A stretch of 35,925 bases of DNA from Blastocatellia bacterium. GTDB taxonomy: Bacteria; Acidobacteriota; Blastocatellia; Pyrinomonadales; Pyrinomonadaceae. Below, one piece after another: positions 1 through 35,925 of the stretch (the stretch's first letter is position 1; each line of letters opens with the position of its first letter). The stretch spans positions 1-35,925 of the forward strand of contig JACCVY010000062.1 in the NCBI GenBank assembly GCA_013697915.1, in the 5' to 3' direction. A program made the position numbers and the translations under genes. Under the pieces are notes generated by a model. It was not told the DNA's origin and searched no databases. It worked only from the letters and a program-made list of their open reading frames with translations.

Positions 1-89
1 TGCGATTGAGCAAAAGCGGCACTCGCCATCGCAAGGACTAGCAAGGCGAGCAAACAAACTCGGACGATAAGTGGTTTAGGGGTACTCAT
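1..89 (-). CDS. Secreted protein, N-terminal fragment
   Basis: The minus strand carries an ATG at 89 preceded at good spacing by a GAGGAG ribosome binding site (about 95-101). The 29 visible codons encode a classical Sec signal peptide: a short basic N-terminus (Lys5, Arg10), a hydrophobic core of Leu, Val and Ala, and an Ala-Phe-Ala cleavage site before Gln28-Ser29. The gene runs off the left edge, so only the export signal can be described and the mature protein is unknown. The reading frame is too short to be noticed by ordinary length filters, but the combination of ribosome site and signal peptide makes it convincing. It is oriented like its neighbour at 310-1947 but separated from it by about 220 bp of apparently non-coding DNA. 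Confidence 0.75.
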   Translation of the reverse strand, partial: MSTPKPLIVRVCLLALLVLAMASAAFAQS

Positions 90-184
90 TTTTCTCCTCA
101 GTAAATAAGAATTTGGATTGAACGAAAGTCGCTTCCGGTACTGCGCGGCAAATAGTAGCAAACCTTCTAATTAATGGCGGCGCG

Positions 185-213
185 ATAGTAGTAGATGAGG
201 GGAAACAGATCAA
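185..213 (-). promoter_or_regulatory. Candidate sigma-70 promoter
   Basis: On the minus strand TTGATC (213-208) and TACTAT (190-185) are separated by 17 bp, each matching 4 of 6 consensus positions. It would start transcription about 90 nt before the secreted-protein start at 89. This is a sequence match only; the rest of 90-309 shows nothing else recognisable. Confidence 0.3.
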
Positions 214-309
214 GACACATTTCGATAAATTTGCGCTGAAATAGGTTTTCGCTTGCGCTGAAATGCGGTTTCTCGGTCCGCTAAAGCAACGCGAGGCGCA
301 CCTGAACAT

Positions 310-1947
310 CTACTGTCCCGCGGGCGTTCTGGCAGCAGGACGCCAGAACGAGGCGGAACCGCGGCCACCCAGCGCCTGCACGAGACTCATCACGCCCATG
401 TAACCAAAGCCAAAGAAGAACAGAAACAGAAAGGGCACGGTGCCCCACATGCGCATGCGAATGGCGTAAAGAATGGCGAGCAGGAAATAAATCGAGAAAC
501 TCAGCTCCAATAGCGGCAGCAGCCCGCGCTTACGTTTGTACTTCTTGCGTTTCCAGGTCTCGTCGGAGGTTTTCTCCACCTGGTATTTGGGGGTACGCAC
601 AAATTCACTCTTGATGCCCAACAGCGCCTCCAAAACGGCACGCGCATTGGAAAAAGCCAGACCGATGCCCAGCGCCATCACCAACGGCAGATGCAACAAA
701 CGCGGGGCGCGCTTCTCATCGAGATACCAAACGGCGGTGCCGTAAAAAAGAAACACGGAGATTGAAGAGAAAAAGAGCAGCGGCAAATCCAGGATCATCA
801 AGTGATAGAACGGTTGGTTGTAACGAACCAGCAGCAGTGGAAACTGAAGAAAACTCGCGACAATCATCAGCGGATAACTAATGTTGCCGGTTAGCCGGAA
901 AAACATTTCCAGGCGCACGCGCATCGGCAGCTTTGAACGCCAGATGCGCGGATAGAGCTTGATGCCCACCTGCATCACGCCCTTTGCCCAGCGACGTTGC
1001 TGCGCCTTGAACGCATTTATCTCAACCGGAATTTCGGCGGGCGCATCTTCATCCAGCAGGTAAACAAATTTCCAACCCATTAACTGCGCGCGAAAGCTCA
1101 GGTCGGTGTCTTCGGTGAGCGTATCGTGCTGCCAGCCGCCGCTCCTGGCGATTGCTTCGCGGCGCCAAATGCCGGCGGTGCCATTGAAGTTGAAAAATCC
1201 GCCAGTGCGATTGCGCGTGGTTTGTTCGACGACGAAATGTCCGTCCAGCATGATCGTTTGTAGTCTGGTCAACAGATTGTATTTCGCGTTGATGTGGGAC
1301 CAGCGCATTTGTGCGCAGCCAACCATGGGATCGGTAAAGAAGTCGACCAGCTTGCGCAGGCAGTCAGGATTGGGAACAAAATCCGCGTCAAAGATGGCCA
1401 ACAGCTCGCCCTTTGCGGTCTTCATTCCATTCTCAAGCGCGCCCGCTTTGAACCCGGTGCGGTCCAGACGATGGACGTATTCGATGTCGAAACCAAGCGC
1501 CTGATATTTTCCGATGGTCTCCTCTGCCAGTTTCACAGTTTCGTCGGTCGAGTCATCAAGCACCTGAATCTGAAGTTTTTCGCGCGGGTAGTCGATCTCG
1601 GTGATCGCTTTCACCAAACGCTGGATGACGTACATCTCGTTAAAGAGCGGCAGCTGGATCGTGATGACCGGTAATTCTGCTTCGCTGAACTTGCGCAGCG
1701 GTTGCGGCACGAATTTGCGATAGCGCCAAAAGTCGATCACCTGCTTGATACGATAGCCGCCATAGACCGCCAACAAACCGAGGATTGCGAAGTACAGGCT
1801 CAGAATGATCCAATCAAAACTGTCGAGTTGATAAAGCGGACTGATGTTGCCCCAGGTCTTGTTAACCAGGTCCTGAAAATAACGTTCGAAAAGCTGATTG
1901 GGAGTGGGACCGAACGGTGGAGTCGTGTCTTGGAAAATCAAAGCCAT
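310..1947 (-). CDS. GT2 family membrane glycosyltransferase (cellulose/mannan synthase-like)
   Basis: A processive-type family 2 glycosyltransferase of 545 aa that would polymerise or transfer sugars from a nucleotide-sugar at the cytoplasmic face of the inner membrane. A membrane segment lies near residues 46-66, the catalytic domain follows with DDST (131-134), the metal-binding DAD (187-189), TEDTD (278-282, containing the catalytic base) and QQRRW (316-320, the QxxRW motif), and several hydrophobic helices follow (about 355-375, 385-408, 418-435, 480-525). This is the layout of cellulose synthase and of plant CslA/mannan synthase-like proteins. No PilZ domain or synthase operon partner is visible, so the product is unknown. 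The in-frame TTG at 1962 abuts a purine-rich AAGGA and leaves no spacing, so the ATG at 1947 is preferred. The basic stretch around residues 465-474 is probably a cytoplasmic loop. Confidence 0.85.
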   Translation of the reverse strand: MALIFQDTTPPFGPTPNQLFERYFQDLVNKTWGNISPLYQLDSFDWIILSLYFAILGLLAVYGGYRIKQVIDFWRYRKFVPQPLRKFSEAELPVITIQLPLFNEMYVIQRLVKAITEIDYPREKLQIQVLDDSTDETVKLAEETIGKYQALGFDIEYVHRLDRTGFKAGALENGMKTAKGELLAIFDADFVPNPDCLRKLVDFFTDPMVGCAQMRWSHINAKYNLLTRLQTIMLDGHFVVEQTTRNRTGGFFNFNGTAGIWRREAIARSGGWQHDTLTEDTDLSFRAQLMGWKFVYLLDEDAPAEIPVEINAFKAQQRRWAKGVMQVGIKLYPRIWRSKLPMRVRLEMFFRLTGNISYPLMIVASFLQFPLLLVRYNQPFYHLMILDLPLLFFSSISVFLFYGTAVWYLDEKRAPRLLHLPLVMALGIGLAFSNARAVLEALLGIKSEFVRTPKYQVEKTSDETWKRKKYKRKRGLLPLLELSFSIYFLLAILYAIRMRMWGTVPFLFLFFFGFGYMGVMSLVQALGGRGSASFWRPAARTPAGQ

Positions 1948-2053
1948 AAAATAACTACGCAATCCTTAAATCCAAAAGCGCCGCCTGACAAATGCCCGGA
2001 CGGCGCGCGAAGATTCTATACTGAAGCAGGTCTAACTAGGAAACACGAAACTC

Positions 2054-2122
2054 GACAGGATTAACAAGAGGAACAGGAAATTGGGGATTGCTCTGTATCT
2101 TGTCTATCGTGTTAATCCTGTC
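2054..2122. repeat. 13-bp perfect inverted repeat
   Basis: GACAGGATTAACA (2054-2066) is repeated as its exact complement TGTTAATCCTGTC (2110-2122) with a 43-bp spacer. It lies just downstream of the DUF2085 gene end (minus strand), where it could fold in the transcript, but there is no T-run typical of an intrinsic terminator. Confidence 0.6.
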
Positions 2123-2153
2123 CTTAATCGCGCAACACGATGGCTGGGCCGCA

Positions 2154-2765
2154 TCAGATGCGACGGTGCGGGGCACTGTAATCACTGGGTGCAACACTCG
2201 AGCCAGCAGGCAAAACATCGGGAAAGGCTGAAACGGGTTCGATCGCACGTTGCGGCTTGCGACCCGTCAGGCGCAAGCCTAAATCTATCAGGCCCGGCAT
2301 CACGTAAAAGACAGCGACCGCGCCCAGCAACGCTCCGGTGATGAAGCGGGATGAATGTGTGTTATCCCAAATCCCAAAAACTCCGAGCGCATAATCTATC
2401 GCCAGTGGAGCTGCCGCGATGAATAGCCATTTTCTTGGTGGCGCATCTGTTTTCTTTAATGAACGAACCAGCGGATAGGCGATGGTCGCGAGCGTAAAGC
2501 CTGCATAGAGACCAAAGCAGCGTGCGCAAACTGCAAAGGGATGTCCGGCAATGAAGAATGACCGTTCCGGAATCTGATGGCAGACAAGACTAAACGCGCG
2601 ATAGATCGGAAGCGCCCACACGAGATGCCCTGAGCTTAAAGCCAGGGGCGCGGCAATAATCGCTGCGCTGATCGCCACTGAGCCCAGCGCAATGATCAAC
2701 CAGACCGCGAGCTGACGGCGAATAGAAGCGCGCTGCGGAATGTAATTGTCTGGCGAAGCGTACAT
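2154..2765 (-). CDS. DUF2085 family membrane protein
   Basis: A 203-aa integral membrane protein with the DUF2085 signature: a Cys-His-Gln stretch in CHQIPERSFF (62-71), then Cys80 and Cys83 in VCARCFGLY after the first two hydrophobic segments. Membrane helices are visible at about 21-42, 48-62, 80-100, 112-130 and 140-160. The conserved Cys/His set suggests metal or redox chemistry, but the biochemical role of the family is not established. The ATG at 2765 lies right beside a heptad repeat array, and no clear ribosome binding site is visible. The C-terminal 40 residues are Pro/Ser/Ala rich and outside the conserved domain. It is unrelated in obvious function to either neighbour, so no operon role is proposed. 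Confidence 0.8.
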   Translation of the reverse strand: MYASPDNYIPQRASIRRQLAVWLIIALGSVAISAAIIAAPLALSSGHLVWALPIYRAFSLVCHQIPERSFFIAGHPFAVCARCFGLYAGFTLATIAYPLVRSLKKTDAPPRKWLFIAAAPLAIDYALGVFGIWDNTHSSRFITGALLGAVAVFYVMPGLIDLGLRLTGRKPQRAIEPVSAFPDVLPAGSSVAPSDYSAPHRRI

Positions 2766-2781
2766 GTTAAAAACGGGTTTT

Positions 2782-2891
2782 GGTCTTTGGGCTTTGGGCT
2801 TTGGGCTTTGGGCTTTGATTAGGGACTTTCAACCAGCGCTTGCTGTCTGGCGCTTTTACGAAGACCAAAAGCCCAAGACCAAAGACCAAGG
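2782..2891. repeat. Heptad repeat palindrome (GGGCTTT type)
   Basis: Five tandem heptamers at 2782-2816 (one GGTCTTT then four GGGCTTT) are followed after about 45 bp by a degenerate complementary arm at 2861-2891 built of GACCAAA/GCCCAAG units. The arms can pair, giving a stem of roughly 30 bp. It fills the spacer between the DUF2085 gene start and the end of the fructose-bisphosphatase gene. Confidence 0.85.
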
Positions 2892-2893
2892 TG

Positions 2894-3943
2894 TTAAAAT
2901 CGAATGACCGTATCCGGCCCACCCTCAATGTGCAGCGTGTCCACGAAGCGAATGTGGCGCGACTCTGTAGTCATGACCACCGAGTGCGTTCGTTTGCCGG
3001 CACCGAAGAATCTGACCCCTTTTAGTAGTGCGCCATCAGTGACTCCGGTTGCGGCAAAAATAATTTTGCGGCCGGGAGCGAGATCGTTTGTGTCGTAGAT
3101 CTTGTCGGCGTCTGTGATGCCCATCGACTGCAAACGTTCCAGGACCTGCTCCTTGGGTGGCACTTTATCTCTGTCAACGCCGAGACGTTCGGGATCGAAA
3201 ACAAGTCGCGCTTGTATTTCACCGTTAAGGCATTTCATCGCCGCCGCAGTAATTACTCCTTCCGGCGCGCCGCCAATTCCCACCAGCGCGTGTATGTTGG
3301 TTCCCGCAACTGCCGCCGAGATTCCCGCGGAAAGATCGCCGTCGCCAATCAAACGTATGCGCGCGCCGGCTTCACGCACATCCGTAATCAGTTTTTGATG
3401 GCGTGTACGATCGAGAACTATCACCGTCAAGTCTTCCACATCACGACCGAGGCGCCGAGCAATATTCTTGAGGTTATCTTTGACGGGCGCATCGAGATCC
3501 ACCACGCCGCGCGATGACGGCCCCACTACAATCTTGTCCATGTAGAGATCCGGCGCATTTAGAAGTCCGCCGCGTTCAGCAGCTGCCAGCACGGCGATGG
3601 CGTTGTTGGCGCCTAACGCGCAGAGATTTGTTCCTTCAAGCGGATCGACTGCGATATCTACCTGCGGGCAGGATTCAGCCAGGTCCTCGCTAACGCCATA
3701 GCCACCGCCGACTTCTTCACCGATGTAAAGCATGGGCGCTTCATCGCGTTCGCCCTCGCCAATTACAATTCGGCCACGCATCGGCACTGTATCCATCACC
3801 TCGCGCATTGCCTCGACCGCAACGTGGTCGGAATACTTGCGGTCGCCCTGGCCCATCGTGCGCGCCGCGGCAATTGCCGCTGCTTCACAAACGCGCAAGA
3901 AATCCAGAGACAGCTCGCGCTCTGTCTTTAATTCGTGGACCAT
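2894..3943 (-). CDS. glpX: Fructose-1,6-bisphosphatase class II
   Basis: GlpX-type fructose-1,6-bisphosphatase (EC 3.1.3.11), which hydrolyses fructose 1,6-bisphosphate to fructose 6-phosphate in gluconeogenesis, in the cytoplasm with a divalent metal. The 349 aa match the usual family length. Signature elements are [11 protein letters not shown] (62-72), the metal and phosphate binding DPLEGTN (100-106), and GIGGAPEG (222-229). The ATG at 3943 has an AGGAG element about 10 nt upstream. It is divergent from the PEP synthase gene at 4356, so the two gluconeogenic enzymes share a 412-bp spacer containing palindromes. In some bacteria this family also hydrolyses sedoheptulose 1,7-bisphosphate; the sequence does not decide that. 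The stop lies 3 bp from the heptad repeat array. Confidence 0.95.
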
Positions 3944-4355
3944 CTCTCAGTTCTCCTGAATCCGAAATTTGGCTGCTAACCGCCTCGATTACCAACGCCA
4001 GCAGATGAAGAAGTGCGCGCTCATACTAGCAGAGCACACAGAGATTTTGTAGCTAATGGCGCGTTGGTAGTGACGCAGTTTGAGCTCAACCGCCCTTCTC
4101 ATTAGCACTGTGGCTTTACCCCGTTGATTAGTGATCAGCCTCGGCCGGGAAACCGTTTAAACGGTTCTTGTTTGTGTCAGGCACCAGCGTCCCCGCGCTG
4201 ACCAACGTTGCTAATGAGAAACAAACTGCATCAGCATTTCGAGGTTTCACAGTTCACTCTGCCGGCAAAATCATCGACGGATTTACATGCATTCAGCTAC
4301 ACTCATTGCGACAGGATGCGGTGATGTTCAGCAGTTTTGGGGGCGACGAAACGCT
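3944..4355. other. Divergent spacer between glpX and ppsA, with palindromes
   Basis: This 412-bp stretch has no convincing gene. It contains a 12-bp perfect inverted repeat, TTCTCATTAGCA (4096-4107) and TGCTAATGAGAA (4209-4220), enclosing a perfect 16-bp palindrome AACCGTTTAAACGGTT (4151-4166). The promoters of both flanking genes should lie here, but no convincing -35/-10 pair was picked out. Confidence 0.6.
4096..4220. repeat. Nested palindromic element upstream of ppsA
   Basis: Outer 12-bp inverted arms at 4096-4107 and 4209-4220 flank an inner self-complementary 16-mer at 4151-4166. The total length of 125 bp, with terminal inverted repeats and no coding capacity, fits a small non-autonomous mobile element or a regulatory palindrome. 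No target-site duplication was identified. Confidence 0.55.
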
Positions 4356-6851
4356 ATGCAAAAACCGAATGCACTGGTGCTCGACCTGAGTGAAGTGGGC
4401 GCCGGCGATGTGCAACTCGTCGGTGGCAAGTGTGCCAGCCTCGGCGAACTTTTCCGTGCTCTGTTACCGCGCGGCGTGCGTGCGGTTGATGGCTTTGCCA
4501 CCACCAGCGAGTCCTACCGGCTCCTCCTGCAAACAAACGGTCTCGGCAAACAACTGCGCGAATTGATGAGTGATCTGGATCACAACGACATTCGCGCGTT
4601 GAATAACGCCGGACGAGAAGCTCGCGCTTTGATGCTGGACACACCGTTGCCGGCGGAAGTGCACGAAGCGATCCTTGACGGCTATCGCCGGCTCTGCGAA
4701 CGATTGGGACGCACACCTGAAGTAGCAGTTCGTTCCTCGGCCACTGCTGAAGACCTACCGGACGCTTCGTTCGCCGGACAACAAGACACCATTCTAAACG
4801 TGCGCGGCGAAACTCATCTCATCGAAGCGTGCCATCGCTGTTTTGCTTCCCTCTGGACTGACCGTGCAATTTCGTATCGCGCTGCGCGTGGTTACGATCA
4901 CTTTGAAGTTGCGCTTTCCATTGGCGTGCAACCGATGGTGCGTTCCGATCAGGCGTGCTCCGGCGTCATGTTCACGCTCGATACTGAATCCGGTTTTCGC
5001 GACGTGGTTGTAATCAACGGCGCCTGGGGACTGGGCGAAGCAATCGTGCAGGGCATGGCCACGCCCGACGAGTGGGTCGTGTTCAAGCCTACCTTGAAAA
5101 CAGGTGCGCGCCCGATTGTCAGCCGCCGGCTCGGCGGCAAAGAAGTGAAAATGGTTTACGGTCTGGATGGCAAGGGCACGCGCACGCGTGAAGTTGTAGA
5201 GGCACAACGTGGCAGGTTTGTACTCGGCGATTATGAAGTGCTGGAGCTGGCGCGTTGGGCTTGCTTGATTGAGGACCACTACTCCGCGCTTGCCGGTCAC
5301 TCAACCCCGATGGACATCGAATGGGCCAAGGACGGGCAAACCGGCGAGTTGTTTATTCTTCAGGCAAGACCGGAAACGGTTCACGCCAGCAATCGCGAAA
5401 ACTATATCGAGACTTACCGGCTCACCGGCGAGCATGGCGCGCCGCTGGTGAGCGGCATTGCAGTCGGCGAAAAAGTTAGCCACGGTCGCGTGCATGTGCT
5501 CGCTGATCCGGACCATCTGACTGAATTCAAAGCCGGTGATGTGCTGGTGACCTCCATGACTGATCCGGCGTGGGAACCGATTATGAAACGGGCTGCGGCT
5601 ATTGTCACAGACCGCGGCGGCCGGACTTGTCACAGCGCAATCATCAGCCGCGAGTTGGGACTGCCTTGCATTGTGGGCACTGGCAACGCCACCCAGTTAT
5701 TGCAAAGCGGCATGGATGTAACCGTGTCGTGCTCGGAAGGAGCGCACGGCAACATCTACGAAGGTTTGATTGAGTTTGCAGTTGATCGCCGCGTTGTTGG
5801 CGATGAGCAAAGGCCGCGCACGCAGGTGATGATGAATGTCGGCGATCCGGATCATGCTTTTGCGGTCGCTTCATTGCCAAATGACGGCGTCGGTCTGGCT
5901 CGTCTCGAATTCATTATCAACAACCACATCGGCATTCATCCGATGGCGCTGGTGCGCTATCCCAATCTGGACAACACGAACGTCGTTAAGGAAATCGAAC
6001 GCCGCATCGGCGAAGAAGATCCACGCGAGTTCTTTGTGCGCCGCCTGTCTGAAGGTATTGCTCGCATCGCAGCGGCGTTTTATCCCAAGCCGGTGATTGT
6101 CAGAATGTCTGACTTCAAATCAAACGAATACGCCATGCTGATCGGTGGCCAGGAATTTGAACCGACCGAAGAAAATCCCATGCTCGGCTTTAGAGGCGCC
6201 TCGCGTTACTACGACGATCGTTACCGGGAAGGATTTGAACTTGAGTGCCAGGCGATGCAGCGCGTGCGCGACGACATGGGCCTGGTAAATGTTCTGGCCA
6301 TGATTCCCTTCTGTCGGACGGTGGCTGAAGCTGAGCGAGTTGTGGCCCTGATGGCTGACTTTGGTTTGCAACAAGGCGAGCACGGACTCGAGATTTATGC
6401 CATGTGCGAATTGCCGGCGAACGTTATCTACGCCGACGAATTCCTGCGAGTGTTTGATGGCTACTCGATTGGCTCAAACGATCTGACGCAACTCACGCTC
6501 GGTCTGGATCGCGACTCAGAAATGGTCGCGCATCTTTTTGACGAACGCGACGGCGCCGTCGAGCGCATGGTGACGCTCGCCATTGAAGCCGCGCATCGAG
6601 CCGGAAAGAAGATTGGAATTTGCGGGCAGGCGCCTTCGGATTACCCCGAATTTGCGCGTTTTCTCGTCGAGAAAGGCATCACCTCGATCTCGCTGAACCC
6701 GGACACCGTTTTGCAAACTACTCATATGATTCTCGAAGTTGAAACAGAACTTGCGTCACAGAAACCCGTGAAGACAACCCAGCCGCGAGTACGCGCAGAT
6801 CGCAATACCCTTAATATTGCACCGGCATTCAGCGGGACAATTGTTGAATAA
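4356..6851 (+). CDS. ppsA: Phosphoenolpyruvate synthase
   Basis: Pyruvate, water dikinase (EC 2.7.9.2), which makes PEP, AMP and phosphate from pyruvate and ATP, the entry step of gluconeogenesis from three-carbon acids. The 831 aa hold the N-terminal ATP-grasp domain (VGGKCASLGE near residue 25, AVRSSATAEDLPDASFAGQQ near 125), the swivelling phosphohistidine domain with the catalytic His426 in GGRTCHSAI, and the C-terminal PEP-binding barrel (NEYAMLIGG, ENPMLGFRG, SIGSNDLTQLTLGLDRD, GICGQAPSD). An upstream in-frame ATG at 4287 would add 23 residues unlike the family N-terminus, so 4356 is chosen; neither has a strong ribosome binding site. A tail of about 30 residues follows the conserved end. 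The response regulator gene starts 27 bp downstream, implying co-transcription. Confidence 0.95.
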   Translation: MQKPNALVLDLSEVGAGDVQLVGGKCASLGELFRALLPRGVRAVDGFATTSESYRLLLQTNGLGKQLRELMSDLDHNDIRALNNAGREARALMLDTPLPAEVHEAILDGYRRLCERLGRTPEVAVRSSATAEDLPDASFAGQQDTILNVRGETHLIEACHRCFASLWTDRAISYRAARGYDHFEVALSIGVQPMVRSDQACSGVMFTLDTESGFRDVVVINGAWGLGEAIVQGMATPDEWVVFKPTLKTGARPIVSRRLGGKEVKMVYGLDGKGTRTREVVEAQRGRFVLGDYEVLELARWACLIEDHYSALAGHSTPMDIEWAKDGQTGELFILQARPETVHASNRENYIETYRLTGEHGAPLVSGIAVGEKVSHGRVHVLADPDHLTEFKAGDVLVTSMTDPAWEPIMKRAAAIVTDRGGRTCHSAIISRELGLPCIVGTGNATQLLQSGMDVTVSCSEGAHGNIYEGLIEFAVDRRVVGDEQRPRTQVMMNVGDPDHAFAVASLPNDGVGLARLEFIINNHIGIHPMALVRYPNLDNTNVVKEIERRIGEEDPREFFVRRLSEGIARIAAAFYPKPVIVRMSDFKSNEYAMLIGGQEFEPTEENPMLGFRGASRYYDDRYREGFELECQAMQRVRDDMGLVNVLAMIPFCRTVAEAERVVALMADFGLQQGEHGLEIYAMCELPANVIYADEFLRVFDGYSIGSNDLTQLTLGLDRDSEMVAHLFDERDGAVERMVTLAIEAAHRAGKKIGICGQAPSDYPEFARFLVEKGITSISLNPDTVLQTTHMILEVETELASQKPVKTTQPRVRADRNTLNIAPAFSGTIVE

Positions 6852-6878
6852 TCCTAAGCCGCACCCAGGAGAAGTTGA

Positions 6879-7325
6879 ATGGCCACCTTACTCATCGTCG
6901 ACGATGACTCCCTCATTCGCGACACGCTTCACGAACTCTTTTCCGACAAACACGAATGCCACGCGGCGGATCGCGCCGAACAAGCGCTCGCTTATCTTGA
7001 CGTCGAAACTTACGATGTTGTCCTGACTGACATCGCCATGCCGGAACTCAGCGGTCGCGAATTGCTGAAGCAGATCCAGGTTAACCATCCCGCGACTCCG
7101 GTAATTGTCATTTCCGGTTTGTCTAATGAAGAAGCCGCAAAAGCGCTCTTGGACATTGGCGCGTTCGCCTATTTCGCGAAGCCATTCAAGCTTGAGGACA
7201 TTGAGGAAGCAGTCGCGCGCGCCATCGCGCGTCATCAGGAGTTAGCCGCGAAAGATCAAAGTGCAGACGAGGTCGAAGACTTGCAACCCGCCGAGACCCT
7301 AACTGGTCGCCCTAAAACAAACTAA
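6879..7325 (+). CDS. Stand-alone receiver-domain response regulator
   Basis: A CheY-like single-domain response regulator of 148 aa. The acidic pocket residues are in VDDD (7-10), the phosphoacceptor is Asp51 in LTDIAMPE, the conserved Ser/Thr lies in VISGLS (about 85-90) and the conserved Lys in YFAKPF (about 106-111). No output domain follows; the last 25 residues are acidic and polar (VEDLQPAETLTG), so it must act by protein contact or relay. A good AGGAG site stands 8 nt before the ATG. It begins 27 bp after the PEP synthase stop and is probably in the same transcript, which hints at phosphorelay control linked to carbon metabolism; no histidine kinase is present in the window. Confidence 0.9.
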   Translation: MATLLIVDDDSLIRDTLHELFSDKHECHAADRAEQALAYLDVETYDVVLTDIAMPELSGRELLKQIQVNHPATPVIVISGLSNEEAAKALLDIGAFAYFAKPFKLEDIEEAVARAIARHQELAAKDQSADEVEDLQPAETLTGRPKTN

Positions 7326-7359
7326 GAAAGAGGCCGCTAACCAGACGTCTCAAATACAT

Positions 7360-7388
7360 TTGACTTGTTTGCCACCTTGGCGTAGAAC
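7360..7388 (+). promoter_or_regulatory. Candidate sigma-70 promoter for the methyltransferase gene
   Basis: TTGACT (7360-7365) and TAGAAC (7383-7388) are separated by 17 bp, matching 5 and 4 of 6 consensus positions. A start near 7395 would give a leader of about 50 nt before the ATG at 7446. Confidence 0.4.
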
Positions 7389-7445
7389 TTCGCCGATCAT
7401 TGCCCCAATTCCAAATCGATTTTTGTTTAATTGAAGGAGGCTCTT

Positions 7446-8519
7446 ATGTCTGCTATTCAACCTGCACCGATCAATGAAGACAAGATGAACGCATTTCTAG
7501 GTAAAGTGGTGGGAGATTTTGGCGCCGCGCTGAGTTCTTCTCTGGCTTACATCGGCCAAAAGCTTGGCCTTTACAAAGCGCTGGCGCAAACAGGCTCAGT
7601 CACGCCGGAGGAGTTGGCGCAGCAAACTTCAACCAATGAACGATACATTCGCGAGTGGCTTATAAATCAGGCAGCCAGTGGCTATGTTGACTACGATCCA
7701 GCTAGTGGTCGCTATTCACTATCTCCGGAACAGGCGATGGCACTAACTGACGAGAGCAGTCCGTTCTACGTGGGCGGCGGCTTTTATGTAATTAAAGCAA
7801 TGACCCATGCTGTTTCGCGCATTGAAGAGTCATTCAAGAATGGCGGCGGCATGCTCTGGGGCGAACATGATCCGGATCTTTTTGTAGGCACTGAGCGTTT
7901 CTTTCGTCCGGGTTACGCCGCACATTTGATTGCCTCATGGATTCCTTCGCTTACCGGCACTGAAGAAAAACTAAAAGCCGGCGGGAAAGTTGCCGACATC
8001 GGCTGCGGACATGGTTCTTCGACTGTCATCATGGCCCAGGCTTATCCGAAGTCACGCTTCTGGGGTTTCGATAATCACGGCAAGTCGATCGAGACAGCAC
8101 GGCAACGCGCTAAGGAGGCGAACGTTTCGGATCGAGTTACTTTCGAAGTAGCCAACGCGAGCGATTTTCCAGATCAGCAATTTGACCTGATTGCATTCTT
8201 TGATTGTTTGCACGACATGGGCGATCCCGTGGGCGCCGCAAAGCGCGCCTATCAAACGCTTTCACCAACCGGCAGCGCTATGATCGTTGAGCCAATGGCC
8301 GGCAACACAGTTGAGGAAAATTTCAACATTATCGGCCGAACCTTTTCCGGCGCGTCGACGCTCTGCTGTACTGCAAACTCGATGGCACTAGGTGGACCAG
8401 CCCTGGGAGCGGTCGCACCGGAATCAGCTATTCGAGAAGCCGTAATGGCCGGAGGTTTCACCGAGTTTCGTCGCGCTACCGAAACGCCTTTCAATCGCAT
8501 CTTCGAAGCACGGAAGTAG
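7446..8519 (+). CDS. SAM-dependent methyltransferase with N-terminal winged helix
   Basis: A class I methyltransferase of 357 aa. The N-terminal third (about 30-105) looks like the winged-helix dimerisation region of O-methyltransferase-like and Rv2258c-like proteins (LYKALAQTGSVTPEELAQ, NERYIREWL). The SAM-binding motif I is ADIGCGHGSS around residues 183-192, followed by a GFDNH acidic loop and a motif IV-like FDLIAFFDCLHDMGDP. The substrate is unknown; the same architecture occurs in small-molecule methyltransferases and in regulator-like proteins. The start is decided by a perfect GAAGGAGG site at 7433-7440, 5 nt before the ATG at 7446; the TTG at 7431 lies upstream of it. A promoter candidate precedes the gene and an intrinsic terminator follows, so it is probably monocistronic. 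Confidence 0.85.
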   Translation: MSAIQPAPINEDKMNAFLGKVVGDFGAALSSSLAYIGQKLGLYKALAQTGSVTPEELAQQTSTNERYIREWLINQAASGYVDYDPASGRYSLSPEQAMALTDESSPFYVGGGFYVIKAMTHAVSRIEESFKNGGGMLWGEHDPDLFVGTERFFRPGYAAHLIASWIPSLTGTEEKLKAGGKVADIGCGHGSSTVIMAQAYPKSRFWGFDNHGKSIETARQRAKEANVSDRVTFEVANASDFPDQQFDLIAFFDCLHDMGDPVGAAKRAYQTLSPTGSAMIVEPMAGNTVEENFNIIGRTFSGASTLCCTANSMALGGPALGAVAPESAIREAVMAGGFTEFRRATETPFNRIFEARK

Positions 8520-8548
8520 TCTCTTAAACTCGCAGTTAAATCATAATG

Positions 8549-8585
8549 AAAGAGCGCCGCGGGACAGCTCCTGGGCGCTCTTTTC
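8549..8585 (+). terminator. Intrinsic terminator after the methyltransferase gene
   Basis: AAAGAGCGCC (8549-8558) pairs with GGCGCTCTTT (8574-8583) around a 15-nt loop and is followed by TTTTC. On the opposite strand the stem also ends in Ts, so it may serve the converging hydrolase gene as well. Confidence 0.85.
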
Positions 8586-8603
8586 GCAAAACACCGGACA
8601 TCA

Positions 8604-9350
8604 CTACTGAAACGTGTATTGTTTAAAGGTTGGGTTGCCTGGTAGCTCGTACTTCTTCAGAAACTCCCAGGCGCTGCGATTAATCTTGGGTGCCAAATCG
8701 TAATACCAGTGATCGTGATTAGGTATTTCGGTGAGTTCAACCGGAAAACCTTTCGAGGCGAACAAATTTTTAGTTGCTCGCACCTGGTCAAGTGGAAAAA
8801 ACGGATCGCGATCTCCGACCCAGATCGCCATCGGAATCTTCCGCTTGGCGTACTCTACGTCGGAGTAACTATCGGGGGACAAGGCGCCGGCGTGTATTGC
8901 CGTGGCCGCAAAATATTCGGATTCGAAAAGCGACATATAAAGAGCAAAGCTGGCGCCCGCGGAGTGGCCAAACAAATAAATACGACGCTCATCGATTCGG
9001 TATTTCAGCTTTACCGCTTCCACGATATCGCGCAGAAACTCGGGACCATCCGGACCCGTGGACCAATGAGAGCTATCCATTGCGTCTGGCCCCGCCAGAA
9101 GTATTCCCTCTTTCTCCGCCAGGTCTTTCCATTTTTCAACCAGACTAAATCCATTTCGATTGGAGCCGTGGAGAAGAATTAGCACAGGCAACGGCTTTCC
9201 CGATTTGTTTTCAGGGACGAAGAGATAATAAACGCGCTCTTTCTTATTCGAAGTGATCAGTTCTTTCGTTGTTGTGCCCTTAGAGAAAGCAGCCGGCGAA
9301 ACCGAAAGTAAAACGAGCATGAATGCGAGGAAAGCAAATGAGTGTTTCAT
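8604..9350 (-). CDS. Secreted alpha/beta hydrolase (esterase/PHB-depolymerase-like)
   Basis: A 248-aa exported serine hydrolase. Residues 1-23 are a Sec signal peptide with Ala-Phe-Ser before Lys24. The fold markers are the oxyanion region LILLHGSNRNG (57-67), the nucleophile Ser130 in GHSAG (128-132), an acidic candidate Asp180 or Asp182 in GDRDPFFP, and His212 or His214 in NHDHWYYD. This order matches the feruloyl esterase/PHB depolymerase-like branch with its PDGPEFLRD segment; the natural ester is unknown. The start at 9350 has an AGGAG site 8 nt upstream; a longer frame reaching 9470 would overlap the neighbouring gene and displace the signal peptide. The gene converges with the methyltransferase gene on a shared terminator. 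Confidence 0.85.
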   Translation of the reverse strand: MKHSFAFLAFMLVLLSVSPAAFSKGTTTKELITSNKKERVYYLFVPENKSGKPLPVLILLHGSNRNGFSLVEKWKDLAEKEGILLAGPDAMDSSHWSTGPDGPEFLRDIVEAVKLKYRIDERRIYLFGHSAGASFALYMSLFESEYFAATAIHAGALSPDSYSDVEYAKRKIPMAIWVGDRDPFFPLDQVRATKNLFASKGFPVELTEIPNHDHWYYDLAPKINRSAWEFLKKYELPGNPTFKQYTFQ

Positions 9351-9409
9351 GGGAGGATCTCCTGAAATCGATCTGTCTGGTCCGCTGTCGAAGCTTCGCT
9401 CGCCTCTTA

Positions 9410-10609
9410 TCATTTCCACGGCGGCAGCGTCTTGCGCGCCGGTTTTTCTTTTTTCAAACCCAGAGCCCAATCCGCTTGCATCAACGTGTGAATGTCGCGT
9501 GTTCCTTCATAAATGATGGCGGCTTTGCAATTGCGCAGGTAGCGCTCGACCGGGTAGTCGTTTGAATAACCATTCGCGCCGTGCACCTCAATCGCCATCG
9601 ACGCGGCTTTTTCGCTGCGGGTCGTTGCCTGCCATTTCGCCAAACTCGTGGCCCGCCCGTTTGGTTGACCGGTGTTCTTCAAATAGCCGGCACGCAACCA
9701 AAGCAGGTGTGACATTTGATAGTCGGCTTCCATCTCGGCAATTTTTTGTTTGACCAATTGGTGGTTGGCGATTTTTGTTCCGAACGTTTCGCGTTCGAGC
9801 GCGTACGCGACTGACGCATCACGCGAGGCGCGGATGACTCCGGTGGCGCCGGCCGCGACTGTGTATCTGCCCTGCTCGAGCGCAAACATCGCGATCTTAA
9901 AACCTTCGCCTTCTTCACCGACGCGATTCGCTGCCGGCACGCGTGTGTCTTGCAGCGAAAAGTATCCCGTGTTGCCGGCGCGAATGCCCAGCTTGCCGTG
10001 AATTGTTCCTGAAGTGAACCCCGTGAAGCCGCGTTCGACAATAAAGCACGACATGCCCGAATGATCGCGATTGCGGCGCTTCTCTTCGTCCGTCCAGCAG
10101 AAGAAAAGAAAGTTGTCGGCAGTATCAGCCAAACTGATCCACATTTTCTCGCCGTTCAGCACATACTCGTCGCCTTCACGTCGCGCCGTTGAGCGCGAGC
10201 CGACGACGTCAGAACCGGCGCCCGGCTCGGTCAAGCCATAGGTCGCAAGTTTCTCGCCCTTCGCCTGCGGGACCAGGTATTTTTGTTTCTGCTCTTCAGT
10301 GCCCCAGGCGTAAAGCGTCAGCGAATTCAGGCCGGTATGGACCGACATCGCCACACGCAGAAACGTGTCAACCGCTTCCAGCTCTTCGCAAACCAGACCG
10401 AGCGAAATATAATCAAAACCGGCGCCACCATATTCTTCGGGAATACAAACGCCAAGCAGATTCAGCGCCGCCATTTTTTCAAATATGCCGCGCTCGAAAT
10501 GTTGTTTCTCGTCCCACTCTTTTATGTAGGGCGCAACTTCCTTTTGCGCAAACTCGCGCACGGTTTGAATCAGCGCCTTATGATCTTCGGTCAATTCAAA
10601 GTCGATCAT
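9410..10609 (-). CDS. Acyl-CoA dehydrogenase
   Basis: An FAD-dependent acyl-CoA dehydrogenase of 399 aa, which introduces a trans-2 double bond into acyl-CoA and passes electrons to an electron-transfer flavoprotein. The N-terminal helical domain (1-115), the middle beta domain with YGLTEPGAGSDV (about 124-135) and KMWISLAD (about 155-162), and the C-terminal helical domain with AGATGVIRASRDASVAYA are all present. The catalytic base is Glu368 in IYEGTRDIH, the position used by short/medium-chain and glutaryl-type enzymes. The exact chain length preference cannot be told. The start at 10609 has an AAGAGAGA element about 10 nt upstream. The gene is followed after about 60 bp by the hydrolase gene on the same strand. 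Confidence 0.92.
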   Translation of the reverse strand: MIDFELTEDHKALIQTVREFAQKEVAPYIKEWDEKQHFERGIFEKMAALNLLGVCIPEEYGGAGFDYISLGLVCEELEAVDTFLRVAMSVHTGLNSLTLYAWGTEEQKQKYLVPQAKGEKLATYGLTEPGAGSDVVGSRSTARREGDEYVLNGEKMWISLADTADNFLFFCWTDEEKRRNRDHSGMSCFIVERGFTGFTSGTIHGKLGIRAGNTGYFSLQDTRVPAANRVGEEGEGFKIAMFALEQGRYTVAAGATGVIRASRDASVAYALERETFGTKIANHQLVKQKIAEMEADYQMSHLLWLRAGYLKNTGQPNGRATSLAKWQATTRSEKAASMAIEVHGANGYSNDYPVERYLRNCKAAIIYEGTRDIHTLMQADWALGLKKEKPARKTLPPWK

Positions 10610-10660
10610 TGAAATGTCTCTCTTGATTGTGGAGGTTGAAAACGACCGGACATCTTAGCC

Positions 10661-10817
10661 AGTCCAAAGTCCAATGTCCAAAGTCCGTCATCGATGCCCT
10701 CCAAGCAGTTCAGAGTACAAGCTTCAGCTTGCGTGCGGGGCAAGAGACAACCTAAAGGTTGGACTCTAAACTGCTTGAATCCTCGCAAGCTTGGACTTGG
10801 GACGTTGGACTTTGGAC
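10661..10817. repeat. Heptad repeat palindrome (GTCCAAA type) around a nested palindrome
   Basis: A left arm of GTCCAAA-like heptads at 10661-10686 is complementary, with few mismatches, to a right arm at 10793-10817. The core is a separate 76-bp element (10702-10777): outer 15-bp inverted arms with one mismatch (10702-10716 and 10763-10777) enclosing two perfect hairpins, CAAGCT/AGCTTG (10718-10731) and CAACCT/AGGTTG (10748-10761). The whole block separates the divergent acyl-CoA dehydrogenase and aguB genes. Confidence 0.85.
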
Positions 10818-10831
10818 GCTATACTTTCTTC

Positions 10832-11713
10832 ATGCCGAAGAAAGCGAAGTCGAACATTGTTAAAGTTGGTCTGATCCAGATGAGCTGCGATCAGAAGCCA
10901 GAAGCCAATTTGAAGAAAGCGATTGCGCGCATTGGAGACGCAGCAAAAAAAGGTGCGCAGATTATCTGCCTTCAGGAACTTTTTCGCTCGCAGTATTTTT
11001 GCCAGACTGAAGACATCGAGCTTTTCAAGTTAGCGGAAACAATTCCCGGCCCAACCACCGACGCACTCGGTAAAGTGGCAAAAGCAAAGAAGGTTGTAAT
11101 CGTCGCCTCTCTGTTTGAGAAACGGGCGGCCGGCGTTTACCACAACACCGCAGTGCTGATCGATGCGGACGGAAAAATCGCCGGCAAGTATCGCAAGATG
11201 CACATACCGGACGACCCGCTTTACTACGAAAAGTTTTACTTCACGCCCGGCGACCTGGGTTTTCAAAGCCACAATACGAAATATGGGAAAGTCGGCACGC
11301 TCGTGTGTTGGGACCAGTGGTTTCCGGAAGCCGCGCGGCTGACTGCTCTATCCGGCGCGGAATTTCTTTGTTATCCGACTGCAATCGGCTGGCTTCCCGA
11401 CGAGGAAGCGGAGATGAACGAGGCGCAGCATTCGGCCTGGGAAACGATTCAACGCGCGCACGCGATCGCGAACGGTGTCTATGTGATCGTAGTTAACCGC
11501 GTCGGGCGCGAAGGCAAACTAAACTTCTGGGGCCAGTCGTTTGTTGCCGATCCGTTTGGCCGCATCATCGCGAAGGCCTCATCTGATAAAGAAGAGGTGC
11601 TGGTAGTCGACTGTGACTTGAACAAAATGGACGAGACGCGCCAAAACTGGCCCTTCCTGCGCGATCGCCGCATCGATGCTTATCAGGGGCTGCAACTCCG
11701 CTACGGCGACTAA
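10832..11713 (+). CDS. aguB: N-carbamoylputrescine amidase
   Basis: A nitrilase-superfamily amidase of 293 aa that hydrolyses N-carbamoylputrescine to putrescine, CO2 and ammonia (EC 3.5.1.53), the last step of the agmatine route to putrescine. The catalytic triad is Glu49 in CLQELF, Lys122 in KYRKMHIPDD and Cys159 in LVCWDQWFPEA; the WDQWFPEAAR context is characteristic of AguB rather than of other nitrilases. The ATG at 10832 begins a normal nitrilase N-terminus; the frame is open back to 10694 but that part is only translated repeat DNA. No clear ribosome binding site is visible. Agmatine deiminase is encoded 275 bp downstream with one small gene between, which confirms the pathway. Confidence 0.95.
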   Translation: MPKKAKSNIVKVGLIQMSCDQKPEANLKKAIARIGDAAKKGAQIICLQELFRSQYFCQTEDIELFKLAETIPGPTTDALGKVAKAKKVVIVASLFEKRAAGVYHNTAVLIDADGKIAGKYRKMHIPDDPLYYEKFYFTPGDLGFQSHNTKYGKVGTLVCWDQWFPEAARLTALSGAEFLCYPTAIGWLPDEEAEMNEAQHSAWETIQRAHAIANGVYVIVVNRVGREGKLNFWGQSFVADPFGRIIAKASSDKEEVLVVDCDLNKMDETRQNWPFLRDRRIDAYQGLQLRYGD

Positions 11714-11718
11714 AAAAA

Positions 11719-11976
11719 ATGAAATACAGCTTCACTGATTTTCTCGGCAACGTTGGCGTCGTGCTAATCATTATTGACTACTTGTTGCTTCAGCTTAACC
11801 GCATTAATAGCAACTCGCTCAGCTACTCACTGTTAAATGCGGTCGGCGCCAGTCTCATTATCATTTCACTGGTATTTAATTTCAATCTGTCGGCTTTTGT
11901 CATGGAAGCTATCTGGGTCGTCATCAGTCTGTTCGGCCTCTATCGCTATTTTCGACCCCCAGCCACTGAAGCATGA
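11719..11976 (+). CDS. Small three-helix membrane protein (CBU_0592-like)
   Basis: An 85-aa hydrophobic protein with three probable membrane helices (about 8-26, 38-56 and 60-77) and a short polar tail. The pattern, including GNVGVVLIIIDYLLLQ, NSLSYSLLNAVGA and EAIWVVISLFGLYRY, resembles the CBU_0592 family of uncharacterised membrane proteins. It starts 5 bp after the aguB stop and ends 12 bp before the aguA start, so it is translated from the same transcript. No family function is known; a role in polyamine transport or sensing would be a guess based on position alone. Confidence 0.8.
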   Translation: MKYSFTDFLGNVGVVLIIIDYLLLQLNRINSNSLSYSLLNAVGASLIIISLVFNFNLSAFVMEAIWVVISLFGLYRYFRPPATEA

Positions 11977-11988
11977 GCCGCTTAGACC

Positions 11989-13068
11989 ATGACCGACGTC
12001 CCGCCTGACTCCGCAAACAAAACACCTGCCGCGCTCGGATTCCATATGCCCGCAGAGTGGCGCGCGCATGCGAGCACCTGGCTTTCATGGCCGAAAGATC
12101 CCGAAACGTGGCCTGGACGCGTACCGCAGGTTGAAAATATTTTTCTGCAGATGATGGCGGCGCTCGCGCCTAACGAAACTGTAAATCTGCTGGTCGATGA
12201 TGGAGAGACTGAACAGTTGGTGCGTGCGCGTTGTTCGTTTACGGGCGCCGAGAACGTTTGCTTCCACCGCATTGTTACCGTCGATTCATGGATACGCGAC
12301 TATGGCCCAAACTTTTTGGTCTCCGACAAACTGTCGGATAAAGTCGCCTTCAACGATTGGATCTTCAACGCCTGGGGTAACAAGTACGAAGAACTTAAGC
12401 GGGACGATTCCATTCCCCGTCGTCTTGAGAATTTATTAAGAGCACCGCGCTTTCAGCCGGGCATCGTGATGGAAGGCGGCTCAATTGAAGTCAATGGCGC
12501 GGGCTGCGTTTTGACGACCGAGCAATGTCTGCTGAATCCTAACCGCAACCCCCATTTAAACAAGTCAGAGATTGAGCGGTACCTGAAAGATTACCTGGGC
12601 GTGACAAAAGTTCTATGGCTTGGTGAAGGGATTGTTGGTGATGATACTGACGGACACATTGACGACATTGCGCGGTTCGTGGCTGAGGATGTAATTGTTT
12701 GCGTCGTCGAAGAAGATACGCAGGACGCAAATTACGAGTTGCTGCAAGACAATTTGAGACGCCTGCAAAAGATGACCGACGCGCGCGGCCAGGCATTTGA
12801 AATCGTAACACTGCCAATGCCGGGCGTGGTTGGCGGCGCAAGCACTGACAAGCGCAACCTCGATCGTCTGCCCGCGTCGTACGCAAATTTCTATGTCGCG
12901 AACAACGTCGTGCTCGCGCCGGTGTTTGGACACGCCAATGATGCGCGTGCCTTGGAAACCCTACGACGAGTCTTCCCTGATCGAAGCGTAGTGGGAATCA
13001 ATTGCGAGCCGCTGGTGTGGGGCATGGGAACTATCCATTGCGTCACTCAACAACAACCGAAGGCATAA
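11989..13068 (+). CDS. aguA: Agmatine deiminase
   Basis: Agmatine iminohydrolase of the peptidylarginine deiminase superfamily (EC 3.5.3.12), converting agmatine to N-carbamoylputrescine and ammonia, which the aguB product then uses. Over 359 aa the family landmarks are PAEWRAHASTWLSWP (21-35), WIRDYGP (101-107), EGGS (162-165), DDTDGHIDD with catalytic His223, and the nucleophile Cys351 in GTIHCVTQQQP near the C-terminus. The first ATG at 11989 gives a normal N-terminus; no strong ribosome binding site is visible and translation may be coupled to the preceding gene. A perfect hairpin lies 40 bp after the stop. Confidence 0.95.
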   Translation: MTDVPPDSANKTPAALGFHMPAEWRAHASTWLSWPKDPETWPGRVPQVENIFLQMMAALAPNETVNLLVDDGETEQLVRARCSFTGAENVCFHRIVTVDSWIRDYGPNFLVSDKLSDKVAFNDWIFNAWGNKYEELKRDDSIPRRLENLLRAPRFQPGIVMEGGSIEVNGAGCVLTTEQCLLNPNRNPHLNKSEIERYLKDYLGVTKVLWLGEGIVGDDTDGHIDDIARFVAEDVIVCVVEEDTQDANYELLQDNLRRLQKMTDARGQAFEIVTLPMPGVVGGASTDKRNLDRLPASYANFYVANNVVLAPVFGHANDARALETLRRVFPDRSVVGINCEPLVWGMGTIHCVTQQQPKA

Positions 13069-13107
13069 TCCGCAGATTTGAGAAGAGCGGGGCAAGGCGG
13101 GGTCCCT

Positions 13108-13124
13108 AGCGGGGCAGCCCCGCT
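13108..13124 (+). terminator. GC-rich hairpin after aguA
   Basis: AGCGGGGC and GCCCCGCT form a perfect 8-bp inverted repeat around a single base. There is no T-run, so it is a weak terminator candidate and may instead be a decayed REP-like copy. Confidence 0.3.
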
Positions 13125-13212
13125 GGGGTGCTAATCCCACCTTCCTCATCTGGAGCTGCTCGAAGTTGATGCTGAAGAAGTGATGGCGCAGCTTTCCATA
13201 AGGAATCCTCGG

Positions 13213-14682
13213 TCAATTTGGAATGCCTCTCAGGTTGGGAAGGTGGGCTTGCCCCCCGCTCGCGTTGGTGCCAGTATCTTCGGCTACGAGATTCTTAGCT
13301 ACCTCTTTCGCCTCCGCCAAATTGGACACGCGACCATCTAGCTGGAGGTCGTAAATCGCTTTAGTGATCTCACCTATCCGCGGGCCAGGTTGTAGGCCCA
13401 TGTCCAACAAGTGTCGACCCAGGAGGATCGGCGCCGGTGGTTGTTGTTCGACAGCCAGTTCGCGAACTCGCTCGATAAACCACTCCTGCGCTTCGGAGCC
13501 GTACCATTTTTCGCGCGGCACCCAATCAGCATTGCGTCCCAGTGAGTCGGCCTTGGCAACGCGATATAACAGATCCAGTTCACACTTGCGTGCCAGCCGG
13601 CGAAACGCGCCGTCGCCAACTTCTTCACGGTTCTTGAAAAATTCGCCCGGTTTCAAGTGCTCGCGCACGAGGGCAATCACCTGCGCGCGCACGTCGTAAC
13701 CGTCGAGCGTGTGAATGTTCAGCCGGTTTAGAAACATTTCCGTCGGCGCCACACCCGCTTCTTCATGACCACGCGAGCGCAAACGCCCATCAACGAATTC
13801 AGTCGTCGCCGGCTTGCCAAAATCATGGGCCAGCGCCGCCAGCATAACCGTGACTTGTTTGGCGTAAGTGAGATCGTCGATCAACTTGCGGGCGCCGTTA
13901 ATAACCAAACCGGTGTGAATAAAAACGTCGCCTTCGGGATGCCACTCTGGATCCTGCGGCACATCGATCAGCGCTTTGATTTCCGGAAACAACTGATCGA
14001 CGACACCTAACTCTCCTAGCCAGTTCAGTCCCAGGGATGGTCGGCGCGTCCGCAGCAATAATTTTTCCATCTCTCCCCAAATGCGTTCGGCGGGAAGATC
14101 TGAAAGATCAATAGCCCGACATAGCTCGGCTGTTTCAGGCGCAATATCAAACTCAAACCGGGCGGCAAGCTGTGCCGCTCGCAAAACGCGCAAACTGTCT
14201 TCCGCGAAGGTCTCGTTCGAAACAACGCGCAGGAGTCCGGCCGCGATATCCGCACGACCATTGAAAGGATCGATGATTTCTTCGGTTAACGGATCCTGCA
14301 AGATAGCGTTGATAGTGAAATCGCGCCGGCGTGTCGCCTCTTCAATGGACATCGACGGGTCGCCCTCGATTGCGAATGCGCGATGGCCACGGCCGGACTT
14401 TCGCTCGCGGCGCGGCAGCGAAACATCCAAATCTGAACCGAGTTTGTAAACGGTGAAAGCTTCGCCGACAACATTGACCGGGCCAAACTCATCAAGCAGC
14501 GCGCGCAGTTTGAACGGCTCGACGTTGTAGACTTCCAAATCCCAATCGGTGGGTTCGATCTTCATCAGCAGATCGCGCACACAGCCGCCAACCAGCAGCG
14601 CGCGGCCACCGGCGTCGCGAACCGCCGTAGCTAAAGCGACAACCTTTTCGGGAATGATATTTTTTGAATTGGAAGCTGACAT
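13213..14682 (-). CDS. cca: CCA-adding tRNA nucleotidyltransferase with HD domain
   Basis: A class II CCA tRNA nucleotidyltransferase of 489 aa, which builds or repairs the 3' CCA end of tRNAs, here with an HD phosphohydrolase domain as in E. coli Cca. The nucleotidyltransferase core shows LLVGGCVRDLL (about 32-42) and the metal-binding DWD of TDWDLEV (about 50-54), RRRDFTINAI, and the ERhhxExxK-like AERIWGEMEKLLL. The HD domain has ALAHDFGKP (about residue 283). The upstream TTG at 14688 adds two residues; the ATG at 14682 is preferred. The final 15 residues ([12 protein letters not shown]) are translated from a REP-like repeat copy, so the original stop was probably elsewhere. It could alternatively be an A- or CC-adding specialist. 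Confidence 0.88.
   Translation of the reverse strand: MSASNSKNIIPEKVVALATAVRDAGGRALLVGGCVRDLLMKIEPTDWDLEVYNVEPFKLRALLDEFGPVNVVGEAFTVYKLGSDLDVSLPRRERKSGRGHRAFAIEGDPSMSIEEATRRRDFTINAILQDPLTEEIIDPFNGRADIAAGLLRVVSNETFAEDSLRVLRAAQLAARFEFDIAPETAELCRAIDLSDLPAERIWGEMEKLLLRTRRPSLGLNWLGELGVVDQLFPEIKALIDVPQDPEWHPEGDVFIHTGLVINGARKLIDDLTYAKQVTVMLAALAHDFGKPATTEFVDGRLRSRGHEEAGVAPTEMFLNRLNIHTLDGYDVRAQVIALVREHLKPGEFFKNREEVGDGAFRRLARKCELDLLYRVAKADSLGRNADWVPREKWYGSEAQEWFIERVRELAVEQQPPAPILLGRHLLDMGLQPGPRIGEITKAIYDLQLDGRVSNLAEAKEVAKNLVAEDTGTNASGGQAHLPNLRGIPN
13227..13264 (-). repeat. REP-like repeat copy inside the cca 3' end
   Basis: A copy of the family AGAGCGGGGGCAAGCCCACC...TTCCCAACCTGAGAG, read on the minus strand, including the self-complementary GGGC/GCCC core. 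It lies inside the last codons of cca and is unpaired, unlike the other copies. Confidence 0.8.
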
Positions 14683-14738
14683 CGGCAAATACTACAAAGG
14701 CACAGCATGCTGTGCCCTCACTTATATATGCGTTACCA

Positions 14739-14876
14739 AGAGCGGGGGCAAGCCCGCCTTCCCAACCTGAGAGATTTTCGATCTACTCAGCAGACCAGGT
14801 CTTGAAGGCTCTCACTCAAAATACGGAGCTCAACATGGATAAGCTCGGGTTCAGGAAGGTGGGCTTGCCCCCGCGG
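14739..14876. repeat. Inverted pair of REP-like repeats
   Basis: One copy reads forward at 14739-14773 and one in reverse at 14844-14876, 70 bp apart, facing each other, giving a 138-bp palindromic unit. It occupies most of the 222-bp spacer between the cca start and the end of the next gene; nothing else is recognisable there. Confidence 0.85.
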
Positions 14877-14904
14877 GTTTGGCCAGAAGCAACTTTCGCG
14901 GAAG

Positions 14905-15282
14905 CTAATCCTCTTTTAGTTGTTCATCACTGTAATCTTCGACAATTACTTGCAGACCCTGCGTTGAGGGAATGCAGCTAATGACTTGGGCCCGATCGAT
15001 TTTTGTGAGGTCGGTGCCGGCGGCGTGCCAGAGCTTTACCCAAAAAGTGCGCGTGTCGCCGTGAATGGCAAAGGTCGAGCCGTCGTTCATTACAGCCACC
15101 GGCTCCGCCAACACACCGTCGCGCAATTCTTCAAGCAACTCGGGAATAAATTGTTTGAACTTCTCAAACTGTACAAGAACATCGCGATCCTCGATTTCTG
15201 CCGGCGGCAACTCGACCGGCTCGTCCGACTCGAGCAGCAGACGAGTTTCAGTTTGTTCGTTGCGCTTCTTAACGATAGGCAT
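14905..15282 (-). CDS. Hypothetical protein, 125 aa
   Basis: No family is recognised. The 125 residues are acidic and soluble, with no signal peptide or membrane segment. The N-terminus is basic (MPIVKKRNEQ), followed by a Glu-rich region (about 18-55) predicted to be helical with VQFEKFKQFIPELLEELRDG, and a C-terminal half with mixed strands (AVMNDGSTFAIHGDTRTFWVKLWHA, VISCIPSTQGLQVIVEDY). Codon use and amino-acid balance look like a real gene. The ATG at 15282 is immediately preceded by CGAAACT-type heptad repeats, so there is no normal ribosome binding site. It lies between cca and glyS on the same strand, perhaps in one transcript. Confidence 0.65.
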   Translation of the reverse strand: MPIVKKRNEQTETRLLLESDEPVELPPAEIEDRDVLVQFEKFKQFIPELLEELRDGVLAEPVAVMNDGSTFAIHGDTRTFWVKLWHAAGTDLTKIDRAQVISCIPSTQGLQVIVEDYSDEQLKED

Positions 15283-15374
15283 TTCGAGTTTCGAGTTTCG
15301 AGTTCCAGAGTCACGAGTTTTGACGTCAATGCTTAGTGCAAGAACTCGGAACTCGAAACCCCAAACTCGAAACT
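15283..15374. repeat. Heptad repeat palindrome (CGAGTTT type)
   Basis: A left arm of tandem TTTCGAG heptads at 15283-15322 and a complementary right arm of ACTCGAA heptads at 15340-15374 form a long imperfect palindrome. The left arm touches the ATG of the hypothetical gene and the right arm overlaps the glyS stop codon. Confidence 0.88.
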
Positions 15375-16746
15375 ACTTATTAAGTCTCTTCAACAAATAT
15401 CCTTCAAGTTCGACAACCTTCACGCGTTCCTGTTCCCACGTGTCACGGTCACGCACAGTGACTTCATTGTCTTCGAGCGATTGATGGTCCACTGTCACGC
15501 AAAACGGTGTGCCAATTTCATCCTGACGCGCGTAGAGTTTTCCAATGCCGCCGGTGTCGTCATACACGGCCCGCAAGACCGGTTGCAGTGAGCGCTTAAT
15601 CGATTTCGCCAGTGCCACGATCTCCGGCTTGTTCTTCGCAAGTGGCAAAACCGCAGCCTTGATCGGCGCGAGCGCAGGGTGCAGTTTCAAAATCACGCGC
15701 GTCTCGCCTTTGTCGTTCGTCTTCTCAGTGTACGCGTCCATCAAAACTGCAAGCACTGTCCGATTCACGCCCGCTGCGGGCTCAATCACGTATGGATAGA
15801 AGCGTTCTTTTGTCGCTTCGTCGAAGTAGGAAAGATCTTCGGTCGAGTCAGGATTCAACCGCTTTCCTTCAGCGTCTTCCGGCTTTTTTGAATGCGTGCG
15901 CAGATCGAAATCGGTGCGATTGGCGATGCCCATCAACTCGTCCCATTGTTTTTCCGCATCTTCTCGCTCAGGAAAGAAGCGGTACTGAACATCGACTGTG
16001 CGTTTGGCGTAATGGGCCAACTCTTCTTTCGGCTGTTCGTAAAGTCGCAAATTTTCGCCGGCAATTCCGAGTTCGAGGAACCACTGGCTACACTGATCAA
16101 TCCATTCCTGATGGACCTTTTCGTCTTCACCCGGCCGGACAAAGTATTCCATCTCCATCTGTTCAAACTCGCGCGTGCGAAAGATGAAATTCCCAGGCGT
16201 TACTTCGTTGCGAAAAGATTTGCCAAGTTGGGCCACGCCGAAAGGCAGTTTGCGCCGGCTGGTTGTCAACACATTGTTGAAGTTGATGAAAATTCCCTGC
16301 GCGGTTTCGGGGCGCAGATAAACCAAAGAGGAATCATCCTCCTCGGAGGCGGCACCCACGTGAGTCCGAAACATGAGATTGAAAGGACGCGGCTCAGTTA
16401 GATCAGTCGAGCCGCAGTTTGGACACTTGCCATCGTTCAACTTGTCGGCGCGCAAACGTGTTTTGCATTCGCGACAGTCAACCAGCGGATCACTAAACGT
16501 ATCTTCGTGTCCCGAATACTTCCAAACCAGACGATTGAGAATGATCGACGAATCCAGCCCTTCAATGTCGTCGCGCTCATAGACCATCCAACGCCACCAC
16601 GCCTGCTTTACGTTATTGCAAAGCTCGACGCCGAGCGGACCATAGTCCCAGGCGCTACCCAGCCCGCCGTAGATCTCGGAAGAGGGATAAACAAACCCGC
16701 GCCGCTTGGCGAGGGAAACGATGGTTTCGATGTTAGGAGCTGTCAT
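15373..16746 (-). CDS. glyS: Glycine--tRNA ligase, dimeric class II
   Basis: Glycyl-tRNA synthetase of the single-chain alpha2 type (EC 6.1.1.14), 457 aa. A Zn-ribbon is formed by CRECKT (about 91-96) and CPNC (about 107-110). Class II motif 2 appears as FRNEVTPGNFIFRTREFEQME (the F-R-N-E and R-T-R-E-F-E-Q-M-E parts), and motif 3 as EPAAGVNRTVLAVL. The C-terminal anticodon-binding domain starts near LHPALAPIKAAVLPL. The ATG at 16746 gives the standard N-terminus (ETIVSLAKRRGFVYPSSEIYG). The region directly upstream is a heptad repeat array, so no ribosome binding site is visible. This enzyme type differs from the alpha2beta2 GlyQ/GlyS tetramer of E. coli. Confidence 0.95.
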   Translation of the reverse strand: MTAPNIETIVSLAKRRGFVYPSSEIYGGLGSAWDYGPLGVELCNNVKQAWWRWMVYERDDIEGLDSSIILNRLVWKYSGHEDTFSDPLVDCRECKTRLRADKLNDGKCPNCGSTDLTEPRPFNLMFRTHVGAASEEDDSSLVYLRPETAQGIFINFNNVLTTSRRKLPFGVAQLGKSFRNEVTPGNFIFRTREFEQMEMEYFVRPGEDEKVHQEWIDQCSQWFLELGIAGENLRLYEQPKEELAHYAKRTVDVQYRFFPEREDAEKQWDELMGIANRTDFDLRTHSKKPEDAEGKRLNPDSTEDLSYFDEATKERFYPYVIEPAAGVNRTVLAVLMDAYTEKTNDKGETRVILKLHPALAPIKAAVLPLAKNKPEIVALAKSIKRSLQPVLRAVYDDTGGIGKLYARQDEIGTPFCVTVDHQSLEDNEVTVRDRDTWEQERVKVVELEGYLLKRLNK

Positions 16747-16753
16747 AGGAAGG

Positions 16754-16865
16754 GTGAATAGTAAATGGTGAATGGTAAATAGTAAAAGCCCGGGCTTACA
16801 ATCAAGTAGTAATTAGCTGATCACCATTTACTATTCACCAACTATTCACCATTTACCATTTACTA
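16754..16865. repeat. Heptad repeat palindrome (GTAAATG/GTGAATA type)
   Basis: Five heptads at 16754-16788 (GTGAATA, GTAAATG, GTGAATG, GTAAATA, GTAAAAG) are followed by a complementary arm at 16822-16865 made of CATTTAC and TATTCAC units. It fills the spacer upstream of glyS and ends beside a terminator. Confidence 0.9.
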
Positions 16866-16866
16866 G

Positions 16867-16894
16867 AAAAAAAAGGAGCGCTCACCAGCGCTCC
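16867..16894 (-). terminator. Intrinsic terminator for the small membrane protein gene
   Basis: Perfect stem GGAGCGCT/AGCGCTCC (16875-16882 and 16887-16894) with a CACC loop; on the minus strand it is followed by eight Ts (16867-16874). Confidence 0.92.
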
Positions 16895-16929
16895 CTTCTC
16901 CAATCCAAACTCAAACGAAGTGAACGAAC

Positions 16930-17130
16930 TTATCTGCTCGGCGCCGGCGCCGCGGGCGCTGCGGGCGCGGGCGCCGCGGGCGCTTGTACGTTGACGTTAA
17001 TCTTCTGCGTGCCCCCGCCTCCGAACAAACGACCTCGGAAAGCAAACAAAACAACCACCACGATGATCACAAAGATCACCAGAACCGCGACGACGCCTGC
17101 GCTGCCGCCACCATCACCATTGTCACCCAT
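16930..17130 (-). CDS. Small single-pass membrane protein with Ala/Pro tail
   Basis: A 66-aa protein with a Gly-rich N-terminus ([11 protein letters not shown]), one strongly hydrophobic helix at about 13-32 made almost only of Val, Ile, Phe and Ala, a short basic and Gly-rich linker, and a tail of Ala-Pro repeats from residue 50. An AGGAGG site 7 nt before the ATG and a perfect terminator after the stop make expression very likely. No family is recognised. The Ala/Pro tail could extend into the periplasm or cytoplasm; the sequence does not tell which. It may be a monocistronic gene, as it has its own terminator and another terminator lies upstream. Confidence 0.8.
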
Positions 17131-17223
17131 GAGCAGCCTCCTGTTGTGAGAGTTAAGGATTCAACTAACAAGGGGGAGGCGCAATGATTACCACAGCTGC
17201 ACTGGCAGGTCAATCATCGCCAC

Positions 17224-17259
17224 AAAAAAAAGGGAGACAAGCCGTTTGACTTGTCTCCC
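17224..17259 (-). terminator. Intrinsic terminator for the PEP-CTERM/OmpA-like operon
   Basis: Stem GGGAGACAAG/CTTGTCTCCC (17232-17241 and 17250-17259) with an 8-nt loop; on the minus strand a run of Ts corresponds to the A-run at 17224-17231. Confidence 0.9.
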
Positions 17260-17305
17260 ACTTTATCACTGGTGGACCAGATGGACCGGGTTGTTATTTG
17301 GTTAG

Positions 17306-18358
17306 TTAACGACGGCCTCGTCGACGCGGCGCCCGGCGCCGTGGCGATGCAGCGGCCGCCGCGGCCGGTCTGACGTCGCCCGCCTGGACCGTTGGTGTAG
17401 GTTGTGGCGGTGTCGCCCCCCGCGGAACGATCCACAACTCGACGCAGTCTTCTTCGCGGAATCCACCGTTGACAACTACGATTCGAGATTGATCGATTCC
17501 TCGTTGCGCCACCAGGTAATCGTGAGCGCGTCCGCCAAGCAAATCTGCCTGACCTATGCGACTCGATCTACCACCGTACGCTATGACGTAGGTTGTGGTC
17601 GACGGATCGTTTTGCAAGTCAACTGCCAGATTGTCGAGACGAGCCTTTTGATCGTCAAACGAGCAACTGCAGCAGACATCAAATTGCCGTGAAGGATTTT
17701 CGCGTGGCGGCGTGGGCGGCACAAAGGTCGTCGCCTGCGTCGTTTGGCGGCAGGCAGAATCGCCCGAGCCGTCATCCACTACCAGTATCGCGGTAATCTT
17801 TTGTCCCGCCAGGCCGGTCGAATCCACTGTGATCGTAGGCGTGCCCAAGCCTGAAAGAATCTTGGCGTTGGCAGGACTGACGGTCCAGGTGTAGTTCAGT
17901 GCTGAGGTGCCCGTGTAGGCCACGTCGGCGGTATAGGTAATTATTTCGCCTTCGTTGACCTGCGCCGGAGCTGAGAGGTTCACAGGATATGGGCAAGGAG
18001 ACGTCATTGGCGGCGCCGGCTTGTAATTGAGCGCGACGCATTTGATGCGGCCGGCTTCGAGATCGATCTCGCGGGTCCAATGCTGACCGCCGGGCAAAGT
18101 GATCACAATCGTGTGCACGCCTGGGTCGCGATCGAAAGCGCGATAATCGGTAGATGTTTGACCCTCAGGACGGCCGTCAATTTCGATCGGCAATCCACCC
18201 GGGGTGCTTAGAATCTTTATCGTTCCATACTTCGCCAGCCGTCGCTTTTTGGCGTAGGCGGTGGAAGCCGGATGGACCATGCAAAAACTGACAGCCAGTA
18301 ACGCTGCGAAAGCGAACTTACCGTAGTTGCGATTCTTGCGAAGGATTTGTCTAAACAT
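17306..18358 (-). CDS. Secreted PEGA / PKD-like / OmpA-like protein
   Basis: A 350-aa exported protein. Residues 1-36 form a signal peptide ending Ala-Tyr-Ala. A PEGA-like domain follows (about 44-95, IKILSTPGGLPIEIDGRPEG and HTIVITLPGG), then a PKD/Ig-like domain (about 125-205, VNEGEIITYTADV, LNYTWTVSPANA), then an OmpA-like domain (about 240-320, LDNLAVDLQNDP, YGGRSSRIGQADLLGGRAHDYL, ELWIVPRG). OmpA-like folds bind peptidoglycan, so the protein may sit at the outer membrane or cell wall, though the usual Asp/Arg pair is only partly recognisable. The tail is Pro/Ala then Arg-rich, an odd ending. A GGAGGAGG site lies 11 nt before the ATG. The PEP-CTERM gene ends 5 bp upstream, so they form an operon. 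Confidence 0.8.
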   Translation of the reverse strand: MFRQILRKNRNYGKFAFAALLAVSFCMVHPASTAYAKKRRLAKYGTIKILSTPGGLPIEIDGRPEGQTSTDYRAFDRDPGVHTIVITLPGGQHWTREIDLEAGRIKCVALNYKPAPPMTSPCPYPVNLSAPAQVNEGEIITYTADVAYTGTSALNYTWTVSPANAKILSGLGTPTITVDSTGLAGQKITAILVVDDGSGDSACRQTTQATTFVPPTPPRENPSRQFDVCCSCSFDDQKARLDNLAVDLQNDPSTTTYVIAYGGRSSRIGQADLLGGRAHDYLVAQRGIDQSRIVVVNGGFREEDCVELWIVPRGATPPQPTPTVQAGDVRPAAAAAASPRRRAPRRRGRR

Positions 18359-18363
18359 TGTGA

Positions 18364-19011
18364 TTAGGCCTCCTCCGCATTCTGGATTTGCGCTGTCAAC
18401 TTGCCTCGAGCATAACGCCGGCGCAATCCCGCTCCGAAAGCTGCCAGGCCTGAGCCAAACAACAAGAGCGACGCGGGCTCGGGAACTTCAGGCGTTGGTG
18501 GCGGCGTAGTTGGCGGAGTCGGCGTTTCGCAACGGTCGCAGCCATGAATGAAGAAGAACGGAATCGCAGCCAGGAACAGCAAAGGCCACTTAGGGAAGCC
18601 GCCGCCTGGCACAGTGATCTCGCCACAGTCGCATATCGTTCCTTCCACGTCGCCCTGATCGACGACTTCAATACCAGCTTGTGGCTCGGCGCTGACGGCA
18701 ACGCCCGCGAGCAATGTGTCCGCGGTGTTGGCTGTGGCAGCCTCGCCGGTGGTGTTGTCGGGAACGACATCTACGCCAGCGGCAGTTGACTGCTGTGTAG
18801 TGGATGTAACCGGTGAAGCGCCGTCGCCCTCAGCCACGAGCGTGCTAGTGTTTTGTGAGACGGTGCGGAGCCGAAGCTCTGGAGGATTTTGGTAACCGCC
18901 AATCACCTGAATCACCTGGCTGATTGCTACGGGCGCCGCATGTGAGGGAGCGCCGCTCAAAAGCAGGAGACTAAGTGTCGCGGCAATTGGACGAAGGGCT
19001 CGGCTCATCAT
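18364..19011 (-). CDS. PEP-CTERM sorting domain protein
   Basis: A 215-aa surface protein. An N-terminal signal peptide (about 1-23, ending His-Ala-Ala) precedes a Thr/Ser/Ala-rich low-complexity region, then a hydrophobic segment (WPLLFLAAIPFFFIHG, about 145-160), a Cys pair in CDRCETP, a Pro/Thr linker and a PEP-CTERM signal: VPEPASLLLFGSGLAAFG followed by LRRRYARG. That signal is recognised and processed by an exosortase, which is not encoded in this window. The tail after the Arg cluster is longer than usual. ATGs at 19011 and 19008 follow a GAGGAGGGA site at about 12 nt. The frame is open further upstream to 19236, but that part lacks a ribosome binding site and would bury the signal peptide. 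It is the first gene of a two-gene operon. Confidence 0.82.
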   Translation of the reverse strand: MMSRALRPIAATLSLLLLSGAPSHAAPVAISQVIQVIGGYQNPPELRLRTVSQNTSTLVAEGDGASPVTSTTQQSTAAGVDVVPDNTTGEAATANTADTLLAGVAVSAEPQAGIEVVDQGDVEGTICDCGEITVPGGGFPKWPLLFLAAIPFFFIHGCDRCETPTPPTTPPPTPEVPEPASLLLFGSGLAAFGAGLRRRYARGKLTAQIQNAEEA

Positions 19012-19214
19012 CGGTTGAAAGTCCCTCCTCGGATCTTCCCTTCTCTTAAAGGGAAACGATATACAACGTTTAACTATGAACTTCTGAAGCGAAAGCGCCT
19101 GTTTCATCGAGTTCTGCTTGAATAACGCAAAGTGCTTTCGCTGGTTTGATAGGAAAAGATGCCTAATACAAAAGGGATTCCATCTTCGGTGAGGCTTTTG
19201 ATGGCGCCTAACTC

Positions 19215-19248
19215 GAATAAAAAAAGAGGTTTGCATGACGCAAACCTC
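19215..19248 (-). terminator. Intrinsic terminator downstream of pnp
   Basis: Perfect stem GAGGTTTGC/GCAAACCTC (19226-19234 and 19240-19248) with a 5-nt loop; on the minus strand it is followed by a T-run corresponding to the A-rich 19215-19225. Confidence 0.9.
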
Positions 19249-19265
19249 CTTCGTGCTCTAATCAG

Positions 19266-19293
19266 AAATCTGAGATTTGAGATCTGAGATCTC
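19266..19293. repeat. Short heptad repeat array (AGATCTG type)
   Basis: Four tandem heptads: AAATCTG, AGATTTG, AGATCTG, AGATCTC. Because AGATCT is itself self-complementary, the array folds on itself rather than having a separate second arm. Confidence 0.75.
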
Positions 19294-19386
19294 AGGAAAA
19301 CTGATGCCTCCGGTCGACGATTATCGCAGGCCGGGGACTTGGTGAATTCGAACCCGCTGGGCGGATTGCAAATGAAATTCAGCTCC

Positions 19387-21525
19387 CTAGTCGGGCTCGC
19401 CGGCACTGGCCGCTTCCGCCTTTTTGCCTTCGTCGCGCAAGACGGCTTTCCGGGAAAGCTTGATCTTATTCCCTTCCTTGCCAATGCATTTGACGAGAAT
19501 CTGCTGACCTTCTTTTAGCTCGTCACGCACGTCCTTGACGCGCCGGTCGGCAATTTCGGAAATGTGCAGCAATCCGTCCGTTCCCGGAAAGATTTCCACG
19601 AACGCGCCAAAGTCGACGATTCGTGAAACAGTGCCCATATATGTTTGCCCAATCTCAGCTTCCGCCGTGATGCCGCGAATGCGGGCAACCGCGGCTTCAG
19701 CCGCCGAGCTGCTCGCCGTTGCGATCGAGATGGTGCCGTCATCCGAAACATCGATCTTCGCGCCGGTTTCTTCCACCAGCGATCTAATCATCTTGCCGCC
19801 TGGTCCAATGACGTCGCGGATCTTATCGGGATTGATTTTGATCTGGATGATTCGCGGGGCATGCGCTGAGATGTCTTCGCGCGATGTCGCCAACGCCTGT
19901 TCCATTACGCTGAGAATATGCAAACGTCCCTTCTTTGCCTGCTCCAGGGCCTCGGCCATGATCTGCGAGTTAATGCCGCCGATCTTGATGTCCATCTGCA
20001 AGGCAGTGATACCTTCGTGCGTGCCGGTGACTTTGAAATCCATGTCGCCGTAGTGGTCCTCGGCGCCAGCGATGTCAGACAAGATCGCGTACTTGTTTCC
20101 TTCCATCACCAGGCCCATGGCCACGCCCGCGACTGGCGCCTTCAAAGGAACGCCCGCATCCATCAGCGAAAGTATGCCGCCGCAAACGCTGGCCATTGAC
20201 GACGAACCGTTTGATTCGGTGATGTCCGAAACGATGCGAATCGTGTAAGGAAAAACTGATTCATCCGGCAGCACTGCTTCAATCGCTCGGCGCGCGAGTG
20301 CGCCGTGACCAATCTCACGCCGGCTGGAGGAACCAAAGCGGCCAACTTCACCAACTGAGTAGTGCGGGAAGTTGTAATGCAGCAGGAAGCGGCGTTTAAC
20401 TTCGCCCTTTTCCAGGTCGTCCATGAACTGCTCATCTTCCTTGGTACCCAGTGTGGTCGTTACCAGCGCCTGCGTTTCACCTCGGGTAAATAAAGCCGAC
20501 CCGTGAACGCGCGGCAACCAACCAACTTCGCAACTTATCGGACGAATTTCCGAGAAGCGGCGGCCATCGGGACGGCGTCGCTTGTCGAGAATGTCATCGC
20601 GAAAAATCTTTTCCTTCAGATGATCGAAAATCTTCTTCGCCATCTGTCTCTGCTCGAGTTGATCTTCAGGATAGGATTCGACCACTTCCTTCTTAAGTCC
20701 ATCGACTGCCGCATAGCTGTCGCGTTTTTCCTGGCTGGTTGTATCCAGGGCGACGCGCAGTCGATCTGCATAGTTTCGTTCAATCTCGCCCAACATTTCT
20801 TCGTTAAGCTGAGGTGCGACAACTTCGCGCTTCTGCACGTCCAGCGCTTTGTACAACTCCCTCTGCCAGCGGCACAGGCGATTGATTTCCTTATGCGCAA
20901 GCATCAGCGCCTCAACCATGATTTCTTCGGAAACTTCGTTAGCGCCGGCTTCGACCATCACGATGGCTTCTTCTGTTCCCGCCACAATCAGGTTTAGACG
21001 CGATTCGCGCACTTCGTCGTACGTCGGATTAACAATGTAACGGCCTTCAATCAGGCCGATGCGTACACCCGCGATCGGATTGAGGAAAGGAATATCGGAA
21101 AGGTACAGCGCGCAGGAGGCGCCGGTGATTGCAATCACGTCCGGATTGTTATCAGGGTCCGCCGAAATGACGCTGGCGATAACCTGCGTTTCGTTGCGAT
21201 AACCTTCGGCGAACAACGGCCGGCAGGGACGATCGATCAACCGGCTGGTCAGCGTTTCTTTTTCGGTAGGCCGACCTTCGCGACGGAAGTAGTTTCCGGG
21301 AATGCGCCCGGCTGCATAGTTTGCTTCACGGTATTCAACCGTCAACGGGAAAAAATCAATTCCCTCGCGCGTGGTTTGCGCGCCGACCGCGGCCACCAGC
21401 AGCATCGTGTCACCGTATTGGATAACAACAGAACCATCCGCCTGCTTTGCGACGCGGCCGGTCTCGACCGTCAAATCCTTGTCGCCTAGTTTTATGGACT
21501 CTTTGAGATATTTCTTAACTGGCAT
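19387..21525 (-). CDS. pnp: Polyribonucleotide nucleotidyltransferase (PNPase)
   Basis: PNPase (EC 2.7.7.8), the phosphorolytic 3'-5' exoribonuclease of RNA turnover and degradosome complexes, 712 aa, standard length. Two RNase PH-like core domains flank an all-helical domain; the second core has GETQALVTTTLGT and the active-site region with DAGVPLKAPVAG and MDFKVTGT. A KH domain (about 550-610, with IGPGGKMIR) and an S1 domain (about 620-690, GTVSRIVDFGAFVEI) follow. The start is decided by GAAGGAGA 8 nt before the ATG at 21525; the TTG at 21546 is upstream of that site. rpsO lies directly upstream on the same strand, the order seen in many bacteria, and the leader contains hairpins. Confidence 0.96.
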   Translation of the reverse strand: MPVKKYLKESIKLGDKDLTVETGRVAKQADGSVVIQYGDTMLLVAAVGAQTTREGIDFFPLTVEYREANYAAGRIPGNYFRREGRPTEKETLTSRLIDRPCRPLFAEGYRNETQVIASVISADPDNNPDVIAITGASCALYLSDIPFLNPIAGVRIGLIEGRYIVNPTYDEVRESRLNLIVAGTEEAIVMVEAGANEVSEEIMVEALMLAHKEINRLCRWQRELYKALDVQKREVVAPQLNEEMLGEIERNYADRLRVALDTTSQEKRDSYAAVDGLKKEVVESYPEDQLEQRQMAKKIFDHLKEKIFRDDILDKRRRPDGRRFSEIRPISCEVGWLPRVHGSALFTRGETQALVTTTLGTKEDEQFMDDLEKGEVKRRFLLHYNFPHYSVGEVGRFGSSSRREIGHGALARRAIEAVLPDESVFPYTIRIVSDITESNGSSSMASVCGGILSLMDAGVPLKAPVAGVAMGLVMEGNKYAILSDIAGAEDHYGDMDFKVTGTHEGITALQMDIKIGGINSQIMAEALEQAKKGRLHILSVMEQALATSREDISAHAPRIIQIKINPDKIRDVIGPGGKMIRSLVEETGAKIDVSDDGTISIATASSSAAEAAVARIRGITAEAEIGQTYMGTVSRIVDFGAFVEIFPGTDGLLHISEIADRRVKDVRDELKEGQQILVKCIGKEGNKIKLSRKAVLRDEGKKAEAASAGEPD

Positions 21526-21548
21526 TTTCTTGTCTCCTTCAGACAATG

Positions 21549-21567
21549 GCCTGAAACCTGTTCAGGC
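21549..21567 (-). promoter_or_regulatory. Hairpin in the pnp leader
   Basis: GCCTGAA (21549-21555) and TTCAGGC (21561-21567) form a 7-bp stem with a 5-nt loop just upstream of the pnp ribosome binding site. Since PNPase autoregulates through its leader in enterobacteria, a regulatory or processing role is possible; this is inference from position. Confidence 0.45.
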
Positions 21568-21670
21568 ACGCGAGCGTCCCGGTTTGTAATTTGGGCGCCT
21601 CGCGATTTGCAATTTAGTTTTTCAGTTTGACCCGTGCGACGTGACGCGTTGAGAATGTGAACGCATAAAT

Positions 21671-21712
21671 AAAGGCGGCACGAGCCCGGATACCGTGACT
21701 CAGCCGCCTTTT
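21671..21712 (-). terminator. Hairpin between rpsO and pnp (terminator or processing site)
   Basis: AAAGGCGGC (21671-21679) pairs with GCCGCCTTT (21703-21711) around a 23-nt loop, extended outward by ACGCA/TGCGT. It has T-rich flanks on both strands, so it may partly terminate rpsO transcripts or, as in E. coli, be cleaved before pnp translation. The rest of the 330-bp rpsO-pnp spacer shows nothing else. Confidence 0.6.
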
Positions 21713-21855
21713 GTGCGTTACGCTAAGGCCGAACGCGTCCGCCTGCCTGGGAGTTTCGCCGTCACGTTCGGCACCTTTGGCAAGCTCTTCGATAGACGCG
21801 GGCTTTCGAAAATACGAGATCCGAAGTGACCTCGTTACTCTGGTTGAATTCCTTA

Positions 21856-22125
21856 TTAACGACGCAATCCCAGACGATTCACTACCTCATGATAGCGTTC
21901 AATATCTGTGCGCTTTAAATAATCCAGCAAACTTCTGCGCTGCGAGACCATCTTAAGCAGGCCGCGCCGCGAGTGGTTGTCTTTCTTATGGATTTTGAAA
22001 TGCTCGGTAAGCTCGTTGATTCTTTTGCTGAGTAAAGCCACCTGAACCTGAGGCGAGCCAGTATCCGCATCGTGGCTGCGGAAATCGCTGAGAATCTGTT
22101 CTTTCGTTTCTTTTGCTAATCCCAC
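21856..22125 (-). CDS. rpsO: 30S ribosomal protein S15
   Basis: Ribosomal protein uS15, 89 aa, a primary 16S rRNA binding protein of the central domain of the small subunit. The full family signature is visible: the [15 protein letters not shown] loop-helix (about 22-36), [19 protein letters not shown] (about 45-64, with the SRRGL RNA contact) and [13 protein letters not shown]. The gene starts with GTG at 22125, with a GGGAGGATC element about 12 nt upstream. It is followed by pnp on the same strand after a hairpin-containing spacer of 330 bp. Confidence 0.96.
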
Positions 22126-22504
22126 TACTTAAAATGATCCTCCCAGACAGCAGTAAAATCCGTCTTCAGACAGTACCGCTAAGATTATGTGTCGGAGTAA
22201 GTTAGCACGCGCGCTGCGCGAGTGTCCAGCGGGGGCCACTTGGAGGTAGCGAGGGGCCTTCTTGGCGCTGCTTTGCGGACTTCTTCGCAGTCTTTGCGGT
22301 TTAAAACAAAACAAAATGAACGCAAAGGTCGCAGATAGTCGGAAAGTTTCGTAATGGTTTGCGCAATGGTGGAGTCCTAGATTGAACGATTTGGACGACG
22401 GCTCTTAGCGCCAAAGGCGCGAAATGCAAAAGCCTGGGGGATCGCCCCAGGGAAATGCTGCTCGATTCGAGTTCTGCCGGCTCTCTGCTACCATCGGCAA
22501 ACTC
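22126..22504. other. Divergent spacer between rpsO and ndh
   Basis: About 380 bp without a supported gene. It must hold the rpsO-pnp promoter (minus) and the ndh promoter (plus); no element was convincing. The only clear structure is the double hairpin at 22408-22451. Confidence 0.5.
22408..22451. repeat. Tandem double-hairpin element
   Basis: Two perfect hairpins stand 12 bp apart: GCGCC-AAA-GGCGC (22408-22420) and CCTGGGG-GATCG-CCCCAGG (22433-22451). They lie about 55 bp before the ndh start. The tight pair of GC-rich hairpins without a T-run resembles an intergenic repeat unit rather than a terminator. Confidence 0.6.
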
Positions 22505-23746
22505 ATGGCAAATGAAAAGAAACGGATAGTCATTGTCGGTGGCGGCTTTGGCGGATTGTTTACGGCGCTTGATCTCAGCGGCGCGGGCGATGTCACGCTC
22601 ATCAGCGACGAGGATCATTTCCTGTTCGCGCCGATGCTTTATGAATACCTGAGTGGCGAAGTCGAGGCCTGGCATATCGCGCCGCGCTACGATGAGCTGC
22701 TCGGTGAAAGCGTAAATCTGGTGCAGGACAAAGTCGCGGGCATCGACCTGGAAAAGCGTTTAGTGACGTTCGAAAACGGCCGCGAGCCATTGACCTACGA
22801 CGTGCTAGTGCTTGCCGTTGGCGGCGTGACAAACTTTGCCGGCGTTGAAGGCGCGGCGCAGTTTTCACTTCCCTTCCGCAAGATTGCGCATGCCGATGCC
22901 CTGCGGCAGCGGATGGTCAAAGCGCTTGACGCGGTGCCGCCTGATTTGCCACCTCAGGATGTTCGCAGCGCGTTGACGTTTGCGGTCGTAGGTGCCGGCG
23001 CCAGCGGCGCTGAGCTTTCGACAAAGATGGCCGACCTGCTCCGCGATGCTTTCGAGCGCCGCGCCTTGCACGGCGAGCCGCGCATTCTCTTGATAGAGAT
23101 GGGCGACAAAGTTGTCCCCGGCATGGGTGAAGAGATTCGCGCCTTCGTCGAAAACGCATTGCAGGAGTCGCGCGTTGAGCTACACACGCTGACGCGAGTG
23201 ATGCGCGTCACCAAAAACAGCGTCACGGTCGAGCACAATGGCGCGCAGACAGAAATCAAGACCGCGGGAGTGGTTTGGACGGGCGGCGTGCTGATGAATC
23301 CGTTGATACAAAGCCTGAAGGCCGATAAAACCGAACGCGGTTTGTTACGCGTCAACCCGACGCTCCAGCTTATGGGCCATGACAATGTGTTCGCGCTCGG
23401 TGACATTGCATTTTTTCCCGACGCAACGCCGACACTCGCGGGTACGGCGCAACTTGCTTTGCAAGAGGCTCGTCTCGCCGCGCGCAATGTGAAATCATTC
23501 ATTGCCGGCGAGCCACTTCGTACAAAACATTTTGAGGAGCTTGGCGAAGCCGTCAGCCTCGGAACCGACCGGGCCGCAGTCCTGGCAGGCGGTAAAGTTT
23601 TCGGTGGGCCACTGGCGCGGCAAGCGCGCTTTGCCATGTACACGGCCCGTCTACCAACCTGGCACCATCGGCTGCGGGTCGGCGCCAGTTGGTTCCTCGG
23701 GGGCACAACGCCGCGGCCTCTGTTGCCGTTGGGTATCCAGAGGTAG
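22505..23746 (+). CDS. ndh: Type II NADH dehydrogenase (NDH-2 like)
   Basis: An FAD-dependent pyridine nucleotide oxidoreductase of 413 aa, most like non-proton-pumping NADH:quinone oxidoreductase. The N-terminal FAD-binding motif is GGGFGG (12-17), the NAD(P)H-binding motif is VVGAGASGAE (about 160-170), and the second FAD motif is VFALGDIA (about 298-305). The HFLFAPMLYEYLSGE segment matches NDH-2 proteins, as does the C-terminal amphipathic region used for membrane docking (HHRLRVGASWFLGG). The ATG at 22505 gives a normal N-terminus; the open frame upstream to 22424 is only the hairpin element. No strong ribosome binding site is visible. The M23 lipoprotein gene begins 3 bp after the stop and is probably coupled to it. 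Confidence 0.88.
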   Translation: MANEKKRIVIVGGGFGGLFTALDLSGAGDVTLISDEDHFLFAPMLYEYLSGEVEAWHIAPRYDELLGESVNLVQDKVAGIDLEKRLVTFENGREPLTYDVLVLAVGGVTNFAGVEGAAQFSLPFRKIAHADALRQRMVKALDAVPPDLPPQDVRSALTFAVVGAGASGAELSTKMADLLRDAFERRALHGEPRILLIEMGDKVVPGMGEEIRAFVENALQESRVELHTLTRVMRVTKNSVTVEHNGAQTEIKTAGVVWTGGVLMNPLIQSLKADKTERGLLRVNPTLQLMGHDNVFALGDIAFFPDATPTLAGTAQLALQEARLAARNVKSFIAGEPLRTKHFEELGEAVSLGTDRAAVLAGGKVFGGPLARQARFAMYTARLPTWHHRLRVGASWFLGGTTPRPLLPLGIQR

Positions 23747-23749
23747 GTT

Positions 23750-24454
23750 GTGACGGAACGAGCAAGGGCTTTCAAGCGAACTTTTATTTCAACCACCTGC
23801 GCCGCCGCGACTCTTTTCTTTCTCGCGTGCGCGGGCCCTTCCAGCAATAACCAACCGCTAAATCTCAACCGGCACGACATCGCGACGGCATCCCCTACGC
23901 CATCTTTGTCTGCAACTCAAAATCCAGTTGCAGGTCAGTCCCCTTCCGGCCAGCCGGCTGAAACGCCGCCGCCGGAAAACATCGAACCTGCTAACGACAC
24001 AACACTCGTCGGCAGTTACGTTGGCAGATTGAAACTGATCATTCCGGTTGAGGGCGTGCGTCCTGATCAGTTGCAGGACACTTTCATGGATGCGCGCACC
24101 GAAGGCCGGGTTCATGACGCCATTGATATCCCGGCGCCCGCAGGCACTCCGGTACTTGCGGCCGCCGCTGGCGAGATTGCTAAACTTCTTCAGAGCGAGC
24201 GCGGTGGCACTACGATCTATCAATACAGCGCTGACAAAAAATTGGTTTACTACTACGCTCATCTACAACGTTACGCCGACGGCCTGGCGCCCGGAAAACT
24301 TGTGCGCCAGGGCGAAGTCATTGCCTTCGTCGGCGACACGGGAAATGCCGGCGCCGGAAACTACCACCTGCACTTTTCCATTTCGGTAATTCCCAACCCC
24401 ACGCGCTATTGGGAAGGCACGAACATTAATCCCTATCCGCTGCTACGACATTAG
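23750..24454 (+). CDS. M23 family metallopeptidase lipoprotein
   Basis: A 234-aa envelope lipoprotein with a LytM/M23 peptidase domain that would cut peptidoglycan cross-links. The signal peptide ends in a lipobox, FLAC, with lipidated Cys27. A long Ser/Thr/Pro linker (28-85) precedes the catalytic domain. Zn ligands are His122 and Asp126 in RVHDAIDIPAPAGTPV, His208 in NYHLHF, with catalytic His171 in YYYAHLQRY, so the active site seems complete. The start is GTG at 23750, 3 bp after the ndh stop, with an AGAGGTAGG element upstream overlapping the ndh end. It may act as hydrolase or amidase activator, but the intact ligands favour an enzyme. Confidence 0.88.
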   Translation: MTERARAFKRTFISTTCAAATLFFLACAGPSSNNQPLNLNRHDIATASPTPSLSATQNPVAGQSPSGQPAETPPPENIEPANDTTLVGSYVGRLKLIIPVEGVRPDQLQDTFMDARTEGRVHDAIDIPAPAGTPVLAAAAGEIAKLLQSERGGTTIYQYSADKKLVYYYAHLQRYADGLAPGKLVRQGEVIAFVGDTGNAGAGNYHLHFSISVIPNPTRYWEGTNINPYPLLRH

Positions 24455-24841
24455 TCCGGCAGTTCATTGTCTCTGCGGCACAATTTCCACGGGCCGACAC
24501 TCGATCCAAAAAGTCTCACAGGTCAGGAAGGGTGGTTTACCCCCACTGCTTGAGTGCCAGTCAATCCGAGCGGGGGCAAGCCGCCCTTCCCAACCCTGAG
24601 CTTTTGCTTCTTGAATGCCTTCACTGTCTGATAAGGAAGTTAGCTAAGACCTTTTTGCCCACCGTTCGTTAATAGTGCAAGCACGGTTGTCGGAGTGTGG
24701 ATTTCAATGCGAACAGAACGTTGATGCCCCTGCGAACTGCGTGGGAACGCCCATTGCTAGTATTTAGCTCGCGCGTGAGTATGGCCATGCTTTACAAACG
24801 CCAGCCACTGGCCAACTCTGAATACAGAAGGAATGAAAAAT
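24455..24841. other. Spacer between M23 and L,D-transpeptidase genes
   Basis: About 390 bp with no supported gene. It contains a REP-like inverted pair at 24515-24600; the following 240 bp carry nothing recognisable except the GAAGGA ribosome binding site at 24827-24832 near the right end. Confidence 0.55.
24515..24600. repeat. Inverted pair of REP-like repeats, back to back
   Basis: Copies at 24515-24550 (reverse) and 24568-24600 (forward) are separated by only 17 bp. Their order is opposite to that of the other two pairs in the window: the GC-rich ends point inward. Confidence 0.82.
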
Positions 24842-26254
24842 ATGAAGACTATTCGTAACTTATCGCTCGGCCTGATCGTTACGCTGTTGCTCATCGCCGC
24901 CGCGGGTTGCATTACTGAGCCGGCTAACAATTCCAACAGCGCCAGCCCATCGCCGTCCGCGTCACCTTCGCCCTCCGCGACGGTTCGCAGCGCACTCGAG
25001 GTTCCAGTGACCTTGCCGGTGCTCGATGCATTGCTTTCCGACGAAGCCTTTCGCGCAAAAGTGAAATCACAAGTTGCGCTCAGCGACGCTGAGATCGCGC
25101 AATTGCAGAAAATTGCCGGGGAAGAAGTTAGCAAACTTCGGCAGGCGAATGCCGAAGATCAAACGGGAAGCGCGGAAGAGTCGCGCCAGCACGCAGCCGA
25201 AGCAATACGCAGCGCCGTTGGTGAAGAAAAGGCGAAACAACTTTTCGCGCTGGCACAGGAATACTGGGTGAAAGGCAATGACGAACCGACCGCCGACAAA
25301 TCAGCGGACACTACAAAAGCGTCCGGTCCCAACGCGGTTCCCAAAGACACGCGCGTGGTAGTCAACATTCCCGCTTATCGCATGGATGTTTTTCATGAAG
25401 GCGAGTTGGTCAAGTCGTACAAGATCGGGATTGGCTATCCAGAATTTCCTTTGCCGACCGGAATGCGAAAGGCGCAAAGCATCATCTTCAATCCCACCTG
25501 GACGCCGCCCGACGAACCGTGGGTCGCAAAGATGAAGAATGTCAGCGTCGGTGAGAAAGTTGAGGCAGGCAGCAAACTAAATCCGCTTGGTCCAATCAAG
25601 ATTCCGATTGGCTTGCCTTCGCTGATTCATGGCGGTAAATCAGTGGCGAAGTTAGGAACGTTTGCTTCGCACGGTTGTGTTGGCTTAACCACTCCGCAAG
25701 TTCAGGACTTTGCAAAACTTCTGGCCAAAACTTCTGGGACAGAACTTTCGGACGCGAACATTCAGTCGCACCTAAAAGACAAGACGCAGACTAAAGTTGT
25801 GAAGTTGGACCATGCCGTGCCGGTCGAACTGCGTTATGAAACGATTGTGGCGGAAGATGGCAAGCTGCACATCTACAAAGACGTTTACGATCAGGACTCA
25901 AACACCGAAGAGAATTTGCGCGCGGTGCTGCAAGCGAATGGCGTGAAACTGGAAGACCTGACCGAAGCTGAGCGCACGCAGGTCATGAACGCCCTTAATG
26001 CAATGTCGAGTCACCCGCAAAGCGTGCCGACCACGATAGAAACCAGCAAGGCTGCATCGCCTGCTGCGAATTCAACTGCGAAAGCCGCGAAAAAGCCTGC
26101 GCTAGCTAAAACAAAACCGATCGCTAAAAATCAAAAGGAAGTTGTAATTGAAATTGCGGCGTTGAAAGGCAAGGGCTATCCGGTTGCTGTGAATCTCGAC
26201 ACTGGTGCCGGCAAACCGCCGGCACTGCTGGCGAAATCGAGCAAGCCGCTGTGA
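24842..26254 (+). CDS. L,D-transpeptidase (YkuD) lipoprotein
   Basis: A 470-aa lipoprotein that would form 3-3 peptidoglycan cross-links or attach proteins to the wall. The signal peptide ends in AAAGC with lipidated Cys23; a low-complexity Ser/Pro region follows, then a helical region with charged residues (about 45-130), and the YkuD domain (about 170-300). Its catalytic motif is HGGKSVAKLG followed by SHGCVGL with nucleophile Cys279 and His277, where many relatives have an Arg after SHGC(I/V). The C-terminal 100 residues are Ala/Lys-rich. An ATG at 24833 sits too close to the GAAGGA element; the ATG at 24842 has 9-10 nt spacing and is preferred. The preceding gene also encodes a peptidoglycan enzyme. 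Confidence 0.87.
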   Translation: MKTIRNLSLGLIVTLLLIAAAGCITEPANNSNSASPSPSASPSPSATVRSALEVPVTLPVLDALLSDEAFRAKVKSQVALSDAEIAQLQKIAGEEVSKLRQANAEDQTGSAEESRQHAAEAIRSAVGEEKAKQLFALAQEYWVKGNDEPTADKSADTTKASGPNAVPKDTRVVVNIPAYRMDVFHEGELVKSYKIGIGYPEFPLPTGMRKAQSIIFNPTWTPPDEPWVAKMKNVSVGEKVEAGSKLNPLGPIKIPIGLPSLIHGGKSVAKLGTFASHGCVGLTTPQVQDFAKLLAKTSGTELSDANIQSHLKDKTQTKVVKLDHAVPVELRYETIVAEDGKLHIYKDVYDQDSNTEENLRAVLQANGVKLEDLTEAERTQVMNALNAMSSHPQSVPTTIETSKAASPAANSTAKAAKKPALAKTKPIAKNQKEVVIEIAALKGKGYPVAVNLDTGAGKPPALLAKSSKPL

Positions 26255-26260
26255 CAGGTG

Positions 26261-26280
26261 GCACGGAATTAAGTCCGTGC
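26261..26280. terminator. Hairpin between the converging L,D-transpeptidase and dusB genes
   Basis: GCACGGA and TCCGTGC form a 7-bp stem with a 6-nt loop (ATTAAG), without a T-run. It is a weak terminator candidate or a repeat remnant. Confidence 0.4.
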
Positions 26281-26316
26281 AACTTTCGAATCCTTCCTTT
26301 ACCTAGGAAATGAAGG

Positions 26317-27387
26317 TCAGGCAGCGCTGGCGGCTTCGCAGGAGTCGAGTTCGGGAACTTCTTCGATGGGCTTGCCGGCTTCGCCAAAGTAGGGGCGGTC
26401 GTTCTCGATAGCTTCGAAATACTCTTCGATGCGATTGAGAATTTCATCGACTGAGTGTGAGTGATAAAGCGAAGTGCGAAACAACGCGCCGCCCTTCAGA
26501 CCGCGCGTGAACTGCCCGGCAAGTTGCTTCATGCGATTGATGGCCGGCGTCTCAGGCATGTCTTCGCGCAACATGTCGAAATATTCATGCAGGATCGCAC
26601 GTTTGTGGGCGAGCGTCGGTTGAAACACATCGCGGCCATTCATTGCGTCTTCAATCTGCCGGAAGATCCAGGGGTTGGCCATCGCGCCACGCCCAATCAA
26701 AACGCCATCGCAACCGGTTTCGCGAAAACGCGCAAAGGCTTGTTCAATGGTCGTCACGTCGCCGCTGCCTGACACCGGCACGCTCACAGTTTCTTTGATC
26801 TGCTTGACCAGGTCCCAATTGGCGAGACCGCGATAACCCTGCTCTTTGGTGCGACCGTGCAACGCAATGTGCTCGACGCCGCACGCTTCAGCGAGTTTGG
26901 CGGTATCGACCGCGTTGATGGTGTGATCGTAAAAACCCGCGCGAATTTTTATCGTCAAGGGAATCTTGATCGCCCTCTTAATCTCTTTAAGAATTGTTTC
27001 CAGCCGCGAGTGATCTTTCAGCAGGCCCGAACCGCCGCCATGCTTCACAACTTTCGGCGCCGGACAGCCGCAGTTGATGTCGAGAATGTCAGCGCCGATT
27101 TCTTCCGCCATCTCCGCGGCCATGCGCATGCGTTCCGGCTGGCCGCCAAAAATCTGCACTGCAAACGGCCGCTCCTCTTCGTAAAAACGCATCTGCCTTT
27201 TGGATTTGGGATTGCTGCGCGTCAGGCCTTCGACGGAGATGAACTCAGAAACACTCAAGCCCACGCCACCGCGTCGCTTCAGCAGGCGGCGAAACGACAC
27301 GTCCGTCACGCCCGCCATCGGCGACAGAGTCAGGGGCGGACTAATCGCGATGTCGCGAATCTTGAATGGTTTGATTTCCGGGGTCAT
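26317..27387 (-). CDS. dusB: tRNA-dihydrouridine synthase B
   Basis: An FMN-dependent tRNA-dihydrouridine synthase of 356 aa that reduces specific D-loop uridines. The TIM barrel shows LSPMAGVTDVSFRRL (about 21-35), the catalytic Cys108 in NCGCPAPKVV, the KIRAGF strand, HGRTKEQ, and the FMN-phosphate binding GSGDV and IGRGAMANPWIF. The overall pattern matches the DusB/NifR3 group. A C-terminal helical domain for tRNA follows. The ATG at 27387 gives a standard N-terminus (MTPEIKPFKIRDI), although no ribosome binding site is clear. It lies on the same strand as the S4-domain gene, which stops about 120 bp upstream; that gap holds nothing recognisable. Confidence 0.93.
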   Translation of the reverse strand: MTPEIKPFKIRDIAISPPLTLSPMAGVTDVSFRRLLKRRGGVGLSVSEFISVEGLTRSNPKSKRQMRFYEEERPFAVQIFGGQPERMRMAAEMAEEIGADILDINCGCPAPKVVKHGGGSGLLKDHSRLETILKEIKRAIKIPLTIKIRAGFYDHTINAVDTAKLAEACGVEHIALHGRTKEQGYRGLANWDLVKQIKETVSVPVSGSGDVTTIEQAFARFRETGCDGVLIGRGAMANPWIFRQIEDAMNGRDVFQPTLAHKRAILHEYFDMLREDMPETPAINRMKQLAGQFTRGLKGGALFRTSLYHSHSVDEILNRIEEYFEAIENDRPYFGEAGKPIEEVPELDSCEAASAA

Positions 27388-27510
27388 TGCTAAGCCAGAC
27401 TCTACCTAATGTCTCAGCCGTTGGACAAGTTGGCCCATCGAAATGGTGGCAGCCGCTTTTGGAGTTCTCTGTGCCGCCTTTGGGTTCGTCGTAAAGCAAA
27501 CTGCCATGGT

Positions 27511-27783
27511 TCAGATGATAGCTTCGATAGATTCTTCGCTGACCAGTTCATAAAGAGTGGCCGCTTCTTTTCGCGATGTCTGACGTGTGTGGGGTATGGC
27601 CAGGACGCGCGCGCTGATGATCTTGTCACGTCCGGTGATGGTGATTTCGTCGCTCTCTTTCACAGCGTGCGACGACTTGGCAACATTGCCGTTAACTGAA
27701 ACGCGGCCTGCGTCACAGAGTTTTTGGGCAATTGTCCGGCGGGAGCAAAGACGGCTTGCTTTGAGGAAGAGATCGAGGCGCAC
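27511..27783 (-). CDS. S4-domain RNA-binding protein (HslR/YlmH-like)
   Basis: A 90-aa protein consisting mostly of one S4 RNA-binding domain: VRLDLFLKASRLCSRRTIAQKLCDAGRVSVNG and AKSSHAVKESDEITI are the two typical parts (shown here by their first residues: RLDLFLKASRL, 3-13, and AGRVSVNG, 26-33). It resembles heat-shock protein 15 (HslR) and RqcP-like proteins, which bind stalled 50S subunits. The chosen start is GTG at 27783, directly before RLDLFLK; the open frame to 27852 is translated heptad repeat. The array leaves no ribosome binding site. The C-terminal 25 residues (TSRKEAATLYELVSEESIEAII) are acidic. It sits between surA and dusB. Confidence 0.8.
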   Translation of the reverse strand: MRLDLFLKASRLCSRRTIAQKLCDAGRVSVNGNVAKSSHAVKESDEITITGRDKIISARVLAIPHTRQTSRKEAATLYELVSEESIEAII

Positions 27784-27790
27784 AAGAATG

Positions 27791-27861
27791 GGTGTCAGGT
27801 TTCGGGTGTCAGGTCTCAGGTTGCGTGCCTGCTGACACCTGACACCCGACACCTGACATCC
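27791..27861. repeat. Heptad repeat palindrome (GGTGTCA type)
   Basis: Left arm heptads GGTGTCA, GGTTTCG, GGTGTCA, GGTCTCA (27791-27818) face a right arm of TGACACC, TGACACC, CGACACC, TGACATC (27833-27860). It occupies the entire gap between the S4 gene start and the foldase gene stop, which lies 4 bp away. Confidence 0.9.
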
Positions 27862-27864
27862 GTT

Positions 27865-29019
27865 TTACGGTTTCGGAAAAATTCCCAGCAGCTTGCCCTT
27901 CTTCTTCTCGGGGGGCTTTGAGCTGCTGCCTGTCTGGACGTCAGCACTGTCTGCCATTTTTGCCGGATCCAGCTTCAACAGTGGCGCGACCGTCTGGCGG
28001 TAGTTTTCCGAGATCTTGATGTAAGCTTCATTGCGCAGATTTTGCAGGTAGTCCTCACGCTTTTTGGTCGTCCGCTCCATAGTGATCGCTTCGCGCACCT
28101 GATTTTCATTAAATGTTGCGGCCGTGCTCGCTGCAGTGCGCTGGTCCACTCGGAAAATCTGATATCCGTCATTACCACGCAATGGCTCGCTTATGCCGCC
28201 GGCCTTGACGTCTTTGATCGCGCCGGCAATATCGTCACGCAAACTTGGCATTTCAAATGCGCCCACTTGCCCTTTTGTTTGCGGAGCAATGCGAACGCCA
28301 TTCGCTTCACGCTCGGAATTGGCGGCCGCGACAGTCCCAAAATCTGCGCCCGCGCGTAACTGTTCGACAAGTTTCAGGGCCCTGGCTTTCACTTCGGCTT
28401 CGTTTTTTCCCGCGGAGCTCAGAAAAATCTCTGAAAGGCTGACGCTTTCAGGTTTGCGAAACTTATCCTGGTGCGCCTGAAAATATTTTTTCAGCTCGTC
28501 AATTGTCAGGCCAAAGAAAACCTTGCGATCAACTTCCTGCTGAATTACAGCCTGCTTCATCATCTCAACGCGCAGCGTTTGTCGCGTGGCCACGGGATCA
28601 AGACCGCTTTCCCGCATAGCCGCGTCCAACTTTTCGATGGACGTAATACCCTGATCTTTTGCCACCTCAAGCATGCGCCGGTTGACCTCGGCCTCCACTT
28701 CGCTGGAAAGATCCAGTTCCTTGCCGCGCTGCATAAGCAACTGCTCGTTGATCAAAGTGGCGATGAGTTCTGGCTGCCGCTTGCTCACTTCGTCGGCGGC
28801 CTGTTGCTCCGTCATCCCGCCCTGCTTTAGCGCCTCTATGCGTTCCTTGGATTCGCGCCGCAAGCTGGAAAGTGTGATGACATCGTCGTTGACCTGCGCA
28901 ATGACTTCATCCACAACCTGTAGCTCGCCTTCCTGCGCAAACGTCGGGGCGGGGCTGAAAATCAGGATCGCGAAAATAAAGAGGCTCGCAATCGTAAGCG
29001 ACTTAAACTTGGATTTCAC
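27865..29019 (-). CDS. SurA-like periplasmic peptidyl-prolyl isomerase
   Basis: A 384-aa exported chaperone of the SurA/PpiC type. The signal peptide (1-28) ends with Phe-Ala before Gln-Glu-Gly. A SurA N-terminal helical domain follows (about 35-165, beginning VVDEVIAQVNDDVITLSSLRRE), then a parvulin rotamase domain (about 185-295: FRKPESVSLSEIFLS, GADFGTVAAANS, QVGAFEMPSL, EPLRGNDGYQIFRVD). The C-terminal tail is Lys/Pro rich. The start is GTG at 29019 because AGGAG lies 8 nt upstream; an earlier TTG at 29037 lies before that site. In Gram-negative bacteria this family helps outer-membrane proteins fold. Mfd is encoded upstream on the same strand, separated by a heptad array. Confidence 0.9.
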   Translation of the reverse strand: MKSKFKSLTIASLFIFAILIFSPAPTFAQEGELQVVDEVIAQVNDDVITLSSLRRESKERIEALKQGGMTEQQAADEVSKRQPELIATLINEQLLMQRGKELDLSSEVEAEVNRRMLEVAKDQGITSIEKLDAAMRESGLDPVATRQTLRVEMMKQAVIQQEVDRKVFFGLTIDELKKYFQAHQDKFRKPESVSLSEIFLSSAGKNEAEVKARALKLVEQLRAGADFGTVAAANSEREANGVRIAPQTKGQVGAFEMPSLRDDIAGAIKDVKAGGISEPLRGNDGYQIFRVDQRTAASTAATFNENQVREAITMERTTKKREDYLQNLRNEAYIKISENYRQTVAPLLKLDPAKMADSADVQTGSSSKPPEKKKGKLLGIFPKP

Positions 29020-29071
29020 AGTAATACTCCTAAACAATTCAGTAGTGGGTTACGAGTCTCAGCAGTCGTTT

Positions 29072-29214
29072 GTCAGTAGTTAGTGGTCAATTGTCCTTTG
29101 CCGGTTGCTTTATAGCCGTTCGCTGAGCCGTAGATTTGAGCATAAAGGGGGCACTTCCAACAAATGTTGCAGTCGGTAGGTCCGCAAACTGACCACTGAC
29201 CACCAACTACTGAC
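29072..29214. repeat. Heptad repeat palindrome (GTCAGTA type)
   Basis: Left heptads GTCAGTA, GTTAGTG, GTCAATT (29072-29092) are complementary to right heptads AACTGAC, CACTGAC, CACCAAC, TACTGAC (29187-29214). The right arm overlaps the mfd stop codon (29207-29209). The arms are about 95 bp apart, the widest of the set. Confidence 0.85.
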
Positions 29215-32200
29215 TAATCTTCTCCAGCACCCCTCGAATGAGATCCAGTACCTGATCTTCTTCTTCGTCGGTCAGACTTACACGCAGCACGCCGCTGGGT
29301 GTGAACGTTCGGCCCTCGCGCGCTCCTACAAAAGCCATCAGTTTTTCCGCCGAGACGCGCGCCTTCTCGCTGAACTTTATCGCCACGCCGTCGCTCGTCT
29401 TATCTATTGAGAGAAGGCCGACTGTTTCCGCCAGCAGGCGCAAGCGGGCGTAACCAAACAATTGCTCAACCGATTCGGGCAAGCGGCCGTAACGATCCCG
29501 AATCTCTTCGCGGATACTTCCCAGCGCTTCGTCATCGCGCGCGGAAGAGACGCGTTTGTAAGTCCGCAGTCGTTGGCCCATGTCGCTGATATAGTCGTCG
29601 GAAATGGCAACGTCGACGCCCAGATTGATCGTGACGCTGGTTTCATCCTCTACCGCTTCGCCGCGCAGTTCCGCCACCGTGCGTTCCAACATCTGCGTGT
29701 AAAGATCAAAACCAAGCGAATCCATGTGACCCGACTGCTGCCCGCCCAGAAGATTACCGGCCCCGCGCAGTTCCAAATCCAAAGCCGCAATGCGAAAGCC
29801 GGCGCCGAGATCGGAAAACTCACGAATCGCTGCCAGTCGTCGTTTGGCAATCGGTGTCAATTCCAATTCGCCGGGAATCAAGAGATAAGCGTAGGCGCGA
29901 CGGCTTGAGCGGCCCACACGTCCGCGCAACTGATAGAGCTGAGAAAGGCCATACTGATCGGCGCGGTTTATGATGATGGTGTTTGCGCGGGGAATGTCTA
30001 TGCCGTTTTCGATAATGGTCGTGGCCACCAACACGTCGTATTTAAACTCGATGAAATCGAGCATGACGCGCTCCATCTCTTTTTCGTTCATCTTGCCGTG
30101 CCCAACGGCCAGCCGCGCCTGGGGCACCAGCCGCTGCACCAGCGCTGCAATAGTTTCAATTGTCTCGACGCGATTGTGAATGAAGAACACCTGGCCACCG
30201 CGGCCCAGCTCGAGTTCGATGGCCGACTTGATCACATTTTCTGAAAACTGGACCACCTGAGTTTGAATGGCGAGCCGATCGCGCGGTGGGGTTTCAATCA
30301 GAGACATGTCGCGCAAGCCGCTCAGCGACATGTTGAGCGTGCGCGGTATTGGCGTTGCTGAAAGCGTGAGTACATCGACGCGCTTTTTTAGTTGCTTCAA
30401 TCTTTCTTTGTGCGCCACGCCGAAACGCTGTTCTTCGTCGACTACCACGATCCCTAGCTCTTTGAAGCGCACGTCTTTCGACAACAGGCGATGTGTGCCG
30501 ATTACTACATCGATTTCGCCTGCCTCAACGCGCCTGGCAATTTCCTTCTGTTCTTTTGGGGAGCGGAAGCGCGAAAGCAGTTCAATCTTCACTGGAAATG
30601 GCGCAAAACGGCCGCGAAAGGTATCAAAATGCTGATAGGCGAGTACAGTTGTCGGGGTCAAGACCGCGGCCTGTTTCCCTTCCATCACAGCTTTGAAAGC
30701 GGCGCGCATCGCCACTTCGGTTTTCCCATAACCAACATCGCCGCATAGCAGACGGTCCATCGGCGTCGGTTGTTCCATGTCCTGCTTGACGTCTTCAATC
30801 GCGGTTTCCTGATCGGGCGTCAGCACAAACTCAAAACCATCTTCAAATTCACGCTGCCACGGCGTGTCGGCGGCGAACGCATAACCGCCAACCAGTTTTC
30901 GCTCGGCGTAAAGTCGCAAAAGCTCATCAGCCATATCGCGCATGGCCCGCTTGGCTTTGGCTTTTGTTTTTTGCCAGCCGAGCCCGCCGAGACGATCCAG
31001 CGTCGGCTGATGACCTTCAGCGCTGGAGTAGCGCTGCACCAGATCCAATCTTTCAACCGGTACGTAGAGTTTCGCGTCTTCGACGTAATACAGCAGCATG
31101 AACTCGCCGCTGCGCGTGCCGAGATCGAGCGTTTGCAAACCACCGAAACGTCCTATGCCATGATCGACATGGACCACGAAATCGCCTGGCTTTAAATCGC
31201 GAAAGTCAGACAGAAACGCTGCCGATCTGAATTTTCGCTTTCTGCCTACTGCTTTCTGCTTACTGCCTTCCGCGCCCGGTCCGCGCCGCTCGATCGTCTG
31301 CACGCCCGCTTCGTCAAACAGGTCGGTCTCAACGTGGACCATTAATTTCGCCGCAGGCATTTCAAAACCGCTGCTGGGCTTGCCTACGGTGACTATCGTT
31401 TGCGCAGTGGTTGCTATTTCGCTCGCTTCTTCGACTAAGGCAAGGCGCGCATCGATTTCGTACTCAGCAAGAATTTCGGTCACGCGCTCGGCAACTCCCA
31501 GGCTCGGCATGGCAAACACTGTCGTCGTTCCGCTTTCTCGCGCCCGGTTCACATCCGTTGCGAGGTTCGCGAGGCGTCCGTGATACCTCAACGCAGACTG
31601 GGTCTTCCATTCGACTTCGGAAGCGTGTTCTGCAACCGGGAAAAGGAACAAGGGCGTGCGCGCGTTTCTGGCGCGACCGAGCTGGACCTGGGGCGCTTCG
31701 GCATCGAGCGCGATTGCCTGATCGAGTTCGGAGGCGGCTCGACCCAGCATGCGCAATTCGACGCGCTGTAGTGCGTCCAGTTTTGTTCGCAACTCCTCCA
31801 CCGGCAGATAGAGCTCTTCCGGCCGCAGTGCGATGTCGTCGGCCGCGTCGGTCTCAGCAAAACGATCGGCGAGCGTTTGATAAACTTCACCCAGATACGA
31901 GTCGACCGCGGATGGTTCATCGACGACCAGCACCGCATTCTTCAAATAGTCAAAAACCGTCGCATTTCTTTCGCGCACGATCGGCATCAACCACTCCCAA
32001 CCGGAAAAACTTTCCGCTTCGTCGGCAAAAACCGTGCGATCGCGAAGCGCGCGCGCGTAACGCTCGTCTGCCCAACGTTCGCGAGCAACATAGGCCCAGT
32101 TCCGGAAATCTCGCGGCCGCACAACCAGCTCGCGCATGGGAACAATTTCGATTTCGCTTAACTGAGTTGTCGAAAGTTGCGTCTCCGGATCGAAGGTGCG

Positions 32201-32869
32201 GATGGAATCGATTTCGTCGCCAAAGAATTCGATGCGCACCGGCTGCGGCTGGCCCGGAGACCAAACGTCGAGAATGCCACCGCGTATGGAAAACTCACCG
32301 ACTGCGCCAATTGGATCTTCGCGCACGTAACCGGCAGCCACCAGTTGCTCGGCGAGTTCCTCGGGAGATTGAGTTTCGCTTCGTTTTAATAATGCACCAG
32401 CCTGCGTGATTTCCTCCGGCATCACGGTGCGTCGCGATAAAGCGCGCGCTGTCAGCAAGACGAAATCCTGACGGCCATGCGCTAGTCGCCACAAGGTCAG
32501 CGCGCGTCGCTCCAAAGTGTCGGGATGTGGTGAAGAACCAGCGTAGGAATCACTTTCGGACGAGGGCAAGAGCAGCACTTCCTGATCGCAACTTTGCTTG
32601 CCCGCCAGCGCGCAATACCAGAAGCGGAGGTCATCTTCCCAGGGCTCGAGGTCGCGGTTCGCCTGCGTCACGACGGCGAAAAGTTTGCGCGTCTCATGCT
32701 GAAGCGCGGCCAGCACCAAGGCCCGGGCGGAGCCGGCAACGAGACCGCTAATCGATACAACTTGCGCGCCCCGATTGATTTCGTCGACGACGCGCTTGAA
32801 GTCGGGAGTCTCGCTGACGCGTTGCAGCGTGTTCTGTAGACTACTATTGGATTCGATTGTCCTACTCAT
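29207..32869 (-). CDS. mfd: Transcription-repair coupling factor
   Basis: Mfd, the ATP-dependent translocase that removes RNA polymerase stalled at DNA damage and recruits UvrA, 1220 aa (E. coli 1148). The UvrB-homology region (about 1-350) is followed by the RNA polymerase interaction domain (FVVHVDHGIGRF, about 560-571), superfamily 2 helicase motifs including Walker A GDVGYGKT (about 705-712) and DEEQ (about 810), the TRG-like arginine region, QLRGRVGRSSRRAYAYL (about 975-991), and the C-terminal UvrA-contact domain. Residues about 533-545 (SKQKAVGRKRK) are encoded by a heptad repeat array in the linker before the polymerase domain. The ATG at 32869 lies inside another heptad array, so no ribosome binding site is visible; rfaE2 lies upstream with a 30-bp gap. 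Confidence 0.95.
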   Translation of the reverse strand: MSRTIESNSSLQNTLQRVSETPDFKRVVDEINRGAQVVSISGLVAGSARALVLAALQHETRKLFAVVTQANRDLEPWEDDLRFWYCALAGKQSCDQEVLLLPSSESDSYAGSSPHPDTLERRALTLWRLAHGRQDFVLLTARALSRRTVMPEEITQAGALLKRSETQSPEELAEQLVAAGYVREDPIGAVGEFSIRGGILDVWSPGQPQPVRIEFFGDEIDSIRTFDPETQLSTTQLSEIEIVPMRELVVRPRDFRNWAYVARERWADERYARALRDRTVFADEAESFSGWEWLMPIVRERNATVFDYLKNAVLVVDEPSAVDSYLGEVYQTLADRFAETDAADDIALRPEELYLPVEELRTKLDALQRVELRMLGRAASELDQAIALDAEAPQVQLGRARNARTPLFLFPVAEHASEVEWKTQSALRYHGRLANLATDVNRARESGTTTVFAMPSLGVAERVTEILAEYEIDARLALVEEASEIATTAQTIVTVGKPSSGFEMPAAKLMVHVETDLFDEAGVQTIERRGPGAEGSKQKAVGRKRKFRSAAFLSDFRDLKPGDFVVHVDHGIGRFGGLQTLDLGTRSGEFMLLYYVEDAKLYVPVERLDLVQRYSSAEGHQPTLDRLGGLGWQKTKAKAKRAMRDMADELLRLYAERKLVGGYAFAADTPWQREFEDGFEFVLTPDQETAIEDVKQDMEQPTPMDRLLCGDVGYGKTEVAMRAAFKAVMEGKQAAVLTPTTVLAYQHFDTFRGRFAPFPVKIELLSRFRSPKEQKEIARRVEAGEIDVVIGTHRLLSKDVRFKELGIVVVDEEQRFGVAHKERLKQLKKRVDVLTLSATPIPRTLNMSLSGLRDMSLIETPPRDRLAIQTQVVQFSENVIKSAIELELGRGGQVFFIHNRVETIETIAALVQRLVPQARLAVGHGKMNEKEMERVMLDFIEFKYDVLVATTIIENGIDIPRANTIIINRADQYGLSQLYQLRGRVGRSSRRAYAYLLIPGELELTPIAKRRLAAIREFSDLGAGFRIAALDLELRGAGNLLGGQQSGHMDSLGFDLYTQMLERTVAELRGEAVEDETSVTINLGVDVAISDDYISDMGQRLRTYKRVSSARDDEALGSIREEIRDRYGRLPESVEQLFGYARLRLLAETVGLLSIDKTSDGVAIKFSEKARVSAEKLMAFVGAREGRTFTPSGVLRVSLTDEEEDQVLDLIRGVLEKISQ
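31237..31271. repeat. Heptad repeat array inside mfd
   Basis: Five tandem heptads on the plus strand, GCTTTCT, GCCTACT, GCTTTCT, GCTTACT and GCCTTCC, lie in the mfd coding sequence. They are translated on the minus strand as a Lys/Arg/Gln/Ser-rich linker. No second arm is present nearby. Confidence 0.8.
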
Positions 32870-32905
32870 TACTTAACCATTACTCATTACTCATCACTAT
32901 TACTT
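32867..32905. repeat. Heptad repeat array (CATTACT type) across the mfd start
   Basis: CATTACT (32867-32873), then CATTACT, CATTACT, CATCACT and ATTACTT (32878-32905). The array contains both the mfd start codon (32867-32869) and the rfaE2 stop codon (32900-32902). No complementary arm is seen. Confidence 0.8.
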
Positions 32906-33373
32906 CCGCTTCATCCGTTCAATGATCGCGCTGGTCGATGCGCCTTCAACAAAACGCAATCTAACCACGCGTCCACCGGCTGATTCCACTTCCTCGCGTC
33001 CATGAATTTCATCAAGGTTGTAGTCGCCACCTTTGACGAGCACGTCGGGAAGCAACTGTGTGATGAGAGATCGCGGCGAGATGTCGTCAAAGATTGTTAC
33101 GTAATCAACCTGTCGCAAAGCTGCGAGAATCTCGGCTCGCTCACTCTCGTTTGTAATCGGGCGGCCTTCGCCTTTCAACTGGCGCACCGTGCGGTCGCTG
33201 TTAATAGCGACCAGCAGCAAATCGCCCAACCCGCGCGCCTCTGCCAGATAACGAACGTGGCCAACATGCAATAGGTCGAAGACACCGTTAGTAAAGACGA
33301 GGGTTTTACCGGCTGTACGCAGACCCTGGCGCACTCCGAGCAATTCACCTGGGCTCAGAATCTTTTGTTTCAT
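32900..33373 (-). CDS. rfaE2: D-glycero-beta-D-manno-heptose 1-phosphate adenylyltransferase
   Basis: The stand-alone nucleotidyltransferase half of HldE, 157 aa. It transfers AMP to D-glycero-beta-D-manno-heptose 1-phosphate to give ADP-heptose, the precursor of lipopolysaccharide core heptose, hence evidence of a Gram-negative outer membrane. The cytidylyltransferase-fold signature is [16 protein letters not shown] (28-43) with the HxGH motif at 36-39, and the second motif, [10 protein letters not shown] (about 146-155), matches the family's (S/T)-(S/T)-hh-(E/R)-hh. The ATG at 33373 gives a normal N-terminus. The kinase half (HldE1) is not in this window, nor are other heptose genes. It is upstream of mfd on the same strand. 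Confidence 0.92.
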
Positions 33374-33412
33374 CCTATTAATAACAATTTAGCACGATGC
33401 GTCCGAAAGCAA

Positions 33413-33552
33413 AGAGCGGGGGCAAGCCCACCTTCCCAACCTCGAGCTTACCAAATTGGAGACTGATAGCTTCGGGCAATGCTCCACCCCCAAGGATCTG
33501 CTCAACAGCGGAAACCTCTCAGGTCAGGAAGGTGGGCTTGCCCCCGCTCTTG
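33413..33552. repeat. Inverted pair of REP-like repeats upstream of lysS
   Basis: Copies at 33413-33446 (forward) and 33516-33552 (reverse) face each other with a 69-bp spacer, forming a 140-bp palindromic unit almost identical in size to that at 14739-14876. It fills most of the gap between rfaE2 and lysS and ends about 12-21 bp before the lysS start. Confidence 0.88.
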
Positions 33553-33573
33553 CTTCGCTTTACGATGCTTCGC

Positions 33574-35190
33574 ATGTCTGTTCCGTTTATCGAAGAGAAT
33601 GATCAAACCCGCGCGCGCGAGGAGCATCTCGAAGCTCTGCGTGCGCTTGTCGGCAACGTCTATCCCAACAAATTCGAACGCAGTGAAGTGGTTGAGCCCG
33701 GCAAGGAAGATACGATTTCGGCGGTCCTGGAAAAGTATCGTGCTTATGAACCAGAGGCACCTGAGGGTGCTCGCCCGGCCGCGGAAGCAATCGAGCTTGC
33801 CAATCAACAACTGAACACAATCACGGTTCGCCTGGCCGGTCGCATCGCGTCGCCGCCGCGCGTGATGGGCAAAGCCGCGTTTGTGCATTTATCCGACGGT
33901 TCCAGCCGGTTGCAGATTTATGCGAAGCGCGCGGACTTTGCCGGCGTGCGCAACGATGCCAGTGACGGCGAAGTCGACGGCTGGGAACTCTTCAATTTAC
34001 TCGATCACGGCGACTTCATTGGCGTTGAAGGTTATTTGTTCATTACAAAAACCGGCGAGCTTTCCGTGCACGTGCAGAAAATACAGTTTCTGTCGAAAGC
34101 ACTTCTGCCACTCCCAGATAAGATGCACGGCATTCACGATCCGGAAATTAGACAACGGCAGCGTTACGCGGATTTGATTGCCGGCAGTCTGAAACTGGAA
34201 CGCGAGGAGGATGAACTTACCCCGCGCGAAGTCTTCGAGCGGCGCGCAAAAGTCGTCGCCGAAATGCGCCGCATCCTTGAAGACCACGGCTACATTGAAG
34301 TCGAGACGCCAATGCTGACGCCGCTGGCCACTGGCGCCGCTGCGCGTCCTTTCAAGACGCATCACAACGCGCTCGACATCGATCTCTACGCGCGCATCGC
34401 GCCGGAACTTTATCTAAAGAGGTTGCTGGTAGGTGGTTTCGAGAAAGTCTATGAACTCAATCGCAACTTCCGCAACGAAGGCGTTTCAACGCGTCACAAT
34501 CCGGAGTTTACGATGCTCGAGTTCTATTGGGCATATGCAGATGTGAACCAGATGATGGACTTCTGCGAAAGCATGCTGCGCGCGGTGGTGTTTAAGGCAT
34601 TGGGCCATACGCATGTAAAGTTTGGTGACTATGACCTCGATTTTTCGCAGCCTTTCGAACGCATCTCGATGAGGAACAGCGTTGCCAAAGTTGTAGGCGA
34701 TGCGAATGTAACCGCCGATAATCTTTTGGAGTTGTTTGAGCAGCATGTCGAGCCAAAGCTTATTCAACCGACGCTGATTTCCGACTTTCCCAAACCGATC
34801 TCGCCTCTCTCGAAAGCCTCTCCGGCTGATCCAACCGTTGCCGAGCGTTTCGAGTTGTATATTGCCGGCATGGAATGCGCGAACGGCTTTTCCGAGTTGA
34901 ACGATCCAGTGGAGCAGTACGAAAGATTCAAGGATCAGATGACGCAACGCGAACGTGGCGATGAAGAAGCGATGGTGATGGACGAAGACTACATCCGCGC
35001 GTTGTCGTACGGCATGCCGCCCGCCGCCGGAATTGGTATCGGCATCGATCGGTTCGTAATGCTGGTCACCAACCGCCAATCAATCCGCGACGTAATTCTG
35101 TTTCCACATTTGCGGCCGGAACGAAGGCCAAGCGAAACGACTGAATCCGACAATCAGGACGCAGAAGCGTTACCGCCTTCAGGCGGCTAG
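33574..35190 (+). CDS. lysS: Lysine--tRNA ligase, class II
   Basis: Lysyl-tRNA synthetase (EC 6.1.1.6), 538 aa from the ATG at 33574 (an ATG at 33565 would add three residues). The N-terminal OB-fold anticodon-binding domain (about 60-165, ending [10 protein letters not shown]) precedes the class II core: motif 1 in [19 protein letters not shown], motif 2 [19 protein letters not shown] (about 308-326), and motif 3 [13 protein letters not shown] (about 487-499). The open frame back to 33397 only translates the REP-like pair. No ribosome binding site is seen; the leader begins inside the repeat. The last 20 residues, after [10 protein letters not shown], are unconserved and the final ALPPSGG is coded by a hairpin repeat that includes the stop. 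The intron region follows immediately. Confidence 0.94.
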
Positions 35191-35201
35191 CCCGAAGGGC
35201 T
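35173..35201. repeat. Tandem hairpins at the lysS stop and intron junction
   Basis: CCGCC-TTCA-GGCGG (35173-35186) and AGCCC-GAA-GGGCT (35189-35201) stand side by side and include the lysS stop codon. The group II intron 3' boundary is 3 bp further. Hairpins are typical landing sites for some group II introns (established for group IIC). Confidence 0.7.
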
Positions 35202-35246
35202 GAATAGGGGTAGGGAGAGGCGATTGGTTTCGCTCCCCCTCCCTCC

Positions 35247-35279
35247 GAACCGGACTGGCGGATCTCCCGCATCCGGCTC
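35247..35279 (-). ncRNA. Group II intron domain V (outer intron)
   Basis: A 33-nt hairpin starting GAGCCGGATG and ending CCGGTTC on the minus strand, with the conserved AGC triad near its 5' end and a GNRA-like loop (GAGA). It lies about 15 nt after the reverse transcriptase stop, as expected for domain V following the domain IV-encoded protein. Confidence 0.85.
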
Positions 35280-35293
35280 TCCAGTTGGTGGTC

Positions 35294-35800
35294 TTACCTC
35301 CGAGAGGATTGACAGAGCCCCTTGTGGGTTGTGACCAGCGAAAACAACCCCTGCGTGGCAAAGTAGGCATTCGGCCAGCGCTGATGATCTGCGCCACGTC
35401 CGCGACCAGCCAGGCCATGACGTTTGCGGAGAATACTGCGCAGCCGCATCCGTACCCAACTGTCCTGCCGATTGAACGTGGTTTCATGACTATGTTTGAA
35501 ATATTCAAACCAGCCACGCAAGGTGCGGTTCACGCCCGCGATGATTACAGTCAAGGCGTGCCCGTTACTCCGCCGCGTCTGGCGACCAATAGTGGCTCGC
35601 ATTTTCTTGATGCTCTTCGCCCGTGGCCATCTGTAGCCACGCTCGAAGTGGTAACCAAGAAAGTCGAAGCCGCCACCTATCGTCGCATCCACGATGCGAG
35701 TCTTCTCCGGATGCAGAGTCAGGCCGTTTACCGCCGTCCATTCCTGCACCCACGAAAGTGCTTGTCGCGCTTCCGCTGCCGTTCGGCACAGCATCACGAG
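35294..35800 (-). CDS. ltrA: Group II intron reverse transcriptase/maturase, C-terminal part
   Basis: The C-terminal 168 residues of an intron-encoded protein. They start with LVMLCRTAAEARQAL, the sequence that normally follows the YADD catalytic motif, continue through RT blocks 6-7 (GLTLHPEKTRIVD, FDFLGYHF) and a maturase-specific domain (GVNRTLRGWFEYFKHS, QDSWVRMRLRSILRKRHG), and end ATQGLFSLVTTHKGLCQSSRR followed by TAA. No endonuclease domain follows. The YADD itself and all upstream RT blocks are missing here, replaced at 35801 by the end of another intron. The open frame continues through that intron end to 35866 without RT similarity. If the inner intron splices out, the full protein could be restored; otherwise it is dead. 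Confidence 0.85.
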   Translation of the reverse strand, partial: LVMLCRTAAEARQALSWVQEWTAVNGLTLHPEKTRIVDATIGGGFDFLGYHFERGYRWPRAKSIKKMRATIGRQTRRSNGHALTVIIAGVNRTLRGWFEYFKHSHETTFNRQDSWVRMRLRSILRKRHGLAGRGRGADHQRWPNAYFATQGLFSLVTTHKGLCQSSRR

Positions 35801-35839
35801 GTGAGTAGCCCGCAGGAATCTCACCCGCAGGCTCTCGCA

Positions 35840-35873
35840 GAACCGTACGTGAACGTCTCCGCTCATACGGCTC
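35840..35873 (-). ncRNA. Group II intron domain V (inner intron)
   Basis: A 34-nt hairpin beginning GAGCCGTATG and ending TACGGTTC on the minus strand with a GAGA tetraloop, the standard domain V size and form. It differs in several stem positions from the outer intron's domain V, so the two are distinct intron lineages. Confidence 0.88.
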
Positions 35874-35925
35874 CCACCAGGGAACCACGCCTCACGCCCA
35901 TCTGCCAGTGCGCAAACAGCTTGGC
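35863..35925 (-). CDS. Group II intron-encoded protein, C-terminal end (inner intron)
   Basis: Twenty codons and a TGA stop are visible. They encode AKLFAHWQMGVRRGSLVGAV, which matches the typical C-terminus of group II reverse transcriptase/maturases (a LFxHWxxG motif and a GAV ending). The stop lies inside domain V (GCCGTATGA), an overlap common in bacterial introns. The rest of the gene lies beyond the right edge. No reverse transcriptase domain can be seen, so assignment rests on the motif and its position directly before domain V. Confidence 0.72.
   Translation of the reverse strand, partial: AKLFAHWQMGVRRGSLVGAV

Follow-up and report, generated by a model that had tools for sequence, protein, structure and literature searches.

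The window considered here, i.e., the whole analysed stretch of 35,925 nt, which is the entire contig C168 of the 271-contig host genome assembly, very probably ends in a twintron, in which a putatively mobile RmInt1-like (class D, as judged by its relatives) group II intron is guided to the YADD-coding DNA of other group II introns. This reading rests on sequence comparisons, and the nested arrangement in this genome is itself inferred from two contigs.

The window stops at a contig break within the repeated inner intron. As the first-pass annotation had proposed, two group II intron 3' ends lie here on the minus strand: the RF00029 model (domains V/VI) matched at 35875-35800 (60.9 bits) and at 35281-35204 (52.4 bits), exceeding the gathering score in either case. 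The terminal 126 nt (35800..35925, minus strand) represent the 3' end of the inner intron, comprising the last part of its RT ORF, domains V (35873-35840) and VI, and the intron boundary at 35800; besides RF00029, this assignment is supported by a match to a 3' model derived from full-length YADD-homing introns (E=2.5e-25) and by identity to the start of another contig, C249. The final 20 codons of the inner RT/maturase, together with its stop (AKLFAHWQMGVRRGSLVGAV; 35863..35925, minus strand), were recognized by comparing the translation with the tails of related inner introns, e.g., PKLFVHWQMGIFPGAG of the L093 locus. These codons extend into domain V; hence, the inner intron is not ORF-less. 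Between the two intron ends, the C-terminal half of the outer RT/maturase is encoded (FVMLCRTAAEARQ..., 168 aa; 35294..35799, minus strand). A GIIM maturase domain was identified in it (E=4e-15), and its match to the group II RT model TIGR04416 spans positions 217-353, precisely the portion beyond YADD, as had been claimed from the letters alone. It is followed by domains V and VI of the outer intron (35204..35281, minus strand), ending in ...CCCCTAT/TCAGCC, where the slash marks the junction, and by the 3' flank (35173..35203, minus strand), half of a REP-like palindromic repeat, TCAGCCCTTCGGGCTAGCCGCCTGAAGGCGG.

The junction of the inner intron with the outer RT lies at 35800/35799 (CTCACC/TCGTG) in codon phase 1, so that the insertion is situated one nucleotide past the second Asp codon, directly after YADD. 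The initial claim of a frame restored after YADD stands, but its placement was off by one base and one phase, with LVMLC wrongly starting at a codon boundary.

The N-terminal counterpart of the outer RT is located on the minus strand of contig C248, where the 5' end of an outer intron is followed by an RT ORF ending in GVEMVRYADD, then by T/GTGCGCCACGAG, 123 nt of intron, and the contig end. This RT half corresponds to TIGR04416 positions 2-216, and rejoining its GATGACT/GTGCGCC junction with the window restores the codon TTC, yielding YADD-FVMLC. The family 5' HMM matched the inner 5' piece, which opens with GTGCGCC, with E=5.5e-20 over the first 123 nt; a GUGYG-type 5' end is present, and the remainder of domain I is absent from the assembly of this genome. 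The lack of an RT N-half ending in YADD ahead of the inner intron had been named as the observation that would refute nesting; such a half, followed by a group II 5' end, does exist on C248. Together with the window sequence it bears out the nesting of the inner intron in the YADD-coding DNA of a different group II intron, although the linkage is inferred.

The best relative of both halves is the same complete nest, L106 (58% for C248 and 57% for the window; the next-best relatives reach 51% and 35%, respectively). The outer flanks, ...CGGCTGGCCTA on C248 and TCAGCCCTTCGGG... in the window, abut to form a REP-like repeat, also found uninterrupted at C248:2053-2076 as an empty-site form. The shared best relative, the rebuilt repeat, and the family-model matches jointly suggest that C248, the inner intron, and the window constitute one twintron, with the physical linkage inferred from sequence. 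No contig of this assembly bridges the halves: collapse of the repeat, as inferred, left out the central ~1.6 kb of the inner intron. The window and C249, the two contigs with this 3' end in common, share exactly 127 nt, and by inference this fits the expectation for a k-mer graph. The twintron criterion that both introns be complete is fulfilled in relatives such as L106, L029, and L057. As to the surroundings, the outer intron was inserted inside one REP-like repeat unit, which in the window adjoins lysS at its 3' end; REP-like palindromes occur at 35173-35203 of the window and at C248 2053-2110, the latter beside a gene (C248 1551-2021) which resembles, by eye only, a REP-associated transposase.

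A second host RT was detected in the same genome. Contig C249 starts with the identical 126-nt intron end, which gives way to the half of another RT that follows FADD (FVCGF...); the same intron end thus meets the second RT at the homologous base. This half shares 82% identity with the RT of a group II intron that is intact on C142 and has nothing inserted at its own FADD site, TTCGCAGATGATT/TT; a second, contig-edge copy of the C142 intron lies on C31. The RVT_1 search of this genome produced matches on C142 and C248 only, so the 5' half of the C249 host is also missing from the assembly.

One could argue that the intron merely adjoins a truncated RT remnant, or that the contig end is an assembly chimera, and that no nesting exists here. 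The missing middle of the inner intron and the halves left unbridged by any contig leave room for this, but very little: the junction is exact and in phase on either side, the same intron end joins the second RT on C249 at the homologous base, a complete nest (L106) combines the same type of outer RT with a related inner intron, and the outer flanks rebuild the REP-like repeat. The twintron remains by far the better supported reading.

The same arrangement, sought in other genomes as initially advised, turned out to be widespread, with dozens of cases. A single scan of GTDB genomes for exact TWYGCNGAYGAYT followed by GTGCGCC returned at least 114 loci, in at least 84 of which an RT N-half runs into the site and is cut at exactly this base. 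Among the matches listed, 77 of the 84 RT-interrupting loci were also matched by the intron 5' HMM; the other seven contained too little intron sequence or were divergent. The hosts, among the matches listed, represent about a dozen phyla; the host groups include Bacillota, Actinomycetota, Planctomycetota, Acidobacteriota, Bacteroidota, Pseudomonadota, Nitrospirota, and Methanosarcina, in the last of which some loci (L066, L071, L080, and L093) were recognized as YADD nests. Being conditioned on YADD-T/GTGCGCC, the scan gives no fraction of class D introns residing at YADD and, by requiring T at position -1, excludes class D hosts by construction; in a sample not selected by target, roughly a third of class D introns were at YADD. 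Where nests are complete, most inner introns measure 1.84-1.88 kb and encode an RT of roughly 420-460 aa. The host frame resumes in phase in 23 of 23 complete cases among the matches listed, and both host halves are long and open in 13 of the 23.

Closer to the host genome, a search with the intron-end DNA in 119 genomes of the family revealed no close relative. In 396 Acidobacteriota genomes, the motif followed by GTGYGCC with any base allowed at -1 gave about 110 matches, mostly due to chance; among the matches listed, only the locus of this genome matched the intron HMM. Another acidobacteriotal nest, in G266, was identified through an IEP search. Viral contigs contributed only a few additional copies.

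The complete Pelosinus fermentans JBW45 genome has identical intron copies in two unrelated RTs; Blautia parvula is another species whose complete genome contains a nest. Enterococcus avium ATCC 14025 carries identical full-length copies in two RT classes and, in a third class, a contig-chunk copy identical over the 54 available nt. Identical introns in different RT classes of one genome would point to recent movement, mobility itself being inferred. In a tree of 113 RT N-halves, all inner RTs grouped in one clade (100/100) together with relatives using other targets, and the 59 hosts were placed outside it. These data bear on the possibility that the inner intron was inherited with each outer one, as an old twintron, rather than having homed repeatedly. 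In certain genomes, e.g., Singulisphaera, a single nest does recur many times, always in the same outer RT, as such descent would have it. Still, it is hardly credible as a general explanation, in view of the identical inner introns in different RT classes of Pelosinus and E. avium, the hosts scattered over the RT tree against the single separate clade of inner RTs, and the empty homologous site on C142. Hence, repeated homing into YADD-coding DNA is retained as the preferred account.

The target can be deduced from the guides of the relatives. Across an alignment of 53 introns, the sequence read by the RmInt1-type guides is TAYGCNGAYGAYT, with the insertion point directly behind it. RmInt1 pairs with IBS2 at -13..-9 and IBS1 at -7..-1, with one linker base at -8 (PMC3123198). 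All 53 relatives pair in exactly this register; the copy of this genome is too short to show the guides, and its EBS1 and EBS2, absent from the assembly, are inferred from the relatives. The 13-nt RmInt1 frame coincides exactly with TAY GCN GAY GAY T. With few exceptions, EBS2 is GCGTA and EBS1 is AGTCGTT, so that a guide G, which can pair with either C or T, stands opposite the degenerate Y at -11 (52 of 53 introns), -5 (53 of 53), and -2 (52 of 53), the T/C counts in the targets being 31/22, 32/21, and 16/37, respectively. The fourfold-degenerate N (C18 G15 T12 A8) coincides with the linker base, which separates IBS1 from IBS2 and is unpaired. Within one genome, a single intron is found at sites of different spelling, in Pelosinus at TATGCTGACGACT and TACGCTGACGATT, and in E. 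avium at TACGCCGATGACT and TACGCAGACGATT. It is the DNA that is recognized and not RT genes as such, since the same 13-mer is occupied in a phage terminase TerL gene (L088 4381-5280), a SusD gene (L045 225-1124), and an Asp/Glu racemase gene (L089 179-607), in the last case out of frame.

Whether the guides are adapted to codon degeneracy is less certain. They may simply match the C-ending codons (GAC, TAC) by Watson-Crick pairing and tolerate T by accident; G-C is the stronger pair, the near-invariance of the guides implies few independent origins, and a G-U pair at -7 occurs commonly in the class. Such a lack of adaptation is a serious but rather unlikely option: T outnumbers C in the targets at -11 and -5, and the guide is still G. 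At degenerate sites, T is faced by guide G in 78 of 79 cases in the YADD-homing introns, whereas sister introns with other targets face T with A in six of seven, a comparison based on a small sample and uncorrected for relatedness. Whatever the cause, the guide is degenerate in effect.

The assignment of the inner intron to class D rests on the relatives, as the IEP of this genome is represented only by its 20-aa tail. The IEPs of the relatives form one clade (100/100), including L162, which has the EBS1 of RmInt1; RmInt1 itself was not placed by name. The IEPs of the relatives, at about 415-440 aa, end just before or in domain V, which would leave no room for an endonuclease domain, as judged by length without a dedicated search.

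Based on these features, the inner intron would spread by reverse splicing into DNA, followed by reverse transcription by its own RT. Splicing from the host transcript would restore the outer RT, and restoration of the host frame fits inner-first splicing, the order being inferred without RNA data. Mobility of the outer intron would then depend on splicing of the inner one; the control of the outer intron by inner splicing, suggested in the first-pass annotation, hence remains an inference.

The inner intron's own gene would be partly protected from such homing. In 39 of 39 cases, the YADD of the inner RT is followed by A, G, or V, so that the base at -1 is G, which mismatches the A of EBS1; the hosts have F or C after YADD, i.e., T at -1. 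An origin of this G through selection for self-protection was considered and is weakened by the sister introns with other targets, whose own -1 base is G (16) or A (7) and never T; it was probably inherited. The protection is also leaky, given that L166, whose EBS1 is unchanged, interrupts a class D RT at YADD-G, and that a -1 mismatch lowers the excision of RmInt1 only to 75%. The suggestion that class D hosts are never invaded was rejected due to L166 and L081. In the latter (Desulfosporosinus), an intron with EBS1 TGTCGTT (A to U), which itself encodes FADD-G, interrupts another YADD-homing intron at YADD-G. We tentatively suggest, with less than even confidence, that this lineage represents hyperparasites of retroelements, with guides evolved to read the motif across nearly all codon spellings, the own gene spared by one base, and variants re-aiming at the spared form. 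The L081 locus (Desulfosporosinus metallidurans, minus strand, 3850-780) displays a four-level nest, in which a host RT contains the inner intron, the YADD-G of the inner intron contains the re-aimed one, and domain V of the re-aimed intron is split by yet another intron.

Among the closest known systems is RmInt1 of Sinorhizobium meliloti (class D/IIB3; PMC3123198, PMC4238363, PMC5894124), which appears to belong to the same IEP clade, as judged by the relatives, has the same guide geometry, and also lives in another mobile element. Its target is, however, an IS630-family transposase gene instead of the YADD DNA of other group II introns, and G at the degenerate codon positions belongs to the YADD-homing introns. 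Poor splicing of RmInt1 restrains its host IS (PMC4238363), which, by analogy, may be the closest functional parallel to the control of the outer intron. TeI3/TeI4 of Thermosynechococcus elongatus likewise feature identical inner introns in diverged outer ones at one conserved site of the outer ORF and proliferation through targeting another intron, but that inner intron is ORF-less and lies between two start codons of closely related outer introns in one species, without conserved-motif or codon-degenerate targeting (PMC2882425). According to Dai & Zimmerly 2003, as cited in PMC4424553, the nests of Methanosarcina acetivorans also arose by repeated site-specific homing into intron ORFs; the span of phyla and RT classes of the YADD nests exceeds one genus. 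The Porphyridium plastid mat1f twintrons share one inner intron in two different outer ones at the same site; their outer introns are, in contrast, related to each other, the site is in domain IV, and the outer ORF is a truncated remnant and not a phase-restored YADD (PMC4476101).

Thus, twintrons and proliferation into conserved sites of other mobile elements are already known (PMC2882425, PMC4476101), as is homing into intron ORFs in Methanosarcina (PMC4424553). No description of YADD as a target, of the degenerate guides, or of their breadth was found in the papers covered, which do not include Dai & Zimmerly 2003; on that basis, codon-degenerate YADD targeting and its breadth are apparently undescribed. 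The oversight may be explained by published intron pipelines, in which twintrons are dropped or missed (PMC4028801, PMC8919778), and by plasmid records, where YADD nests appear as split ltrA genes.

The RT of an active retroelement must keep its catalytic motif, which makes the landing site almost impossible to lose, and an intron reading YADD DNA regardless of synonymous differences has a home in most genomes with another group II intron. Such an insertion switches the RT of the host intron off unless the inner one splices. YADD homing renders retroelement hyperparasitism and self/non-self targeting testable by ordinary retrohoming assays, and the guides are a natural example of degenerate guide design.

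Targeting of short coding motifs may be a wider habit of class D introns. Sister introns in L175 and L177 (start 1446) target CTCGACGAAG with EBS1 CTTCGTT, and the sister intron in L162 (start 2431) targets TTTATCGACGAAA with EBS1 TTTCGTC. At ~1463 of L168 (S. meliloti pMl3), a class D intron with the AGTCGTT guide directly follows an apparent intron 3' end (CGCCACTCACC/GTGTGCC), which is apparently a tandem insertion at one site.
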